From Candidatus Thorarchaeota archaeon (GTDB lineage Archaea > Asgardarchaeota > Thorarchaeia > Thorarchaeales > Thorarchaeaceae), in NCBI GenBank assembly GCA_016839245.1, contig JAEOUN010000092.1:1-64000 (forward strand): 64,000 bases of DNA, given 5' to 3'. Position 1 is the stretch's first letter, and each line of letters begins with the position of its first letter. Shown one piece after another: positions 1-64,000 of the stretch. Position numbers and translations under genes: made by a program. The notes beneath the pieces are model-generated. The model was not told the origin of the DNA, ran no database searches, and saw only the letters and a list, made by a program, of their open reading frames with translations.

Positions 1-258
1 ATGTTTGGAATGGACCATGAATCACAAATGCTCTTTATTGGCGACGGTGTGTATGGTCTGATGAAAGATCAAGATATGGCACCGATCCGAATGTTCAAAT
101 CGACTTTCGAAAGTTTTGATGGTCGCATCTTGGTTAGCAAGAAATCTTTGGATATGCGACATATCGATACAAGTGAAATTTTCGATGATGTAGAAGTTCT
201 AAATGAAGAGGAAATTGCTAAAGTCTTTGTCAATAATGAAGTTATCATAACATTTTGA
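1..258 (+). CDS. DsrF/TusC-like sulfur relay protein, 5' end outside window
   Basis: This is the C-terminal part of a DsrE-superfamily protein of the DsrF/TusC type. The segment LFIGDGVYGL and the terminal VIITF are characteristic of that family, whose members pass persulfide sulfur between carrier proteins in the cytoplasm. Family members normally have about 25-30 residues before the GDGVY motif, but only about ten are present here, so the gene starts upstream of the window and the ATG at base 1 is probably internal. The next gene is a DsrH/TusB-like partner 13 nt downstream, which supports a DsrEFH or TusBCD-type operon. The sulfur recipient (tRNA thiolation or another pathway) cannot be read from this fragment. 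Confidence 0.75.
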   Translation: MFGMDHESQMLFIGDGVYGLMKDQDMAPIRMFKSTFESFDGRILVSKKSLDMRHIDTSEIFDDVEVLNEEEIAKVFVNNEVIITF

Positions 259-271
259 GGAGGTAAAATGA

Positions 272-571
272 ATGAAATACTTGATTTGGTTATCAAATGA
301 TTGTACAAGTGTTAAAGAAATTGTTACGGGCTTGAAGAGCCAGGACATTGATGTTGAGCTTCTACTCCTCCAAGATGGTGTCTTTTTGGCAGACAATGGA
401 TGTCCTGAATCCTTTGAACTAAAAGAATTAGGTCTGAAGGTTCATGCTGTGAAGAAACACGTCGAAGAACGAGGAATTTCAAATCGATTGGCAGTTAATG
501 TCAATCTTGTTGATTACTCCGAAATTATTGACTTGGTCATGGAAAAGTGTGATAAGATAATTTCCTTGTAA
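272..571 (+). CDS. DsrH/TusB-like sulfur relay protein
   Basis: A 99-residue protein of the DsrH/TusB type. It has the typical start MKYLIWLS, the central LLLLQDGVFLA segment and a C-terminal NLVDYSEIIDLVMEKCDKIISL-like end. In this family the third small subunit of the DsrEFH/TusBCD heterohexamer helps transfer persulfide sulfur. The start has a strong SD (GAGGAGGT, 257-264) about 7 nt upstream. An ATG at 268 is out of frame and ignored. The gene follows the DsrF-like gene directly and ends the operon, since a hairpin and a convergent gene follow. Confidence 0.75.
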   Translation: MKYLIWLSNDCTSVKEIVTGLKSQDIDVELLLLQDGVFLADNGCPESFELKELGLKVHAVKKHVEERGISNRLAVNVNLVDYSEIIDLVMEKCDKIISL

Positions 572-583
572 AAATAGTTAATG

Positions 584-611
584 TCATCCCTGCGTGTTAC
601 TTCAGGGATGA
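584..611. terminator. Hairpin between convergent genes
   Basis: TCATCCCTG (584-592) pairs with CAGGGATGA (603-611) around a 10-nt loop, giving a 9-bp stem between the sulfur-relay operon and the minus-strand gene ending at 635. There is no clear T-run, so it could be an RNA 3'-end structure for either strand rather than a classical terminator. Confidence 0.45.
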
Positions 612-634
612 TTAATCATATACCTGATAGGTGT

Positions 635-1096
635 TTATGATTTCTTACCTGGAATAATGAGAACTTGTCCAAGAAGATCACCGCTTAGCACTGCTGCTCT
701 GATTCTCGAATGGAACATCGACATATTGGCTTCACGCTTTTCCGAATATAATTTCATCTCTTTGCTCCCAATACATGCAAGATCTCCCATACCATTAGCA
801 CCATAAAATGATTGAAGAACAATGGCATAAGGTGGAACAACTATTGGCTTTATCGGAACAAGATTGGTTTCTCCAGCTTCGAAGTTTACCTTATCTGCAG
901 CAACGACTGGTACTAATCTTACTTTTGACCAGTCAAATGCAATCTCTGTTTCATGAAGGCCTTCTACCGATGTTCTCATTCTGTCCATTCCAAGACTCGC
1001 AAGGTCCTGCCTACAGCTAATAACGTAGATTTTGTCAGACAATTGACATTCACCCTTAGAATACGATTTTATATTGAATACTGATTTGTATTGCAA
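635..1096 (-). CDS. Hypothetical protein, possibly DUF22-like
   Basis: A 153-residue soluble protein that I do not recognise with certainty. The middle part, with VRLVPVVAADK, an alternating beta-rich stretch and VPPYAIVLQS, resembles small archaeal proteins of unknown function such as DUF22, but this is only an impression. There is no signal peptide or membrane segment. The start is uncertain because internal Met codons exist near residues 37 and 40. It is convergent with the sulfur-relay operon and divergent, by 23 nt, from a surface-protein remnant. Confidence 0.5.
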   Translation of the reverse strand: MQYKSVFNIKSYSKGECQLSDKIYVISCRQDLASLGMDRMRTSVEGLHETEIAFDWSKVRLVPVVAADKVNFEAGETNLVPIKPIVVPPYAIVLQSFYGANGMGDLACIGSKEMKLYSEKREANMSMFHSRIRAAVLSGDLLGQVLIIPGKKS

Positions 1097-1119
1097 TAAC
1101 CGCTTAAGTAGTCACCGAA

Positions 1120-1446
1120 TTGACTCATTCGATTTATGATTTGCATTATTGTGCCAACAACTGTACGGATTGGACTACCCTTGCAACAGATCTAACAAAT
1201 ACTGAATATGATTGGAATACAACTCTATACGACGATGGGAATAGCTATTTGATTCGAGTTACAGTTTCAGATGGAAGTCTTACTGGTACTGATATGTTAG
1301 ATGACGTATTCTCATTAGGTAACTATGAGGAAACATCGCATGGCTTTCCTGTTGATCCAGCACTGCTATTGTTGATTGGAGGAGTTGTCTTAGTCGTTTT
1401 AGTCATCATTGTTGTAATTTCAAAACGTGGTAGCGGCAAGAAATAA
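1120..1446 (+). pseudogene. C-terminal remnant of a tail-anchored surface protein
   Basis: The reading frame encodes the end of an extracellular fibronectin/Ig-like module (DWTTLATDLTNTEYDWNTTL, then SYLIRVTVSDG), a short linker, a hydrophobic anchor near residues 82-101 and a basic tail KRGSGKK. This is the usual C-terminus of large archaeal surface proteases or adhesins. There is no signal peptide, no SD and no room upstream, because the minus-strand gene begins 24 nt away. The likely history is deletion of most of a large surface-protein gene. A short expressed protein is possible but would lack export signals. Confidence 0.55.
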
Positions 1447-1817
1447 TCTAGAATAAAGGGCTTGAGTACTGCAAGCCTCTCATTCTTTTTTTCATTTCAT
1501 CCGTGTAGGAGTGGTACTAGTCTTAATCGGTCGATTAATGAATTATAATGCCTTATTTTGCAACACGTAACTTTATTTCATTTTATTACTGGATATTGAA
1601 GGCGATGCAGCCTATTCATGAAGCGAAGAATGTCAAATTTCAACACAGGACATCTAGTATCAATTGTTCTGGAAAGGAAAGGGAAAGAAGAATTTTCAAG
1701 AGCCTTTTATTTTGACTTTTATTCCTATCTTTGTTCTGAATTGAATATTACTCAACTTTCTGAGTGCATTTTAAACCAATATTTTATCGCTTCTATATCA
1801 TGCCAGGAGGTGAGTTA
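1447..1817. other. Intergenic stretch with a doubtful small frame
   Basis: No confident gene lies here. A 66-codon plus-strand frame from 1618 to 1818 ends with a TAA that overlaps the ATG of the next microprotein (TAATG), as translationally coupled genes do. Its composition is unremarkable and its SD is weak, so it may simply be the leader of the microprotein mRNA. An AT-rich stretch near 1565-1590 could hold the promoter. Confidence 0.4.
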
Positions 1818-1964
1818 ATGGGTAGGCATAATCACTCAAGTGAGCATGATCATAGGAGAAATCGAGGTTCTAAAAAACATTCGAAATATTCCGGAAGGAA
1901 CTCTCAGATAGATCGATTAAGGGCTCTTTCTGATCCACAGGGTCTAGGTTGGTCCGGCGCATAG
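1818..1964 (+). CDS. His-rich basic microprotein
   Basis: A 48-residue protein beginning MGRHNHSSEHDHRR and ending DPQGLGWSGA. Support for expression is a near-perfect SD, GGAGGTGA at 1806-1813, four nt before the ATG, and a hairpin terminator with a T-run 26 nt after the stop. The N-terminal third holds four His residues interleaved with acidic residues (HNHSSEHDH), followed by an Arg/Lys/Ser-rich middle. Metal or nucleic-acid binding is conceivable, but I recognise no family. The ATG overlaps the stop of a doubtful upstream frame. Confidence 0.6.
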   Translation: MGRHNHSSEHDHRRNRGSKKHSKYSGRNSQIDRLRALSDPQGLGWSGA

Positions 1965-1989
1965 AGATGCGTTTCACCTAATTATATAC

Positions 1990-2028
1990 AGGGATGTTCA
2001 GCCTCGAATGCGTCTGACATCCCTTTTT
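1990..2028 (+). terminator. Hairpin terminator with T-run
   Basis: GGGATGT-T-CAG (1991-2001) pairs with CTGACATCCC (2014-2023) with one bulged T, followed by five T residues. It lies just downstream of the His-rich microprotein and before the convergent radical SAM gene. Confidence 0.7.
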
Positions 2029-2035
2029 GTTTCTT

Positions 2036-2926
2036 TTAGAGACCTCGTAAATAACCAGGTCGCAGTCTATCATAATCTTGATTTGTAATCGTATACTCAA
2101 GAATACTTAGTAGCTCTTTCTTATCCTGATTCAATGTGCCACGGATGGGTAGATAATTCGATGCATGATTTGTTCTGAATACGCAACTTGTCAATTCAAG
2201 ATGAGTTATGAGAATCTTTAGTTCATTTAGAATTTCCATCGGCTTCATTGGGATGAAAGTTTTATTGATTACCATTTGATGAATTTGAGTGCCAGATGGC
2301 GTCATTAGAGTCAATGCACCAATATATTCTGGATCAATCTCATTTAGAACCTGAGCTGTTGCTAACGCATGACGTTCTGAGTTCTCTATTCCGCCAAGAC
2401 CAAGAATGATAGTTAGTGAAAGTGGGATTCCAGCTTTTCTTATCTTCTTACAGGCTTTGATGTTCTCACTTGAATCAACGCCCTTTCGTGCCCACCTAAG
2501 TAAATCATCATCCCCAGTTTCGAGACCAAGGTAAATTATCCCAAGACCTTTCTCTTTCAGAACATGCAGATCATCAACAGTCTTGTCACTCACATCTCTT
2601 GCATATCCATAGACACCGATGCGCTCCAAGTTTGGCAATTCTTGATTTAGTGTTTCTAATACTCCCAGTAATTCTTTGGTTTGTATGGCGAGAGCATTTC
2701 CGTCAGCCAAGAAGACTCTCCTTACTTTCTTCTTATAATCATCTGGCAAAGATGCTAGATCTGATTTTATCCCTGCGACTCCCCGAACTCGATATTTTTT
2801 CTGTTTATAGGAGACACAGAATATACAAGCATTATGAGAACAGCCTACTGTTGCCTGTAGGATTAGGCTTTTTGCTTCACTTGGAGGTCTCCAAATACTT
2901 CCTTCGTAATGAAACATAAGAGTCAC
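2036..2926 (-). CDS. Radical SAM protein, Elp3/HemN-like
   Basis: A 296-residue radical SAM enzyme. The [4Fe-4S] cluster motif is Cys29-x4-Cys34-x2-Cys37 in TVGCSHNACIFC, an expanded spacing seen in Elp3/MiaB/HemN-like branches. Later segments include FLADGNAL, the ARD-containing TIM-barrel stretch, YLGLETGDDDLL and ILGLGG, which are conserved in this group. The likely start is the ATG at 2917 (MFHYEGSIWRPPSEA) rather than 2926. The substrate is unknown; family members include heme-related and anaerobic enzymes, and no neighbour gives a hint. Confidence 0.75.
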   Translation of the reverse strand: MTLMFHYEGSIWRPPSEAKSLILQATVGCSHNACIFCVSYKQKKYRVRGVAGIKSDLASLPDDYKKKVRRVFLADGNALAIQTKELLGVLETLNQELPNLERIGVYGYARDVSDKTVDDLHVLKEKGLGIIYLGLETGDDDLLRWARKGVDSSENIKACKKIRKAGIPLSLTIILGLGGIENSERHALATAQVLNEIDPEYIGALTLMTPSGTQIHQMVINKTFIPMKPMEILNELKILITHLELTSCVFRTNHASNYLPIRGTLNQDKKELLSILEYTITNQDYDRLRPGYLRGL

Positions 2927-3183
2927 ATCAAGCTAGTTGTTTTTAGAATCATCTATATAAGTATGAAAAAAGAATTCGATACTTGGATGAGTAGGTCTAT
3001 AAAGATTCTATATCTCAAAATGACCTATTACTCTAAATCGTTAAGATGTTTCGCATATTTATTAATTTCAAAGAAAACGTTTCTCAACATTTGGAAGATT
3101 AATAAACTCTCAGGATTATTTGTATTTGAAGGTGTAAGATCTATCAACTTTCTATGTGCATCATGGTAGGTGGCTCTGTTTTA

Positions 3184-3909
3184 ATGGATATGATATCTCT
3201 TCTTCATAATATAGCATTCATAATTCCTTTTTTATTGGACAAAACCTATACAGTTCTACAAGCTCAGACAAATCCTTGGGAACAGCTATTTGAATTTCTA
3301 AGTCCTCTTCTTGACCCATTGTTTGACCTATGGGAGAATTATGCACTTAGAGTTTCTATCCTATCCACGATCATATGGTCATCACTTGTTATCTGTGGTC
3401 TTGTATTTGTAGTCTTTGAGGGACCTTCAATTATGTCCTTGCTCATGGGAACCTCGCAAAAGAAGACTGGAGGGCATACAAAGCCTCGGCGGGAAGGGAT
3501 GCGTTCTGAGAGAAAATCAGATACCTCTCAAAGAATGACACGAAGAATTGAGGAGAAAGAACAACAAAAGAAACAAGCTTCTACTGAAGAAACTGGAGTA
3601 AAGGTGATATCAAAAATCACGAAACACTATGATAAAATGATCCTTAGAGTATCAATAACAAACGGCAGTGATTCCAAAATTGATATGGTAGTTGTTGACT
3701 TAGATTTACCTCCTGGAGTTGAAACGGATATTGGCTCATTTAGAATGCAACGTATTGGCTCAATCGATTCAGGACAGACGGAAACTGCAGAATTTGCTTT
3801 GAAATCAATGGGCGGCGATCCAACAGCAATTAGCGGACAGGTTGAATTTCTTGGTGCATCATATGAGGCATCAAAGGTGTCCATAGCTAAACCGATCATG
3901 GAGGATTGA
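3184..3909 (+). CDS. Membrane protein with C-terminal Ig-like domain
   Basis: Two N-terminal hydrophobic stretches (LLHNIAFIIPFLL and ILSTIIWSSLVICGLVFVVF) are followed by a charged Lys/Arg/Glu-rich linker and a beta-rich domain. That domain contains LRVSITNGSDSKI, LPPGVETDIGSF and a DSGQTETAEFAL-like stretch, as in CARDB-like or coatomer-appendage-like Ig folds. The frame is open from 3154 but I prefer the ATG at 3184 (MDMISLLHN), preceded by GGTGG. The next gene, an ICMT-like methyltransferase, starts 8 nt after the stop, so the two are probably co-transcribed. Function is unknown; the Ig domain may mediate protein contacts on the cytoplasmic side. Confidence 0.6.
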   Translation: MDMISLLHNIAFIIPFLLDKTYTVLQAQTNPWEQLFEFLSPLLDPLFDLWENYALRVSILSTIIWSSLVICGLVFVVFEGPSIMSLLMGTSQKKTGGHTKPRREGMRSERKSDTSQRMTRRIEEKEQQKKQASTEETGVKVISKITKHYDKMILRVSITNGSDSKIDMVVVDLDLPPGVETDIGSFRMQRIGSIDSGQTETAEFALKSMGGDPTAISGQVEFLGASYEASKVSIAKPIMED

Positions 3910-3916
3910 TTCTAAA

Positions 3917-4432
3917 TTGAGTGAAGATAATGAATCTGAAATGCAGGAGAATAACTATTGGCCAATGATTATTGCTTTCATTAATTTTTGTGCATTACTT
4001 ATTCTTACTATGAATTACATGAATCCAGATGCTCATCTTTGGGATTTCATCTTTGCGTTTGTTGGTGTTTACTTTTCGGTCAAATTTGTCAACACCATGC
4101 GTGAGGCTCATGAATTTCCTGAAACAAGAGTGATTCCTCAAGATAGAGAATCATTTCCCAAAGAAGGCATCTATGCACGTATTCGTCATCCTGTGGGCGC
4201 CGCTGCAATTTACATGAATTTTGCATATGTTTGCTTTATCAGGAGTTTTGCACTAGTCCCGATTGTCCCGATTTTTGTTGCTCTCTGGTACATCTACGCA
4301 ATTTATGAAGAGAAGATAATGATAGGTATTTTCGGTGATGAATATCGAGAATACATGAAAACTACTGGTATGTTCCGAGGCGGAGGAACAGATCTTCAAA
4401 GACATACCTCATCTGGATATGGAATGTATTAA
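3917..4432 (+). CDS. ICMT/PEMT-family membrane methyltransferase
   Basis: A 171-residue integral membrane protein starting at TTG 3917. It has about four membrane segments. The C-terminal half shows the family signature: ARIRHPVGAA near residue 90, then a hydrophobic stretch, then YEEKIMIGIFGDEYREYMK. This RHP...EE...FGxeYxxY pattern binds S-adenosylmethionine in isoprenylcysteine carboxyl methyltransferase (ICMT), phospholipid N-methyltransferase and NnrU-like enzymes. The substrate cannot be told. The GTPases in this window lack a C-terminal Cys, so they are unlikely substrates. Confidence 0.75.
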   Translation: MSEDNESEMQENNYWPMIIAFINFCALLILTMNYMNPDAHLWDFIFAFVGVYFSVKFVNTMREAHEFPETRVIPQDRESFPKEGIYARIRHPVGAAAIYMNFAYVCFIRSFALVPIVPIFVALWYIYAIYEEKIMIGIFGDEYREYMKTTGMFRGGGTDLQRHTSSGYGMY

Positions 4433-4439
4433 ACTACTA

Positions 4440-4477
4440 AACCTTGAGCTTTCCCTGGGATTGAGCTCAAGGTTTTT
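4440..4477 (+). terminator. Strong hairpin terminator
   Basis: AACCTTGAGCT (4440-4450) pairs perfectly with AGCTCAAGGTT (4464-4474) and is followed by T residues. It ends the membrane protein-methyltransferase unit and lies just before the convergent carboxypeptidase gene. Confidence 0.75.
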
Positions 4478-4484
4478 CGCAATG

Positions 4485-6008
4485 TTAGAATCCAAATAGA
4501 GTGGAGTATTTTTTCTCCAAGTAGTCAAGATATGGCTTAGCAGTTGTCTTTTTGCCTGTAATTTTCTCAACTAGCTCTCCCGGATCATAAAGACTTGACA
4601 TTTTGTGAACATTTTTAATCATCCACTCAATTGCAGGTTTTGGATTCCCCTTCTCTACTTGGTTAAGCCAATTAGGATCTTCTCTACATAATTTTTCAAG
4701 CCACATACCATCATAGACATTTCCCATAGCATAGCTCGGGAAGTATCCATAGTATCCACTTGCCCAGTGGGTGTCTTGCAAGACACCTTCTTGGTCATTA
4801 GGGACCTTGACTCCTAAGTATTCTTCATATCTCTCATTCCATACTTGGGGAAGTTCTGATACTGATATCTTATCGGAGAACAAATCTCTCTCAATCTCAT
4901 ATCGAATAATGATATGAAGTGAGTATGTTACTTCATCAGCTTCAATGCGAGTGAGTGAAGGCCTTACATTATTCACTGCTTTTGTGAAATTTTCAACATT
5001 GATACCTGAGTAGAGATTGTTTGTAAATTCATTCAATCGTGGTAAGTAGAATTTAATGAATTCTGGTGAACGTCCAATGTTATTTTCGATGAAGCGAGAT
5101 TGAGACTCGTGAATTCCATAGGATGCTGCTACACCCAGTGCTTGATATTTCCAATCCTGATTTAGATTCTGCTCATACAAGGCATGACCTGACTCATGTA
5201 ATATTGCATAGATAGCTGACACAACATTATCTTCATGGTAGTGAACAGTGATTCTAACATCATCATAATATCCCGTCGTAAATGGATGTTCAACCTCATC
5301 AATACGACCTCCGGCTTTGTCAGATACTGTATCATAACCTACAAGTGAAGCAAGATCGGTAGCAATCTTCCGTTGCATTTCAATTGGTACGGATTTACTT
5401 AAGAATGAAGTATTAATATCACTAGATGCTTCAGCACATTTCGTCGTTAGAGGAACCAACCTATTTCTCAATTCACCAAATATCTTTGAAACATCAACTG
5501 AGCGCATACCTCTCTCAAATTGATCCAACATTGCATCATAGAGGATTGGAATATCTCGAACCTCTGCAAGTATCGTAAAATATTGACGAGATAGATCCAC
5601 CATCTTTTCAAGTTCTGGCTGAAACATCTTCCAATCATTGGCGGCCTTAGCCTTTTTCCACGTTTCAACAGAGATGGCTTGTTGTTTTGCTATCTTTCCG
5701 ACTAATTCTTCAGGAACTTTCGTTTCAGCATCATATGTTCTCCGAGTAAGGTAAAGATTCCTTCTCTGTACTTCATTAAGAGAGTCACTATTTTTCTCTG
5801 CCGTGTCAAGTAATTTTCCTAATTCGGGATCTACAACCATTCGATGAAGTATCTGTTGTAGCAGTCCGAGTTGCTCACTTCTAAGTATTATTCCTCGAGG
5901 TGGCATATATGTTTCAAGATCCCATCCCATAATAGACCCCGCACTATTTAAAATAGCAATTTCCTTTGATTTTGCTAATAATTTTTCATAAGCTTCCATA
6001 GATATCAC
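4485..6008 (-). CDS. Carboxypeptidase Taq, M32 metallopeptidase
   Basis: A cytoplasmic zinc carboxypeptidase of family M32, with full family length (about 500 residues). The zinc and catalytic motif HESGH lies near residues 271-275, followed by ALYEQNL. Other family segments are visible: MGWDLETYMPPRG near the N-terminus, HPFTTG before the active site, ESQSRFIENNIGRS and YGYFPSYAMGN near the C-terminus. The enzyme removes C-terminal residues from peptides. The frame opens at GTG 6008, but the ATG at 5999 (MEAYEKLLAK) with GGTGA just upstream is the likelier start. It fits a peptide-degrading set with the S9 and M3 peptidases nearby. Confidence 0.92.
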   Translation of the reverse strand: MISMEAYEKLLAKSKEIAILNSAGSIMGWDLETYMPPRGIILRSEQLGLLQQILHRMVVDPELGKLLDTAEKNSDSLNEVQRRNLYLTRRTYDAETKVPEELVGKIAKQQAISVETWKKAKAANDWKMFQPELEKMVDLSRQYFTILAEVRDIPILYDAMLDQFERGMRSVDVSKIFGELRNRLVPLTTKCAEASSDINTSFLSKSVPIEMQRKIATDLASLVGYDTVSDKAGGRIDEVEHPFTTGYYDDVRITVHYHEDNVVSAIYAILHESGHALYEQNLNQDWKYQALGVAASYGIHESQSRFIENNIGRSPEFIKFYLPRLNEFTNNLYSGINVENFTKAVNNVRPSLTRIEADEVTYSLHIIIRYEIERDLFSDKISVSELPQVWNERYEEYLGVKVPNDQEGVLQDTHWASGYYGYFPSYAMGNVYDGMWLEKLCREDPNWLNQVEKGNPKPAIEWMIKNVHKMSSLYDPGELVEKITGKKTTAKPYLDYLEKKYSTLFGF

Positions 6009-6037
6009 CAGAACACTTTCTCAGAGAATTATGTTGG

Positions 6038-6973
6038 TTATGATTCTTCCGTCTCACGTTTTTGTTTGGTTGATTTTTCATGCATTGGAAAATTGATTAT
6101 TGTGATACCTATTACAACAAGAACTAAGCCTACAAGAAAAGTCCAATATATTGGATCTTCAGGCATGAAAATAGCGGAGAATAAAGTGCCAAAGACTGGA
6201 ACAAAGTTGATGAATCCACCTGCACGAGTTGCACCCAGTTCTTTTATGCTAATAAAATAAAATAAGAATCCAATAACAGTGACAAACACCCCGAGATAGA
6301 TTGCATTCATCCAAAAGAACGGATCAACTAAGGCTGGAAGAGTCCAAATTTGTTCATACAAAGCTCCAAATCCGAATAGTATAGTACCTATTATTGCACC
6401 TCCAGTATTCACTTCAAGAGGTGTCATTGTCTTCATTGCTTCTTTTCCTATAGATGAGTAAATTCCCCACATTATTACTGCACAGAGTATTATCAGATTA
6501 CCAATGAGATACTGTAGCTGAAAATCAATAAGTGCCTGAATTCCTACTACAAACACAACGCCTGCAAATGATAACACAAAACCTGAATACTGCCACCTTC
6601 TACTCAGCCGTTCTTTATGTATAATATGAGCAACAATACTTACTGTAGCCGGATTAAATCCTGCAATGATTGAACCTTGAGCAGCAGTAGTGAATCGTAT
6701 GCCTATTAGGAAGAATGCACCATATCCAAACATTCCTGTCAATCCAACAAGAAAGAGCAGCTTGAGATTTTGTCTTTTGAAAAAATGTCGAGACTCAGGT
6801 TTGGTCGCCAGTAATAGAATTAGAAAAAAGACACTTGCAATGAAGAATCTAAAAAAACCAATGGTCATGGAAGGTGCATGTGCAACTGTCAGTTTTGCTG
6901 AAACCCAGCTTCCGCCCCAGAATGCCATAGCAATAATCAGCATTACATAGTACTTGACTGGGTTTGATTGCAT
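6038..6973 (-). CDS. EamA/DMT-family transporter
   Basis: A 311-residue drug/metabolite transporter with ten predicted membrane helices in two EamA repeats. Visible family features include FWGGSWVSAKL in helix 1 and PVFGTLFSAIFMPE near the end. Such proteins export amino acids, nucleosides or metabolites; the substrate is unknown. I place the start at ATG 6973 (MQSNPVKYY) because a strong SD, AAGGAGAT, lies just before it. The frame itself extends to 7084 without a further SD. A second EamA gene is at 44721-45656. Confidence 0.85.
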   Translation of the reverse strand: MQSNPVKYYVMLIIAMAFWGGSWVSAKLTVAHAPSMTIGFFRFFIASVFFLILLLATKPESRHFFKRQNLKLLFLVGLTGMFGYGAFFLIGIRFTTAAQGSIIAGFNPATVSIVAHIIHKERLSRRWQYSGFVLSFAGVVFVVGIQALIDFQLQYLIGNLIILCAVIMWGIYSSIGKEAMKTMTPLEVNTGGAIIGTILFGFGALYEQIWTLPALVDPFFWMNAIYLGVFVTVIGFLFYFISIKELGATRAGGFINFVPVFGTLFSAIFMPEDPIYWTFLVGLVLVVIGITIINFPMHEKSTKQKRETEES

Positions 6974-7118
6974 CAATATATCTCCTTTGTAAGTACCTCG
7001 GTGCATGAATACTCTGATATAAACCGATTCAATAGTGTAGTTCTTGACGCTTTCACACCAAAGAATTTTTATGCGGTAGTGCAAGCAATAGGCACAATCG
7101 TATAGGTGGAATAATTCT

Positions 7119-7565
7119 ATGCTTAGTGATGATGAGCTCGAAGAGATTCGCAGAAGAAAAATGCAGCTTCTTATAGAACGTGCACAACAACCAAAAGTTG
7201 CAGAACCAATGGCAAATGGTCAAGTAAAAATTCTTTTCGATCACAACTTCTGGCAGACCATTCAAAAAACAAAGAATGCTTTTGTCGATTTCTATGGCGA
7301 ATGGTGTAATCCTTGCAAAGCCCTCGCTCCGATTTTTACCGAGTTGGCAAAGGATTACGTTGGCAAAGTGTATTTTGCTAAAATTGATATTGACAGAAAC
7401 AGACAGACAGTCGGTCAGTTTGGAGTTCAGTCAGTTCCGATGGTAATTGTATTCAAAGATGGAAAGCCAGTAGGCAATATCCCAGGTCTTCGTGGATACG
7501 CTGATTATGATATGGTAATATCTCAGCTTCTTGGTAATTCCCAAAATGAGAGTAGCTATGTATAA
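7119..7565 (+). CDS. Thioredoxin with PDCD5-like N-terminal helix
   Basis: A 148-residue thioredoxin-fold protein. The active site is Cys63-Asn-Pro-Cys66 in FYGEWCNPCK, and the cis-Pro loop is seen in GVQSVPMVIVF. The CNPC dipeptide differs from the usual CGPC. Before the fold is an extra charged helix, DDELEEIRRRKMQLL, which closely resembles the start of archaeal PDCD5-like DNA-binding proteins. Similar N-terminal helices occur on some other archaeal thioredoxins. The protein probably reduces disulfides or acts as a redox partner in the cytoplasm. Confidence 0.85.
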   Translation: MLSDDELEEIRRRKMQLLIERAQQPKVAEPMANGQVKILFDHNFWQTIQKTKNAFVDFYGEWCNPCKALAPIFTELAKDYVGKVYFAKIDIDRNRQTVGQFGVQSVPMVIVFKDGKPVGNIPGLRGYADYDMVISQLLGNSQNESSYV

Positions 7566-7936
7566 GGAAAAATGAATCGATCCGGAATTGGGAACTTCAG
7601 GAACTTCCGACTCCTCAGAAAAGCCGGATTTTCGCACTGAATACGAGAAAGCTAAGTGGATTGTGAATATCAATGCAAGTTCTGAATGAACCTTTTTCCG
7701 GATCTGGTTAGACCTTCCTAACCATGAGCTACTACATTCATCATTATAATAAAAGGAATCGTTTCGTAGCAAATATATCGATTTTTCGACAGGTTATTAC
7801 TAATATTCCAAATCTTCACTTATCAAGAATTGGCGTTATTGCCTTGTTTCGTTTTAGAGCTGAATCATTCTGACTTATTAAAAAGAATCGAGATTGAAAC
7901 AGTAATACATTCATCATGAACATACAATTGACAGGA
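7566..7936. other. Intergenic stretch without confident gene
   Basis: Tail-to-tail spacer between thioredoxin and the isoaspartyl peptidase. It holds a short hairpin, GGTTAG (7706-7711) with CTAACC (7718-7723), and a direct repeat of GGAACTTC near 7590-7608. A 22-codon frame from 7572 has only a weak SD. I see no RNA gene. Confidence 0.4.
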
Positions 7937-8800
7937 TTAAACTTGACATGTGTCTGAAGTGATATTATTGATATTGTTTTGGATAATGATTACTGGCATT
8001 GCCTTGGCATTAGTGGCATACCCTGCATTACCATTCTTATCTACAACGATTATCCCTGCTTCGCTGTTAGTCTTTTCTTGGAACATCTTTATTACTTGTT
8101 TGGCTGCTTCCATCGGATTCATTCCTTGCTCTACATTCAAGGTAACCATTCTACTCAAGACAACACGCATAATATGTTCACCCCATCCCGTAGCAGAAGC
8201 ACCAGCAATCTCATTTGCATAGGCGCCAGAACCTAATACAGGAGAATCTCCAACTCTTCCTGGTTTCTTCTCTTTGATACCTCCAGTAGAGGAGGTAGCT
8301 GCGATATTCCCTTTAGTATCAACAACTAGGCAGCCAACAGTATCACCATCCGGAAAAATTGACTTTGGTCTTATCACACCTGTATCAATTTCCTCTCTAT
8401 AACCACTCTTAATCATCTCATCGTATATTCTTTTGGCATTTGACCCAACAAAAAATTTGTAATTGGTCTTCTCCATAATATATCTGGCCACACATATTGG
8501 ATTCTCTATATCAGTTATTCCAGCTACAGATCCAAAATCAAGATTTTTGCCATCCACAATCATTGCATCAAGTTCACGAATACCATCAGAATTAGGGTAA
8601 GCACCTTTTCCTGCATTAAGTTCTCCGCAGCTTTCCATAAATTGAGTACATGCTTCTGCTGCATCAAGAGCTGAACCTCCTGTAAGAAGCACTGAAAATC
8701 CTACCTTAGCTGCTTTTTCAACATATTCCAACCCTATTGGAATTTTTTCATCCTTCCAATTACCTGCGCCGCCATGTACGATTATTAGAGGTAATGACAT
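7937..8800 (-). CDS. Isoaspartyl peptidase/L-asparaginase, Ntn hydrolase
   Basis: A 287-residue plant-type asparaginase (threonine Ntn-hydrolase family). The N-terminal IIVHGGAGNWK, the LNAGKGAYPNSDG loop and the autocleavage site DGD-Thr154-VG are all present, so cleavage before Thr154 would expose the catalytic nucleophile. The downstream STGG and GDSPVLGSGAYA segments form the substrate pocket. The enzyme hydrolyses isoaspartyl dipeptides from damaged proteins and also asparagine. The start ATG at 8800 has GGAG upstream. Confidence 0.92.
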   Translation of the reverse strand: MSLPLIIVHGGAGNWKDEKIPIGLEYVEKAAKVGFSVLLTGGSALDAAEACTQFMESCGELNAGKGAYPNSDGIRELDAMIVDGKNLDFGSVAGITDIENPICVARYIMEKTNYKFFVGSNAKRIYDEMIKSGYREEIDTGVIRPKSIFPDGDTVGCLVVDTKGNIAATSSTGGIKEKKPGRVGDSPVLGSGAYANEIAGASATGWGEHIMRVVLSRMVTLNVEQGMNPMEAAKQVIKMFQEKTNSEAGIIVVDKNGNAGYATNAKAMPVIIIQNNINNITSDTCQV

Positions 8801-8942
8801 ATTATTTGCTCCATTTTTTCTTCGTGAATCCTCTATGTGATAATGTTACCGATTAGTGAAAGGAGCTATTTCGGTATTTTTATGAACCATTAATTACCTT
8901 TAGATGAATCAATTCTATAGAAATGTAAGAGGAGTAATTAAC

Positions 8943-9839
8943 ATGGAAATTGATTCAGGACCTTCACCACAACCAACAAGCCCTGGTAAATCCAGCAAAG
9001 AACTAAGTACCACTGGACTTGTTTCTCAAACTTTCAACCTCTGGACTCATAAATTGCTTCAGTATGTAATAATGGTTGGAATAGTTGGATTGGCTTTAAC
9101 TGTAGTTGAAATTATTTTCTTATTTTCGGTATTTGGAATTGATGGGCTTGAACTTATAGACTACATCGGTACATCTCCAATAGACGCCGTTTTCAATTTA
9201 TTATTTGGCTATCTTACTCCTGAATATTTATCCATCGTATTATCACTTACTTTAGTCAATCTATTAGTCTATGCAGTGGTTGCTGGTGCGGCAATAGATT
9301 ATGCAGTTCACGATTACGAAACTCCCAATTCAGGTGATATTAGTCAATCATTTTCATTTGCTTCAAGTAGAACGATGAGCCTCATCGGCGTTCAGTTTAT
9401 TCAATCAATAATTATTCTTACCCTAGCTACTATTGCATTTCTAATGCTATATGTTGATGTCTTGATAGCATTAGCCTTAGTTGTTCTTGTCTTGTATATT
9501 GCTGTGAGGTTAGCTCCATCTGTAGCAGTCGTTGTCATTGAGGAAAAATCAGCTCTTGCCGCGCTAGGTAGATCGTGGCAAATTACGAGTGGATTGTTTT
9601 GGCATGTATTTCTAAGCCAAATTCTGATAGGAATTATTTCTTTTATTCTATCTTTGTTGATAGCTGTATTTGTTGGTACTGCAATGATGCTTGCTGTTCC
9701 ATCCTTGGAAATTGCAGTAACAATTGGCTCACTAGTCGCATCAATGTTCATGGGATCAATAACCTACATATTTCAAGCCGTATTGTACAAGGATTTAGAA
9801 GCTCGAGGGACTTCAGGCGATTTTGACTGGTGGAAATAA
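8943..9839 (+). CDS. Multi-pass membrane protein of unknown function
   Basis: About six membrane helices follow a short Ser/Pro-rich cytoplasmic N-terminus. The start ATG 8943 (MEIDSGPSPQPTS) has AGAGGAG upstream; an alternative ATG at 8904 would add 13 residues. The pattern of a TFNLW segment, long helices and an AARSWQIT-like segment (LAALGRSWQITSG near residue 205) resembles DUF4013 or the membrane domain of glycerophosphodiester phosphodiesterases. No enzymatic domain is attached. A perfect hairpin terminator follows. Confidence 0.6.
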   Translation: MEIDSGPSPQPTSPGKSSKELSTTGLVSQTFNLWTHKLLQYVIMVGIVGLALTVVEIIFLFSVFGIDGLELIDYIGTSPIDAVFNLLFGYLTPEYLSIVLSLTLVNLLVYAVVAGAAIDYAVHDYETPNSGDISQSFSFASSRTMSLIGVQFIQSIIILTLATIAFLMLYVDVLIALALVVLVLYIAVRLAPSVAVVVIEEKSALAALGRSWQITSGLFWHVFLSQILIGIISFILSLLIAVFVGTAMMLAVPSLEIAVTIGSLVASMFMGSITYIFQAVLYKDLEARGTSGDFDWWK

Positions 9840-9850
9840 TTGAAATAGAT

Positions 9851-9870
9851 GTCTGACCTATTGGTCAGAC
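9851..9870 (+). terminator. Perfect 8-bp hairpin after membrane protein
   Basis: GTCTGACC (9851-9858) and GGTCAGAC (9863-9870) form a perfect stem with a TATT loop. Pyrimidine-rich sequence follows on the plus strand. It lies between two convergent genes. Confidence 0.65.
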
Positions 9871-9964
9871 TCCTCCTTCTATTGATTTTAGTTGGTTACA
9901 GAGTTGTTTACAGAATTCGTGCATGGCAAATAAAAACACTAGTTCAATTTTACTAGTTGAACTT

Positions 9965-10912
9965 TTAGTGATGGAACTTGCGATATTGGAGAAAGCCTAT
10001 TATGATTGCAACCAAACTCAAACCAAAAATAAAAATAACTGGATGGGATTTTGGTCCGAAATTGAATCCAGGGTCAATGAATGTTGAATAAGTTATGGGT
10101 CCCACACTACCTGTATGTACTCCCGAAGGCAAAGTATCTACAACATGCACTGTCACAGTATCACTGGTTGGCCGAGCACCGCAAGCAACAGTTAATCCGT
10201 AGACATGATCACCCAGAGGTAAATCATCAACATTGATATTAAGCTCACCTTCCCATTGATATTGCTCCAGCAAAAAACCATCTTGATATAACGTGTACAA
10301 TGTAAAATGATGGATAGTTCCTTCTTCTTGAGTAGCCCATGTGACCTCATGCCCTGTTGTATTATAAAGATACCATAGATCCGGGGTGTCGTATAATGGA
10401 GCACCTCCATCAGCAGTGATGAGACCAAATTCATGAGTGAATTCCATGATTGGACTCTCCGTGGTATAATCATACGTGTCATTAGCAAGGTACTGTACTT
10501 GTATTGTAACAGGCTCGTAGTAAGATGATGAGGTAGAATTAGTACTGAAATGCAATGTCCCATTATAGATATCATTCTCATCATCAAAAATAGTGAGGAG
10601 TGATTGATTCCAATCACTCACTCTCATAAACCGATACTTCATGAGAACTGAGTCAATACCATCAGGATCAGTCGCAACCACCATTACAGCAAGTTGCTCC
10701 GGATAAAACAACAGACTGTTTCCAATTTCTAAATACTTGCGTGGGTAGTACTTCATAACTGGGTTGTTGGAATCTTCAGATTGGAGAGCTGGTGTATTTT
10801 TGAGAAGAGTATATTGTGTTTTTTGAAGTTCTTCAATTCCTGTAAGTGGAGGAAATAGGAGAAGACTAACTACAACACAAACTATGACTTCATCTCTGCC
10901 AATCTGTATCAA
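9965..10912 (-). CDS. Tail-anchored surface protein
   Basis: A 315-residue secreted protein. Residues 8-24 are a hydrophobic signal or anchor (VIVCVVVSLLLFPPLTG). The body is rich in Thr, Ser, Tyr and NxT/S sites, with beta-rich Ig-like segments such as LNINVDDLPLGDHVYGLTV. A C-terminal membrane helix (VIFIFGLSLVAIIIGFL) is followed by the short basic tail QYRKFHH. This is the architecture of cell-surface proteins in this window (see 27155 and 36139). No catalytic domain is recognisable. Confidence 0.65.
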   Translation of the reverse strand: MIQIGRDEVIVCVVVSLLLFPPLTGIEELQKTQYTLLKNTPALQSEDSNNPVMKYYPRKYLEIGNSLLFYPEQLAVMVVATDPDGIDSVLMKYRFMRVSDWNQSLLTIFDDENDIYNGTLHFSTNSTSSSYYEPVTIQVQYLANDTYDYTTESPIMEFTHEFGLITADGGAPLYDTPDLWYLYNTTGHEVTWATQEEGTIHHFTLYTLYQDGFLLEQYQWEGELNINVDDLPLGDHVYGLTVACGARPTSDTVTVHVVDTLPSGVHTGSVGPITYSTFIDPGFNFGPKSHPVIFIFGLSLVAIIIGFLQYRKFHH

Positions 10913-11118
10913 ATTAATCTCCCCATGATCATTATTGTTTTATTAGTCGCTATTATGATTTTTGAACCAAGCCACAAGTGAAAAAATCCTGTATTTGATA
11001 TTTGAGTATAAAATGACATTTTTTTCATTGAAAAAACAATTGGAAAATAGCTCCAGAAAACGTGTATGGCTTCTCATGTTTGACAATAATGCGGTTAAAG
11101 GAAGGCTTAAATTTCATG
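10913..11118. other. Intergenic region between divergent genes
   Basis: AT-rich spacer between the surface protein (minus) and the S9 peptidase region (plus). It contains TATA-like stretches, for example TATTTGAGTATAAAATG near 10998-11014. I see no RNA gene. Confidence 0.4.
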
Positions 11119-11325
11119 GTTAGAAAGTTAACCAATCTAACGTACGGCTTTTCAGAACTTTTCGAATCTGATGATAGTCATGACTTCTTATCAAATCAAA
11201 AAGGCATGTTTGGTTTTAATTTTCTTGGCAATTTGAATATCCCATTTCAACAGATAACCAAGTTGTTGGATGAAAATACTCATATTAAAATCGAAGTCCC
11301 AAAAATCTATGACTTCCAGAACTAA
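11119..11325 (+). CDS. Possible small protein before the S9 peptidase
   Basis: A 68-residue frame starting MVRKLTNLTYGFSELF with AAGGAAGG ten nt upstream. It overlaps the likely start of the peptidase gene by 17 nt. The composition is protein-like but it has no recognised domain, so it may be a small co-translated protein or chance. An in-frame ATG at 11062 exists without an SD. Confidence 0.3.
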   Translation, partial: VRKLTNLTYGFSELFESDDSHDFLSNQKGMFGFNFLGNLNIPFQQITKLLDENTHIKIEVPKIYDFQN

Positions 11326-13165
11326 ATTCCAAGAGTATTTGGCAATAGAGATAGCTGGTGGAGCAACTTGGCATCCCAATGGAAAACAAATAGCGTTTAC
11401 CTCTAATGCATCTGGGCAGTTCCAAATATACTCTACAGAGATTTCAAAAAGAAAGACAATGATTCGCAAGCAACTCACTCATGAAGATGATCGATGTACT
11501 AATCCAATTTACCTTGTAGATGGGACATTACTTTTCACAAGAGATAGAAATGGTGATGAAAACTTCCAGTTTGGTCTATTTGACGAAGAGCAAAATTTGC
11601 ATTGGATTACTTCCGACTTTAGAGTCAAATATCGATGGAGTTTTGCCACAGATACATATCTCTACTTTTGTGCCAATATTGTAGATCCAGCAAGATTTGA
11701 TGTCTATAGATGGAGAATTCCACTCTTAGAAAATGAAATGGAACTTCTCTATGAACCATCAGAAGGAATAGTTGAAGTTTCTGGAAATCTGAATGATGAT
11801 AGCCAGATTGTTTTAACTCAATATGTTGGAAACATGAACCAACATATCTTGCTTCTTGATATAGAAAACAAAGAAGTAACTGATCTCACATCTGAGGTAA
11901 GCAAGGATTTGCCAGCAAGATGGGACGTCGTTCGATGTGTAGATTCAGAAAGCATTGTTGTCACAACTGATTATGAATCAGATAAGAAACGTTTGGGAGT
12001 TCTTAAGACTTCAAAGAAGTTTTTGCCTTTCAAGGAGATTGAGGAGAGAATTGATTTTGAATTAGAGGATCAATATGCTTTTTCCATGGACTCTTTATGG
12101 ACATATTTTGTAGAAAATCAAGAAGGATATTCTACTATTCATAGAGCCAAGTTTGTTGGAGATAAAATCTTGGATTTTGAAACACTTCCATTTCCATTAA
12201 GAGGTGTTCTTCCTTCAGGAGATGCAAGATCCTGGATAAATGCAATGAGCTTGTCCAGTGATGAACATATGTTAGCATTGACTCAAAGTTCAGGTATCCA
12301 ACCTACTAATATCTGGATTATAGATATCAAGGATATGATGAATTGGCCAGCCAGCCAATTGGATACTGCTGGAATTGATTCTAGCACTCTTGTTGAACCA
12401 ACACTTCATCGTTTCAATAGCTTTGATTCTCTAAGCGTGCCTTATTTTAGGTATATTCCAAATGGAGAGAAACCAAGTGAAGGCTGGCCAACAATATTTA
12501 TGATTCATGGTGGACCAGAAGCACAGATGCGTCCAGACTTTAATCCCGTCATCCAGTTCTTTTTGTCATCCGGATTTGCTGTTGTTGCTCCCAATATTCG
12601 TGGGAGTGATGGATATGGTCGCAAGTATCTCAATCTAGATAATGTGGAGAAACGATTAGATTCAATTATGGATATTCGTTGTCTTGCACTTCACATTAAA
12701 AACGATGATACTGATATTGACAGTAATAGACTTATCATCTATGGTGGTTCTTATGGCGGCTTTGCAGTACTATCAGCAATGACAGAGCACCCTGATCTCT
12801 GGCGAGCTGGCGTAGATATTGTTGGCATTTCCAATTTTGTGACATTCCTGCAAAATACAGCAGCATGGAGACGGACTCTAAGAGAATGCGAATATGGAAG
12901 TTTAGAGAAGGATATAGATACATTAGTTAAAATAAGTCCAATCAATAGAATCGACAAGATAGCAGCTCCCCTTTTCATTATTCAAGGAGATAATGATGAG
13001 CGGGTACCTCTTTCTGAATCAGTGCAAATGTATGAAAAGCTAAAAGACAAAGGACTTCCTGTAAGAATGATGCGATTTGCAGATGAAGGTCATGGACTGG
13101 CAAAATTAAGCAATAAAATCAAGGCATATAGTGAAGTTGTTACTTGGCTTAGAGAAGTTATATAA
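11309..13165 (+). CDS. S9-family prolyl oligopeptidase/acylaminoacyl peptidase
   Basis: A 618-residue serine peptidase with an N-terminal beta-propeller (WHPNGKQIAFTSN and similar blades) and a C-terminal alpha/beta-hydrolase domain. The catalytic triad is visible: Ser481 in GGSYGG, Asp563 in GDNDERVP and His595 in DEGHGL. HGGPEAQ forms the oxyanion region. Such enzymes trim short peptides or N-acylated peptides in the cytoplasm. No signal peptide is present. The frame is open from 11270, but the ATG at 11309 (MTSRTKFQEY) is the most natural start; no clear SD is seen. Confidence 0.9.
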   Translation: MTSRTKFQEYLAIEIAGGATWHPNGKQIAFTSNASGQFQIYSTEISKRKTMIRKQLTHEDDRCTNPIYLVDGTLLFTRDRNGDENFQFGLFDEEQNLHWITSDFRVKYRWSFATDTYLYFCANIVDPARFDVYRWRIPLLENEMELLYEPSEGIVEVSGNLNDDSQIVLTQYVGNMNQHILLLDIENKEVTDLTSEVSKDLPARWDVVRCVDSESIVVTTDYESDKKRLGVLKTSKKFLPFKEIEERIDFELEDQYAFSMDSLWTYFVENQEGYSTIHRAKFVGDKILDFETLPFPLRGVLPSGDARSWINAMSLSSDEHMLALTQSSGIQPTNIWIIDIKDMMNWPASQLDTAGIDSSTLVEPTLHRFNSFDSLSVPYFRYIPNGEKPSEGWPTIFMIHGGPEAQMRPDFNPVIQFFLSSGFAVVAPNIRGSDGYGRKYLNLDNVEKRLDSIMDIRCLALHIKNDDTDIDSNRLIIYGGSYGGFAVLSAMTEHPDLWRAGVDIVGISNFVTFLQNTAAWRRTLRECEYGSLEKDIDTLVKISPINRIDKIAAPLFIIQGDNDERVPLSESVQMYEKLKDKGLPVRMMRFADEGHGLAKLSNKIKAYSEVVTWLREVI

Positions 13166-13369
13166 GAAAATAATCCATTTTTCTGAGTAAAATACCAATA
13201 GTAATTAAATAACAGAAATGAAATTTCCTCGAAGAATTTGTGAGGTCTTCGAATGGATGCCTTAAAATTAGTACTTGGTTGTTTTGCTAATAATTACAAT
13301 AATTCTTTTCCTCTACTTGCTAATTATGCATACATTAGAAACACAGGTCGCATTTGAGGTAGAAAACAA

Positions 13370-14260
13370 ATGAATCCAAAAGTTCGCTCTTTACTTGAAT
13401 CCGATATTCCAGCTATTATTGAAATTTCAAAGACAACCTGGGGAGGTCATGATCATCTTCCTAGCATTATAGATGGATGGATATCTAATCCATTATGTCA
13501 TCCGTTTGTCCTTGCTTATGATAGAGAAGTCGTTGGGATTGCAAGTTTAAGAATAATTGATGAAGGTAAAACCGGATGGATGGAGGGCTTAAGGATTCAT
13601 GAAAAGTTTAGACAGAAAGGATTTGGAAAAATCCTTACGGACTACCTTGTTAATGTTGGTATGAATCTCAAATTAGAACGTTTGCGTTTCGTGACTGCAG
13701 GAGATAATATTGCACCAATGAAATTGGCTGAATCTGCAAGAATGCAACAAATAGACACTTACATGGTATTTTGGCATAGTAATGTTTTAGATATTGATTG
13801 GAAATGTGATAAACTCGGACTTTTGGAGTTAAATAGCAAATCCGTCCTGAAACAGATTGGTCAACATCTTGATATTATTTACATGGAAAATAATCCAAAT
13901 CCTTCATCACACTCTATTCTCTTTCATTGGGATGTATTCGAGGTAATTCAAAAAAATATAGATGAGATTGCAAATTATGCATCATTCTTTTTTGGTTCTC
14001 AAAATTCGGATGCGACTCTGACTATTGGCGGCGAACATAAAACAAGAGAAGGCATAGAATGGTGTTGTACAATCTACGCAAATAGTGCTAATGCATTTTT
14101 GTCTGGACTCTCTAAGAATATTTCATTAGCTCAAAATAAGGGCATTGACAATATATTCTGTATACATCAATTGAAATTCAAGCATTTATATGACTCGATT
14201 GATTGGTTGAAGAAATGTGATCATGAATTGAAGTTAGTTCTTCATGAACGATATTTATAG
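13370..14260 (+). CDS. GNAT acetyltransferase with C-terminal extension
   Basis: Residues 1-150 form a GNAT domain, with the acetyl-CoA loop in RIHEKFRQKGFGKILTDYL. The remaining 150 residues are a divergent domain of unknown role. The N-terminal part closely resembles the truncated GNAT at the end of the window (63686), sharing the W-G-x-D-x-[LV]-P pattern and the GLR[IV]-then-[RK]-G-[FY]-G region. The substrate is unknown. The start ATG follows the SD TTGAGGTAG. Confidence 0.75.
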   Translation: MNPKVRSLLESDIPAIIEISKTTWGGHDHLPSIIDGWISNPLCHPFVLAYDREVVGIASLRIIDEGKTGWMEGLRIHEKFRQKGFGKILTDYLVNVGMNLKLERLRFVTAGDNIAPMKLAESARMQQIDTYMVFWHSNVLDIDWKCDKLGLLELNSKSVLKQIGQHLDIIYMENNPNPSSHSILFHWDVFEVIQKNIDEIANYASFFFGSQNSDATLTIGGEHKTREGIEWCCTIYANSANAFLSGLSKNISLAQNKGIDNIFCIHQLKFKHLYDSIDWLKKCDHELKLVLHERYL

Positions 14261-14346
14261 AACTTGGTCTTGTATGTGTTTTTTCAAAATGATGCCTATG
14301 ACATAGCACTCTTAAAGGTGATTTTAATCATGAATTTGGTTCGATA

Positions 14347-16134
14347 ATGATGATTGAATCAGAGAAAATGAGTTGGGATCTCTCTCAGTTAGTAAAGATA
14401 GATGATCCCTCATATATCGAAGAACGCCTTACAGCTGTTGTCAGTGCGACCGAAGAATTTCGTGACAAGTATAGAGGTAAGATAGAGAACTTTGGAGTAA
14501 AAGAAGTCTTAGAAATGCTTCAAGAGATAGATGATTTAATTCTTCAATTTGACGGACCTTTGAAGTATTCAAGATTGATTTATGATGCAGATATGAATAA
14601 TGATACTGCCAAGAGGTTGAATGACAAATATAGAGCTACATTTGCATTACAACAACAAGCCAGCGCTTTTCTCAATCTTGAGCTTGGAAAATTCCTAAAG
14701 GAAAATCCTGAGATTGTAAATAGTTCAGTCCTAGCAGAATATAGACACAAACTTGAGAAAATCATTCATCAGACACCCTATATGCTTTCAGAAGAGGAAG
14801 AGAAGATCATTATTGCCAAAGACAGAAATGGTGTTCGAGCATGGCAAATTCTCCAAGGGGATTGGCTAGCAACGCGTACTTTTGATATTGAGGTAGATGG
14901 TGAACTCAAGACATTGCCTTATGGAGAGATTATAGGTCTCTATGAGCATTCAAATAGAGACCTACGGAAGAGAGCTCATCAGGTCGTCTATGATGGATTA
15001 GGCAAAGATCACATAATCTGGTCTTCGGCACTTCGCGCAGTGTTTTCAGACCATCTAACGATTTGTAAATTTAGAAGATGGCCTTCTCCTATGACACAGA
15101 GCTTTATAGCTAATGATGTTGACGAAGAAACAATAGAAGCTCTACTCAATACTATGGAGAAAAATGTTGGAAAATATCGAGACTATCTTAAACTGAAAGC
15201 AAAAGCAATGGGCTTGGAAAAACTTGGCAATTGGGATATTGATGCTCCACTTCCAAATACTCCTGAGAAAAAGTATTCCTGGGATGAAGCCCGCAAAATT
15301 GTTGGTAAGGCATACAATGATTTTGATCCTGAAGTAGGAAAATGGATAGATGAGATGTATGAACGCAGGCATATCGATGCACTGGTAAGGAATGGAAAGA
15401 GGTCCGGTGCTTATTGTATGACTTGGTATACAGGTAAAAGTGCATACATACTGCAGAGTTTCAACGGAACTATGGGTGATCTGTTTACTCAAGCACATGA
15501 ACTTGGCCACGCAATGCATGCACATTTAGGTACTCGGTCGCAGAAACCAAGTAATTATGAAATTGGAATGTGCATAGCTGAAACCGGATCTATATTTGGA
15601 GAACTATTACTTGCAGAGAAACTTCTTGGACAAGATTGCACAAACGAAGAGCGACAAGCAATCTTAGCTGTTGTACTTGATGGATTTGGTGGAGCTGCAT
15701 ATCAGGTCACAACACGTGTCTGGTTTGAAACCATGCTTTATGAAGCTCTTGAGAAGGGTAAACCACTTGATGGTGAGATAATCTCTGAATACTGGTTGAA
15801 AGCACGTGAGAAGATGTACGGTGATGTAGTAGAATGGCTACCGGAAATGAAATGGTGGTGGACCATGAAGCTTCATTTCTACATAGCTAATTTCCGATAC
15901 TATAATTATCCATATGTCTACGCACAGCTTTTCGTGTATGCAATGTATAAGCTTTACAAGGAACAAGGGCAGGATTTCATACCAAAACTAAAAGCTCTTC
16001 TCTCAGCTGGTTCAAGTAAATCACCAAGAGATTTAGCTGCTGACATTGGCTTTGATATTACAACAGAAGAATTTTGGCAGAAAGGCATTGACCAATTCTC
16101 TGAATTTGTAAGAATGTTTGAAGAAACAATCTAG
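14347..16134 (+). CDS. pepF: M3-family oligoendopeptidase (PepF-like)
   Basis: A 595-residue cytoplasmic zinc endopeptidase. The motif HELGHAMHAH begins at residue 384, and the downstream glutamate is probably in the ETGSIFGELL segment. The family-typical ETMLYEAL and PYVYAQLFVYAMY segments near the C-terminus are present. Oligoendopeptidase F cleaves peptides of roughly 7-17 residues, complementing the M32 and S9 peptidases in this region. There are two adjacent ATGs at 14347 and 14350. A hairpin terminator starts at the stop codon. Confidence 0.9.
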   Translation: MMIESEKMSWDLSQLVKIDDPSYIEERLTAVVSATEEFRDKYRGKIENFGVKEVLEMLQEIDDLILQFDGPLKYSRLIYDADMNNDTAKRLNDKYRATFALQQQASAFLNLELGKFLKENPEIVNSSVLAEYRHKLEKIIHQTPYMLSEEEEKIIIAKDRNGVRAWQILQGDWLATRTFDIEVDGELKTLPYGEIIGLYEHSNRDLRKRAHQVVYDGLGKDHIIWSSALRAVFSDHLTICKFRRWPSPMTQSFIANDVDEETIEALLNTMEKNVGKYRDYLKLKAKAMGLEKLGNWDIDAPLPNTPEKKYSWDEARKIVGKAYNDFDPEVGKWIDEMYERRHIDALVRNGKRSGAYCMTWYTGKSAYILQSFNGTMGDLFTQAHELGHAMHAHLGTRSQKPSNYEIGMCIAETGSIFGELLLAEKLLGQDCTNEERQAILAVVLDGFGGAAYQVTTRVWFETMLYEALEKGKPLDGEIISEYWLKAREKMYGDVVEWLPEMKWWWTMKLHFYIANFRYYNYPYVYAQLFVYAMYKLYKEQGQDFIPKLKALLSAGSSKSPRDLAADIGFDITTEEFWQKGIDQFSEFVRMFEETI

Positions 16135-16167
16135 GCAAGAAATTATGCTCTTGCCATTTTCCTTTTT
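16134..16167 (+). terminator. Hairpin terminator after M3 peptidase
   Basis: GGCAAGA (16134-16140) pairs with TCTTGCC (16149-16155) and is followed by a pyrimidine stretch ending in six T residues. Confidence 0.7.
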
Positions 16168-16206
16168 TAATAAGACTTGGATTATCAACCTTGTATGAAT
16201 TTCTCT

Positions 16207-16512
16207 CTAATCCTTTTTCTTTGTGAAGAAGATGTAGACTGATTGATCATTGTCATCAACTATGACCCCATAATCAATGCTTTCCATGAGTCCAACATGA
16301 AGTTTCAACTCTTGTATTGCATCATTAGGTTCTTTATGGAGATGCAAGTAATCAATAAGAAAATCTAGACTAACAGCTATATCTTGATCAAGAATCTCCT
16401 TGGTCATCGTTTCAAGTTTCTCTCTCACATCCATATCTATCTGCGTATTTGATTTCTTAAGGTCTGAAATCTTCTTTGTATATTTTTTCCATACCAAAAT
16501 AATCACCGACAT
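16207..16512 (-). CDS. Small hypothetical protein
   Basis: A 101-residue protein without recognised family. The first 15 residues are mildly hydrophobic. The rest is helical and charged (MDVREKLETMTKEIL), ending with beta strands (YGVIVDDNDQSVYIFF). The start at 16512 has no clear SD, and an internal ATG at MDVREK is possible. It is convergent with the M3 peptidase gene. Confidence 0.45.
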   Translation of the reverse strand: MSVIILVWKKYTKKISDLKKSNTQIDMDVREKLETMTKEILDQDIAVSLDFLIDYLHLHKEPNDAIQELKLHVGLMESIDYGVIVDDNDQSVYIFFTKKKD

Positions 16513-16572
16513 AGTAATCCGAATGTTACCTAATCAGTTTTAGCTTCTAATGTTAGAAATGAATTTATGAAG

Positions 16573-16611
16573 AAAAAAGAGATACTAAAAGCAGTGAAGC
16601 ATTAGTATCTC
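16573..16611 (-). terminator. Minus-strand hairpin terminator with U6
   Basis: GAGATACTAA (16579-16588) pairs perfectly with TTAGTATCTC (16602-16611). Reading on the minus strand, the stem is followed by six T residues (complement of 16573-16578). It lies 60 nt downstream of the microprotein gene at 16671 and is the best evidence that this gene is a separate transcript. Confidence 0.75.
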
Positions 16612-16670
16612 CATAAAAATTAAGAATTACAGCAAGGTTCGTATTCAATAATGAATAAGACGAACTTCTA

Positions 16671-16748
16671 TTAATGAATTCTATGCTTGATTTTTGCATG
16701 ACGTTTCGGCTTTCTAGCTTTTCTCGCTTGTCCACTATTGAATCCCAT
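16671..16748 (-). CDS. 25-residue basic microprotein
   Basis: A 25-codon frame with start ATG 16748, beginning MGFNSGQARKARKPKRH and ending KIKHRIH. It is preceded by a perfect SD (AAAGGAGGT on the minus strand, complement of 16758-16766) with a 9-nt spacer. It is followed by a strong hairpin terminator. Half of the residues are Lys, Arg or His, as in small ribosome-associated or nucleic-acid-binding proteins, but I recognise no family (it is not the usual eL41 or eS30 sequence). Confidence 0.6.
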   Translation of the reverse strand: MGFNSGQARKARKPKRHAKIKHRIH

Positions 16749-16964
16749 TGGTTTCTTACCTCCTTTAGGTAAATTGAGATTCAAGGAAGACAATATGGTG
16801 TGTTCCATTTTTTTAGTAGTTTCATATCTTGTCAATCTAAAATGAAAAAAAACTACATGTCATGATGTTCCAGAATTAATCCAAATATACACCTATCTAT
16901 TTGACTAGGCTATTTTCTGACTGAGACCATAAGACTATTGAAGGCTTGAAGAAGCGACAATCCT
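16749..16964. other. Divergent promoter region
   Basis: Spacer between the minus-strand microprotein and the plus-strand Eis-like gene. It contains AT-rich stretches near 16825-16850 but no other gene. Confidence 0.35.
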
Positions 16965-18161
16965 ATGATTAAGGTTCGAGAAGCGCATGAAGAAGATAGA
17001 AAATCTGCTGTACGTGTCATGTGGAAGGCATTTGAAGCTCAAAGAAACCTAGAAGAAGTTGAAAAAGAGGAATGGATTGAACGGTGGAATCGACCTGAAA
17101 ATGAGGATTGGGCTTATGTTGCTGTAGATAATGATAAGGTCGTAGCCAATATGTGCTTCTTTGCAAGTAAGGAAATGAATAACATTATCAGAGGCAATCC
17201 TCTTCGATTTGCAGCGGTCTGGGCTGTTGCAACTGATCCCGCTTATAGGAACCAAGGTTTCATTAGAAAATTATTCAAGGCCGCCTTTCTTCGAATGCGC
17301 AGAGAGAATATCTACTTATCAATTCTAGATCCCTTCAAAAGATCTTTCTATGAACAATTTGATTATGCCCTTGGGGAGCAGCGTGCGAAACACATATTCG
17401 CACCTAGTCAACTACGGACAGGATCGGTTCGCAAAGACATAGAAACTCGCGAACTCACATCAAACGATGATGCCAAGAAAGTTCTAGAAGTAAATAGATC
17501 AATGACTCGTTTTGGATCACGATTTTGGGGTTCTAATGAGTATATTTCAAGTGTCATAAAAAGGGGTCATTTTTTTCTGTTTGAAACTGATTCCGAGCCC
17601 GTCGGCACCGTCGCTTTTCATTTTGCAGAACATCATCCCGTTTACAATTTGACCGTAGGGAGTACAAGATACAAGTATGATGATGTATTTCCATCGATTA
17701 TTAAATTGGTTAGTGATCATTCAGTGAATGCAGCAAAGGTGACTTGGTATACAGATTATCAGACTCCTGTTCGACACTATTTTTCTGATTATAGTACAAC
17801 AGAATCTCATATAATCGGGTCAATGATGATGCGAATTATTGATTTTGAAGAATATTGCAGAGCGATTACTACATCAGTGCAAGCAACAAACAGAGTGGTA
17901 ATTGAAATCAAAGATCAATATTGCACTTGGAACTCGGGGATTTTTATTATAACACCCAATGATGGACGACTAGAGATAGAAAAGACAGATCAAGAACCGG
18001 ACATAAAACTAAGTGCATTTCAATTGTCAAAGGTAATATCTGGTGTGAGTCCACCACTAATGCTAAGGTCTCTAGGCGAAATTTCATGTTCCAAAGATAC
18101 TGCTGATAATCTGGAAGCAATATTTCCAGCGGACAAATTTGTGTCATATGTTAGATTCTAG
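16965..18161 (+). CDS. Eis-like GNAT acetyltransferase with SCP2 domain
   Basis: A 398-residue protein with the architecture of the Eis family: an N-terminal GNAT domain (VATDPAYRNQGFIRKLF is the acetyl-CoA-binding region, about residues 89-105), a second degenerate GNAT-like domain, and a C-terminal SCP2-like sterol-carrier fold (about residues 300-398). Known relatives acetylate multiple amines on small molecules or lysine side chains. The substrate here is unknown. The last 18 nt overlap the convergent nitroreductase-like gene. Confidence 0.8.
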   Translation: MIKVREAHEEDRKSAVRVMWKAFEAQRNLEEVEKEEWIERWNRPENEDWAYVAVDNDKVVANMCFFASKEMNNIIRGNPLRFAAVWAVATDPAYRNQGFIRKLFKAAFLRMRRENIYLSILDPFKRSFYEQFDYALGEQRAKHIFAPSQLRTGSVRKDIETRELTSNDDAKKVLEVNRSMTRFGSRFWGSNEYISSVIKRGHFFLFETDSEPVGTVAFHFAEHHPVYNLTVGSTRYKYDDVFPSIIKLVSDHSVNAAKVTWYTDYQTPVRHYFSDYSTTESHIIGSMMMRIIDFEEYCRAITTSVQATNRVVIEIKDQYCTWNSGIFIITPNDGRLEIEKTDQEPDIKLSAFQLSKVISGVSPPLMLRSLGEISCSKDTADNLEAIFPADKFVSYVRF

Positions 18162-18971
18162 AGTGAATTTCCAGACTGAACTTGAATTATCTGATGAGCA
18201 TTCAACATATGGAAAACAATTTTGATACTGCAAACCTAACCAACAATGAGCTGCTGCAGTTCCAACATCTATATCATAGTATGGCCATTTGAAATGTTGA
18301 TAGCCCTTTATCTTGCCAATCTCAATTGAAGTCCTAGAATCATTTTTGCTAATAAGATAATACCATTTTTGAGTATTCATTGCTGAAGGTGCCTTTGATG
18401 CTAATTCCAACGAAAATTGAATTTTACTTGAAAATGTTCGTAGAGAGTTTTTATGGAGAAAGAATTCGACCTGACGATGCTTCTTTGAAAATCTTCTCTT
18501 TGAGAAACGATCTAATAAACTCGTTTTATCAGGAATATAACCAAGGACAATGATACAATAGAGCTTCCGGTTTTTATTTTGTTTAGAGTTTTTATACACA
18601 ATATCGTAGACTTGCCGTTTCTTATAGTGCCCCATCCAACAGGTCTGAATTCCAAGACTCTCACAAAAGAGAACTATGAGCTCTCCTAAGAATCCGAGCT
18701 TTGCTTGTTCCTCAGTCGCATTTTCTGATTCCAAAGCGACAAACTGTCTGGGATTCTTAAAGTAAACAACACTATCGTCTTTTGGTACTACGTGATATGA
18801 AATTGTTGCATGATGTTCAAATGGAGGATTTAATGATGTAATGAATTCCTGAACAGCTTTACTATGATCAATTGATAGATGTTCATCAGTGAAATGCCTA
18901 TTAGAATGACGAATCAGAATTGCATCAGTCATTTGCTCTACATACTTTAGCATAGTTACTCGTGCTTTCAT
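18144..18971 (-). CDS. Nitroreductase-like protein (TM1586 type)
   Basis: A 275-residue protein related to the putative nitroreductases of the TM1586 type, a pseudo-duplicated FMN fold. Typical segments are AILIRHSNRHF near the start, then GELIVLFCESLGIQTCWMG, a second ELASKAPSAMNTQKWYY repeat, and DIDVGTAAAHCWLG near the end. The two half-domains resemble the two subunits of ordinary nitroreductases. The frame opens at 19061, but that would overlap the GTPase gene, so I choose ATG 18971 (MKARVTMLK); 18953 is also possible. It lies just downstream of a small GTPase gene on the same strand and is likely co-transcribed. Confidence 0.65.
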   Translation of the reverse strand: MKARVTMLKYVEQMTDAILIRHSNRHFTDEHLSIDHSKAVQEFITSLNPPFEHHATISYHVVPKDDSVVYFKNPRQFVALESENATEEQAKLGFLGELIVLFCESLGIQTCWMGHYKKRQVYDIVYKNSKQNKNRKLYCIIVLGYIPDKTSLLDRFSKRRFSKKHRQVEFFLHKNSLRTFSSKIQFSLELASKAPSAMNTQKWYYLISKNDSRTSIEIGKIKGYQHFKWPYYDIDVGTAAAHCWLGLQYQNCFPYVECSSDNSSSVWKFTLESNI

Positions 18972-19023
18972 ATATCTAGAAATGGATTTCCATAGGATGA
19001 AACAGAAATGAAATTTGCACCAA

Positions 19024-19581
19024 TTATTTCTTACTAGATTTAGCTTTCTTATCTTCATCAATAAGAATTCTTGTTAACTCAGCGAAAGACTCCTGAATGT
19101 TCTCTCCCGTCTTGGCACTGGTTTCAAGAAAAACTGTAGGCACTTCAAGTCGATCTTTAAATAATTGAGTAAAAGACAATCCTTCTTCAGTGGAAACCTC
19201 GAAATTCTGAATCTCTGGTGTCCTAAGGTCTACTTTGTTTGCAAGAATTGCTGTTGGGGGTATTTTTTGATTGTACTTGTATGCTTCAACAAGCCACCAT
19301 GTCAAATTATCAAAGGATTCACGGTTGATAACCGAATATACTAGAACGAGGGCACTGCACCCCTGATAGTAATGCTTGCGTACACTTTCAAATCCCGTCT
19401 GCCCTGCAAGATCCCAAATGACCAAGCGAACGGTCTTGCCACTTACTGTAACATATTTCTGAGCAAAGTCAACTCCTATAGTCGCAATGTGTGAAGTAAT
19501 GAATCCTTTGCCCAAGTAGTTGCGACGCACGCTGGTCTTGCCAACAGCTCCATCTCCAATAAGCACTACTTTGAACATCAT
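19024..19581 (-). CDS. Rab/Ras-like small GTPase
   Basis: A 185-residue small GTPase with all five G motifs: G1 GDGAVGKTS (9-17), switch I Thr in HIATIGVDF, G3 WDLAGQ (56-61), G4 NKVD (115-118) and G5 ETSAK. Switch II keeps the catalytic Gln of DLAGQ, so it should hydrolyse GTP. The C-terminus is Lys/Ser-rich (KKAKSSKK) with no Cys, so prenylation is not expected; a basic tail could touch lipid headgroups. The frame opens at 19605, but the SD AGGAGAG lies directly before ATG 19581/19578 (MMFKVVLIG). Such Rab-like proteins are abundant in Asgard archaea. Confidence 0.9.
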   Translation of the reverse strand: MMFKVVLIGDGAVGKTSVRRNYLGKGFITSHIATIGVDFAQKYVTVSGKTVRLVIWDLAGQTGFESVRKHYYQGCSALVLVYSVINRESFDNLTWWLVEAYKYNQKIPPTAILANKVDLRTPEIQNFEVSTEEGLSFTQLFKDRLEVPTVFLETSAKTGENIQESFAELTRILIDEDKKAKSSKK

Positions 19582-19874
19582 CTCTCCTGGGGATGTTGGA
19601 CTCATAAAATACGCACCTGACTGGTTACAAATATTAACTTGTATTGTGTAATTAGTATTATAATCCTATTCATTGGGTATTAATCAGTGCACAGAATGGA
19701 TTTTTTGGATATCAGTAGTTGTTGTAGACAAAAATAGCAAGGCTGGCAATTCAGCAGTAAACCTACATACCACTTTCATGATTGTAGTCACATCCTTTAG
19801 CATTCCAGAAAATATCATCATTCTTTTAATGAGTTGGTATATAATAGAGCACTCATCATAGCAAGATTTCGACT

Positions 19875-21383
19875 CTAAAGAATATCTTCATAGCAACTCT
19901 CATCATAATAATTGCATTCACTTTCATCATGATTTGGATAATACACCTGAGCAAAAAATGGATTCTGCTTGGCAATTCTATCGTAATTCCACGGTGGTGC
20001 TAAGCATTCCAGACACCAATGTCCAGCTCGAAGAATAAGAGTTGGTGTCGCTTTGAATCGATGTCCAAATGCACATTGCCATTCCAATTTTTCATTCATA
20101 TCCTTCATTGTTTCAGATAAACATAATCCGCCTCTGAATTTAGCAGCATGTTTCATGTCTTCTATAGTAAGTTCTGAATCATGTTTTGTATCATCATATC
20201 CATGATTCAATAGTGATGAACTAGCATTTGCATCAGGCATTCCAGAATACCAATCAGGTATTTGCTTCCATTTTTCATGAGATCCCCAAAATGCAGAGAT
20301 TCGACCTTTGTTATTTGTCTGAATCCAGCCAAGGGGGCCATCTTTACCAGAGGCCATTTTTCTCATGAGGAATCGTTTTACAAGACTTGATGGAGCAATC
20401 TTTGCCAGTTTAATATACCATGGAGATGCATGCAAAACTTGTTCATAATGATCTTCAAGGCTTTGACGTTGATGTCCAAGATACTCATTCAAAACATTAC
20501 TGTCCGCAAACCATGCGCAGTGAAAATTACGTGTGCAGAACCAATTACGGTCCATTATTTTTCTATAATCCCCAAGACCAAAAAGCTTCATCATTCGTTC
20601 CATGTACTCAAAGAAGATGAATCTACACGATGGACCTCCACCCATGTTGTATATCTTTCTCCAGAAATCATCTGATGTTTCAAGGCATTGCACGAGACCA
20701 TAACCAGCATCCTCTGCTGTAACCATCTCAATGTGTTGGTCAATTGGTTGATGAAACAAGATAGGATCCATCAAACTCATAGCATCTGGAATTCCAATAT
20801 ACGTCTGTCTAATAGAAACCCAGTATTTTAGATCGGATTCGATAACAGCGCGTTCAGCACGTATTTTAGTAGTAGCATAGAAATCATAGACACTAGGCTT
20901 GAGAGGGTCACCAGCGCGTACCCAATAGATTGGTGCAAGTCTATCACCATAGATTGCCACAGATGATATATACACAAGTCTAATCCTCTCAGAACCATTT
21001 GGTTGAGCTTTAATTGCTTTGATGACGTTTTCAGTTCCTTCGACATTTATCTTCTTAGCTAATTTTGGATTGTGATCTGCAGCAGGAGCAATGAAAGCAG
21101 CTGGATGAAGCACGAAATCCACGCCATTAACGGCTTCAAGTACATCCTTATAGTTAGTAAGATCGCCCCAAATGATCTTCAAGCATTTTTCTTCTGAAAC
21201 AATTCGTTTACATTTGTCGGTTGTGGTTTTGGCGAGATATCTCTTAAACCGCCTTTTGTTTTCTTTAGTTGGCCTAAGGAGTAAGACAATATCATACTTA
21301 GATTTTCGTTGCAGTAATTCCTTGAAAGCTGCTCCACCCATTGAACCAGAGGCACCAGTAAGCAAGACCTGAGTCTTTTTCAT
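19875..21383 (-). CDS. Extended SDR epimerase/dehydratase fused to a zinc-finger domain
   Basis: A 502-residue protein. Residues 1-330 are an extended short-chain dehydrogenase with the NAD(P) motif TGASGSMGG near residue 9 and the catalytic YATTK (YxxxK). ISSVAIYGD lies in the preceding strand. Residues 420-470 form a Cys/His-rich module with GGLCLSETM, WQCAFGHRF and AGHWCLEC, resembling a treble-clef zinc finger. Its acidic Tyr-rich tail ends in DESCYEDIL. The substrate is probably a sugar nucleotide or sterol/isoprenoid-like alcohol. It is a single-gene unit flanked by spacers on both sides. Confidence 0.8.
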   Translation of the reverse strand: MKKTQVLLTGASGSMGGAAFKELLQRKSKYDIVLLLRPTKENKRRFKRYLAKTTTDKCKRIVSEEKCLKIIWGDLTNYKDVLEAVNGVDFVLHPAAFIAPAADHNPKLAKKINVEGTENVIKAIKAQPNGSERIRLVYISSVAIYGDRLAPIYWVRAGDPLKPSVYDFYATTKIRAERAVIESDLKYWVSIRQTYIGIPDAMSLMDPILFHQPIDQHIEMVTAEDAGYGLVQCLETSDDFWRKIYNMGGGPSCRFIFFEYMERMMKLFGLGDYRKIMDRNWFCTRNFHCAWFADSNVLNEYLGHQRQSLEDHYEQVLHASPWYIKLAKIAPSSLVKRFLMRKMASGKDGPLGWIQTNNKGRISAFWGSHEKWKQIPDWYSGMPDANASSSLLNHGYDDTKHDSELTIEDMKHAAKFRGGLCLSETMKDMNEKLEWQCAFGHRFKATPTLILRAGHWCLECLAPPWNYDRIAKQNPFFAQVYYPNHDESECNYYDESCYEDIL

Positions 21384-21515
21384 GATAGTTTTTTGGATAC
21401 AACTCCCTAATAATGCTTCATTTAACCATGATATTTAGTATATAATTTGTGGAACTTCTTTTTCCAGCTGAGAATGAAAATATCACCAAGAAGGAGTGTT
21501 TTTTAAGCACAAAGT

Positions 21516-21527
21516 TAAAGTATATTG
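21516..21527 (+). promoter_or_regulatory. Putative TATA box of the BMP receptor gene
   Basis: The AT-rich AAAGTATATTG-like stretch lies about 70 nt upstream of the ATG at 21596. A transcript starting about 25 nt downstream would include a hairpin (21559-21580) in its leader. Confidence 0.4.
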
Positions 21528-21558
21528 TTAAGTCAATAGCGATTGACGAGATAACTTG

Positions 21559-21580
21559 CGGATTAAATTAGGCTAATCCG
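21559..21580 (+). repeat. Inverted repeat just before the SD of the BMP receptor
   Basis: CGGATTA (21559-21565) and TAATCCG (21574-21580) form a 7-bp stem with an 8-nt loop, ending one nt before the SD-like TAGGAGAG. It could be an operator or a leader hairpin controlling translation. Confidence 0.45.
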
Positions 21581-21595
21581 TAGGAGAGACTGAAT

Positions 21596-22672
21596 ATGAA
21601 TAGGAATGTAATTCTGGCAATAGTCGTTATAGCTGTCATTGGAGTTGCCGGATTTGGTGTGTACATGATGATTCAACCAGTGCACAATCCAAATCAGATA
21701 GCAATTGTTTTTGCTACTGGTGGTCTAGGCGACAAATCATTCAATGATGGCGTTTACGAAGGAGCAACAGAAGCAAGTGATGATTTTGACATCGGCTTCA
21801 CATTCTCCGAACCGACAGTTATTGCTGATTATGAGTCAATGATACGTGGCTATGCAGCGCATTCAGGTCTTATCGAACCTTATGATCTAATCATATGTGT
21901 TGGATATGATCAAGCTGATGCAGTCATGGCGGTAGCAGAAGACTATCCAGATCAGCAAATTGCTATCATTGATATGTATATTGATCCAACAAATTACACC
22001 AATGTTGCTTCAGTAATTTTCACTGAAAACCAGGGTTCTGCTCTTGTTGGTGCAATTGCTGGTATGTACACAACTACTGGCAAGGTTGGTTTCCTCGGAG
22101 GAATGGATATTCCACTCATCAGGAAATTTGCAGCTGGTTACTTCTGGGGTGCAAACTACTCCTACTACAATTATGTCAACGTAGGAGTGAACATCACAAC
22201 TACTGCACAGTATGTTGGTGATTGGGCTGACATTGCTACTGGTAAGAGCCTTTCATCAGGCATGTACACTGGTAATGCAGACATTATCTTTGCTGCAGCC
22301 GGAAGGTCTGGACTTGGTGCCTTTGAGGCGGCATTGGAGGAGAATGAGACATCATCACATCCCCTATGGGTCATTGGTGTTGACTCACCTCAGATGTATC
22401 TTGGATGTGAGGATTCAGAGAATCCTGAACCTCCGACAGTTTGCTTAACCTCGATGCTGAAACGTGTCGATGTTGCAACCTATGATATGATGAAGGATAT
22501 CAGTGATGATACCTATACTAGCGGCATAAAAGCCTACGATCTATCAAACGATGGTCATGACTATGAAGTCAACACTGAACTTCTCACATTACGAGAAGAT
22601 GTCGTTGATGTCGTTGAAATGATCCGAACTGGTATTATCAATGGCACTTTTGTAATTCCTGACGATTATTAG
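21596..22672 (+). CDS. BMP/PnrA-like substrate-binding protein of an ABC importer
   Basis: A 358-residue membrane-anchored receptor. Residues 5-27 are a hydrophobic anchor without a lipobox Cys. The core is a BMP-family (PnrA-like) periplasmic-binding fold: IAIVFATGGLGDKSFNDGVYEG near residue 38, DLIICVGYDQADA and GSALVGAIAGMYTTTGKVGFLGG. Family members bind purine nucleosides or related ligands for the NupOPQ/YufOPQ-type transporter. The ATPase and two permease genes follow at 22827-27084. A strong terminator separates the receptor from them. Confidence 0.88.
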   Translation: MNRNVILAIVVIAVIGVAGFGVYMMIQPVHNPNQIAIVFATGGLGDKSFNDGVYEGATEASDDFDIGFTFSEPTVIADYESMIRGYAAHSGLIEPYDLIICVGYDQADAVMAVAEDYPDQQIAIIDMYIDPTNYTNVASVIFTENQGSALVGAIAGMYTTTGKVGFLGGMDIPLIRKFAAGYFWGANYSYYNYVNVGVNITTTAQYVGDWADIATGKSLSSGMYTGNADIIFAAAGRSGLGAFEAALEENETSSHPLWVIGVDSPQMYLGCEDSENPEPPTVCLTSMLKRVDVATYDMMKDISDDTYTSGIKAYDLSNDGHDYEVNTELLTLREDVVDVVEMIRTGIINGTFVIPDDY

Positions 22673-22691
22673 TCTGTTTTTTTAAGAAATA

Positions 22692-22725
22692 GAGGGGATT
22701 TTTCCCCTCCATCTCTCTTTTTTTA
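22692..22725 (+). terminator. Terminator between receptor and ATPase genes
   Basis: GAGGGG (22692-22697) pairs with CCCCTC (22704-22709), followed by a pyrimidine tract ending in seven or more T residues. It would stop most transcripts after the receptor gene, allowing more receptor than transporter. Confidence 0.75.
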
Positions 22726-22784
22726 ATAGTTTTTCTTGATACACCAAGATTAAATAATACTAGGATATCTGACCTTCTAATAAT

Positions 22785-22801
22785 AAGCAAATACTTTGCT
22801 T
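22785..22801. repeat. Perfect palindrome upstream of the ABC ATPase gene
   Basis: AAGCAAA (22785-22791) and TTTGCTT (22795-22801) are perfect inverted arms around TAC. The element lies about 25-40 nt downstream of a TATA-like TTAAATAAT (22750-22758) and 12 nt before the SD, where a repressor or a leader hairpin could act. Confidence 0.45.
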
Positions 22802-22826
22802 ACATTGGCACTCGGAGGTACTGATT

Positions 22827-24635
22827 ATTTACGCAGTAGAACTCGAAAATATTAGTAAGACATTCCCTGGTGGTGTTGAAGCTAATAAAAATATCACTCT
22901 GAGAATAGAGAAAGGCGAAGTACATGGACTTCTTGGGGAGAACGGAGCCGGTAAATCTACACTAATGAATATTCTTTATGGAATGTTAAAACCGACCTCT
23001 GGAAAAATTAAAATCAATGGTGAAGAAATGATTTTAGAATCACCAGAAGATGCAATTACGCACGGTGTTGGAATGGTACATCAACACTTCAAATTGATAC
23101 AACCCCTTACAGTCGCAGAAAATGTTGTTATAGGTCATGAAACACCTGGTAAGGAAATTAATGTACTTGCAAGAATTGTTACGATTATTTTTTCTCTGTT
23201 TAGTATCTTTTCATTCTATAGCTTTCTTGGATTAATTGAAGGCACTATTGTAACATTTGTTTTTGCTCTATTTGTCATAGGATTCTACAAGACTACAGAA
23301 ATTCTAGATTTCTTCATCGATAAAATCTCAAATTTTAAAACTAATAACTCAATTCTCAAAGGATTTCAACAATATGTACTATCAATTGTCTTAGTCCTCC
23401 GTTATGCCGCACTCAACTTTATTCCTGTAGGCTTTGAAGAAGCTATACAGCGAATAAATGAGATTGCTGAAGAAAATGGTCTTGAAATTGATCCACGACA
23501 AAAAATCTTAGATTTATCCGTTGGTCTACAGCAACGAGTTGAAATTATCAAGGCACTATATCGTGATGCAGATATTTTGATTTTAGACGAGCCTACTTCT
23601 GTGTTAACTCCACAGGAGGTCGATGAACTTTTTATCACACTTAACAAATTCCGAGATACAGGAAAGACCATCATCCTCATTACACATAAACTTCGTGAAC
23701 CTATGGTACTGTGTGATAGAATTTCTGTACTGAGAGATGGAGAATTAGTGGGTACAGTCAATAGAACTGATACTTCTCCTGAAGAACTTGCTCAAATGAT
23801 GGTTGGAAGACCCGTTGTATTCAGAGTTGAAAAGGGACCAGCAGCACCTGGCGATGTTGTACTATCTGTCAAGCATCTATCAGTTCAAGATGTTAGAGGA
23901 ATAACAGCTGTGAAAGATGTTTCATTTGAGATTCGCTCGGGTGAGATTTTTGGATTAGCTGGAGTTCAAGGAAACGGGCAAACTGAACTTATCGAAGCAT
24001 TGGCAGGACTTCGAAAGCCAATGAGTGGAACTATATCTATTCAAGGGACAGATGTAACCGGGCGAACTCCTCGCAATATCAAAGAAGCAGGGCTTGCACA
24101 TATTCCTGAAGATCGTCAGAAACGAGGACTTGTTTTAGCATTTTCAATTGAAGAAAATTTGGCTCTAGGAAATCATTACCATGAACCATATACCGAGAAA
24201 AAAGCAGGACTCTCAGGATTCCTCAATCTAAAGCAATTCCGTTCAAATGCTGAACATTTGGTTTCGGATTACTCAATAAAGATTGGACATGTCTATGATG
24301 AGGTAAGTACTCTGTCTGGGGGGAATCAGCAAAAAGTTGTTGTAGCACGTGAATTAAGCTCCAATCCAGCTATTGTCATTGCTGCACAACCAACAAGAGG
24401 GCTCGATGTTGGTGCAACTGAATATATTCATAATGTTCTTGTAGCTCTAAGAGACGCCGGGGTTGCCGTATTTTTAATCTCAGCAGAGCTCGATGAAATT
24501 CAGAGTCTATCAGATAGAATTGGAGTTATTTTTGACGGACACCTTGTAGCAATCAAGGATCCAGAACAGACAACTGCAGAGGAATTAGGACTACTAATGG
24601 CGGGCCATAATAATGAATTGGAGGTTGAGATTTAA
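22827..24635 (+). CDS. Dual ATPase of a nucleoside/BMP-type ABC importer, with membrane insertion
   Basis: A 602-residue protein with two ABC domains, like NupO/YufO. Domain 1 has Walker A GENGAGKST (37-45), Q-loop VHQHFKL, signature LSVGLQQR (230-237) and Walker B ILILDEPT. Domain 2 has GVQGNGQTE, LSGGNQQK and the AAQPTRGLD Walker-B region. Between the Q-loop and the signature of domain 1, residues 109-203 form a hydrophobic insertion of about 95 residues with about three membrane-helix-like stretches; relatives have only a short loop there. Coding similarity begins at YAVELENISKTF. No ATG, GTG or TTG lies there, so initiation seems to be at ATT 22827, seven nt after GGAGGT. The first ATG, 22965, would remove Walker A. 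The stop overlaps the next ATG. Confidence 0.9.
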   Translation: MYAVELENISKTFPGGVEANKNITLRIEKGEVHGLLGENGAGKSTLMNILYGMLKPTSGKIKINGEEMILESPEDAITHGVGMVHQHFKLIQPLTVAENVVIGHETPGKEINVLARIVTIIFSLFSIFSFYSFLGLIEGTIVTFVFALFVIGFYKTTEILDFFIDKISNFKTNNSILKGFQQYVLSIVLVLRYAALNFIPVGFEEAIQRINEIAEENGLEIDPRQKILDLSVGLQQRVEIIKALYRDADILILDEPTSVLTPQEVDELFITLNKFRDTGKTIILITHKLREPMVLCDRISVLRDGELVGTVNRTDTSPEELAQMMVGRPVVFRVEKGPAAPGDVVLSVKHLSVQDVRGITAVKDVSFEIRSGEIFGLAGVQGNGQTELIEALAGLRKPMSGTISIQGTDVTGRTPRNIKEAGLAHIPEDRQKRGLVLAFSIEENLALGNHYHEPYTEKKAGLSGFLNLKQFRSNAEHLVSDYSIKIGHVYDEVSTLSGGNQQKVVVARELSSNPAIVIAAQPTRGLDVGATEYIHNVLVALRDAGVAVFLISAELDEIQSLSDRIGVIFDGHLVAIKDPEQTTAEELGLLMAGHNNELEVEI

Positions 24636-26113
24636 TGACAGAAGAGATAACTACTTCTGAACAAAAATCTGAGAAAATGGATTTTATTGAAAATGCTATT
24701 AGACAATTTACTTCTCCTGAATTTCTAAAGAAAATAGGTCACACTGTCGTTTCAATTATCTTGGCACTAATTGTATCTGCAATAATCATGGTTGCTACTG
24801 GTTACGATCCCATTGCTGCTTTCTCTGCTTTGGGATTAGGTGCGCTATTGAATTTTGATCAAGTTTTGTTTAAAGCAACGCCCTTAATTCTTGCTGGATT
24901 GTCAGTAGCATTAGCATTCAAATGTGGACTGTTTAATATTGGAGCAGAAGGGCAATTGTACATGGGATCTATCGCTGCAACAGCAGTAGGATACATGGTT
25001 GCTCTACCATGGGGCATCCATCAATTGGCATGTATAGTTGTTGGAGTCCTTTCAGGACTACTATATGGACTTCTGCCGGGAATTCTGCGTGCTTATCGTG
25101 GAGCTCATGAAGTTGTTACTACAATGATGCTTAGTTACGCGGCTGTAAAATTCACGCAATGGTTAGTATCAGAGGGACCAATGCATAATCTTGACGATTC
25201 ACGAAGTGTATCCCCTTTTATCTTACCTACTGCTGAAATTGGCAAAATGTTTGGGAGTTCATTTCTCAGCTACGCTTTCATAATCGCGCTTCTTTGTGTT
25301 CCTCTAGTTAATTTCTTTATCAATAGAACTGTCATGGGATATGAGATGAGAGCCGTAGGGCAAAATGAGGATGCTGCTCAAACTGCAGGAATTGATGCAA
25401 AGAAAAACATGGCTTTAGCACTTGGTTTTAGTGGTGCACTAGCTGGACTTGCAGGAACGCTCGAGATACAAGGATATTACCGTCGTTTCTATGATGGATG
25501 GTCTGCGGGCTTAGGCTTTGATGGAATCACTGTTGCAGTATTAGGTAGAAACAATCCTTGGGGCGTTCTTGGTGGAGGTCTCTTTTTTGGTGCTTTGAAA
25601 GCTGGAGGATCATTTATGCAAACTAATGCAAATGTCCCCAGTGAAATGGTCCAAGTAATTCAGGGTTTGGTGGTACTGTTCGTTGCTGCACCAAGATTAG
25701 TAGACTGGCTTTCGGATCATGGAGTTAGCTATGCCTCATGGATTAAAACTAATCCAAAAATAGGATTTCTAAGTCTCTTTACTTTGGGATATGGAGTTCT
25801 AGGAGCTTTCTTAGGATTAACAGTTGCTAGTCCACTTGTTACAACGAATTTCACAACATTATTAGTGGGACTTGTCATTTCACTGGGAAGTCTTTTCATA
25901 GTAGTTTTCAATTACAAGATTGACAAGAGGCGTATCTCTTCCACATTAGGAGTCACCTCAATCTGGCTTGTCATGTTGTTGATTGGCGTAGTATTCCAAG
26001 TTCAGTCAATTATTGTAACTTCTGCCGCCCTATTCATAACAGGATTCATTCTATCTTTGCTTCTTATAGAAACCGATTCCGAAATCGATTTACCTATGGA
26101 GGTTGAAATGTGA
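24635..26113 (+). CDS. ABC importer permease 1 (NupP/YufP-like) with extra C-terminal helices
   Basis: A 492-residue permease of the BPD_transp_2 family. Residues 30-361 are the normal permease core, with family segments such as KCGLFNIGAEGQLYMG near residue 96, GAHEVVTTMMLSY and GYEMRAVGQNEDAAQTAGI. The remaining 131 residues are an extension with about four additional hydrophobic helices and an acidic tail; relatives normally end around residue 350. The ATG overlaps the stop of the ATPase gene (TAATG), so translation is coupled. Confidence 0.88.
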   Translation: MTEEITTSEQKSEKMDFIENAIRQFTSPEFLKKIGHTVVSIILALIVSAIIMVATGYDPIAAFSALGLGALLNFDQVLFKATPLILAGLSVALAFKCGLFNIGAEGQLYMGSIAATAVGYMVALPWGIHQLACIVVGVLSGLLYGLLPGILRAYRGAHEVVTTMMLSYAAVKFTQWLVSEGPMHNLDDSRSVSPFILPTAEIGKMFGSSFLSYAFIIALLCVPLVNFFINRTVMGYEMRAVGQNEDAAQTAGIDAKKNMALALGFSGALAGLAGTLEIQGYYRRFYDGWSAGLGFDGITVAVLGRNNPWGVLGGGLFFGALKAGGSFMQTNANVPSEMVQVIQGLVVLFVAAPRLVDWLSDHGVSYASWIKTNPKIGFLSLFTLGYGVLGAFLGLTVASPLVTTNFTTLLVGLVISLGSLFIVVFNYKIDKRRISSTLGVTSIWLVMLLIGVVFQVQSIIVTSAALFITGFILSLLLIETDSEIDLPMEVEM

Positions 26114-27084
26114 TGCAAGCAGATCCATTTTCTCTCATTATGATCGCTTGGTTAATCAAGACAACATTGCAATTCTCTACCCCTCTCGTGTTGACAGCAC
26201 TTGGTGGTATGTATTCAGAGCGATCAGGGATTGTAAACATCGGTCTTGAAGGAATGATGCTCATTGGAGCTTTTTCGGCCGTAGCATCAACATATTTCAC
26301 ATATGATCCTATTACCGGGGCATTTAATCCTTGGGTTGGTGTCATCGTTTCAGTTATTGCTGGTGGTATTTTAGCTGCTATACATGCAGTAATAACAGTG
26401 AAGCTGAAAGGTGACCATATTGTAAGCGGAACTGGAGTTATTCTCTTTGCGACTGGATTTACAACTTTAATGCTGCAGGTTGTATGGGGTCAACGAGGTG
26501 TTTCAGAACAAGTTGATAGTGTGCCGCTCTTGGTTATTCCAGGATTATCGGATGTGCCATTTATAGGTGATATTTTTGGTTCAATGTCACCTTTTGTTTA
26601 TATGATGTTCTTTGCCGTGATCATCAGCTGGGTCATCTTCTACAAGACACCATTTGGACTTCGCCTCCGAGCGGCTGGAGAGGATCCAAGTACACTTGAT
26701 GCTGCAGGAGTGAATGTCGAAACAATCAGAATGGTTGGTGTAATAATCAGTGGATGTCTAGCTGGTCTTGGTGGTGCATATCTCTCAATTGGATATGGCT
26801 CAAGGTTTGGAAAGCTTATGACTTCTGGTAGAGGATTCATCGCGCTTGCAGCGCTAATCTTTGGCGGCTGGAAACCCGTTGGAGTCTTTCTATCAGGAAC
26901 CTTTTTTGGATTCCTAGAAGCCTTGGAATCGTACTTTCAATTGACTATTCCTGCTTTGGCACCCTATAATAACTTCATCCAGATGATTCCATATATTCTG
27001 GTAGTAATTGCTCTCACTGGTATTGGTCGTTCACGTCCTCCAAAGGCGGTTGGACAACCATATGAAAAAGAAAAACCAGCTTAA
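26113..27084 (+). CDS. ABC importer permease 2 (NupQ/YufQ-like)
   Basis: A 323-residue permease of the BPD_transp_2 family. TPLVLTALGGMYSERSGIVNIGLEGMML near the N-terminus is the hallmark of the second permease, followed by TPFGLRLRAAGEDPSTLDAAGV. It completes the importer with permease 1 and the dual ATPase. Start: ATG 26113 overlaps the TGA of the previous gene (TGATG), while GTG 26110 is in the same frame; GGAGGT lies at 26098-26103. The C-terminal tail is Lys/Pro-rich and cytoplasmic. Confidence 0.88.
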   Translation: MQADPFSLIMIAWLIKTTLQFSTPLVLTALGGMYSERSGIVNIGLEGMMLIGAFSAVASTYFTYDPITGAFNPWVGVIVSVIAGGILAAIHAVITVKLKGDHIVSGTGVILFATGFTTLMLQVVWGQRGVSEQVDSVPLLVIPGLSDVPFIGDIFGSMSPFVYMMFFAVIISWVIFYKTPFGLRLRAAGEDPSTLDAAGVNVETIRMVGVIISGCLAGLGGAYLSIGYGSRFGKLMTSGRGFIALAALIFGGWKPVGVFLSGTFFGFLEALESYFQLTIPALAPYNNFIQMIPYILVVIALTGIGRSRPPKAVGQPYEKEKPA

Positions 27085-27154
27085 CAAAACAGCTGCGTTT
27101 TTCAAAAATATAAATAATGAAAAAGGCAAATCAGAATAATTGAGGCCTTGAAGG

Positions 27155-27901
27155 TTGTACCAGGAACATAGAAGAGTCCTTCTCGGATTTGGGATTCTAA
27201 CGCTTATCGTCCTAGTTGGGTTCACACCGAAGATAGCGAGTGCTAAGCTTATCTGGTCTGAAACTTTCAATGAACTAGATGAAGAAAACTGGCATTTTGT
27301 AGAATGCCAAATAGTTGATGGTGTCTTGCGTGGAGTGCAACAGTCACCAGTTACTCAAGAAGATCGTTCTGCAATGAGAGCATATCGACACTCCAATGTC
27401 ACAATTGGCACATGGAAATTTGATATGACGGAAGTGGGTGAGTGGGATGAAGAGCTTGACATATTGAAAGTATACATCATAAGCCCGCACTGGCCCGAGC
27501 TCTCAGACTATTACGCATTGACCCTTGTCCATGCATCCAATATGGACGGCATTAGATATTCTTACTCGATAGAAAAGTGGTACGAGTCAAGTAAAACAAT
27601 TCTTGATAATCATCTTGGAGACACCGCACCTACTGGTGATGGCATACTACAACATTTTACAATTACTAGAACTATCAATGGCTTATTCTCAGTATATCTT
27701 AATTCATCATTGATATTGCAGGCAAGTGATACGTCAATTAATACTTCTGGATATTTTGGATTTTATACATGGGATGATTGGTCGTTTGATAATGTCTATG
27801 TCTATGATTCTGTTGAGAGTGACATAACTTTGCCGCTATTGTTAGCTGGAGTGCTTATTGTTGGAGTCATAGTTGTGACTATTCTATATCTCAAGAAGTG
27901 A
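27155..27901 (+). CDS. Tail-anchored surface protein, LamG-like
   Basis: A 248-residue secreted protein. Residues 8-29 are a signal/anchor (LLGFGILTLIVLVGFTPKIASA). The body WSETFNELDEENWHF...DNVYVYDS is a concanavalin/LamG-like beta sandwich as found in carbohydrate-binding surface proteins. It ends in a membrane helix (LLLAGVLIVGVIVVTILYL) and KK. The start is TTG 27155 with AAGG a few nt upstream. It is the second of four anchored surface proteins in this window. Confidence 0.65.
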   Translation: MYQEHRRVLLGFGILTLIVLVGFTPKIASAKLIWSETFNELDEENWHFVECQIVDGVLRGVQQSPVTQEDRSAMRAYRHSNVTIGTWKFDMTEVGEWDEELDILKVYIISPHWPELSDYYALTLVHASNMDGIRYSYSIEKWYESSKTILDNHLGDTAPTGDGILQHFTITRTINGLFSVYLNSSLILQASDTSINTSGYFGFYTWDDWSFDNVYVYDSVESDITLPLLLAGVLIVGVIVVTILYLKK

Positions 27902-28112
27902 AAAGAATCAAATCTCAAAAAACGAGTGTTTCATCTCACATATTGTGTATCTAATTATAGAATACTATTTCAAAAAATTGCATAGATAGCTATAGACCCT
28001 AATAGAAGTAACATAATGAGTACTTCTAATGTGTCCCCTTTTTGTGTCCGTATTATGAGAGCCCTCATAGTGTCTTAGGATTATATACTTCTAAGAATCT
28101 ATTATCTTGTGA

Positions 28113-28583
28113 GTGCTGATGGTCATAGAAAATACTACCTCCTACCATGATACTAAATTACGACTTCATGATTTAGTTACATTTAGTAAAATTAGTTCTA
28201 TCGAATTAATTAGTGAACAGATTGGGATTGATGAGGAAACGATAAAGGAGTTTTTACAAGATTTAGTGGATGAAGGTTCAATCATTGGCACATTGACTGA
28301 AGACGGTAAACGGTTCTACTTGTCAGATGTTAAAATATCCACAGCTCCAATCGTTACACATGAAGAATATGCAACAAAACCACAAGTCAAGACTACCAAA
28401 CATGCCAAAGTAATTTCTCTGACAGGAATAGTCATGATGGTTCTTGGTTCAATATTACGAAGCTTTGTTGCAATCGATATTCGTTTTGACAATGTAGGTA
28501 CAGCAGTCTTCATGTTGGGTATTGTTGTTTTAGTAGTCGGTTGGATGTTGATTAGTCGTGCAAATCCTCCACAAAAAATCTAA
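28113..28583 (+). CDS. Winged-helix protein with two C-terminal membrane helices
   Basis: A 156-residue protein. Residues 1-75 form a winged-helix-like domain: KISSIELISEQIGIDEETIKEFLQDLVDEGSIIGTLTEDGKRFYLSD. This pattern is seen in PCI-domain and UFL1/DDRGK1-type winged helices, and also in archaeal transcription regulators. A linker leads to two hydrophobic segments (VISLTGIVMMVLGSILRSF and VFMLGIVVLVVGWMLI). The start is GTG 28113 or ATG 28119. Its role as membrane-bound regulator or adaptor is unknown. Confidence 0.6.
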   Translation: MLMVIENTTSYHDTKLRLHDLVTFSKISSIELISEQIGIDEETIKEFLQDLVDEGSIIGTLTEDGKRFYLSDVKISTAPIVTHEEYATKPQVKTTKHAKVISLTGIVMMVLGSILRSFVAIDIRFDNVGTAVFMLGIVVLVVGWMLISRANPPQKI

Positions 28584-28631
28584 TCAATTACTCTCGTAAA
28601 CCTGATATTGTTGCGAGCTTAATCATTCATC

Positions 28632-29087
28632 ATGACAGAGGAAAAAATTATTCAAGCTCGCAAGTTTTTCCTGGGCGATTACAACTGTGCTCAATCAGTT
28701 ATGAAAGCTGTCTTACTCGAGTCAGGAATTAATATAATGCCTGAACAAATTGCTAGAATAACCGCAGGTTTTGGAGGAGGTATGGCTCACGAGGGTCAAG
28801 TATGTGGTGCTGTTTCTGGAGCCATCGCAGCTATTGGATTAATTCTTGGTAGGAGTCTACATGACGTTAAAGAACATAAAGAAACTACATATTTTGTATC
28901 TGAGAACTTCATTCAAAAGTTCAAAGAACGCCACGAATCGATAATATGCAATAACCTAACTGGAATTGATATAAAAGACAAGGACCAACGTGAAAACGCA
29001 CTTCAAGATGGCTTGTTCTATAGGAAATGTCCCGCATATGTTGAGGATGCTGTGGAGATTACTTTGAAACTCACGGGTGAATTTTAA
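28632..29087 (+). CDS. C_GCAxxG_C_C family putative redox protein
   Basis: A 151-residue protein of the C_GCAxxG_C_C family, named for conserved cysteines. The visible pattern is DYNCAQSV, then GFGGGMAHEGQVCGAVSGA, CNNLTG and YRKCPAYVEDA. The three to four conserved Cys are thought to hold a redox-active disulfide or metal centre. Members are frequent in anaerobes and often stand alone. The substrate is unknown. Confidence 0.8.
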   Translation: MTEEKIIQARKFFLGDYNCAQSVMKAVLLESGINIMPEQIARITAGFGGGMAHEGQVCGAVSGAIAAIGLILGRSLHDVKEHKETTYFVSENFIQKFKERHESIICNNLTGIDIKDKDQRENALQDGLFYRKCPAYVEDAVEITLKLTGEF

Positions 29088-29127
29088 TAAGAGCCTCTAC
29101 TCTCATTGAACTGTATTTAGAAGATTG

Positions 29128-30468
29128 TTAATTCATCTCTCTAATGATTTCTTCAATAAGATTCAGTCCTTCAGCTTCTGCGGTCCTTGCTTTCATTAAT
29201 TCTTCAACAGTTGATGATGTTTTTTCATCTATTCCTAGTGGTTCAGGTGGAAGTGAAGCGGAGAACGGATATTCTTTTTGTATACTCTCGAGACTCCTTG
29301 ACACAATTTCATAGGAATTCCTTGCATCATCAATGAGTCTTCTTATATTTCCATTGACATACTTACGCGCTTCCTTAAGAAATTCAACGGCATATTTCCT
29401 GCATTCAGCCCAAACAGCAGTGTTGTATGAATGACCCATTGAAAGTGCAGAACCGTCTTGGATCGCGGAAATCCACAAATCGTATCCTTTTAGACCAGAA
29501 CGATAATTTGGAAGAATAATATCCTCTGGATTCTTTGAATGGTAGAGCGCCTTGGTTAGGGCGTCTCGTATCGTTTTTTGTGGATCTTTGGCTTCTACTA
29601 TGCGAATTGAATAGATTTCTAAGATGCCTATTTGAGAAGTCCCAACATCTTTCCATGGTTTTGGTCCTGTTCCATCATCGAATCCTGGACCCGAGTAATA
29701 GTATCCTACATTGTCATAACCATGAATAGCGTAATATTCAGGAGCATCAAGCTCCCAGCCATAGCATGGTATACTGTTATCTATACAGTCTTTTGCGTGA
29801 TTCCATGCCTTCTCCTGAAGCTTGGGAAATTCAGGATTATTCCTTTGTGCAAACACACCATCTACTCTATATCCAAGGTTGGGTGCCAATTCATAAAGCA
29901 TCATTGTACGCCATGCTGTAGGTCCACTTGGACAAAGGTCCTTAGCAATATTGATAATAAATGCATGTCCAGTACCGCCATAAAGCCATCCTGTTGAGAT
30001 TTTATGTTTTAAGTTTTTTAAACAACCTTCAACACAACCTAAATGTGTAACCCAGCGTGGTTGCCAACGTAGCTTTTTGATCTCTCTCATCTTTCTTCCT
30101 CCATTGATTCCTCTTTTTGCGTATTTTTCAAGAAGTTGTCTCTTTTGATTTTGACCACGAACGATAGAGTTTGCATAAGCTGTTGTTATTGCTCGTAATA
30201 TTGCAACTCCATCAGGTGTTATTCTATAGCTTCCACGTTCTAATCTTTGGATGAGACCATTTTCAATAAGTATGTTAAGATGATTTGCCAAAGCTGTTTT
30301 ACTGATCCCTGACATCCTTAAAATCCAGGAATATTCATGTTCATCTTTCGCTAAATAACTCAAAATTTCAACACGTCTTCTGTGACCTATTGATTTAATT
30401 ATGTTCGAAAGGTCTCTACTTGATTCTCGCGCTAATTCCCATAATTGATTGTCGGGTCCATTATCCAT
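29128..30468 (-). CDS. ArsR-like HTH fused to BtrH/C39-like domain
   Basis: A 446-residue protein. The N-terminal 100 residues are a winged helix (IKSIGHRRRVEILSYLAKDEHEYSWILRMSGISKTALANHLNILIENGLIQ), as in ArsR/MarR regulators. From about residue 130 on, a BtrH-like/papain-like domain follows, with GCVEGCLKN, STGWLYGGTGHAF, PCYGWELDAPEYYAIHGYDNVGYYYSG and a helical C-terminus. In BtrH-type proteins the domain transfers acyl or amino-acid groups. The likely start, 30468 (MDNGPDNQLW), follows AAGGAAG by about 8 nt; the frame opens at 30528. It may be a ligand-responsive regulator. Confidence 0.65.
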   Translation of the reverse strand: MDNGPDNQLWELARESSRDLSNIIKSIGHRRRVEILSYLAKDEHEYSWILRMSGISKTALANHLNILIENGLIQRLERGSYRITPDGVAILRAITTAYANSIVRGQNQKRQLLEKYAKRGINGGRKMREIKKLRWQPRWVTHLGCVEGCLKNLKHKISTGWLYGGTGHAFIINIAKDLCPSGPTAWRTMMLYELAPNLGYRVDGVFAQRNNPEFPKLQEKAWNHAKDCIDNSIPCYGWELDAPEYYAIHGYDNVGYYYSGPGFDDGTGPKPWKDVGTSQIGILEIYSIRIVEAKDPQKTIRDALTKALYHSKNPEDIILPNYRSGLKGYDLWISAIQDGSALSMGHSYNTAVWAECRKYAVEFLKEARKYVNGNIRRLIDDARNSYEIVSRSLESIQKEYPFSASLPPEPLGIDEKTSSTVEELMKARTAEAEGLNLIEEIIREMN

Positions 30469-30582
30469 ACGAAAACTTCCTTTTTCCATAAGGAATATGT
30501 CGTTTATTAATGCTTTTACTGAATTCAAAACCTAATATTTGTGAATAATTCTTCTCAAGTATCTCAAGTGTAATTTTGATAA

Positions 30583-30611
30583 AAAATGGGAAGGAGGGTT
30601 GTGCCCTCCTT
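30583..30611 (-). terminator. Terminator of the UMF1 gene (minus strand)
   Basis: AAGGAGGG (30591-30598) pairs with CCCTCCTT (30604-30611). On the minus strand it is followed by CCCATTTTTT. It lies directly after the transporter stop codon. Confidence 0.65.
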
Positions 30612-30617
30612 TATGCT

Positions 30618-32003
30618 TTAAGCTTGAGAATATGGAATGTCATCTTCAAGGTGGATGTGAGTTTCTCCCTTCACTGGCTGTCGTACCTTCAATAGTAGTA
30701 GTATTGAAACTACGAAGAAGATTAGAATAGCCAACATAGCTGTGAGGTGTGATTGCGCAACAAGTGCAGCGTCCCGTGTCGGATTCGCTAACAATAAAAT
30801 GGTTCCATAGACAAAGGGTCCAAGAATTGCAGCAAACTTACCAGTAAGTGCATAGAAGCCATACATCTCACTCTTCTTTTCTTCAGGAATGAATTGACCA
30901 TACATTGAACGCGCAGTACTTTGTGATGAGCCCATTCCAACTCCAGCAATCATACCAACTGTCCACCAAACTAGTTGTCCCCAAGCAACGAACAAATATG
31001 CTATGATAAGTGCGACAACCCAGATGAACAGAGTAGAGATGAGTGTCTTCTTCGTACCGATCTTATCTGCCACCCATCCAAATACGAATGCTCCAGGTAT
31101 TGCAGCTAGCTGTGTCACAGCAAAGAAGACTAGTGTCATAGTTGTACTAAATTCATATACTGCAACACCAAAAATAGCAGCATAGTAGATGACTGTTGTT
31201 ATTGCATCACTAAAAAGGAAGTACGCTAACAGGAATAAAGGCAATCCCTGATATTTTCTAATATTCTTGACAGTATTCCTAACTCGCCGAAAACCCAAGA
31301 CAGCTAGTGATTGACCCTCTTCACCAGGGAAAACCTTGGCTGGTCTGTTTTTCAACATTATAAAGCTGGGAATAGCAAATCCCATGAAGAATAGCGCGCT
31401 GAGATAGAACGCAAGAGTATAGGGCAAATCCATCAATATTACGATAAGAGCAATAACGATTGTGGCCATTGCACCTACATATCCAGCGGCAAATCCATAA
31501 CCTCCTATTCTGCCAATATTCTCTTCTGTACTGATTTCAGGGAGCCAAGCATTATAAAATGGAAGTGCTCCTTGAAAGCCTATATTGGCGATTATGAAGA
31601 CTATCCAAGCCCATACCCATATATCAAGACCCAGAAATGAACCAAAATTCATTGTCGCTGCAAGATCTGACTGGGAATAAGTTATTCCTGGAAGGAATAC
31701 CATGAATGATGTAAATACTACACAGACTCCTGTATAGAACAACATGAATTGCTTCTTTGTTCCGCCATAGTCCGCAATTGCTCCAAGCACAGGGGCAGTT
31801 AATGCAATAATGAGCATGGTTATACTGCCCGCATATCCCCACATTGCATCTCCAAGAGTCTCATTTTGAACTAGAATCCTGAAGTATAATGGGAACAGAG
31901 CAGTAACAATTAGAACGGTAAAGCTAGTATTAGCTAAATCGTATAGGTACCAGCCAAATCGTTCCTTTCGATCTGTTGGAATTACTTCGACAGTTTCTTC
32001 CAT
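30618..32003 (-). CDS. UMF1-family MFS transporter
   Basis: A 461-residue major-facilitator protein with twelve predicted helices. The start region RFGWYLYDLANTSFTVLIVTALFPLYF and the WAYGGSITM-like helix are typical of the UMF1 (Atg22-like) family. The loop WVADKIGTKKTL after helix 8 is the MFS loop motif. It may move amino acids or small peptides, but the substrate is not known. SD AGGAG precedes the ATG by about 9 nt. Confidence 0.85.
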   Translation of the reverse strand: MEETVEVIPTDRKERFGWYLYDLANTSFTVLIVTALFPLYFRILVQNETLGDAMWGYAGSITMLIIALTAPVLGAIADYGGTKKQFMLFYTGVCVVFTSFMVFLPGITYSQSDLAATMNFGSFLGLDIWVWAWIVFIIANIGFQGALPFYNAWLPEISTEENIGRIGGYGFAAGYVGAMATIVIALIVILMDLPYTLAFYLSALFFMGFAIPSFIMLKNRPAKVFPGEEGQSLAVLGFRRVRNTVKNIRKYQGLPLFLLAYFLFSDAITTVIYYAAIFGVAVYEFSTTMTLVFFAVTQLAAIPGAFVFGWVADKIGTKKTLISTLFIWVVALIIAYLFVAWGQLVWWTVGMIAGVGMGSSQSTARSMYGQFIPEEKKSEMYGFYALTGKFAAILGPFVYGTILLLANPTRDAALVAQSHLTAMLAILIFFVVSILLLLKVRQPVKGETHIHLEDDIPYSQA

Positions 32004-32177
32004 CTGTTTACTTCTCCTATAGTGCCTATAAGGGCTTGAAAGATTGAATACGTCCGGTATTTAACAATACGGATTCTAATGGAACATGAAAAATGAATAA
32101 TACTTCATGGGCAAAGAATAAGAGGAGTCTTATTTTTCATAAGTAGTGTTTATAATATTAGTTTGATGTGATTATAA

Positions 32178-32588
32178 ATGGATGACAAAGAACTACGAGC
32201 ATTCTGTGAAGAGTGGCTCGCAGCATGGACTGGAAATAATCCTGATACGTTATTGAGCTATTATGCTGAAAATGCTCTGTACTCTGACCCTGCTCATCGC
32301 AATGGTCTTCAAGGACATGACGAAATTCGGAAATATTTTGTTAAATTACTTGATGTATATAGAGATTGGAGATGGACGGCTATAGAAGTATTCCCAATTA
32401 AATCAGGAGCAATTGTAAAATGGGAATGTCACATCCCATCAGGACTTGAAGAAATTCATGAGACTGGGCTTGATATTGTTGAAATTGAAAATGGTAAGAT
32501 AACTAGAAACGAGGTTTATTTTGATAGAACTCGTCTTGTAGCTTCTATTGAAAAACGCCGACGTGATCAAAGATTAGCTAATTTATGA
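32178..32588 (+). CDS. SnoaL/NTF2-like protein
   Basis: A 136-residue cone-fold protein of the SnoaL/NTF2-like superfamily. The pattern FCEEWLAAWTGNNPDTLLSYYAENALYSDPAHRNGLQGHDEI is characteristic. The family includes small isomerases and binding proteins; the ligand is unknown. A TATA-like TTATAATATT lies at about 32150, leaving a short leader, and no SD is seen, which fits leaderless initiation. Its stop is 3 nt from the convergent hydrolase stop. Confidence 0.75.
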   Translation: MDDKELRAFCEEWLAAWTGNNPDTLLSYYAENALYSDPAHRNGLQGHDEIRKYFVKLLDVYRDWRWTAIEVFPIKSGAIVKWECHIPSGLEEIHETGLDIVEIENGKITRNEVYFDRTRLVASIEKRRRDQRLANL

Positions 32589-32590
32589 AT

Positions 32591-33325
32591 TCAAATTGTG
32601 CTAACCCATTCTTTGACTAACTTATTGTAAATGCCTGCTTGTTCCAACATAACTGCATGACCCGCATCATCAATTATCTTGAGAGTGGAATTATGAATTT
32701 CCTTATGTAGATATTCTGAATACTTAATTGGCGTCATTACATCATTTCTTCCTACTATGATCAGTGTTGGAACACTGATACTTGATACTTTATCCATTAT
32801 GTCGAAGATATCACACGCTGCGAAATCTCGGCATATTATCTCGGGTTTACATTTTCTCATTTCAATTTTTGAGGCCTCTACAAGTTCACCTGATGATGTT
32901 TTATGGAACATAAAACTGCCGGCTGCTTCGATATAACCATCAAAATCATTTTTTATCATTTCGAAAATTGTTGGCATTACTTTCAACTTTGCTCCAGTAC
33001 TAGTAAGAATTATCGCTCTAATCATATTCGGATGAGCTAATGCATAAAGTTGTGTTAACATTCCCCCCATTGAATGTCCAGCAAGAATTGGTTGTTCAAA
33101 GTGTGCGACTATGTTGTTTATATCTTCAAGATATGACTTTGTCGTGTCATTTTGCGTCCTATCTGCAGTTTTGCCATGACCGTTCAAGTCAATTGCAATT
33201 ATGTTAAAACTGTCACTAAGACCTCGAAGTTGCATCATCCATGTAGCAGCAGATCCTCCAGCACCATGAACAAAGATTATAGCTGGCCTATCAGATTTTC
33301 CAGATATCTCTGCGTGAACACTCAT
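32591..33325 (-). CDS. Alpha/beta hydrolase
   Basis: A 244-residue hydrolase with catalytic triad Ser85 (GHSMGG), Asp195 (VGRNDVM) and His223 (DAGHAVML). FVHGAGGSAATW near residue 18 supplies the oxyanion region. This resembles carboxylesterases and homoserine-acetyltransferase-like or meta-cleavage hydrolases. No signal peptide is seen. The substrate is unknown. Confidence 0.85.
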   Translation of the reverse strand: MSVHAEISGKSDRPAIIFVHGAGGSAATWMMQLRGLSDSFNIIAIDLNGHGKTADRTQNDTTKSYLEDINNIVAHFEQPILAGHSMGGMLTQLYALAHPNMIRAIILTSTGAKLKVMPTIFEMIKNDFDGYIEAAGSFMFHKTSSGELVEASKIEMRKCKPEIICRDFAACDIFDIMDKVSSISVPTLIIVGRNDVMTPIKYSEYLHKEIHNSTLKIIDDAGHAVMLEQAGIYNKLVKEWVSTI

Positions 33326-33425
33326 AAAAGCAAGATTGCATAACTCACCTAAAGATATTGCTTATTTATATCATAATATACATAGGCTAACTTTAAATCA
33401 TACTTCTTGAGCCAAGGGACTTGTG

Positions 33426-33863
33426 ATGAATATTCATAATAGAAACGCGTTCATTTTATGTCTTAGTGGCGGGACGTTAATGATTATATCCGGCACTAGC
33501 GGTACAATTGCAGTTTTAGATGATCTCGCAGTAGCATTGACCCAATTCTTTGGATTATCATTTGTCTATACGTTCGAGTCAATCATGGGTGTTTTAGCAA
33601 TAGTTACAATTTTAGGTGGCATAGTGACTATCATAGGCGGATTTGTACTAACAACAACAAAGGTCTGGTTAGGAAGAGTCCTATTAATATCAGGCATTAC
33701 CGCAGGAGTTATCGGACTACTGATGTCGATGGTACAGGTCATAATGACTGGTACTCTAGCAATGGGAATGACATTGCAGATACAACAATCGATTGGATGG
33801 ATTGGAGCCATGGTGGCATTTATTGCTAGAATAATTGCAGAGCAAATGCCAATTACGCAATGA
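33426..33863 (+). CDS. Small membrane protein with four helices
   Basis: A 145-residue protein almost entirely hydrophobic. It has about four helices (residues 8-30, 50-78, 83-107 and 115-138) and a Gly/Thr/Ile-rich composition. ATG 33426 is preferred; GTG 33423 is in frame. It resembles no enzyme I know. Its stop is 12 nt from the convergent roadblock-like gene. Confidence 0.5.
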   Translation: MNIHNRNAFILCLSGGTLMIISGTSGTIAVLDDLAVALTQFFGLSFVYTFESIMGVLAIVTILGGIVTIIGGFVLTTTKVWLGRVLLISGITAGVIGLLMSMVQVIMTGTLAMGMTLQIQQSIGWIGAMVAFIARIIAEQMPITQ

Positions 33864-33874
33864 TATGATTTTCA

Positions 33875-34267
33875 TTAGATATCAAGAATTGATACTGAAG
33901 ATTCAAGATTCTTGGCCGCTTGGATACACTCCTTTAGAATACCTTCTTTATCTACATCCATTGGTACAAATACAGAGACGAACCATACTCCCTTTCCAGT
34001 TCCACAGATTATACTAACTGCTCCTTGAGGATTTATTGCAACAAATCCTTGAGTAGTCATCAATGCTGTTATGAAAGAAAGACCTTTGAGAACAAAGCTT
34101 TGAAATTGTCCATTCCATGCTTGAATTATAGTATTGATATCATTAGCAATATTCATGTTTTCACTATAATATGCAACTTTGTTTTCATATGTGAAAACAC
34201 AGAATCCCTGAATTTCAGTATAATTGCTCAATGCAATATCAATAGTTCTTTTCACACGCATTACCAT
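33875..34267 (-). CDS. Roadblock/LC7-like protein
   Basis: A 130-residue protein with the alpha/beta order of the roadblock/longin superfamily: helix, YTEIQGFCVFTYENKVAYYSE (two strands), helix, LSFITALM, FVAINPQGAVSIICGTG, and WFVSVFVPMDVDKEG followed by a final helix. Such proteins bind or regulate small GTPases; the Rab-like GTPases in this window are possible partners. Sequence identity to named members is not certain by eye. Confidence 0.5.
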   Translation of the reverse strand: MVMRVKRTIDIALSNYTEIQGFCVFTYENKVAYYSENMNIANDINTIIQAWNGQFQSFVLKGLSFITALMTTQGFVAINPQGAVSIICGTGKGVWFVSVFVPMDVDKEGILKECIQAAKNLESSVSILDI

Positions 34268-34381
34268 TGAAGCTCATCTAGACGTAAAATTACAGGTAAA
34301 AAAAGAATTTTCGAATATCTTATGAACCAATTTCAAATGACGGTTTTGAGTTTGATGGATACTCATGAGCTAAGCATTAGT

Positions 34382-34981
34382 TCAATTAAATGCGGATGCA
34401 ATATTCATTGCTTTTGTAAGAAGAAATGTTCTAAGATAAAGTTCATCATTACTAACATTTGCAACAAGACGATCGTTCTTCACACCAAATCCATGGCGAA
34501 GAGCAATTTCTTTTAGATGTTTATTTTTGAATTTCGAAGAGGTTAATCGATAGAGGAACCATTCTCCACTTGACCGATCATTGATTTTGCAGGATACTTC
34601 AAACTGAAGCCCATTCTCTAATGTGACTTTAAACCGTCTTCCGATTCCATGTTTTATTCTAGTATGTTCACCCAAAATTCCTCGAAGGATAGTGTATGTA
34701 TATGTTGATGCAGGACCAGGAAGGAATGCCCAAGACCAAAATCTGAAAATGATAACCATTATTGAAATAGAGAAGAGAAATGCAATTGAATTCAAAGCAG
34801 TGACTACAGCAAGACCCTGAGTCCATCCTGTTGGTATTATTCCCATTGGAACAGACGAAAAATTGTCAAAAGTAAAGAAGAATGAAAACATGATAAATGT
34901 AATTATAATAAAAGCAGATAGCGCTATGCGTAAACGGTCTTTGTAAAGCGCCCGTGCTTGCTTAAGTAGTTCATTCTCCAT
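34382..34981 (-). CDS. Membrane protein with cytoplasmic C-terminal domain
   Basis: A 199-residue protein with two N-terminal helices (ALSAFIIITFIMFSFFFTF and LNSIAFLFSISIMVIIFRF) and a soluble C-terminal region containing RFKVTLENGLQFEVSCKIND. It starts at ATG 34981, overlapping the last codons of the HTH gene upstream (8 nt), so the two are translationally coupled. Function is unknown; the HTH partner suggests a regulator-membrane sensor pair. Confidence 0.6.
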   Translation of the reverse strand: MENELLKQARALYKDRLRIALSAFIIITFIMFSFFFTFDNFSSVPMGIIPTGWTQGLAVVTALNSIAFLFSISIMVIIFRFWSWAFLPGPASTYTYTILRGILGEHTRIKHGIGRRFKVTLENGLQFEVSCKINDRSSGEWFLYRLTSSKFKNKHLKEIALRHGFGVKNDRLVANVSNDELYLRTFLLTKAMNIASAFN

Positions 34982-35336
34982 TACTATCATCCTCAAGAGC
35001 TTTCAGATACATATTTCGTGCTTCTTCACCGTTAGTCCTGCAAAGCGCAACAAGGACAGACAAGAGTGGGTGTTCATTATTTATCCTAATTGCGTAAAGC
35101 TTTGGCGTGAGCTGATCTATCTGAATCATCTCGTTTTCCATGAGATGAGATATTACACCCCTGTATAGACTTCTTGATTTTCCGCTGTATCCTATTAGTC
35201 GACTGAGTTGTACACCGCTTACGCTTCTTGGATATATGTGTGCCAACGCAAGTAGAATTGCTCTCCTTGTGTCGTTTAATGACGACATTAGTTGGATTAG
35301 ATCATATATCTGAGCTTGATTGGTGTTGTCTTCCAC
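34971..35336 (-). CDS. Winged-helix regulator
   Basis: A 121-residue ArsR/MarR-like winged-helix protein: SLNDTRRAILLALAHIYPRSVSGVQLSRLIGYSGKSRSLYRGVISHLMENEMIQ, followed by a wing. No ligand-binding Cys pair is visible, so it is not a metal-type ArsR. It overlaps the downstream membrane protein and probably forms a module with it. Confidence 0.7.
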   Translation of the reverse strand: MEDNTNQAQIYDLIQLMSSLNDTRRAILLALAHIYPRSVSGVQLSRLIGYSGKSRSLYRGVISHLMENEMIQIDQLTPKLYAIRINNEHPLLSVLVALCRTNGEEARNMYLKALEDDSNGE

Positions 35337-35561
35337 TTTATTGCCTTCTCACAATTACTTACTTGTGTTGTGCTAAACACATGTTGTAACACTTTCCTAT
35401 TAAGAAATCCTAGGAATTATAGTTTTAAAAACACTTGGAGTATTTTTCTTTTCCTGAAAGGCATGAATTTCATTAAAAAAGAGCTAAACATATGCCAAAG
35501 TGTTAATAGCATAGAATTCACAAAATGTTTAGAATAATATCATTCTTAGGAGGTAACTACG

Positions 35562-36137
35562 ATTTCATCGTTCTCGAGTAAGTATTTTGGATGGCTCGTT
35601 GCTCTTATGATAGTCCTCCTTGGCGGCTGGTATCTACTGCCATCTGGGTATGAGGATGCAATTGCAATCCTTGCACCTCAGCTTGGCAATTATATTAGGC
35701 CCACACTAGTTATGGTTAACTTAATTCTCGTTAATCCGATGAATAGTTTCATAATGGTCGCGGTATGGGCCGGAGCCGGCTTTGTTGGAGGCATGATGGC
35801 TGGTACAAAGAAAGGTGCATTTGTTGTGGGACTCATGGTATGGCTTTCCTGTCTTGGAATCATCGCACTATGTGTCTATTTACTTCTTCAATCAGGGCTC
35901 TCTCTTGGTACGCTAACAATTCCGCCAGGAACTTCAATTGTGGATTTGTTATCAATTCCATTGATTCAAAGTGCAATTAGTCAAATCCTGCCACTAATCG
36001 CTGGTATGGGTGGTAGTGAAGGTTTTGATATAATGGCTCTACTCACTCCCCTAATCATCTGGTTCCTTACACCAGTTATTGTTGTTATTGTAGCAGCAAT
36101 TTTGGGAGCTGTGGTCAGACCAAAGGAGGAATTCTAA
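35562..36137 (+). CDS. Membrane protein starting at an AUU codon
   Basis: A 191-residue protein with four or more hydrophobic segments. A perfect SD, AGGAGGT (35548-35554), is followed by seven nt and then ATT at 35562, giving an N-terminus of Ser-Ser-Phe-Ser-Ser-Lys-Tyr-Phe-Gly-Trp. This completes the first membrane helix (WLVALMIVLLGGWYL). The first in-frame ATG, at 35607, would cut that helix. The surface protein at 36139 starts one nt after the stop. Function is unknown. Confidence 0.6.
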   Translation: MSSFSSKYFGWLVALMIVLLGGWYLLPSGYEDAIAILAPQLGNYIRPTLVMVNLILVNPMNSFIMVAVWAGAGFVGGMMAGTKKGAFVVGLMVWLSCLGIIALCVYLLLQSGLSLGTLTIPPGTSIVDLLSIPLIQSAISQILPLIAGMGGSEGFDIMALLTPLIIWFLTPVIVVIVAAILGAVVRPKEEF

Positions 36138-36138
36138 G

Positions 36139-37809
36139 ATGAAACTAAACTATAAGCACGCAATACTGATTGTAATAATGTCAGTCTTAATATCTGCGCC
36201 AGTAGTTGCTGCTTCTAATGCAGGGGAAACTGTTGTTGCACAAGATATGGACGACGATTTCTTTGTGAGTTTGCTTGAAAATGGTGCGGAAATTGTCTTC
36301 TCATCAATCGATAGTGAAGGAGTGCCATCAGTAATATATGGTCAATTAGGTGTTCCCTCAGAAGATCTTGGTCTAGAAGATCCATCAGGTATGTATGATG
36401 GATGCGTTGTAATGGCATTAGTAGCAACACAAGGTGAACTTCTTGATTATGTCCTGGATCTCGTCGGTGCTGATCTCTTTGGCAGTGACGGAGAAGATGG
36501 TGGAGAATTCTCTGCTGCTCAGGATGGTGATTCACCAATTGATTTCAATTCCATCTTTGATATGCTGGGCACTGATTTCAATCTCCTCATCAATGTCTTC
36601 ATTGATCTCACAGACGCTGAAGCACATTCAAATATGGCTGAAATCAGGACTCATCTGCATAATACCTTTGACTTTTCTTTCTCTGAAATTCTTGATCTTA
36701 GAATAGATGAGAGCTTCTTTCCTGAAGAAATGGAAGTTGAACTCCCATTTGATGGAATTAACATCTTTATCTATCAAGTCACTAATCTCTTTGAGGATGC
36801 AGTAAACAGCGTTCTTGATGTAATGGATGGTACAGGATTCCTCGCCTCTATTGACCGATCTGTCTTTACTGAGGCAAGAGCCTCAGGTGCTGGCTTATTA
36901 GCAATACCAGATATGGGTGACTTAGTTGATTTGATTGATAGTTTCAGTGGTGATTCTAATGAAACTTTCAATCCAGCAAATCCAACTGATTTTCTCATTT
37001 CACAAATGCCAGACTTGGATGGTCCGCTTGCGATAGCAGCCGCGGGATACATTGGCGATCAAATCCTTTCAACTACGTCTGATGAACTGAAAATCTTTGA
37101 AGATCTTCTTGGAAAGCCTGCATTGGATACAATAAGTGGCATTTCCACTGGTCAATCTCTTGTTATCTGTTCATTACCTGAAGGTGTGAATGCTACAGGA
37201 TATAGTCCTGAAGATGAAGCTCTCAATAAGACATATTATGATCAAGAGAGTGGTTTTGTTTTCTGGAATGCGAGTTATTACACAGATCAACAAGATTATA
37301 CGATTAATTTTGAAGAAGGATCATTTCCGCCTTTAATTACTATAACTCGTAGCTTTGCTCCTGACACTCTAACACCCGGAGGTACTTTGGACATCACAGT
37401 CGTTGTTCATAATGAAGGTCTTGAACCAATCTACAATGTTTCAATGGAAGATCTTGGAATTAATAGCCTATACAGTAATTTAACCATAACTGGGACACAA
37501 AGTAGGAATGCAATAACCCTCGAAGCTGGTGGAAGCATGGAAATGACATACCAAATCACATTCACCAACGAAGGTGGTTATCTATTTCCAAAGGCTAGTC
37601 TATCCTATGACTATAGCAACAAGACTTATTCGAAGACCACACATATTGATGGCTACTTTGTGACAGCGGATCCACTTGGATTGCTGATGCAGATGATAAA
37701 TGATGGAATGCCATTTACTGGCATCGCCATTGGTGTGGTTGGTCTTGGTGCGATTGTGAATATTGGCTTGATGGCCAGGCGTCGCGGTGGCAGTCCCTAT
37801 CAGGTGTAA
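36139..37809 (+). CDS. Large tail-anchored surface protein
   Basis: A 556-residue secreted protein. A signal peptide (residues 7-25, AILIVIMSVLISAPVVAAS) is followed by an Asp/Ser/Phe-rich body. A CARDB/DUF11-like Ig domain occupies about residues 400-505 (ITRSFAPDTLTPGGTLDITVVVHNEGLEPIYNV...). A C-terminal membrane helix, FTGIAIGVVGLGAIVNIGLMA, and RRRGG complete the anchor. A surface-layer or adhesin role is likely. It starts one nt after the membrane protein gene at 35562, so the pair forms an operon. A hairpin terminator follows. Confidence 0.7.
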   Translation: MKLNYKHAILIVIMSVLISAPVVAASNAGETVVAQDMDDDFFVSLLENGAEIVFSSIDSEGVPSVIYGQLGVPSEDLGLEDPSGMYDGCVVMALVATQGELLDYVLDLVGADLFGSDGEDGGEFSAAQDGDSPIDFNSIFDMLGTDFNLLINVFIDLTDAEAHSNMAEIRTHLHNTFDFSFSEILDLRIDESFFPEEMEVELPFDGINIFIYQVTNLFEDAVNSVLDVMDGTGFLASIDRSVFTEARASGAGLLAIPDMGDLVDLIDSFSGDSNETFNPANPTDFLISQMPDLDGPLAIAAAGYIGDQILSTTSDELKIFEDLLGKPALDTISGISTGQSLVICSLPEGVNATGYSPEDEALNKTYYDQESGFVFWNASYYTDQQDYTINFEEGSFPPLITITRSFAPDTLTPGGTLDITVVVHNEGLEPIYNVSMEDLGINSLYSNLTITGTQSRNAITLEAGGSMEMTYQITFTNEGGYLFPKASLSYDYSNKTYSKTTHIDGYFVTADPLGLLMQMINDGMPFTGIAIGVVGLGAIVNIGLMARRRGGSPYQV

Positions 37810-37820
37810 ATTGTAAAAAA

Positions 37821-37870
37821 GATAGTCCCGAGAGTCATTTCTCATGGGATTATCTTCCCTTCTTTTTCTT
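37821..37870 (+). terminator. Hairpin terminator after surface protein
   Basis: GATAGTCCC (37821-37829) pairs with GGGATTATC (37846-37854) with one G-U pair. The inner bases GAGA and TCTC extend the stem. A pyrimidine-rich tract follows. Confidence 0.65.
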
Positions 37871-37922
37871 TTCCTTTCTTCATTACCACATATTTATTTT
37901 GGACATGTAGTTATCCAGTCTT

Positions 37923-38834
37923 ATGCCTCTCAAAGATGAATTGAATGGTTATCTACGTCTTCCACGTTCATTCTTTGGAATCAAACCTCCAAAATTAGGA
38001 GTTCCGGATGTGGGTGTGATTGGCGTTCCCTATGATATTACCTCAAGTTATATGCCTGGATCAAGATTTGGACCGGATGCAATAAGGCAAGCCACTGATG
38101 GAGAGAGATCTCATAGCTATCCACTATCAATAGGAACCGGAGTGATTCCTAAGGAACCACTGACAAAGTTACTAACTCTTGAAGACATAGGTGATCTAGA
38201 GGTCTCTCTACGAATGCCGGATGCGGCTACGATTGATATTGTAGAAGCGTGCAAAAAGCTTGGAATGATGGATAGCAAGTTATTATTTCTTGGTGGCGAC
38301 CATTTCATAACATACCCTATTTTACGTGGATTGTTCCGTGCTAAGAAAGGAAAATGGGGATTAGTATACCTTGACGCTCATGCTGACCTTTATTCAGATA
38401 TGGGCGGATACCAGCTTTCACATGCAACAACTGTTAGAAGAATTATTGATGATGGCCTTGTTAATACTGAGGATATTGTTGCTTATGATATTAGATCCGC
38501 TCTTCCCGAGCACAAGAAAGAGCTGATGATTGATAAGTATGAACTAATAGAAGATACAATTTCGTCTCTTGGTGATAGAGTCGAACATATTTACATTTCA
38601 GTTGATCTTGATGTGCTTGATCCATCACTTGTACCAGGTGTTGCTCATCCTGAATCAGGAGGACTATCGATGGTTCAACTTGTAAATATTTTACGCTCAA
38701 CATTTTCAACAGGTAAAGTACATTCTGCGGATATTGTTGAATTAAATCCATTAATCGATAAGACAGGAATTACTGCGTTAATTGCTAGAGATGTTGTCAA
38801 AGAAGTCTTGACTGGATTTGCAATGTCACAATAA
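37923..38834 (+). CDS. speB: Agmatinase/ureohydrolase-family protein
   Basis: A 303-residue ureohydrolase with all six manganese ligands: His127 (GGDH), Asp151, His153, Asp155 (DAHAD), and Asp228, Asp230 (SVDLDVLDP). The overall length and the GSRFGPDAIRQAT segment match agmatinases, which turn agmatine into putrescine and urea. Some relatives act on arginine or guanidinobutyrate, so the name is probable, not certain. It lies 36 nt before the TrmB regulator gene. Confidence 0.85.
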   Translation: MPLKDELNGYLRLPRSFFGIKPPKLGVPDVGVIGVPYDITSSYMPGSRFGPDAIRQATDGERSHSYPLSIGTGVIPKEPLTKLLTLEDIGDLEVSLRMPDAATIDIVEACKKLGMMDSKLLFLGGDHFITYPILRGLFRAKKGKWGLVYLDAHADLYSDMGGYQLSHATTVRRIIDDGLVNTEDIVAYDIRSALPEHKKELMIDKYELIEDTISSLGDRVEHIYISVDLDVLDPSLVPGVAHPESGGLSMVQLVNILRSTFSTGKVHSADIVELNPLIDKTGITALIARDVVKEVLTGFAMSQ

Positions 38835-38843
38835 ATATAAGTA
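38832..38843 (+). promoter_or_regulatory. Putative TATA box of the TrmB gene
   Basis: AATAAATATAAG lies about 30 nt before the ATG at 38871, so the transcript would have almost no leader. Confidence 0.4.
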
Positions 38844-38870
38844 GTAATTGCACATAATTTCTAGACGAAA

Positions 38871-39605
38871 ATGACTCCTTCAGGTGAGAAAACTGCAGAA
38901 GAGCTTGGCATCAGAGCTAGTTTCACATTACGCGAACTTGGATTTGGTGCACATGAAACTGCAGTAATTCTTGCATTGAATCAGCTGGATTCTGCTTCAG
39001 TTGCAGATTTATCCTCAGAAACTGGTATTCACCATGCAAATTTGTATACTGTGCTGGATACGCTTGTAGGTAAGAGTTTGGTTGTGCTTATAGATGGAAG
39101 ACCAAAAAGATACCAATTTGCTCCATTATCTCATATACAAGAGATGTTTTCAATGAAAATGGAGCAACTTCTGCATGACCTGAAGATTTTGCAACAGTCC
39201 CGGGAATCAAGAACTATTCAGTCTACATTAATTTACACTATTCGAGGTAGTGTAGACGTTCTTGCAAAGATGCATGCAATGGTTAATCGAGCGGAAGAAA
39301 CAATATTTCTTGTCACTCCAGATATAGAAAATCTTGGAATAATGATGTTTGAAGCACTCAAGGATGCTCAAAATCGTGGAGTAAAAATCAAAGCTATTTT
39401 GGGTAAAGAACCAGCATTAAGAGAATTGAAAATCCAATACCATATTAAGAGGGATACACTCGCTGTTGATCTGTTTATAGATTCAATAGAAGCATTGATA
39501 GCAATGCCAGACTTGAGTATCTGTGGATTCTCAGACAATCCTCTAATCTCAATGCAATTTGAAGGATTTCTTCAACAATCATGGGATGTATCAAGGAAGG
39601 AATAA
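38871..39605 (+). CDS. TrmB-family transcriptional regulator
   Basis: A 244-residue protein. The N-terminal winged helix (ALNQLDSASVADLSSETGIHHANLYTVLDTLVGKSLV) is followed by a coiled-coil helix and a PLD-like regulatory domain with LVTPDIENLGIMMFEALKDAQNRGVKIKAIL. This is the standard TrmB layout, in which sugars or other ligands are sensed by the C-terminal part. The stop overlaps the start of the flavoenzyme gene (TAATG). Confidence 0.8.
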   Translation: MTPSGEKTAEELGIRASFTLRELGFGAHETAVILALNQLDSASVADLSSETGIHHANLYTVLDTLVGKSLVVLIDGRPKRYQFAPLSHIQEMFSMKMEQLLHDLKILQQSRESRTIQSTLIYTIRGSVDVLAKMHAMVNRAEETIFLVTPDIENLGIMMFEALKDAQNRGVKIKAILGKEPALRELKIQYHIKRDTLAVDLFIDSIEALIAMPDLSICGFSDNPLISMQFEGFLQQSWDVSRKE

Positions 39606-40978
39606 TGATGGTTGATTATGATGTAATTATTGCAGGAGCTGGAACTGGCGGAGCAACTACTGCATATGCTTTAGCAAAGAGGGGACATTCTGTTCTCCTG
39701 ATAGATCGAAAAGACAAGGAAAAAATTGGTGACAAGACTTGTGGTGACGCTCTTGGTTCTCATCATATTGTTGAGTTACGGGAGTTAGTAGGAATCCCCG
39801 AATTGCCAAAAGGTATTGTAGAGTACGCAGTCAATGGTATTGACCTTATTTCTCCAGACCAAGAACATAGACTTCGTATGGAAGGTCCTACGACGACTGG
39901 AATGTCATTCAACCGATTGAAGATGGGGCAATGGTTTGTTGGACTTGCAGAGAGTGCAGGTGCAGAGGTTCTTGCTTCAACACGTGTCAAGAAACTTCTC
40001 CTTGATGGTGGACAGGTTTCTGGAGTCAGATTGTCTACTGAGAATGGTGCTGACAAGGATGTGACAGCTCGAATTGTTGTTGATGCAACTGGTGCTACTG
40101 GTGTCCTTCGTATGCAATTACCAGAAACCTCTCCTGTAGAACGCCAGGTTACTAGTGAAGATAGAATGGTTGCGTGGCGGGATATCTATGAAACCCCGGA
40201 TTTTGAATTTGAAACTCCTGATATTCTTGAAATCTTTTGGAATCAAGAAGAAACCTTAGGAGGATATGTCTGGGTATTCCCGCAGGGAAAGCATCGTGTA
40301 AATGTTGGCAATGGAGTCATGACTATTGATGGGCATCGTAATCCTAAGGATATCCAATATGATTTTGTAAAGAAGACTTGGCTCGATACTTGGGGAGAGC
40401 TTAAGGTTCTAGACAGTAGTGGCGGCGTTGCACCAATTAGACGACCAATCGATACCATGGTTGACAATAATTTTATGCTTGTTGGAGATGCAGCGTGCCA
40501 GGTTAACCCAATTCATGGAGGCGGTATTGGTTCCTCAATGCTTGGAGGCGCACATGCAGGCATTACTGCTTCTGAAGCTCTGGAACGCAATGATACATCA
40601 ATTGAATCTCTTTGGTCATATAATCCGAGATATCATAAGAGCTATGGAATGAAACAAGCCGCCCTTGATGTCTTTAAGTGGTTCCTCTTGAATGTCACAA
40701 ACGAGGAGATTGATTTCGCATTTAGGAAACAAGTAATCAAGGCTAGTGATCTCTTAGACACCTCCATGACAGGTGAAGTCAAGTTTGGAGTCGGAGAGAA
40801 ATTCAAACGCTTGGTTTCAGGATTTGGGAAGATACCATTATTGCTTAGGGTTTCAAAAGTAGCTAGCTTGATGAATGATATCCGAGAAGTATACAAACAA
40901 TATCCTGATTCACCTAAGGGCTTAGAGGCATGGAAAGCTCGCTTGGATCCAATCTATGCTGCTGCAAAACAGGTATAG
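39605..40978 (+). CDS. Geranylgeranyl-reductase-family flavoenzyme
   Basis: A 457-residue FAD enzyme. The N-terminal Rossmann motif is IIAGAGTGGATTAYALAKRGHSVLLIDRK-like, and DATGATG and LVGDAACQVNPIHGGGIG are the typical second and third FAD motifs of the geranylgeranyl reductase family. Relatives saturate archaeal membrane lipids. In this window it lies 64 nt before the M23-like and lipoate genes, so a LipT-like role in lipoate assembly is also possible. The start is ATG 39605 or 39608, with AAGGAAGG upstream. Confidence 0.8.
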   Translation: MMVDYDVIIAGAGTGGATTAYALAKRGHSVLLIDRKDKEKIGDKTCGDALGSHHIVELRELVGIPELPKGIVEYAVNGIDLISPDQEHRLRMEGPTTTGMSFNRLKMGQWFVGLAESAGAEVLASTRVKKLLLDGGQVSGVRLSTENGADKDVTARIVVDATGATGVLRMQLPETSPVERQVTSEDRMVAWRDIYETPDFEFETPDILEIFWNQEETLGGYVWVFPQGKHRVNVGNGVMTIDGHRNPKDIQYDFVKKTWLDTWGELKVLDSSGGVAPIRRPIDTMVDNNFMLVGDAACQVNPIHGGGIGSSMLGGAHAGITASEALERNDTSIESLWSYNPRYHKSYGMKQAALDVFKWFLLNVTNEEIDFAFRKQVIKASDLLDTSMTGEVKFGVGEKFKRLVSGFGKIPLLLRVSKVASLMNDIREVYKQYPDSPKGLEAWKARLDPIYAAAKQV

Positions 40979-41042
40979 GAGAGTCGTCGCATACCAAGTC
41001 ATTATTGGTATACATTCTCCTTTCTATCGAGAGGTGATTCTG

Positions 41043-42011
41043 ATGAATGTAATCGGTAAATCTCATGGAATTGAATTGCATTCACCAGATGATGCCTATT
41101 TTTCATATTTTAATAGTCCCTACATAGGTCATTCTCTTGGATCAGCCATCGATATTTACCCTCAGCATGATGGATGGGATTATCAAGTTGAAGCTCCAAT
41201 TAATGGCCGTGTTGTTAAAATCAAAAAAGTGAGAATGGGATTGGAAAAAGAATTTCCAACGAGAGATTATGATTTTGGTTTAGCAATACAACCTGATAGT
41301 TCTGATTCCAAAATAGTACGGATTCTTCACGTAGAGCCCACTATTCGCGTAGGTGAATATATTCAGATTGGTGATTACATTGGCACCACAATTCGTTCAC
41401 GCTATTTCAATTACTGGACCGGTCCGCATTATCATGTCGAAATAATGAAAGAGGAGTCATTCAATAGATCTAGTCAATCATATCCACTTAGATTACCACT
41501 TGAGTACATACAAAAGAAAAGTCAATCTTTTCCTAATGAAACTGAGTTTGAAGTAAAGTCTGTATCTGATGATAATATCATAGGATATGCAAAGGAATTC
41601 AATTATGTTAAAATTGGAAAATATTACGGAATTTCTGCAATTCATGAGAATGGCTGCATCTCTGGAATCCTCGATGGTGGGATTTCTCACTACAAACATG
41701 GAGGAGTAATTGGTTCAGATAAGATCAAACCAGGTACAACCATTAGACTTGGAAATATTCCAATTGGTTTTGTATCAAAAGCTATGCATGGTGCAAGTTT
41801 TCTTCAACGCAATTCTCAAATGATTCCATACATCGATGGACATGAGTTATTGGGTCTCTCGTGTTTCATCTATCCAAGATTCTATACTAAGAAAGATGTT
41901 CCTCAGTTAGTTCTAGTTCCAAAAAAATATGGTCAATTCAGAAGACATTACAATGAAAATGATGTATTATCGCTAGAACTTCATGTAAATAACAACAGGA
42001 TTAAGACCTAA
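41043..42011 (+). CDS. M23-like (duplicated hybrid motif) protein in lipoate cluster
   Basis: A 322-residue soluble protein. The N-terminal 135 residues match an M23 metallopeptidase fold: His30-x6-Asp37 (HSLGSAIDIYP), VEAPINGRVVKI, ILHVE (His96) and HYHVE (His129/His131), with repeated 'vkxGdxIG' turns. C-terminal to this is a domain of unknown type with GISAIHENGCISGILDGG. There is no signal peptide, unusual for a cell-wall hydrolase. ATG 41043 follows GAGGTGATT. It is 15 nt from the radical SAM gene and probably belongs to the lipoate operon. The M23 fold belongs to the same barrel-sandwich hybrid superfamily as lipoyl domains. Confidence 0.6.
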   Translation: MNVIGKSHGIELHSPDDAYFSYFNSPYIGHSLGSAIDIYPQHDGWDYQVEAPINGRVVKIKKVRMGLEKEFPTRDYDFGLAIQPDSSDSKIVRILHVEPTIRVGEYIQIGDYIGTTIRSRYFNYWTGPHYHVEIMKEESFNRSSQSYPLRLPLEYIQKKSQSFPNETEFEVKSVSDDNIIGYAKEFNYVKIGKYYGISAIHENGCISGILDGGISHYKHGGVIGSDKIKPGTTIRLGNIPIGFVSKAMHGASFLQRNSQMIPYIDGHELLGLSCFIYPRFYTKKDVPQLVLVPKKYGQFRRHYNENDVLSLELHVNNNRIKT

Positions 42012-42026
42012 TAGTGGATAGAAAGC

Positions 42027-43013
42027 GTGATTATCTTGATCAATAAGATACGACTCTCTCTAGGAACAGCAATAGAATTAGGATTCGAGGAAGGCCATAG
42101 AATTCCTAATTTCACAACTCTATTTCTGATGACATATCATAACGGAAAATGTCAAGCTAATTGTGCATTTTGTCCTCAAGCAAGAGAGAGTACAGCAACA
42201 TCTGATAAATTGTCTAGGATTTCATGGCCCGAGTATGAGTTTAATGAAGTACTCAAAAAATGGCCTTCAAGTGGGTATCAAAGAATCTGTATTCAGACAA
42301 TTTGCTATGATGAAGTAGTGAACGATGTAATCAATATAGTCCAACAATTGAGAAAGATAAGTCGAATTCCTATCTCCGTGGCAATCCATCCAATTCCAAG
42401 AGAAGAACTTGTAGATCTCAAAGAAGTTGGAGTATCGAATATTGGAATTGCACTAGATGCATGTACTCCTGAACTTTTCAATAAAATGAAAGGAATTTTA
42501 CGAAACTCATCATATAGGTGGGAGAAGCACATTGAGGCATTCAAACAAGCACAGGAAGTATTTGGAAAAGGACGAGTTACTACACATCTGATCATTGGTC
42601 TTGGTGAAAGCGAACAAGAAGTAGTTGATTTTCTTTTTAAAATGTCCAAGATGCAGATTGGTGTTGCTCTCTTTGCTTTTACTAGTATTAAAGGAACTTC
42701 TCTTGAAAATGTACTACCTCCGGATCTCTCGTATTATCGTAGGATGCAAGTCATAAGACATCTAATAACCAATGGAAAACTCAAGGAAAACCAAGTAACA
42801 TATAATAAACAAGGACAAGTTGCCATCAATATGGATTCAGAAGATTTGAGGAGGATTATATCATCGGGAAAAGCCTTTCAGGTGAGTGGATGTACTGGTT
42901 GCAATCGTCCATATTATAATGAGCGACCTAGTGGTTCGATGTATAATTATCCTAGGCCATTGAATGAGGATGAATTACTCAAAGCAATTAGAGAATCAAA
43001 TTTGGTGCAATAA
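42027..43013 (+). CDS. Radical SAM protein, likely LipS-type lipoyl synthase
   Basis: A 328-residue radical SAM enzyme. Cluster cysteines are Cys42, Cys46 and Cys49 (CQANCAFCPQA), and a second C-terminal pair is Cys289/Cys292 (GCTGCNRPYYNERP), suggesting an auxiliary cluster or zinc. Canonical LipA is absent, while the gene lies directly before LplA-N and LplB. Archaea without LipA use two radical SAM proteins, LipS1 and LipS2; this looks like one of them, which one I cannot tell. The start is GTG 42027. The other partner is not in this window. Confidence 0.7.
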   Translation: MIILINKIRLSLGTAIELGFEEGHRIPNFTTLFLMTYHNGKCQANCAFCPQARESTATSDKLSRISWPEYEFNEVLKKWPSSGYQRICIQTICYDEVVNDVINIVQQLRKISRIPISVAIHPIPREELVDLKEVGVSNIGIALDACTPELFNKMKGILRNSSYRWEKHIEAFKQAQEVFGKGRVTTHLIIGLGESEQEVVDFLFKMSKMQIGVALFAFTSIKGTSLENVLPPDLSYYRRMQVIRHLITNGKLKENQVTYNKQGQVAINMDSEDLRRIISSGKAFQVSGCTGCNRPYYNERPSGSMYNYPRPLNEDELLKAIRESNLVQ

Positions 43014-43781
43014 ATGGAAGAGATACGGCTTATTGATTTAGAGGTTCATTCAGCCTTTGAAAACATGGCCATCGATGAAGCTATCATGCTATCGATGAAA
43101 GAGGGAAAAGTGAGCCCAACACTACGTTTCTATCGATGGAAACCTACTGCAGTTTCAATAGGTACTTTTCAAGGTATGAATGATGAGGTGGATGTAGATT
43201 TTTGTAAATCAAATAATATTGATGTGATTCGGAGAATCACAGGCGGCGGTGCAGTATATCATGATTATGATGGTGAAATCACCTATAGTATCATCCTACC
43301 AAAAGGTCATCGGCTTGCTCCTGATGATATAGTTGAATCGTATAAAGTTCTATGTAATGGTGTCATAAAAGGAGTGAAGCATCTAGGAATCGATGCTGAC
43401 TTCAAACCTATCAATGATGTAATATCTCATGGGAAGAAAATATCGGGGAATGCTCAGACTAGAAGGCATTCATGTCTATTGCAGCATGGAACTGTTCTTC
43501 TCAATCTGGATGTAAATATGATGTTTCAAGCCCTAAAAGTGCCAATAGAGAAAATTTCAGATAAAATGATAGCTGATGTGAAAGAACGCGTAACATCAAT
43601 TACAGATATCCTTAATCGAAATGTAGGAATCGAAGAAGTCCATACAGCTCTTAAAAAAGGATTTTCAGATGCTCTGCAGGTCAAACTTGTACCAAGTATA
43701 CTAACTAATGATGAAATTACATCTGTAAAACATCTTGCTTGTGAAAAATATTCAACAAAAGAATGGAATTTCAAGAGGTAA
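43014..43781 (+). CDS. lplA: Lipoate-protein ligase A, catalytic subunit
   Basis: A 255-residue biotin/lipoate-ligase fold protein. RRITGGGAVYHD (73-84) binds lipoyl-AMP, and Lys142 in GKKISGNAQ is the adenylate-binding lysine; LLQHGTVLLNLD follows. The usual C-terminal domain of one-piece LplA is missing and is encoded separately by the next gene, as in Thermoplasma and other archaea. ATG directly follows the stop of the radical SAM gene. Confidence 0.9.
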   Translation: MEEIRLIDLEVHSAFENMAIDEAIMLSMKEGKVSPTLRFYRWKPTAVSIGTFQGMNDEVDVDFCKSNNIDVIRRITGGGAVYHDYDGEITYSIILPKGHRLAPDDIVESYKVLCNGVIKGVKHLGIDADFKPINDVISHGKKISGNAQTRRHSCLLQHGTVLLNLDVNMMFQALKVPIEKISDKMIADVKERVTSITDILNRNVGIEEVHTALKKGFSDALQVKLVPSILTNDEITSVKHLACEKYSTKEWNFKR

Positions 43782-43787
43782 AATATC

Positions 43788-44066
43788 TTGAAGATTGTAG
43801 ACTATAAGGTTCCAAATGGGAAAATGCTGAAAATAAAATTGGAATCCAAAAATGAGGAGATAAAGTCGGTTATCATTCTTGGTGACTTCTTTCTTCATCC
43901 TGAATCAACAATAGAGGATATCGAAAGCGCATTGATAGGATGTAAAATAGATACTCTAACAATTTCAAAGATAATTCAAAATGTTCTAGAGAGTTCTGAT
44001 TCAACACTTATAGGAGCTCAACCAAGTGATATAGCTAAGGCCATTGAGAAAGCTTTCTTAGAATAG
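43788..44066 (+). CDS. lplB: Lipoate-protein ligase accessory subunit (LplB-type)
   Basis: A 92-residue protein matching the separate C-terminal domain of split lipoate ligases: VPNGKMLKIKLESK, GDFFLHPES and a C-terminal helix. The accessory subunit is required for lipoyl-AMP formation by the catalytic subunit in archaeal split ligases. TTG 43788 starts 6 nt after the LplA stop. The operon then ends 16 nt from a convergent gene. Confidence 0.85.
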   Translation: MKIVDYKVPNGKMLKIKLESKNEEIKSVIILGDFFLHPESTIEDIESALIGCKIDTLTISKIIQNVLESSDSTLIGAQPSDIAKAIEKAFLE

Positions 44067-44082
44067 AAGTGAAAAATACTCA

Positions 44083-44607
44083 TTACTCCAGTGCAGTAAT
44101 ACTGATTCGAAGCCTTGGTCGTCCAACATCTTCAATATTTTCTATAACGATCTTACATTTTTCAAATTCACGTGAATAGCATTTTTCAATACCAAGATAG
44201 ACATTTGTTAGCTTCTCTATTTGATCTTCTATGGCACTCTCTTTATCATCTAAGTAGAGGATTCTATCCTTTGAACCAGAGAGATTCCATATGGTTGTAA
44301 TAACAGAGCATGCCTTATCCTTATCTTTTGGATGAGTCACCGCTTCTACAAAGCTCTTAGCCAAATCTTTTCCAAATGGATTTACTGTCATTGGTCCTCC
44401 AATCCAATCACGGTCTAAGAGAAGGATTCCTTCATGAACACCTTCATCTCTATCAACTTTCATTGATACATCAATGAATTCTTGGAATCCGCCTGGTTTG
44501 AGACATATCTCCGTAAAACCTCGAGATTGTGGTCTTCGACCTGTTTCCGTGAAATGGAAGAATGAGAACAGCTCAGATTCTTTGAGCTTGTGATATTCCA
44601 TAAGCAT
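44083..44607 (-). CDS. Hypothetical soluble protein
   Basis: A 174-residue protein with no family that I recognise. Segments include GFTEICLKPGGFQEFIDVSMKVDRDEGVHEGILLLDRDWIGG in an alpha/beta pattern and a charged helical C-terminus. No signal or membrane segment is present. It lies between convergent lplB and a same-strand EamA transporter. Confidence 0.55.
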   Translation of the reverse strand: MLMEYHKLKESELFSFFHFTETGRRPQSRGFTEICLKPGGFQEFIDVSMKVDRDEGVHEGILLLDRDWIGGPMTVNPFGKDLAKSFVEAVTHPKDKDKACSVITTIWNLSGSKDRILYLDDKESAIEDQIEKLTNVYLGIEKCYSREFEKCKIVIENIEDVGRPRLRISITALE

Positions 44608-44720
44608 CTTCTCTCATTATCTGGTTAAAAAACATACAAATTAGCCTTTCTCTAATTAAAAATTTAAAATCATCTACTGAAATACAATGATTGGAGTAAG
44701 TCTTACTTATATTTAGTAAA

Positions 44721-45656
44721 TCATTCTAACTTTTTGCGTCTAGCTTGCAACACCTGAACTGCAGTGATTCCGATTGCCAATAGGAATAATCCAATCCAGT
44801 CAACAAGATCAGGAAATTCATCTAGAAAAATAATTGATAGCAGAACTATTTGTGGCATCATAGTAGTATTGATGAGAGTTGTATCAATTGCTCTGAGGTC
44901 TTGCATTGCTTTGTTCCAAATAGTAAATGCCAATGCAGTATTGATGATGGCAAGCCATAGAATATAGCACCACGAAGTTAAACTTAGAGGAGTGTACTGT
45001 TCTGTTGCAAAACCAAACAAAAGTAACAAGCAAGATCCAACAAACATACTAACTCCAGTCACGATAAGAGCAGGCGCATCTTTCATTCTATTTATGGCTC
45101 TACCAAGAATTGAAGATATAGAATTGAATATTAAACTAGCAATTCCGATAATCATACCAAGAATAGAAACTCCAACGAAATCAAGAGGGTAGAAGTAGAT
45201 TAAGACTCCAATAATACTAATCAAGACGAAAATGAATTCAATAGGTGAAGGAGTTTCCTTTAACCATGGAATAGCAAGGATTAGAACAAGTATTGGAGTC
45301 ATATTCAGCAGCAAGTTAAATGTAATAGCTGGAAGATAATTAAGAGCTAGAAACTGTGTACCCTGAGTACCAGCAATGTAAATTGCGCCATAGACAAAAA
45401 GAGAAATCCACCATTTTTTCTTTCGTCCTTTAAGTGAACTCCTAGTTGTTTGATGAGTTCCAATTGCCACAAGCAGTATTATTGACGCTATTGAATATCG
45501 CAGTCCTGCAAATATTAATGGAGGTATCTCTTCTAATCCAATTTTTATTATTACCCATGAAGATGACCAGAGAACTGTAACAAATAATGCCTGCAGACTA
45601 GCACTGACTCTAACTCGTGATTGATATTCCAGATGCGATTCGTCAGTTGTACTCAA
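44721..45656 (-). CDS. EamA/DMT-family transporter
   Basis: A 311-residue transporter with ten predicted helices in two EamA repeats (LWSSSWVIIKIGLEEIPPL in helix 1, FAIDNTALAFTIWNKAM-like in the second half). It is divergent from an HTH_10 regulator (79-nt spacer containing a palindrome), which probably controls it. The substrate is unknown. Confidence 0.82.
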   Translation of the reverse strand: MSTTDESHLEYQSRVRVSASLQALFVTVLWSSSWVIIKIGLEEIPPLIFAGLRYSIASIILLVAIGTHQTTRSSLKGRKKKWWISLFVYGAIYIAGTQGTQFLALNYLPAITFNLLLNMTPILVLILAIPWLKETPSPIEFIFVLISIIGVLIYFYPLDFVGVSILGMIIGIASLIFNSISSILGRAINRMKDAPALIVTGVSMFVGSCLLLLFGFATEQYTPLSLTSWCYILWLAIINTALAFTIWNKAMQDLRAIDTTLINTTMMPQIVLLSIIFLDEFPDLVDWIGLFLLAIGITAVQVLQARRKKLE

Positions 45657-45699
45657 TGCAAGTAGACTCCGAGATAATCACAGACAAACTAAAGAGGGA

Positions 45700-45711
45700 A
45701 TAATAATATAT
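45700..45711 (+). promoter_or_regulatory. TATA box of the HTH_10 regulator
   Basis: ATAATAATATAT lies 25-36 nt before the ATG at 45736, with no SD in between, which fits leaderless initiation. Confidence 0.5.
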
Positions 45712-45725
45712 CCGTCACATGACGG
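45712..45725. repeat. Perfect palindrome, candidate operator
   Basis: CCGTCA-CA-TGACGG is a perfect inverted repeat immediately downstream of the TATA box and upstream of the regulator ATG at 45736. It lies in the space shared with the divergent EamA gene. Confidence 0.55.
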
Positions 45726-45735
45726 GTGTATATAT

Positions 45736-46380
45736 ATGATTCAGGTTGTTATTCGTATTGCTTCAGAGAATTATTATTCCTGTGAACTAACGCGCAAGAT
45801 TCCGGTTCGTGTTCTTTTAGTTGCAATCAATGGACCTGAAGGTTATGGAATTATTGAATCACTTGATGGTACCGAGAATCCATTGAAGCAATATGCTAGA
45901 TTTATGCGAAGATCATCTAATATTCTTGAATTCGAAGTGACTTATAGATCCGAAATTCAATATTGGACAAGAGCTGTACATAATATCGAGGGAAACTCCA
46001 TACATGCAACTGTTCTAGAAAGCGGATGTATGACAAGACTACCAATTGTAATCTCAGATGGTTGGCAGACACATACCATTCTATCACCGTCGCAGACTGA
46101 TTTTGCTAATCTCTACAATAACCTCCGTCATAAATTTTCATCAGTAGAATTAGTTCATATCCACAGATATCCTAGAGGACCTAGCATATCACTCCTCACT
46201 ATCAAACAGGAAGAAGCTTTCAAAATAGCCTACAAATCAGGATATTATGATATTCCTAGACGATGTGAGATTCAGGAATTAACGAAAAAACTAGGCATAA
46301 AGCGCGTAGCTATTCAAGAACGCCTGCGAAGAGCTGAGAGAAAGATCATGGTTCATTTCGCAAACAATCTTGGAATATAA
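45736..46380 (+). CDS. HTH_10-family transcription regulator
   Basis: A 214-residue regulator. The C-terminal 55 residues, KIAYKSGYYDIPRRCEIQELTKKLGIKRVAIQERLRRAERKI, match the HTH_10 domain of bacterio-opsin-activator-like proteins. The N-terminal 150 residues are a ligand-binding or helical domain. It is divergent from an EamA transporter with a palindrome between the two. It probably regulates that transporter and itself. Confidence 0.82.
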   Translation: MIQVVIRIASENYYSCELTRKIPVRVLLVAINGPEGYGIIESLDGTENPLKQYARFMRRSSNILEFEVTYRSEIQYWTRAVHNIEGNSIHATVLESGCMTRLPIVISDGWQTHTILSPSQTDFANLYNNLRHKFSSVELVHIHRYPRGPSISLLTIKQEEAFKIAYKSGYYDIPRRCEIQELTKKLGIKRVAIQERLRRAERKIMVHFANNLGI

Positions 46381-46442
46381 TTTTGCAACTACATTTCAAA
46401 GTAAAACAAAAATACTGTAATGTATATTATTTCATGATAATT

Positions 46443-46925
46443 ATGGTCGATCCTGAATACTTGCAAGATAAAAAAGTGCAGAAAATAGACTCTGATATTC
46501 GTAATTTCGAAACACAACTCCAAAAATCCAAGATGGAACTGGAGGGCTTAGATTCTCGTCTTGAAACAGAAATTGAACATTATAAAATGGCGGCTAAGTC
46601 CAAAAGAGATGCATATGAAACACTTAGAAGCCGTCTTAAAATGGCAGAATCTGAATGGAAATCTGCAGACAAAGAATATCGAGAGAAGCAGAAAAATAAG
46701 GACAAGAAAATATCAAGTTTAAAAAATCAAGTATCAACATTAGAAAAGAGAATCAAAGACGCTGAGAAAACCAAAAAGAAAAGATTCACTGAATTAGATA
46801 AAGAAAAAGAGAAAATCGTTGAAAGAGCTAAACGTGAGAAGGCAAAAGAATTAGAGCGAATGAAATCAGAAGAAGTAAGTCGTGTTGAAGAAGAAAAGCG
46901 GCGTGAACTGGGTCTAGATACTTAA
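46443..46925 (+). CDS. Coiled-coil protein
   Basis: A 160-residue, almost fully alpha-helical protein rich in Lys, Glu and Arg (ETQLQKSKMELEGLDSRLETEIEHYKM...). Heptad-like spacing suggests a long coiled coil. The start is ATG 46443 (MVDPEYLQDKK), with ATG 46434 as alternative. The next gene is a membrane zincin 28 nt downstream on the same strand. Confidence 0.6.
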   Translation: MVDPEYLQDKKVQKIDSDIRNFETQLQKSKMELEGLDSRLETEIEHYKMAAKSKRDAYETLRSRLKMAESEWKSADKEYREKQKNKDKKISSLKNQVSTLEKRIKDAEKTKKKRFTELDKEKEKIVERAKREKAKELERMKSEEVSRVEEEKRRELGLDT

Positions 46926-46953
46926 ATGGACAAATGGTCTTGGAGGAGAAAAC

Positions 46954-47949
46954 ATGAATGCATACTTTGTAATTGTACTCCTAGGTGCTGTTCTGTTTTT
47001 TGTTGTGTGGGGCTTGGGGTGGTTATTGGAATCCCTTTCTCACGTTTTTCTTAGAAGTACTAGAGAGCCTGGAACACGTTCTTGGTTCATACTCGTAGGA
47101 CCTGGAGTTGCCTTACATGAATCGTCACATGCTCTTGGGTGTCTACTTACTAGAACTGAGATAGTTGAATTCAAACCAATAAACATCGAGGTTCAAGATG
47201 ATCAAATTGTTTTAGGATATGTGAAATATAGGAAACCACAAAGTGGATTCAAGAATGCAGTTATTAACCTAGCACCAGTAGGTGTATCACTTATCTTGCT
47301 TGTAGCTTTTGCATTCGGAGCGACATTTCTTGTACCGGATAGGCCAGGGCTTGGAGGAAGTGCAATCACACTATTGGTAAATTTGATCAATGTAAAGAAC
47401 AATCCGGCAATACTTGCAGATGCAATGTATCCGATAAATGAGATAAGCTCGTTTGTCTACTTATTCTTGTATACATTCTCTCAATTAACTGTAATTAATC
47501 CAATATTCTGGATAATTGCATTTTTAGCAATGACAATTATGTTTTCTAATGCGCCATCTAATCAGGATATCAGAAATGCATCAGCTGGACTAAAATTCAT
47601 AATCATCTTTAATCTGATATGGTTAGTAATCGCTTATGTGTTTCCCATGGCGGGATTGCTATTATTTGGGCTTTATGAGATTCTAGCTGTAATGTTCTCA
47701 CTTGCACTAGCATTTGCTGCAGTGGGTTATGGTTTCTTTATCTTAGTAGCTGCAATGGCTAAGATACGATCACCATTTCAAATCATACCTTTTGCAACTT
47801 GTATCATTACCGGCATTGTTCTTTGGTATTATGTTGGAATAGGTTCCTTGTTATTTACACAGGCATTTCAGACAGTCATCTCAATCGTAGTATTTACAGG
47901 AGTTACGATACTAATGCTCCTTGTCCCATCCTTGAAAAAAACAATGTAA
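46954..47949 (+). CDS. Membrane zinc metalloprotease-like protein (M50-like)
   Basis: A 331-residue integral membrane protein with about seven helices. HESSH at 55-59 is a zincin motif preceded by the hydrophobic GPGVAL, and a later APVGVSLI lies in a following helix. The arrangement resembles site-2-protease-type (M50) proteases. The sequence has no PDZ domain. The SD GGAGGA is 10 nt before the ATG. The following winged-helix gene could be its partner. Confidence 0.65.
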   Translation: MNAYFVIVLLGAVLFFVVWGLGWLLESLSHVFLRSTREPGTRSWFILVGPGVALHESSHALGCLLTRTEIVEFKPINIEVQDDQIVLGYVKYRKPQSGFKNAVINLAPVGVSLILLVAFAFGATFLVPDRPGLGGSAITLLVNLINVKNNPAILADAMYPINEISSFVYLFLYTFSQLTVINPIFWIIAFLAMTIMFSNAPSNQDIRNASAGLKFIIIFNLIWLVIAYVFPMAGLLLFGLYEILAVMFSLALAFAAVGYGFFILVAAMAKIRSPFQIIPFATCIITGIVLWYYVGIGSLLFTQAFQTVISIVVFTGVTILMLLVPSLKKTM

Positions 47950-47997
47950 TACCTAGTATGATATTCTCCTCAGACTTAGAAATCACAGGTCTTGAGA

Positions 47998-48345
47998 ATG
48001 GCAAAAATAGAGCTGGTTAGACGTCCGTCACTAATAAGTCCAAGACACTTGCTACGATATATCTTCTTTACAGAGATGCAGGTGGATCAAGCTGCAAAAA
48101 TATTGAATGAACTTATTAAACGAGATGGCAAAGTTCCGGATTCTGAGTGGCAGGTATTCGTTTTGACAAGTAGGGGATTATATGTCAAAGTAATGAGAAA
48201 GCTTCGAGATGCAGGCTTGATCGAGAAAAAAATGGGTGAGTTTTCACTTAGTGAGAGTTTTTCACGAGCAATGAGTCAACTCGCTGAATATTGGTCTCAA
48301 ATAATAGGATCGTTTGAATCAGGCGATCGTTCAATTTCGTTTTAA
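47998..48345 (+). CDS. Small winged-helix-like protein
   Basis: A 115-residue protein with a compact helical N-terminus and VFVLTSRGLYVKVMRKLRDAGLIEKKMGEFSLSE, which looks like a winged-helix recognition helix and wing. ATG 47998 (MAKIELVRRPS) is preferred over TTG 47992. It lies 48 nt after the membrane zincin gene on the same strand. Confidence 0.6.
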   Translation: MAKIELVRRPSLISPRHLLRYIFFTEMQVDQAAKILNELIKRDGKVPDSEWQVFVLTSRGLYVKVMRKLRDAGLIEKKMGEFSLSESFSRAMSQLAEYWSQIIGSFESGDRSISF

Positions 48346-48352
48346 GAAATCT

Positions 48353-49927
48353 CTACTCTACTTCGCCTTCTTTGATGGAGAAATCTCTCAATGTTGAAAA
48401 CACTTTTTCTCCTTTAATTTTCAGAACACCTAGTTTCTCTAGATCTCGCACCCATTTTGTCACAAGGCCTACTGGCGTTCCAAGCGATTTTCCAAGTTCG
48501 CTAAACGTGATAGAACCAACTTCGTCGACTAATAGTAAAACCTTGGTGTTATTTTCCATCCCTAAAACGTCAATATATCTTTGAGTTCGTTCATTGGCAA
48601 GATCCCGTTGTTCTAAAGCCATATCACGTTCTTTTTCCATTAACCGAGTAGCTTTTTCGAATGCTTGCTTTTGCATTTCAAGAATTGAAATCTGTTCATT
48701 TGCATCTTTTTGTTCTTTTTTAAGATCATGAATTTGTTGGTCAAGTTGTTTTATCTCACTTATTCGCTCTTGTAAAGAATCAAGCTCTGCTAGACGACCA
48801 GCAGCCTCCTTTTCAGCAGTTATTCTACTTCCGTCTATATCTTTAATTTTCAACTCAAGTTGCTTGATTGTGGCAACACTGGTATCTGCTTCTTTTCTTT
48901 TATTTTCGAGCGTGGTTTCGAGCAGGCCAATTTTTGAATTAAGAGCTTCAATCTCTGCTTCAGTTCTTTCTGATTGTGGTTTTGCTATTGCAGCTTCGGC
49001 TTTGAAGACTTCCACCTGTGATTGCAATTCAGAAATCTGCATCTTTAAGTCATCAGCTTCAGATTTGAGATTCTCTACATCCTTAGTACGAGTATCAATC
49101 ATAGCGTCTTTGATTAATAGGTCATCACGAAATGAGCCAACTTGTTCTTCCAGTGACGCAATACGTCGTTCATATTCTTGCTTATTTACGTCAGCTGCTT
49201 TCCCTTCTGTAACCTTCTTCTGTAGGCTCTGAACTTCTAATTCAAGTTTCTTCAATTCGGCCTGCTTATCTACCAGCTCTTGACGTTGAGCTGCAGTTTC
49301 TTCTTCTAGACTCTGCATGAAAGATCGAACAATATCCTGTTGTTCCACAATTGTACTTCGAAGATCGACTTCAGATTCCCTTACACGTAATGCAAATTCC
49401 TTGAACCGTTCTTGCGTCTGTTCAACTATTTTATCAACAAGGTCCTTCTCAAGTGCTGCAAATTCATTGTCAACGATATCAACAAAGGTGGTCTCAATGA
49501 ACTGCTTGAAAAATTTCATTCTTAAGCGTTCTACCATCTCTTCTGAAATACGTGATTTTAATTCAACAACTTTTCCTCGAAATGTCAATAACTGAGCTGC
49601 AAATACTCCAACTACACCACGTTGCAGAGATGAAATATCAGCTCGTAGCGTTTCCAATTTACGGAGAAGCGCATCAAATCCTGCTACCGCATCATCACCT
49701 TCGGGTTTCTCAACTGGTGCACTTGTTTCAAGGCCCTCAACAAATTCCATTGCTAAGGCAGCTGCAGTTACCAAATCTTCTTCATCTTCTACTGGCATTA
49801 CTACCTCCCCGGAGTCATCAACTCCCTCTGCTAATCTCTCAAGTTCTGCATCAGTAATTGTTGCACCTTTTAGTGCATCATCCAAAGCAGCTTTTTCTTT
49901 ATCGGTGAGTTTTTTATCCGAAGGCAT
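48353..49927 (-). CDS. Long coiled-coil protein with C-terminal winged helix
   Basis: A 524-residue cytoplasmic protein. The N-terminus (MPSDKKLTDKEKAALDD) is acidic. Residues 130-440 form a long coiled coil with repeated heptads (LEVQSLQKKV, KSEADDLKMQISELQSQVEVF). The last 75 residues form a winged helix (LLLVDEVGSITFSELGKSLGTPVGLVTKWVRDLEKLGVLKI). ATG 49927 with GGAGG upstream is preferred over the extended frame from 50059. It may bridge DNA or a structure, like SMC-accessory or kleisin-like factors, but there is no ATPase domain. Confidence 0.65.
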   Translation of the reverse strand: MPSDKKLTDKEKAALDDALKGATITDAELERLAEGVDDSGEVVMPVEDEEDLVTAAALAMEFVEGLETSAPVEKPEGDDAVAGFDALLRKLETLRADISSLQRGVVGVFAAQLLTFRGKVVELKSRISEEMVERLRMKFFKQFIETTFVDIVDNEFAALEKDLVDKIVEQTQERFKEFALRVRESEVDLRSTIVEQQDIVRSFMQSLEEETAAQRQELVDKQAELKKLELEVQSLQKKVTEGKAADVNKQEYERRIASLEEQVGSFRDDLLIKDAMIDTRTKDVENLKSEADDLKMQISELQSQVEVFKAEAAIAKPQSERTEAEIEALNSKIGLLETTLENKRKEADTSVATIKQLELKIKDIDGSRITAEKEAAGRLAELDSLQERISEIKQLDQQIHDLKKEQKDANEQISILEMQKQAFEKATRLMEKERDMALEQRDLANERTQRYIDVLGMENNTKVLLLVDEVGSITFSELGKSLGTPVGLVTKWVRDLEKLGVLKIKGEKVFSTLRDFSIKEGEVE

Positions 49928-50155
49928 AGTGATTTCCTCCAGTACCAATGATGGTTCATTAATCACAGGCAGTCTATAAAGCTTTGCCGATAAATATAAC
50001 GCGCAGGTATCCAAGTTATATTTTCGTCGCATCAAAATTATGGAGTAGTAATAACTCATCTTGTAATTCTTAATAAGTGTCGTTAAATTCAGTGACTTCA
50101 GATTTCAATGAACCATTGATGATTACGCGTTTAAGTAAAAGAGCTTATCAGCCAT

Positions 50156-51409
50156 ATGGATGAACTTCTACCCATGAAAATACCTAGCTCACAATTGCAG
50201 GGAAAAAAGATAGGAGTAATTGGATTCAATGCTAGACCCATTGCATCATCCCTGAAAAGAGCTGGAGCTGAAACTTATGTTTCCGACTATTGGGGCGATC
50301 TTGACCTCATGGACGTTTCAGATTCGTGTATTGCTATATTATCATCCATTCCTGGAATGCGTCAACGACAACCACTCAATAAACCACTTCATCAAATCCT
50401 CTTGGACAATTTTATTGAACTCACCAGAGATATCGATATTGACTATATCATCATTGGAAGTGGTTTTGATGACTACTCGAGTATCTTGGAACCTCTCGAG
50501 AAGTCAACAAAATTACTAGGATGCAATGTAAAACAGATGAAGGTTGCTCGCAATCGATTAAGAATTGCAGAAGTAATTCAATTTCTAGATGTAAATTTGC
50601 CAAAACAGTTTACAATTACCTCATCTGATGAGATTGAATATGATTCTCTAGTATTTCCTTGTATTTGTAGAAAATCTGTTTCTGGAGGTGGCAGTGGAAT
50701 TAGGTTAGCTAGACATCCTCAAGAACTTCAGAAGTTTTTAAAGAAGACAAATCATGATGACAAAATCCACAGACGGGTAATTCAACAATATATTCATGGC
50801 AGAGACATCAGTTGCAGTATTTTATGCACAGGTACTCAGTCCCGTGTGCTTTCGGTTCAGAGTCAGCTAATTGGGATGCCAACAGCAGGAAGGAACAACG
50901 ATTTTGTCTATTGTGGTAACTATTGGCCAAGTGTTGTTAATCACGAAATCGAACAAAAAATAGCTGAAACTTCTGTAACAATTTGTAATAGCTTAGAGCT
51001 TAAAGGATCCATTGGAATAGACTATGTGGTTGATGATAGAGGGAAACTTTGGCTTATGGAGATAAATCCTAGGATTCAAGGGACGTTAGAGATGCTAGAA
51101 CTTGCAGGCAAGATTTCAGTAACAAACCTTCATTATAATGCAGCATTAGGCAGATTACCATTAGGCAAGATTAGATTCAAGCCTTGTTTGAAGATGATTG
51201 TATATAGCAGAACTAATGGAGCAGTTCAAGACCTATCTCATTTTACTAATGTCGTTGATAGGTCTCCACCGGGTGTATATGTACAACATGGAGATCCAAT
51301 CTGTACTATATTGGAAACTGGAACGACATTGAAAAAGTGCTACTCATATGCAAGTAATATAGCAATACAAATTCAAAGAGAAGTAATAAGTGATGTAGAT
51401 AGGAGTTAA
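50156..51409 (+). CDS. ATP-grasp carboligase-like protein (COG2232-like)
   Basis: A 417-residue protein of the ATP-grasp superfamily. The pattern starts with a pre-ATP-grasp domain (KKIGVIGFNARPIASSLKRAG), then RKSVSGGGSGIRLA as the ATP loop, VIQQYIHGRDISCSIL and GSIGIDYVVDD...LMEINPRIQG, whose Glu and Asn bind Mg-ATP. Members of this COG2232-type branch are predicted ligases of unknown substrate in archaea. The start ATG is at 50156, with an alternative at 50174. Confidence 0.8.
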   Translation: MDELLPMKIPSSQLQGKKIGVIGFNARPIASSLKRAGAETYVSDYWGDLDLMDVSDSCIAILSSIPGMRQRQPLNKPLHQILLDNFIELTRDIDIDYIIIGSGFDDYSSILEPLEKSTKLLGCNVKQMKVARNRLRIAEVIQFLDVNLPKQFTITSSDEIEYDSLVFPCICRKSVSGGGSGIRLARHPQELQKFLKKTNHDDKIHRRVIQQYIHGRDISCSILCTGTQSRVLSVQSQLIGMPTAGRNNDFVYCGNYWPSVVNHEIEQKIAETSVTICNSLELKGSIGIDYVVDDRGKLWLMEINPRIQGTLEMLELAGKISVTNLHYNAALGRLPLGKIRFKPCLKMIVYSRTNGAVQDLSHFTNVVDRSPPGVYVQHGDPICTILETGTTLKKCYSYASNIAIQIQREVISDVDRS

Positions 51410-51485
51410 GAAAACACTATCTTCTTCTACTAGTAAAGTTTAATGAGCTTCTAGGTATATGTACCATAGTTTTGAGGTGAGGTTT

Positions 51486-52508
51486 GTGCGTACATGTGAT
51501 AAATGCGGAAAGGCAAATCAGGATACGCGGAAATTCTGTATTCGTTGTGGAGCATCACTCCTAAAACCAATTAAGGAAAAACCTACACCCACTCCAATCC
51601 CTGTAATCACCCAACCTAAAACACCAACTACGCGAATGACGACTACTGAACAGCCTGCTCCGACAACTGAAGACAAATGGGTGAAACCAAGTGAGGTCTC
51701 TCGTGATCGTGTACGAGCACCTTCAAGACATAAACAAAAATCAGAACTTGAGAAAGCAAGAGAAGCATTTGCAAAAGCAGAGTCTGTTGGAATAGATGAA
51801 GAGGAAGGTTCCGGAGTTGTTGAATCACGCATGCTACGCGCCAGCGAAGTTAAAGAATTACTCGAAGGCCCAGCAATGATGGCAGGAGGAGAAGAAACAC
51901 CTACTCCAACAATAATGGAGGGAAGCGAACCTTTGCCTCCTGAAGCAGAAGAGATGATGCGACCAAATATGCTAACCTCAGAGCAAATTGAAGAGAGTAT
52001 TTTAGGTTCAAAATCTGTATTTATTGAAAAAGCAGCACCGCCTCATCATGATACACAACCGGATGCTACAGAGTCAAATGCAAGAGTATCTCCTGAACTG
52101 TCAGCCGAATTCTCGTCAAGAAAGTATGGAGAGGAAGAAACTGCATCAGTTGAGGAAACTGAAGAAACAACTGGTTTTACACCGCATATACCATCTGCTT
52201 CTCCAACACCGGCTACAAAATATGACTCACAAACAAAAGAATTCTTATCAGATGACGTTGATCTTGTCATTACTTGTCCAGATTGTGGGAAAACCATCAG
52301 TGTTGACATGTTTGAATATCCACGAGAGGTATATAGCGCAATGGCTGCTGCTAGGTTAAAGCAGGCACGATTCTTTATTGTCCAAGGTAAAGGGAATGAA
52401 GCTCTACGAATTGTACGAATGGCCAATGCGTTATATTCGAAAGCTGGTGATAACAAGGGTCTTGAAGAAGTTAGGAAAATCATTGAAACATTAGCACACA
52501 AAAGTTAA
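51486..52508 (+). CDS. Zinc-ribbon protein with disordered linker and TPR-like tail
   Basis: A 340-residue protein starting at GTG 51486 (MRTCDKCGK), with GAGGTGAGG before it. An N-terminal zinc ribbon (CDKCGKANQDTRKFCIRCG) is followed by a Pro/Thr/Glu-rich linker of about 220 residues, a second CPDCGK half-ribbon, and a helical C-terminus (AAARLKQARFFIVQGKGNEALRIVRMANALYSKAG) like a TPR or MIT-type bundle. It may act as an adaptor linking two proteins; the partner is unknown. Confidence 0.65.
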   Translation: MRTCDKCGKANQDTRKFCIRCGASLLKPIKEKPTPTPIPVITQPKTPTTRMTTTEQPAPTTEDKWVKPSEVSRDRVRAPSRHKQKSELEKAREAFAKAESVGIDEEEGSGVVESRMLRASEVKELLEGPAMMAGGEETPTPTIMEGSEPLPPEAEEMMRPNMLTSEQIEESILGSKSVFIEKAAPPHHDTQPDATESNARVSPELSAEFSSRKYGEEETASVEETEETTGFTPHIPSASPTPATKYDSQTKEFLSDDVDLVITCPDCGKTISVDMFEYPREVYSAMAAARLKQARFFIVQGKGNEALRIVRMANALYSKAGDNKGLEEVRKIIETLAHKS

Positions 52509-53296
52509 GATTTCAGCCATAATTCAAGAAACTTTTCTCGTTCAACATCAAAATTCTGTGGATTGTTACTCAACATAAGGAATCTCTTGTTATACTGTTT
52601 TTGTTTAAGAGCTGAAAATATTGGGTCGAAATCAATCGATCCTTCTCCAATTGGCAGATGCTTATCACATGTGAGCGCCATTTCTCTCAGGGTTTCCTTA
52701 GAAAAGCTACTCAATTGCTGTTTCTCAAGAAGATCTTTGTATATTTCACAGGCATGATTATCATGAATATTGACGGTTTCTATGCGATCGTAATAGGTAT
52801 CGATATGACCAATGGCTCTATTTCTTGTAGCGAAAATCTGCCCATGACCTATATCAAGTACCATTCGTAATTTTGGTAATTCGTCAAAAATGAGCATCAT
52901 TTCAGTATAGTAGAAAACGAGAGTTTCAATGGCCAAAGAAATACCTGATTCCATCGCAGCATCGTATAGAAGTGGAAGCGTTTGAAGAAAGATATCTATG
53001 TCTTGATCTTCATACAGAATAGTAGACAAAGGACCATGAAACACAACAAGGTCTGCATCAATCATCGCACCAATATCAACAAAGGGGATAATCTTTGTTA
53101 CCATATCAATAGGAGACCAGCTTGGATCACTAGGAAGGTGTAGTGTACAAGGTATACCCGCCTCTTTCGTGGCAGCCTTTGCATCACTAAAATTAATAGA
53201 ATGATGCAGATCCATTCGTAATTCGATGAAATCCGGCATAACCTTCAGTCCATCTAGAACTTGTTCAGTTGTTCTTGCAAAAGTTCCTATCTGCAT
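52505..53296 (-). CDS. TIM-barrel sugar isomerase/AP-endonuclease-like protein
   Basis: A 263-residue TIM-barrel protein of the xylose-isomerase-like superfamily. Visible features are FIELRMDLHHSINF, IDADLVVFHGPLS, SLAIETLVFYYTE, VLDIGHGQIFA and TVNIHDNHA, with metal-binding Glu, Asp and His in a barrel array. The substrate could be a sugar phosphate or an abasic site in DNA. The stop overlaps the convergent zinc-ribbon gene by 4 nt. Confidence 0.78.
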   Translation of the reverse strand: MQIGTFARTTEQVLDGLKVMPDFIELRMDLHHSINFSDAKAATKEAGIPCTLHLPSDPSWSPIDMVTKIIPFVDIGAMIDADLVVFHGPLSTILYEDQDIDIFLQTLPLLYDAAMESGISLAIETLVFYYTEMMLIFDELPKLRMVLDIGHGQIFATRNRAIGHIDTYYDRIETVNIHDNHACEIYKDLLEKQQLSSFSKETLREMALTCDKHLPIGEGSIDFDPIFSALKQKQYNKRFLMLSNNPQNFDVEREKFLELWLKS

Positions 53297-53394
53297 CTTC
53301 CTTTCACATCCCCCTAGAAATTTGCCTCGCTTTTTTGGCTTTTGGTTGAGAAATCTGAGTTAACATTATTAGTGGCGATAGGGTTATTAGATGA

Positions 53395-53976
53395 TTGGGG
53401 TATCTCCCAAATAACACTGCGCTCTGGGGTGTTCTCATCCTGTCTGGTAATGCTTCATATTTATTCAAAATTGTTTTTCTAGGAGAAGGTGCCGTCGGAA
53501 AAACGAGTCTTGTTGGCCGATTTGTTTACGATTCATTTGAGGGTGACTACCTCGCCACAATTGGAACCGATATACATCTTAAAATGGTGCAGGTCGAAGA
53601 TACGACCGTGAAACTAGTAATCTGGGATATAGCTGGTCAAGACAACTTTGCTCAGTTACGCAGAGCATATTATATGAATGCATCCGGAGCTTTCTTTGTA
53701 TTTGACACTACCCGACCTGATACAATTAAACGAATTGATGACTGGATCAACGCCCTTCAGACAGTGGCTGGTGAGATTCCATTAATGCTACTTGAAAACA
53801 AGGTTGACCTTGAGAGCACAATTCCCCAAGAAGTCAAGGATGAAATCATCTCTAAGTACAATGTGAAAATGATTCCAACCAGTGCTAAAGAAGATATGAA
53901 TGTTGAAGAAGCCTTCAAAGAGATGACTGCTAAAATATTATCAAAAGCAAGAAAGAAAGGATTAACTCCAATCTAA
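53395..53976 (+). CDS. Rab/Ras-like small GTPase, first of tandem pair
   Basis: A small GTPase with G1 GEGAVGKTS (30-38), Thr55 of switch I (YLATIGTDI), G3 WDIAGQ (77-82), G4 NKVD (135-138) and G5 TSAKE (162-166). The C-terminus is basic (KARKKGLTPI) without Cys, so no prenylation is expected. The start is uncertain: the frame opens at TTG 53395, 27 residues ahead of the fold, and no good SD-ATG pair lies in between. The next gene is a close paralogue 24 nt downstream, likely co-transcribed. Confidence 0.85.
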   Translation: MGYLPNNTALWGVLILSGNASYLFKIVFLGEGAVGKTSLVGRFVYDSFEGDYLATIGTDIHLKMVQVEDTTVKLVIWDIAGQDNFAQLRRAYYMNASGAFFVFDTTRPDTIKRIDDWINALQTVAGEIPLMLLENKVDLESTIPQEVKDEIISKYNVKMIPTSAKEDMNVEEAFKEMTAKILSKARKKGLTPI

Positions 53977-54000
53977 TAATTCCATTTTGGTGATAGATGT

Positions 54001-54513
54001 ATGAGTGAGCAGGACCCAGATTTCATCCATAAGATAGTATTTCTAGGTGATAGCGGAGTAGGGAAAACTTCACTTATTCAACGATATGTCTATGACAGCC
54101 TGTCACCCGATTTTGGAAGAACTATTGGTGCTATTCTTCATGTTAAGATGCTTGAATTAAATGGTGAATTGCATAAATTGGTCTTGTGGGATATCGGAGG
54201 TCAAGAGGCTTTTGCACAACTCCGTGAACAATTCTGTGCTAATGCTTCAGGATCATTTTTTGTATTTGATCGAACTCGCCCTGAAACCTTAGAACACATA
54301 GATAACTGGTTGCACGCTCTTCGAAAGTCAACAGAAAATGCAATTGTAATTGCTATTGAGAACAAAATTGACCTCAATTCGGTCATAACGGCAGATCAGA
54401 TTAAGGGCATGCTCGAAGCAAGAAACCTTATTCATCTACAGACTAGCGCAACTGAGAATATGAATGTAGATACAGCTTTTGTGGAACTAGTTCAAAAAAT
54501 ACGTAAGAGTTGA
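54001..54513 (+). CDS. Rab/Ras-like small GTPase, second of tandem pair
   Basis: A 170-residue GTPase with G1 GDSGVGKTS (16-24), switch I Thr in GRTIGAIL, G3 WDIGGQ (63-68; a Gly-Gly variant as in Arf/Sar-like GTPases), G4 NKID (121-124) and a weaker G5 TSATE (148-152). The catalytic Gln68 remains. The body resembles the first GTPase (shared YDSxxxDxxxTIG and NASGxFFVFDxTRP), so the pair arose by duplication. There is no C-terminal Cys. GGTGATAG precedes the ATG by 5 nt. Confidence 0.88.
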   Translation: MSEQDPDFIHKIVFLGDSGVGKTSLIQRYVYDSLSPDFGRTIGAILHVKMLELNGELHKLVLWDIGGQEAFAQLREQFCANASGSFFVFDRTRPETLEHIDNWLHALRKSTENAIVIAIENKIDLNSVITADQIKGMLEARNLIHLQTSATENMNVDTAFVELVQKIRKS

Positions 54514-54522
54514 GAATACAAC

Positions 54523-55221
54523 CTAAATATCGATCAGTAGATCAGAGAGATCATCAAGGCCATCATATGCTTTTCCAAGTTTCTTCCGTTCTCCATTGAC
54601 GAGATAAACAGCTGACTCTGCTATATTGATTGCTTGGTCCGCCGCACGCTCAAAATATCTGCCAACAATGATATAGTACATCGCCATGGTACTGATATCA
54701 CGATACCTCCCCAAGTACTCTATAATTTCCCTGAACATGTCTGAGGTTTCATTATCACTCTGATTCTCCAATTTCTCCAATTCACCAATCTCGCTCAAAT
54801 CTTCCTCCAAGACTGCACGCATACTTGTTGCCAAAGCCGTGTTTGCAATTTCAGCTAGATAGGGAAGTGATTCGAGCTCTTTGAAGTGATCGAGGTTTTG
54901 ACTAGTGGTAACAATTTCCATTATTTTCTGAGCATACCTCCCTATATTCTTGAGATTGCCAGAAGTATGAATATAGGCAATAAGCCGACGAAGGTCTTTG
55001 TCTGAGGGTTGATACGTAGTCATTGCGCCAAAAGCCATATCTTCTATGGCGTAGTGCAAGTTTTCAACATCGATAGCACCCTTCAAAGCTTCTTCTGCAA
55101 CATCTGTGTCAAGATCTTCAAAAACTTTCATTGACTGCCTGAGCGTTGCACTAACCAGACTATGAAGTTTCCTCAGGTATTTTGCAATTTCAGTCGAAAT
55201 TGGCTCAAGGTTAGGATTCAT
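54523..55221 (-). CDS. phoU: PhoU phosphate-signalling protein, copy 2
   Basis: A 232-residue PhoU protein with two three-helix bundles. Repeated (ALKGAIDVENL) and (SDNETSDMF) acidic motifs are the metal-binding signatures of PhoU. In bacteria PhoU restrains PstSCAB and the sensor kinase. It is the last gene of the pst operon and closely resembles the preceding copy. Its stop is 9 nt from the convergent GTPase stop. Confidence 0.88.
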   Translation of the reverse strand: MNPNLEPISTEIAKYLRKLHSLVSATLRQSMKVFEDLDTDVAEEALKGAIDVENLHYAIEDMAFGAMTTYQPSDKDLRRLIAYIHTSGNLKNIGRYAQKIMEIVTTSQNLDHFKELESLPYLAEIANTALATSMRAVLEEDLSEIGELEKLENQSDNETSDMFREIIEYLGRYRDISTMAMYYIIVGRYFERAADQAINIAESAVYLVNGERKKLGKAYDGLDDLSDLLIDI

Positions 55222-55297
55222 TGCGATACTACCAGTTTCATAGATTATTTGATTTAGGATTAAGGTGTTGCGATTATAATTATTTTATCCTTTATGT

Positions 55298-55993
55298 TTA
55301 GTGAGGAGCCTGACTTGATTGACCTTTATAGGCTAATCCAAGCTTAACTCGTTTTCCAGTCACCATGTAAACAGCTCGTTCGGCAATAGAGAATGCATGG
55401 TCTGCAGCACGTTCACAATACCTCCCAACAACAACATAATATAATGCCATGGTTGTGATATCAGTACGTTTGCGGAGATAGTCAGTGATCTCTTCAAACA
55501 TCTCCGAGGTTTCCTTGTCACTGATTGCTTCTAATTTCTCTAGTTCATCAATTTGTGAGATGTCGCGGTCCAAGACACCCTTCATTGCAATATCAATGGT
55601 CTGCTTTGCTAAATCAGCTAAATAAGGAAGTGAAATGAGTTCTTTAAAGTGATTCATGCCTTCACAAAGTCGAACAATGTGTGCAATTTTATAGGCGTAT
55701 CTTCCTATTCTATAGAGCTGATACGTAACCTGAAGATACGTGGCTAACTCTCGTAAATCCTTTGCCACAGGTTGTCGTCTAGCGATGGTCTCGAATACAT
55801 TTTCTTCAATGACTTGAGAAAGTATTTCTATTCTCTCAGAAGTTTCACGCACTTGTGCGGCCATGTCTTGATCGAGAGCCTTGAATGCTTTCATCGAGTC
55901 TATGAAGGCACCAGTAGCCATCTCTGATAGTTCTCTTAACTTACCATTGATAAGTCTCAAATGACGCTGTAATTGTGTTGACATCGTTCTCAC
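55298..55993 (-). CDS. phoU: PhoU phosphate-signalling protein, copy 1
   Basis: A 231-residue PhoU protein. MSTQLQRHLRLINGKLREL begins the first bundle. DLRELATYLQ and SDKETSEMFEEITDYLRKRTDITTMALYYVVVGRYCERAADHAF reflect the conserved second-bundle signature. It follows PstB directly (stop and start adjacent) and probably binds PstB to slow uptake when phosphate is ample. The SD GATAGGTGAG precedes the start. Confidence 0.9.
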   Translation of the reverse strand: MRTMSTQLQRHLRLINGKLRELSEMATGAFIDSMKAFKALDQDMAAQVRETSERIEILSQVIEENVFETIARRQPVAKDLRELATYLQVTYQLYRIGRYAYKIAHIVRLCEGMNHFKELISLPYLADLAKQTIDIAMKGVLDRDISQIDELEKLEAISDKETSEMFEEITDYLRKRTDITTMALYYVVVGRYCERAADHAFSIAERAVYMVTGKRVKLGLAYKGQSSQAPH

Positions 55994-56758
55994 CTATCCT
56001 ATACGCCCTGTAATGAATGCCTCGGTTTTTGGATCAGTGGGAGCTTCAAGGATTCTCTTTGTCTCATCGAATTCGACTAGCTCTCCCAAATATAGGAAAG
56101 CAGATTGATCCGATACACGAAAGGCTTGTTGAACATTATGGGTAACTAAAATAATCGTATAATCGTTTTTCAATTCAACAATGAGCTCTTCAATCTTTGC
56201 AGCACTTATTGGATCTAAAGATGAAACAGGCTCATCCATTAGGAGTACTGGAGGATCTACAGAGAGAGCTCTTGCAATACATAATCGTTGTTGTTGCCCT
56301 CCAGAAAGATTGGGTGCAGGATGATCCAAGTCATCTTTGACCTCATTCCAGAGTGCTGCTTTCTTTAACGAGGTTTCTACAATTTTTTCTAATTCATCTT
56401 CATCTTTTGTTCCATGAAGTTTTGGTCCATATGTGAGATTGTCCCTTATGCTCATTGGAAATGGATTTGGCCGCTGAAAGACCATCCCTATGCGAGTCCG
56501 TAAATCATAAACACTTGTTCCAGACCCATAGATATCTTCGCCGCCGAAAAGAACTGTCCCACTATGCTTAAAGTTGGGTACAAGATCATTTAACCTATTT
56601 AGCGACCTGAGAAGGGTGGATTTGCCACATCCACTTGGTCCCATTACAGCGGTAACTGTATTATCCTTGAAGTAGCAAGTAATATCTTTCAAAATATGCT
56701 TCTTTCCAAACCAAGTTGATAGATTGTGAACTTCTATATGATATTTGAAATCAGGCAT
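55994..56758 (-). CDS. pstB: Phosphate ABC transporter ATPase PstB
   Basis: A 254-residue PstB with Walker A GPSGCGKST, Q-loop VFQRPNPFP, signature LSGGQQQRL and Walker B VLLMDEPVSSLD. The typical PstB segments LNRLNDLVPNF and SIRDNLTYGPKLHG are present. It powers phosphate import through PstC/PstA. The gene abuts PstA and PhoU with no spacer. Confidence 0.95.
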   Translation of the reverse strand: MPDFKYHIEVHNLSTWFGKKHILKDITCYFKDNTVTAVMGPSGCGKSTLLRSLNRLNDLVPNFKHSGTVLFGGEDIYGSGTSVYDLRTRIGMVFQRPNPFPMSIRDNLTYGPKLHGTKDEDELEKIVETSLKKAALWNEVKDDLDHPAPNLSGGQQQRLCIARALSVDPPVLLMDEPVSSLDPISAAKIEELIVELKNDYTIILVTHNVQQAFRVSDQSAFLYLGELVEFDETKRILEAPTDPKTEAFITGRIG

Positions 56759-57697
56759 CTACACAAGCCTCCGTGTAACTTTTCGTGATATGAGATTAGC
56801 AACTACATCAATTGCCAGAACCATTATCATAAGTGCAAGAGCAGTACCCTGTGCCTTCTCCTGAAGGTATTGTCGGGGATCACTGATGTATGCCCATATT
56901 GTATAAGTCATAGATGCTACCCATGAACCAGGACCTGAGATTTCGGTGGGAACACTTAGACTATTTCCTGCTGTGAATATGAGTGGAGCAGTTTCACCCA
57001 TCACTCTCCCAACAGCTAGAAGTACTCCGGTAATAACACCAGGGAATGCTGAACGAAGGGTCACATTCCATGTGGTTGACCATTTCGTGGCTCCTAATGC
57101 CAGAGATGCTTCTCGTAAGGACATAGGCACTGCTCGAAGTGCTTCCTGAGTCGTACGTAAGACTGTTGGAATCATCATAAACGCAAGAGTAAGGCTTCCA
57201 GCGATAATTCCCATTCCAAGATGTAGATAATCGACAAGGAATGCAAAACCAAATGCTCCAAAGACGATTGATGGTATTCCAGCAAGTACATCAGAAGTGA
57301 ATTCAATGATAGAACGTGTTGTTCCGGGTTGTGTATATTCATTAATATAAACAGCCCCGAAAACACTCAGAGGTATTCCGACAGCAGCAGCCAGTAGAAC
57401 TAGTTCGACTGTTCCAACAAAAGCGTTTCTTATTCCTCCTTCGAGTCCAGCTCCAGGAAAACTAAAAAGAAAGTCTATACCCTGGCCAGGACCCGTTCCA
57501 AACACCTGTGCAAAACCAACTCCTGCCACTTGAAAGAGGACTAGAAAGAATGGTGAAATGATAATTATCATCACTGCACCTAATAGAATTTTGAATAAAT
57601 AATCAGAAAGATGTCGCCTTGATTTTAGAGCATCTTTAAGCCCAATACGAGTGTATATTTTTCTGATGATAGATTCAGAAGGAGTACCAGCATTCAT
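56759..57697 (-). CDS. pstA: Phosphate ABC transporter permease PstA
   Basis: A 312-residue permease with six membrane helices. The EAA-like loop is LREASLALGATKWSTTWNVTL, followed by PGVITGVLLAVGRVMGETAPLIFTAG, both typical of PstA. It pairs with PstC to form the phosphate channel. It begins one nt after the PstC stop. Confidence 0.93.
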   Translation of the reverse strand: MNAGTPSESIIRKIYTRIGLKDALKSRRHLSDYLFKILLGAVMIIIISPFFLVLFQVAGVGFAQVFGTGPGQGIDFLFSFPGAGLEGGIRNAFVGTVELVLLAAAVGIPLSVFGAVYINEYTQPGTTRSIIEFTSDVLAGIPSIVFGAFGFAFLVDYLHLGMGIIAGSLTLAFMMIPTVLRTTQEALRAVPMSLREASLALGATKWSTTWNVTLRSAFPGVITGVLLAVGRVMGETAPLIFTAGNSLSVPTEISGPGSWVASMTYTIWAYISDPRQYLQEKAQGTALALMIMVLAIDVVANLISRKVTRRLV

Positions 57698-57698
57698 T

Positions 57699-58697
57699 CT
57701 AGATATACCCCCTTGTTTTCATTCCGTGACGGATGAATAGTTTCGCAGTAAGTGTAAAACATACTGACATTACTAGGAGAATTAAACCAACAGCAAATAG
57801 TGCAGATCTCCATAGAGGGAAGACAAAGGCATAACCCAATTGATTTGTAATTATACTTGTCATAACATAAGTTGGATCAAATAACGAGTAAGGTATCTGA
57901 AGTGAATTGCCAGTAACCATTAAAACAGCCATTGTTTCACCTACAGCTCTTCCAAGCGAGAGGACAACTGCAGCACCTACGCCCGGTAAAGCTGCAGAGA
58001 GTACAACCTTTCTTGAAGTTTCACTCTGAGTTGCTCCAAGAGCAAGAGAGGCTTCTCGAAGACTTGTTGGAACATTCTGCAATGCATCATTAGAGATTGT
58101 AACGACTGTTGGTAGAAGCATGATCGCCAGTATAATCCCACCAGCAAGAACAGAAAGTCCATTAGTTGAGCTACCAAATATAGGTGCCACATTGTTCTTG
58201 ATTATCGGTACAAGAACAAGATATGCCCAGAGACCATAGACAATTGATGGTATAGCAGCCATCATTTCAATTATCATTTTAATTGATTGTCTGAATTTCA
58301 TAGGACAGAACTCGCTGAGAAAGATTGCACCTCCAATACCTAGAGGTACTGCAACTCCAATTGCAATTCCTGTACACATGAGAGAACCAACAATGAATAT
58401 AGCAATACCATAGAGGTCTCTATTTGGGTCCCAAGTCGGATTTACAATAATTGCTGGACCACCATTTGGACTAGTAAAAATGGGAAATGACTCATACCAA
58501 AGAAAGGTTAGAATCAAAATAATGATGAGTGTACTAGTAAGGGCGGGTATGAAGAGACCTATACGCCCTAAAGTATCCACACGACCGGGTCTATCAGCTT
58601 CTTTAAAATCGTTGAGCGAGCGCTTGGCATTCTTCAATATCCTAGCAATGATGGATGCCTTAGATTCTCCCTCTGCTGCATTAGTATCCTCCTTCAT
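57699..58697 (-). CDS. pstC: Phosphate ABC transporter permease PstC
   Basis: A 332-residue permease with six helices. The EAA-like loop LREASLALGATQSETSRKVVLSAALPGV and GRAVGETMAVLMVTGN match PstC. The N-terminal region holds a helix (FIPALTSTLIIILILTFLWYESF) before the permease domain. It lies between the second PstS and PstA. Confidence 0.93.
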   Translation of the reverse strand: MKEDTNAAEGESKASIIARILKNAKRSLNDFKEADRPGRVDTLGRIGLFIPALTSTLIIILILTFLWYESFPIFTSPNGGPAIIVNPTWDPNRDLYGIAIFIVGSLMCTGIAIGVAVPLGIGGAIFLSEFCPMKFRQSIKMIIEMMAAIPSIVYGLWAYLVLVPIIKNNVAPIFGSSTNGLSVLAGGIILAIMLLPTVVTISNDALQNVPTSLREASLALGATQSETSRKVVLSAALPGVGAAVVLSLGRAVGETMAVLMVTGNSLQIPYSLFDPTYVMTSIITNQLGYAFVFPLWRSALFAVGLILLVMSVCFTLTAKLFIRHGMKTRGYI

Positions 58698-58726
58698 CCT
58701 TCATTACCATCCATTTTTTGATTTCT

Positions 58727-59791
58727 TTACTCTATATCTTGTATCAACGTTGTAATAATATTGAACGAATATTGCTGGGCAGAAGTCCCATTTATGGGGA
58801 CATAGCCCACCTCAGACACATAATTTTGACCACGAAGCAAACACCATGAAAGATATGTAATAGTATAGGATCTTAGGTATTCTCGATTCACAAGATAAAA
58901 CAGGAGTCTAGCAATTGGGTAAGCTCCGGTGATTTCTGAATTCATAATATCTTGACCAACAGATGTAAGGTTTGAGGGAATTGCTTTGATTGTATTGACA
59001 ACAGAAGGAGCAATCCACTGACTATTTCTCGGATTATACAAATCAACAGCTACAGCACCTTCCATGAATGCTAGACTAACATACCCGATACCATGATCAT
59101 CTGCAATTACACCAGATGAAACGCTTGGATTACCATCTACTGCATTGATTCCTGCAGGGAAAGATAGAGCTTCTTCGTGTCCAAGAGTCCATTCATAATC
59201 TGCTCCATTTGAATTATTGTTCTCATTGGCTGTCTCTAACCATTTGGCAAATGTTGCCGTTGTTCCACTCGCATCGGATCGAACATATACATTAATTGGT
59301 CCTGTTTGAAGAATAGCAACACCAAATGTAGCCGCGAAGTCTTCCCATGTTGTTACCTCTCGTTGAAAGACAGCTACAGCCATATCACAATCCATCTTGA
59401 AAATCGATCCATTAATTTGCTCATTGACAATAATTGCAAGTGCATCTGCTGAAACTGGTAGAACTTCAACTTCTGGATTTTCATCAATGTAGTCCTGTTT
59501 AGGAAAAGAACTCGATGCACCAACATCTATGAGACCCTGACTTACAAGAGATTGACCAAGACCTGATCCTCCGGGACTTGGATTTAATATTAAGCCAGGA
59601 TTATCAGTAGTGAAATATGCCGCCCAAACTTGAGAAAGAGGATACACCGTGGTTGATCCTGCAGTTGTAATAGTGGCAATTGAACTCGTTCCAGATTGTG
59701 GACTAATGAAGCTCAATCCTCCCGCACCAATAATTATACCGATAATTAAGCCAGCCATCAGACTCGTCTTTTGTCGCCAAATGGATTTCAA
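58727..59791 (-). CDS. pstS: Phosphate-binding protein PstS, copy 2
   Basis: A 354-residue membrane-anchored binding protein. Residues 10-31 are the anchor (MAGLIIGIIIGAGGLSFIS). STTVYPLSQVWAAYF, GGSGLGQSLVSQGLIDVGASS, SDASGTTATFAKWLE and VDGNPSVSSGV are conserved PstS-type segments that bind phosphate. The start is TTG 59791 (MKSIWRQK) with GAGGTAATC upstream. It is about half identical in pattern to copy 1, which lies upstream; the ligand may differ slightly. Confidence 0.9.
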   Translation of the reverse strand: MKSIWRQKTSLMAGLIIGIIIGAGGLSFISPQSGTSSIATITTAGSTTVYPLSQVWAAYFTTDNPGLILNPSPGGSGLGQSLVSQGLIDVGASSSFPKQDYIDENPEVEVLPVSADALAIIVNEQINGSIFKMDCDMAVAVFQREVTTWEDFAATFGVAILQTGPINVYVRSDASGTTATFAKWLETANENNNSNGADYEWTLGHEEALSFPAGINAVDGNPSVSSGVIADDHGIGYVSLAFMEGAVAVDLYNPRNSQWIAPSVVNTIKAIPSNLTSVGQDIMNSEITGAYPIARLLFYLVNREYLRSYTITYLSWCLLRGQNYVSEVGYVPINGTSAQQYSFNIITTLIQDIE

Positions 59792-59811
59792 ACAGATTAC
59801 CTCTATATTTT

Positions 59812-59881
59812 GTCATGGACGCCAATAAATATACTAAATTAAGGTATTCGGATATCATATTCTCACCTTAGCGTCCATGAC
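59812..59881. repeat. Long-range inverted repeat between the two pstS genes
   Basis: GTCATGGACGC (59812-59822) and GCGTCCATGAC (59871-59881) are perfect 11-nt inverted arms 48 nt apart. A second pair, TAAGGT and ACCTTA, lies inside. In the pst mRNA this can form a branched structure between pstS copy 1 and copy 2. Confidence 0.6.
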
Positions 59882-59893
59882 TTTTCGGAGGAT

Positions 59894-60952
59894 TCAGCTA
59901 GTTGGTGTCAGATTGTTAACAACACTGAATGCATAGGTCACAGCAGAAGTTCCACTAATTGGCACATAGCCAACTTCAGAGATGTACTGCTGACCCTGAA
60001 TGAGGACCCAATTCAGATAGACCAAAGTATACCAGTGAATATTATTTTCATTTACCAAATAATACAAAAGTCTGGAAATAGGATATGCACCAGTCTTGTT
60101 TGTATTCATCAAATTCTGTCCAGGATCTGTTAACTCATCAGGTAAGGCTTTCAATGCATTTTCCAATGTAGGTTCTACATATGCATGATTGCCTGGATTA
60201 TACAAATGAGCAGGTGTCAGTCCTTCAAGGAATGCCAAACCTACATAACCAATTCCTTGTGTGTCTGATAGCACACCTGATGCGACACCAGGATTTCCAT
60301 CGACTGCACTATGACCAGATGGCCAAGAAACAGTTTCTTTATGCCCCAGTTTCCATTCATATTCAGCACCATTTGAGTTTATATTCTGGTCAGCTGTTTC
60401 AAGCCAACTTGCGAATGTAGCAGTAGTACCACTGGCATCAGCTCTTACATAGACGTGAATTGCGCCAGATGCTATTATTGCCACGTTGAAGGTAGACTCT
60501 AATTCTTCCCATGTTGTAACATTGCCTTGGAAGATAGCTACAGCCATATCGCAATCCATCTTGAAGATTGAACCATTTACTGAGGGATTTGCTGCGATAC
60601 CAAGTGCATCAGCTGAAATTGGAATTATCTTTACATCAGTATGATTTGTTCGATAGTCTAAGTCAGGGTATGAACTTGATGCGCCTATGTCAATTAACTG
60701 ACTGGCAATTTGGGATTGTCCAAGACCAGATCCTCCTGTACTTGGATTCACTGTTATCAACGGAAACATCTCGTGGAACTGCGTTGCCCATTCTTGAGAG
60801 AGTGGAAAAACAGTCGTTGATCCTGCCGTAGATATAGTGTATGTAGTAGAGCCGCTAGTAGGTGTTCCAATTAAGTACAGACCACCAGCACCAATTAAAA
60901 TACCTAGGACAAAAAAGGTAATTAATTTCAAAGTATTGTTCATGATACGCAC
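59894..60952 (-). CDS. pstS: Phosphate-binding protein PstS, copy 1
   Basis: A 352-residue PstS with an N-terminal anchor (LITFFVLGILIGAGGLYLIG) and the same conserved elements as copy 2: STTVFPLSQEWATQF, GGSGLGQSQIASQLIDIGASS, ADASGTTATFASWLE and VDGNPGVASGV. It is the first gene of the pst operon; the inverted repeat downstream separates it from copy 2. The start is ATG 60952 or the ATG a few codons downstream. The spacer before it contains a shared inverted repeat with the divergent regulator. Confidence 0.9.
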   Translation of the reverse strand: MRIMNNTLKLITFFVLGILIGAGGLYLIGTPTSGSTTYTISTAGSTTVFPLSQEWATQFHEMFPLITVNPSTGGSGLGQSQIASQLIDIGASSSYPDLDYRTNHTDVKIIPISADALGIAANPSVNGSIFKMDCDMAVAIFQGNVTTWEELESTFNVAIIASGAIHVYVRADASGTTATFASWLETADQNINSNGAEYEWKLGHKETVSWPSGHSAVDGNPGVASGVLSDTQGIGYVGLAFLEGLTPAHLYNPGNHAYVEPTLENALKALPDELTDPGQNLMNTNKTGAYPISRLLYYLVNENNIHWYTLVYLNWVLIQGQQYISEVGYVPISGTSAVTYAFSVVNNLTPTS

Positions 60953-61027
60953 TCCGTTTTTCTTTGAAATTTGTCAAAAAAAACAGATAGTTAAAAAATA
61001 GGCATCAGCTTCAGCTACGGTAATAGA

Positions 61028-61151
61028 TGTAAATGCATCATATGCATAATATTAAATCGCAAAATCAAGAATGACTTCACAAATCAGAGAATTGGCAATG
61101 TGAATCAAACATAATGATTTACTATTTTGAATCAGGGATTATGCATTTACA
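61028..61151. promoter_or_regulatory. Divergent inverted-repeat operator candidate for the phosphate regulon
   Basis: TGTAAATGCAT (61028-61038) and its exact complement ATGCATTTACA (61141-61151) lie at opposite ends of the spacer between pstS copy 1 and the AbrB-PhoU gene. The first site continues to CATATGCATAA. Such placement suits one regulator binding both promoters. Confidence 0.5.
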
Positions 61152-61177
61152 ACATTTACAGTTAATGGTGAAAAATC

Positions 61178-62191
61178 TTGAACTCAACACGAAAATTGAA
61201 TCAGGTTAGGAATTCACTCTACGTCTATTTACCACGTGATTGGTGTGATGAACACAATTTACAGAAACATTCAGAAGTACTCCTTGAACGAATTCAAGAT
61301 GGATCACTTCATGTGATTCCTACCTCTATGTCAAAAAAAGAGAGAGAAAGACTCAAAATTGGCATTGATAAAGACCATAAGAAGGACCTTGCCAACTTGC
61401 TAGTAGGTGCATATATTGTTGGAGTTGGAGATTTAGAACTCAAGTTTGATGAATCAATGGATATGGCAACACGAGAAGATATTAGTAAGTGGGTTGACAA
61501 ACTTGAGGGATGGGGAATATTAGAAGAGCGCAGCAATAGCGTTCTTGTAAGTGATTTATTATCTAGTGATAGAGAAGTCATTCGCAAGGTCCTAAGAAGG
61601 CAATTTGCAACAACAAAATATATGCTCGAACGCACCGTTTCTATTCTCGAAACAGGTAATGCTACAGACTACTCTCATATCATATCGAGGGATGAACAAG
61701 TTGATCGCAATCGGTATCTTGTAGAACGACTCTGTCATCTCGTCCTTCGTGATCCAAGTTACTCAAGATTGGTATCACTTACTTCTTCTGACGCACTCAA
61801 TTTTAGCATGGCCGCAAAACAAGTAGAACGTATTGCTGATCATATATGTGAGGCACTATTGGTATTAGCCAAATCAACCACTGTTGAAAACAAGATTAAA
61901 GAACTAGCGATGAAAATTATGAATCTTTACGATAAAACAAGCACAGTGTTTTTTGGGATTGACGCCCCAAGCAGAATCCAAATAGAAGATTTGACAAGTC
62001 ATGCATCAGCAGCATTTGATGCACTTGAGGAAGCAACGGAGTTGGCCAAGGGCCTACGCAAGTTGGAATCATCTCGAAAAGAGAAGAGCTCACATGAGAT
62101 TCTCTTGGCTCTGCATCTTGGTAGAATAGCTTCGTATTGTGCAGATATAATTGAAATTGGAATAAACAGAATCATAATGTCCCGAATTTGA
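61178..62191 (+). CDS. AbrB-PhoU phosphate-uptake regulator
   Basis: A 337-residue protein. The N-terminal 45 residues are an AbrB/SpoVT-like DNA-binding domain (LNQVRNSLYVYLPRDWCDEHNLQ). The remaining residues hold two PhoU-like helical bundles, with (RYLVERLCHLVLRDPSYSRL) and AAKQVERIADHICEALL motifs. Archaeal relatives are predicted phosphate regulators that bind DNA and sense phosphate status. The gene is divergent from the pst operon; the TTG start at 61178 has no strong SD, and TTATGCATTTACA lies just upstream. Confidence 0.85.
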   Translation: MNSTRKLNQVRNSLYVYLPRDWCDEHNLQKHSEVLLERIQDGSLHVIPTSMSKKERERLKIGIDKDHKKDLANLLVGAYIVGVGDLELKFDESMDMATREDISKWVDKLEGWGILEERSNSVLVSDLLSSDREVIRKVLRRQFATTKYMLERTVSILETGNATDYSHIISRDEQVDRNRYLVERLCHLVLRDPSYSRLVSLTSSDALNFSMAAKQVERIADHICEALLVLAKSTTVENKIKELAMKIMNLYDKTSTVFFGIDAPSRIQIEDLTSHASAAFDALEEATELAKGLRKLESSRKEKSSHEILLALHLGRIASYCADIIEIGINRIIMSRI

Positions 62192-62240
62192 GAGCTAAAC
62201 TTATGAAAGATATTTGCAGTAAATCAATTGGTGAAGGATT

Positions 62241-63071
62241 GTGCGGCAACAACCAATCAATACATTAAATGATTTGAGTAGTAAGGAATGGGTAAAAGCC
62301 ACTAAGTCTTGGTTTATTATAAATCCCCGACCTAGAACAAGGAATCAATTCAATCATCCCGCAAAATTTCCCGAAGAATTAGTAAAACATATTGTTCAAT
62401 TCTTCACCAAAACTAACGCATGGGTGTTAGATCCGTTTGCAGGAGTAGGGAGCACCTTAATTGCTTGCAACGAAATGTCTAGGCATTCAGTTGGTATTGA
62501 GCTTAACCACGAATTCATAGACATTGGAAAGAAGTTCTTATCCTTATTATCAAAAGAGCACGAGTGCCACCTAATAGAAGGTGATTCGAGAGATATTACC
62601 AGTTTACTAGAGAAGCAATTTAATCAAAATGCTCCAACTTTTGATTTTCTTATTACGTCACCACCATATTGGGATATGTTGCGAAAATCAAGAGGGGGTA
62701 ACAATTCTGTCCATAACGAACGAAAGCAAAAAGGGCTCAAACAATTCTATAGTGATTTGAAAAACGATCTTGGTAACATTGAGGATTATGTTGAATATAT
62801 CGAAACAGTTGCATCGCTTCTAGTAAGATTAAAGATAGTCCTCAGGAATGATGCATATCTTGCAATCATAGTTCAGAATATGAGAGATACTGATGGAGTC
62901 ATGCGTCCAATTGCTTGGGATTTGGCAAGGCGTCTGTCAGAGGATTTTATACTTCAACAAGAAATGATTTGGTGCCAAGATAACAAGAAACTTGGATGTT
63001 GGGGGTATCCAACAACATATGTCAGTAATGTACACCATCACTATTGTTTAATTTTTCAGAACAAAACATAA
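62241..63071 (+). CDS. Orphan DNA methyltransferase (N4-cytosine or N6-adenine type)
   Basis: A 276-residue site-specific DNA methylase. Motif X-like HPAKFPEELVKHIV (39-52) precedes motif I DPFAGVGST (64-72), and motif IV is TSPPYW (139-144). The order X-I-IV with a short target-recognition region resembles small N4-cytosine/N6-adenine enzymes; the base specificity is uncertain. No restriction gene is next to it, so it looks like an orphan methylase. GTG 62241 starts it with GGTGAAGG nearby. Confidence 0.8.
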   Translation: MRQQPINTLNDLSSKEWVKATKSWFIINPRPRTRNQFNHPAKFPEELVKHIVQFFTKTNAWVLDPFAGVGSTLIACNEMSRHSVGIELNHEFIDIGKKFLSLLSKEHECHLIEGDSRDITSLLEKQFNQNAPTFDFLITSPPYWDMLRKSRGGNNSVHNERKQKGLKQFYSDLKNDLGNIEDYVEYIETVASLLVRLKIVLRNDAYLAIIVQNMRDTDGVMRPIAWDLARRLSEDFILQQEMIWCQDNKKLGCWGYPTTYVSNVHHHYCLIFQNKT

Positions 63072-63135
63072 TGATTGTTTGTCGTAATTCAGATTATATG
63101 CACTTGATGAGAAATGTATATGGGATCGTGCGTAG

Positions 63136-63627
63136 ATGGAAATCATTGAACTATTTGATATTGAGGAAGACGAAGTAAGGCGGATTCTAAATTTACTGCC
63201 AGTGTATTGGTACCATATGAAAAGTCTTCCAGAACCATCTCTCCTTCCCATTATCAGAAAATTCAATAAAAAGGATAAATTTGTCTATGGAATTCATGTA
63301 TTTACATATGGTAATTCAGTGATGCTTACAATTCTATCAGAGTATTTAATCGATATGAAAACAGTTTCTTTCGAAATTCTAGAAACATTGCTACCAAATC
63401 CAACAGAATTGACAAGAAATGACTATGTAGAAATTCGTATTTCTGAAATTATCGAAGATATATTACAAGATAAATATGCTACACCAATCCAGATTTTTGT
63501 ATGTCCTCTTTGTGAAGCAGTCTTTATCATCAATAATGATAGTGATATACAGGATGAGATGATACAGTGCAAAAAATGCAATAAATCCATGAAATTGAGT
63601 ATGAATCTTTTTCCTCCGGAATTATGA
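63136..63627 (+). CDS. Zinc-ribbon protein of unknown function
   Basis: A 163-residue protein. The first 110 residues are mixed alpha/beta with no recognised family. The C-terminus is a zinc ribbon: CPLCEAVF (two Cys) and CKKCNKSM (two Cys) separated by an acidic loop. It starts at ATG 63136 without a clear SD and follows the DNA methylase by 64 nt, so a link is possible but unproved. Confidence 0.6.
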   Translation: MEIIELFDIEEDEVRRILNLLPVYWYHMKSLPEPSLLPIIRKFNKKDKFVYGIHVFTYGNSVMLTILSEYLIDMKTVSFEILETLLPNPTELTRNDYVEIRISEIIEDILQDKYATPIQIFVCPLCEAVFIINNDSDIQDEMIQCKKCNKSMKLSMNLFPPEL

Positions 63628-63685
63628 TTACGAGTTCAATACCATGACATATGATTCTTAAGTCAACAAAGAAAACCAAAGAGAT

Positions 63686-64000
63686 ATGCAAGACATACCT
63701 CGATCCCTCACAATAGAGGATTATGAAGAAGTAAAATCATTATGTCAAACAATTTGGGAAGGCAAAGACTATGTACCTGAGAGCTTTCCCAAATGGATCA
63801 ATGATTCAAATGCTACAACATTAGGAATTTTCAATGGTACAGAATTAGTAGCAATATTAAATCTTGAGAGAATTGAAGGCACCTCGATTGCCTGGGTACA
63901 GGGATTAAGAGTGAAGGAAGGACATCGCGATAAAGGCTATGGAACTCAGCTTACAAAAGCGATTATTGAGATTGCAAGGGCGAGTGGAGTCAGAACATTA
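63686..64000 (+). CDS. GNAT acetyltransferase, truncated by window end
   Basis: The first 105 codons of a GNAT protein, beginning MQDIPRSLTIEDYEEV. The acetyl-CoA region GLRVKEGHRDKGYG is present near residue 80. The N-terminal pattern (IWEGKDYVPESFPKWI, then AWVQGLR) matches the GNAT at 13370 (TWGGHDHLPSIIDGWI, GWMEGLR), so they are paralogues. The 3' end lies beyond the window. Confidence 0.75.
   Translation, partial: MQDIPRSLTIEDYEEVKSLCQTIWEGKDYVPESFPKWINDSNATTLGIFNGTELVAILNLERIEGTSIAWVQGLRVKEGHRDKGYGTQLTKAIIEIARASGVRTL

Follow-up and report, generated by a model that had tools for sequence, protein, structure and literature searches.

Membrane-type helices built into an importer ATPase of Thorarchaeota and related archaea suggest a membrane-anchored motor

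The importer locus and its ATPase

The window, a stretch of 64,000 nucleotides from a contig of a Candidatus Thorarchaeota archaeon, encodes the following importer genes on its forward strand.

21596..22672, + strand: BMP/PnrA-type substrate-binding protein, 358 aa (Pfam Bmp, PF02608, E 1.4e-45)
22827..24635, + strand: NupO-like tandem ABC ATPase, 602 aa, probable ATT start (open frame; two ABC_tran stretches, E 1.8e-51)
24635..26113, + strand: permease 1, 492 aa, with a hydrophobic C-terminal extension of ~130 aa (PF02653 over residues 74-350)
26110..27084, + strand: permease 2, 324 aa (PF02653, E 6.7e-43)

These are the same parts as in NupNOPQ, the guanosine importer of Bacillus subtilis: a BMP-family binding protein gene (PF02608) beside the ATPase, two PF02653 permeases (24635-26113 and 26110-27084), and two NBDs in one chain with a degenerate second site, recognizable as GNGQTE and AAQPTRG in NBD2 of the window. 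The fused NBDs and the degenerate site are shared with NupO and RbsA, described in parts of PMC11466899 as having two NBDs in one chain, a second Walker A without lysine and one degenerate site. The ATPase departs from the type in one respect, having 602 aa and an insert region (I1) of 130 residues where about 500 aa and a short loop between Q-loop and signature are expected, and for this reason it is treated as a variant of the BMP/NupNOPQ importer type. Among the best 25 of 188 NCBIfam families no cut-off was reached, the top one being a putative B6 importer ATPase (439 bits vs 670).

Hydrophobicity is expressed throughout as the maximum of a 19-residue Kyte-Doolittle window (KD19), with at least 2.0 taken as the level of a membrane helix. 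At its N-terminus the binding protein (21596-22672) carries a hydrophobic helix (KD19 2.77), and its first 45 residues contain no cysteine; it is therefore probably anchored by this helix and not a lipoprotein. The C-terminal extension of permease 1 (25700-26113) matched no Pfam family better than E 0.044; 113 of the best 120 matches of this permease, in a ranking that favours long ones, have 482-523 aa, and the downstream reading frames at 72 of 80 bacterial or haloarchaeal loci (best 80 of 595) have a median of 372 aa, two exceeding 500. ATPases could be paired, through contigs of identical length, with 31 of the best 120 permease matches, the window's own included, and a link between I1 and the permease extension was not supported, permeases of 482-523 aa (one of 690) occurring with 17 ATPases that carry a membrane-type I1 and 14 that do not. 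Directly 3' of the permeases lies a gene (27155-27901) for a 248-aa protein that is hydrophobic at both ends and has no Pfam family, a possible partner of the importer. Farther along are a small protein with hydrophobic stretches (28113-28583) and a weak match to the DDRGK domain (20.6 bits against a cut-off of 27.8), DDRGK proteins being part of the eukaryotic UFM1 pathway, and a major-facilitator protein (30618-32003) that matches ATG22, a vacuole effluxer family (E 8.7e-46).

The reading frame of the ATPase is open from before 22797 to its stop at 24635, passing through the insertion as originally claimed, and a search for a frameshift pair around the insert found none. Translation probably starts at an ATT codon at 22827, preceded by GGAGG, which gives 602 residues; the first in-frame ATG, GTG or TTG is that of an internal Met at 22965. 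Homologues have the N-termini MYAVELEN (P0075) and LYAVELEN (P0093), and P0018-P0021 and P0031 were also called from the internal Met equivalent to 22965, which suggests that an unusual start codon is common to these relatives. The elements of the ATPase referred to below are these.

22935-22961, + strand: NBD1 Walker A, GENGAGKST (sequence motif)
23073-23090, + strand: Q-loop, MVHQHF (sequence motif)
23118..23135, + strand: ENVVIG, in the helical subdomain of NBD1 after the Q-loop, with no further conserved element between it and the insert (its E, N and G do not vary in alignment A1)
23151..23435, + strand: insert I1, residues 109-203; 130 residues from ENVxxG to signature vs 55-61 in relatives classed as uninserted
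23175..23231, + strand: membrane helix 1, about residues 117-135 (KD19 2.01; helix in the AlphaFold2 model)
23241..23297, + strand: membrane helix 2, about residues 139-157 (KD19 2.36 at residues 133-151; helix in the AlphaFold2 model)
23352..23420, + strand: third, weaker hydrophobic helix, probably interfacial (KD19 1.86; model helix 174-195, numbered from the Tyr after the start)
23514..23534, + strand: NBD1 signature, LSVGLQQ, degenerate site (sequence motif)
23574-23597, + strand: NBD1 Walker B, ILILDEPT (sequence motif)
23961..23987, + strand: NBD2 Walker A, GVQGNGQTE, with Gln in place of lysine (Gln in 138/138 rows)
24039..24059, + strand: beta turn of the NBD2 antiparallel subdomain, the site of a four-helix insert (I2) in some relatives and empty in the window
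24312..24332, + strand: NBD2 signature, LSGGNQQ, catalytic site (sequence motif)

The insert in the window and among relatives

The original prediction placed a hydrophobic insertion at residues 109-203, between Q-loop and signature, and these coordinates (23151-23435) hold; the flanking motifs that it called intact, Walker A, Q-loop, signature and Walker B, were all found. Its three hydrophobic segments are not equal. Two are of membrane-helix level (2.01 and 2.36), and the third, YVLSIVLVLRYAALNF, peaks at KD19 1.86. We read YVLSIVLVLRYAALNF as probably interfacial, because an insert with three spans would have one of its ends outside the cell. A Pfam search of I1, with filters that drop many weak matches, returned no family at E 1. 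Taken alone, the window sequence is weak evidence for a helix pair: when the 601-residue window protein was shuffled with the insert residues counted in its composition, two separate windows of at least 2.0 also arose in 289 of 2000 cases.

Two protein searches, each giving the best 120 of 8000 scored, yielded 139 homologues besides the window's own, and 138 sequences, the window included, were classified by insert length after removal of P0060, whose motif was not parsed, and of the partial P0123. The named homologues are Thorarchaeota, Lokiarchaeota, Odinarchaeota or Promethearchaeota, the Asgard status of the remainder being inferred, and the 138 rows include many close kin and are not independent. 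Among these listed matches a membrane-type I1 is present in 66 of 138 sequences, a membrane-type I2, in the second ATPase domain, in 19 of 138, and no insert of any kind in 53 of 138. The commonest inserted arrangement is a two-helix I1 only (51/138), followed by a longer soluble I1 (10), a four-helix I2 only (8), a long I1 of 157 aa with a two-helix I2 (5), a two-helix I1 with a soluble I2 (4) and a two-helix I1 with a four-helix I2 (3). Single sequences among the 138 have a two-helix I2 only (P0095), four helices at both places (P0115), a long I1 only (P0124) or two helices at both places (P0141). By the hydrophobic-window criterion, one parsed row shows just one window in I1.

It is the homologues that settle the membrane-type hydrophobicity of the insert. 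All 59 of the 59 two-helix-length rows among the matches listed reach KD19 2.03-3.21 inside the insert, and the remainder of the same proteins stays at or below 1.78. P0085, a relative without the insert, has a stretch of KD19 2.22 at another place, so hydrophobicity alone is no clean separator. The closest relatives among the matches listed, P0003 (82 percent) and P0004 (74 percent), both carry the insert, as do relatives from several sources; its absence from all close relatives, which would have spoken against the prediction, was thus not found. I1 is real and inherited. It diverges faster than the core, with 58 vs 87 percent identity between the window and P0003, and nevertheless remains hydrophobic across the 66 rows.

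Bacterial and haloarchaeal relatives of the NupO type present a different picture. Unlike the window ATPase, none of the best 80 of 595 matches has a hydrophobic insert or reaches KD19 2.0, the largest value being 1.74. They are shorter than the 602 aa found here, spanning 489-525 aa, and have the short loop that had been expected of them: the Q-loop-signature spacing could be read in 38 of the 80 and is 54-58 residues in 37 and 87, not hydrophobic, in one. The scan of genome contigs returned only bacterial or haloarchaeal loci, and none from Asgard archaea, among its best 80 of 595. Relatives of a haloarchaeon gave 0/392 matches at 1e-135, a result that does not count as evidence, and viral contigs gave one fragment match (47 percent).

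Charge distribution points to a topology. Across the 59 two-helix rows the inter-helix loops total 166 residues, of which 1 is K or R and 35 are D or E, and the 12-residue flanks of the hairpin have K+R 145/707 and 112/708, with D+E 85 and 57. Helix positions were chosen for maximal hydrophobicity, a criterion that disfavours acidic and basic residues to about the same degree and so should not itself cause the asymmetry between loop and flanks. The loop charges predict a membrane-crossing hairpin whose two ends are cytoplasmic. No K or R occurs in the loops of 13 clade representatives, and these loops have 1-4 residues in 12 of the 13; the loop of P0093 has 14 residues; the sole loop K/R among the 59 rows is in P0003, the window's nearest relative among the matches listed. 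The window itself is a weak example of the bias, with one K/R and two D/E on each side, so that acidic residues outnumber basic ones in its flanks.

AlphaFold2 models also place helices in the insert. The model of the window ATPase (53 rows; mean pLDDT 84, pTM 0.65) has I1 helices at 112-153, 155-167 and 174-195, numbered from the Tyr after the start, with block pLDDT 80-94 over residues 111-190; a single 42-residue helix stands where the hairpin is expected, and the hairpin is not clear in this model. That of P0093 (35 rows; mean pLDDT 74, pTM 0.55, parts of NBD1 below 50) has helices at 113-133 and 149-177 with a short strand hairpin between them (block pLDDT 66-81), and an I2 of four helices of 25-30 residues each. 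Foldseek with the window model gave the OppD and DppD chains of M. tuberculosis as first matches.

ATP sites and the origin of the inserts

The two ATP sites can be told apart by their motifs. In the rows listed, NBD1 has the Walker A Lys in 132/132 read, Walker B with Glu in 137/138 and the H-loop His in 138/138, and NBD2 has Gln in Walker A (138/138) and in Walker B (137/137 read) and lacks the H-loop His, which is replaced by Ala in 128, Thr in 2 and Ser in 1 of 131 read. With Lys, Glu and His kept in NBD1 and replaced in NBD2, the catalytic site consists of the NBD1 Walker motifs and the NBD2 signature, and the degenerate site of the NBD2 Walker motifs and the NBD1 signature. The subdomains that carry the inserts, the helical one of NBD1 for I1 and the antiparallel one of NBD2 for I2, both help build the degenerate site. 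Among the 138 sequences listed, only these two of four equivalent places vary; the equivalent places of the catalytic site are constant in length, at 37-39 residues (132 rows read) and 60-65 (129 rows read).

A quick tree was made from 147 rows with the inserts removed, 9 of them from the outgroup (another 24 outgroup frames were left unparsed), and its groups were named after tree inspection. On this tree at least 2 changes are required for the membrane-type I1 and at least 9 for the membrane-type I2. When the 66 I1 rows were constrained to one clade, the log-likelihood was 17.6 higher (p-AU 0.74), and a single origin of I1 is not rejected. A single origin of the four-helix I2 is rejected, the p for its 12 rows as one clade being 6e-39. 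Identity in the I2 domain mostly tracks that of the core, with P0134 and P0135 as exceptions, a pattern in which gain, loss and transfer are not distinguishable. The place of I2 varies: in P0095 it precedes the first strand, in the four-helix group it sits at the beta turn, and in P0109 and P0141 it follows the strands. These differing places suggest that the I2 inserts were acquired separately.

Insert-only profiles were built for seven groups that hold 55 of the 66 I1 rows. The profile of the window clade matched four of the six other groups with 97.9, 93.0, 90.6 and 78.0 percent probability, and B3 and B5 with 4.9 and 12.4 percent; over all 21 pairs, 8 were at 75 percent or above, 3 at 47-74 and 10 below 20, most of these involving small groups. 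An origin of I1 as a copy of the permease helices of its own operon was rejected: none of 11 permease segments scored above 1.1 percent with the insert profile, in a comparison with single sequences, a weaker test than one with alignments. In P0115, known from a single 3.2 kb contig, the I1 hairpin is apparently present twice (28 percent identity over 78 residues; blastp 9e-10, calculated without composition correction in a tiny search space).

The original prediction concerned NBD1, where the insertion is indeed present; the pattern is wider and includes NBD2 inserts and extra permease domains in relatives. The four-helix I2 profile matched the N-terminal domain of the permeases P0202 (690 aa) and P0233 (592 aa) with 94.8 percent probability (E 5e-8), and six control segments of the same permeases reached at most 0.3 percent. 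Divided by I2 subgroup, the match was 87.4 and 93.7, but 1.2 for P0115 alone, and an hmmsearch match of I2 to P0202 (E 2.5e-5) has a large composition bias and adds little. Permease P0202 and ATPase P0122 come from contigs of the same length, 46407, and are therefore probably encoded as neighbours. From these profiles it is possible that the N-terminal extra domain of P0202 and P0233 and the four-helix I2 are one portable membrane module. The four-helix I2 insert has two HG motifs, and the permease domain of P0202 and P0233 has one.

A putative anchor for the ABC motor

As ABC importers are generally understood, their ATPase domains stay in the cytosol and are held to the membrane part where coupling helices dock. 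In this Asgard group the importer ATPase has a built-in pair of membrane-type helices, which suggests that the motor itself is anchored in the membrane. We lean towards the reading that I1 is a two-helix membrane hairpin anchoring the ATPase of a BMP/NupNOPQ-type importer as a tether to its permease, although membrane insertion, permease contact and tether function are what we infer. Anchoring through the helical subdomain, as originally proposed, is the best-supported prediction, drawing on the hydrophobicity, the two main helices, the charge bias of the family, the conserved place and the AlphaFold2 helices. The hairpin would leave the NBD1 helical subdomain right after ENVVIG, traverse the membrane and return, and the weaker third helix would then sit at the inner membrane face. 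ENVVIG is a motif that we take to be the same as that of the CFTR F508 region. Homology models reported in parts of PMC3776845 predict that F508 lies within the binding site of a coupling loop (CL4). Packed beside the permease, the hairpin might hold NBD1 in its docked place throughout ATP turnover; a tethered motor could not drift off, its helical subdomain would move about a fixed membrane hinge, and the degenerate half would be anchored and the catalytic half free. That the insert changes faster than the core yet stays hydrophobic is as expected of an anchor. The 53 of 138 rows without insert indicate that such an anchor is not essential to the importer design.

A rather unlikely alternative is that the membrane hairpin binds another membrane protein or a regulator, like the TMD0 of some ABC exporters, instead of holding the motor to the permease. 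In its favour, the inserts differ in number and place, the presence of the four-helix module in NBD2 and, judged by profile, on two permeases is what a portable interaction module would show, and the 248-aa protein encoded directly downstream (27155-27901) is a candidate partner; the TMD0 of TAPL, which has four helices, is termed an interaction and targeting hub in parts of PMC6199259. The fast change of the insert relative to the core disfavours a conserved binding face. It is improbable that the hairpin serves as an assembly clamp, lying on the cytosolic face of the permease and never entering lipid. The one continuous helix of the window model and the very short loop would suit such a clamp, but KD19 values of 2.03-3.21 in 59/59 two-helix rows, loops nearly without K/R and the 14 residues between the P0093 helices speak against it. 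Still less probable is a neutral ratchet, in which functionless insertions were tolerated and then kept since loss is hard; the scattered I2, with its 12 four-helix rows rejected as one clade, the fast sequence change and the restriction to the degenerate site, which also fits mere tolerance, are in line with this, but an I1 that is hydrophobic throughout 66 rows is not. An assembly artefact or pseudogene, for which the missing standard start codon is all that was found, can be set aside, as the same insert in homologues from several sources rules out misassembly or frameshift and the frame is open with intact motifs.

Among the systems closest to the anchor is TMD0, an accessory membrane domain of the ABC transporters TAP1/2, TAPL, ABCB6 and SUR1. 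Like I1 it consists of extra membrane helices outside the core, four of them in TAPL according to parts of PMC6199259, but it is N-terminal to the membrane domain, whereas I1 of the window is enclosed within NBD1 of the importer's ATPase. The extra domain of the permeases P0202 and P0233 is N-terminal, as TMD0 is. The regulatory insert of CFTR NBD1, disordered and phospho-regulatory according to parts of PMC3776845, is within an ABC ATPase domain as I1 is, but does not span the membrane. Parts of PMC7997004, on Asgard transporters, contain no mention of such an insert. The view that no ABC importer of this design had been described agrees with text searches aimed at the design, whose first results, subscription papers and preprints being outside their scope, showed nothing alike. 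The system still belongs to a known importer type, of which it is a variant. We know of no other membrane inserts at these places of an ATPase.

Only tentatively would we go further and see in these genes an importer class with an integral-membrane motor. Membrane modules would have been gained repeatedly and, among the 138 sequences, only around the degenerate site; a four-helix module would be shared by an ATPase and its probable partner permease, and the degenerate half would be anchored and static while the free catalytic half moves. If this is true, these importers would be a natural case of a tethered ABC motor in which the role of the degenerate site becomes testable, and soluble ATPase domains would have acquired membrane modules in archaea related to eukaryotes.
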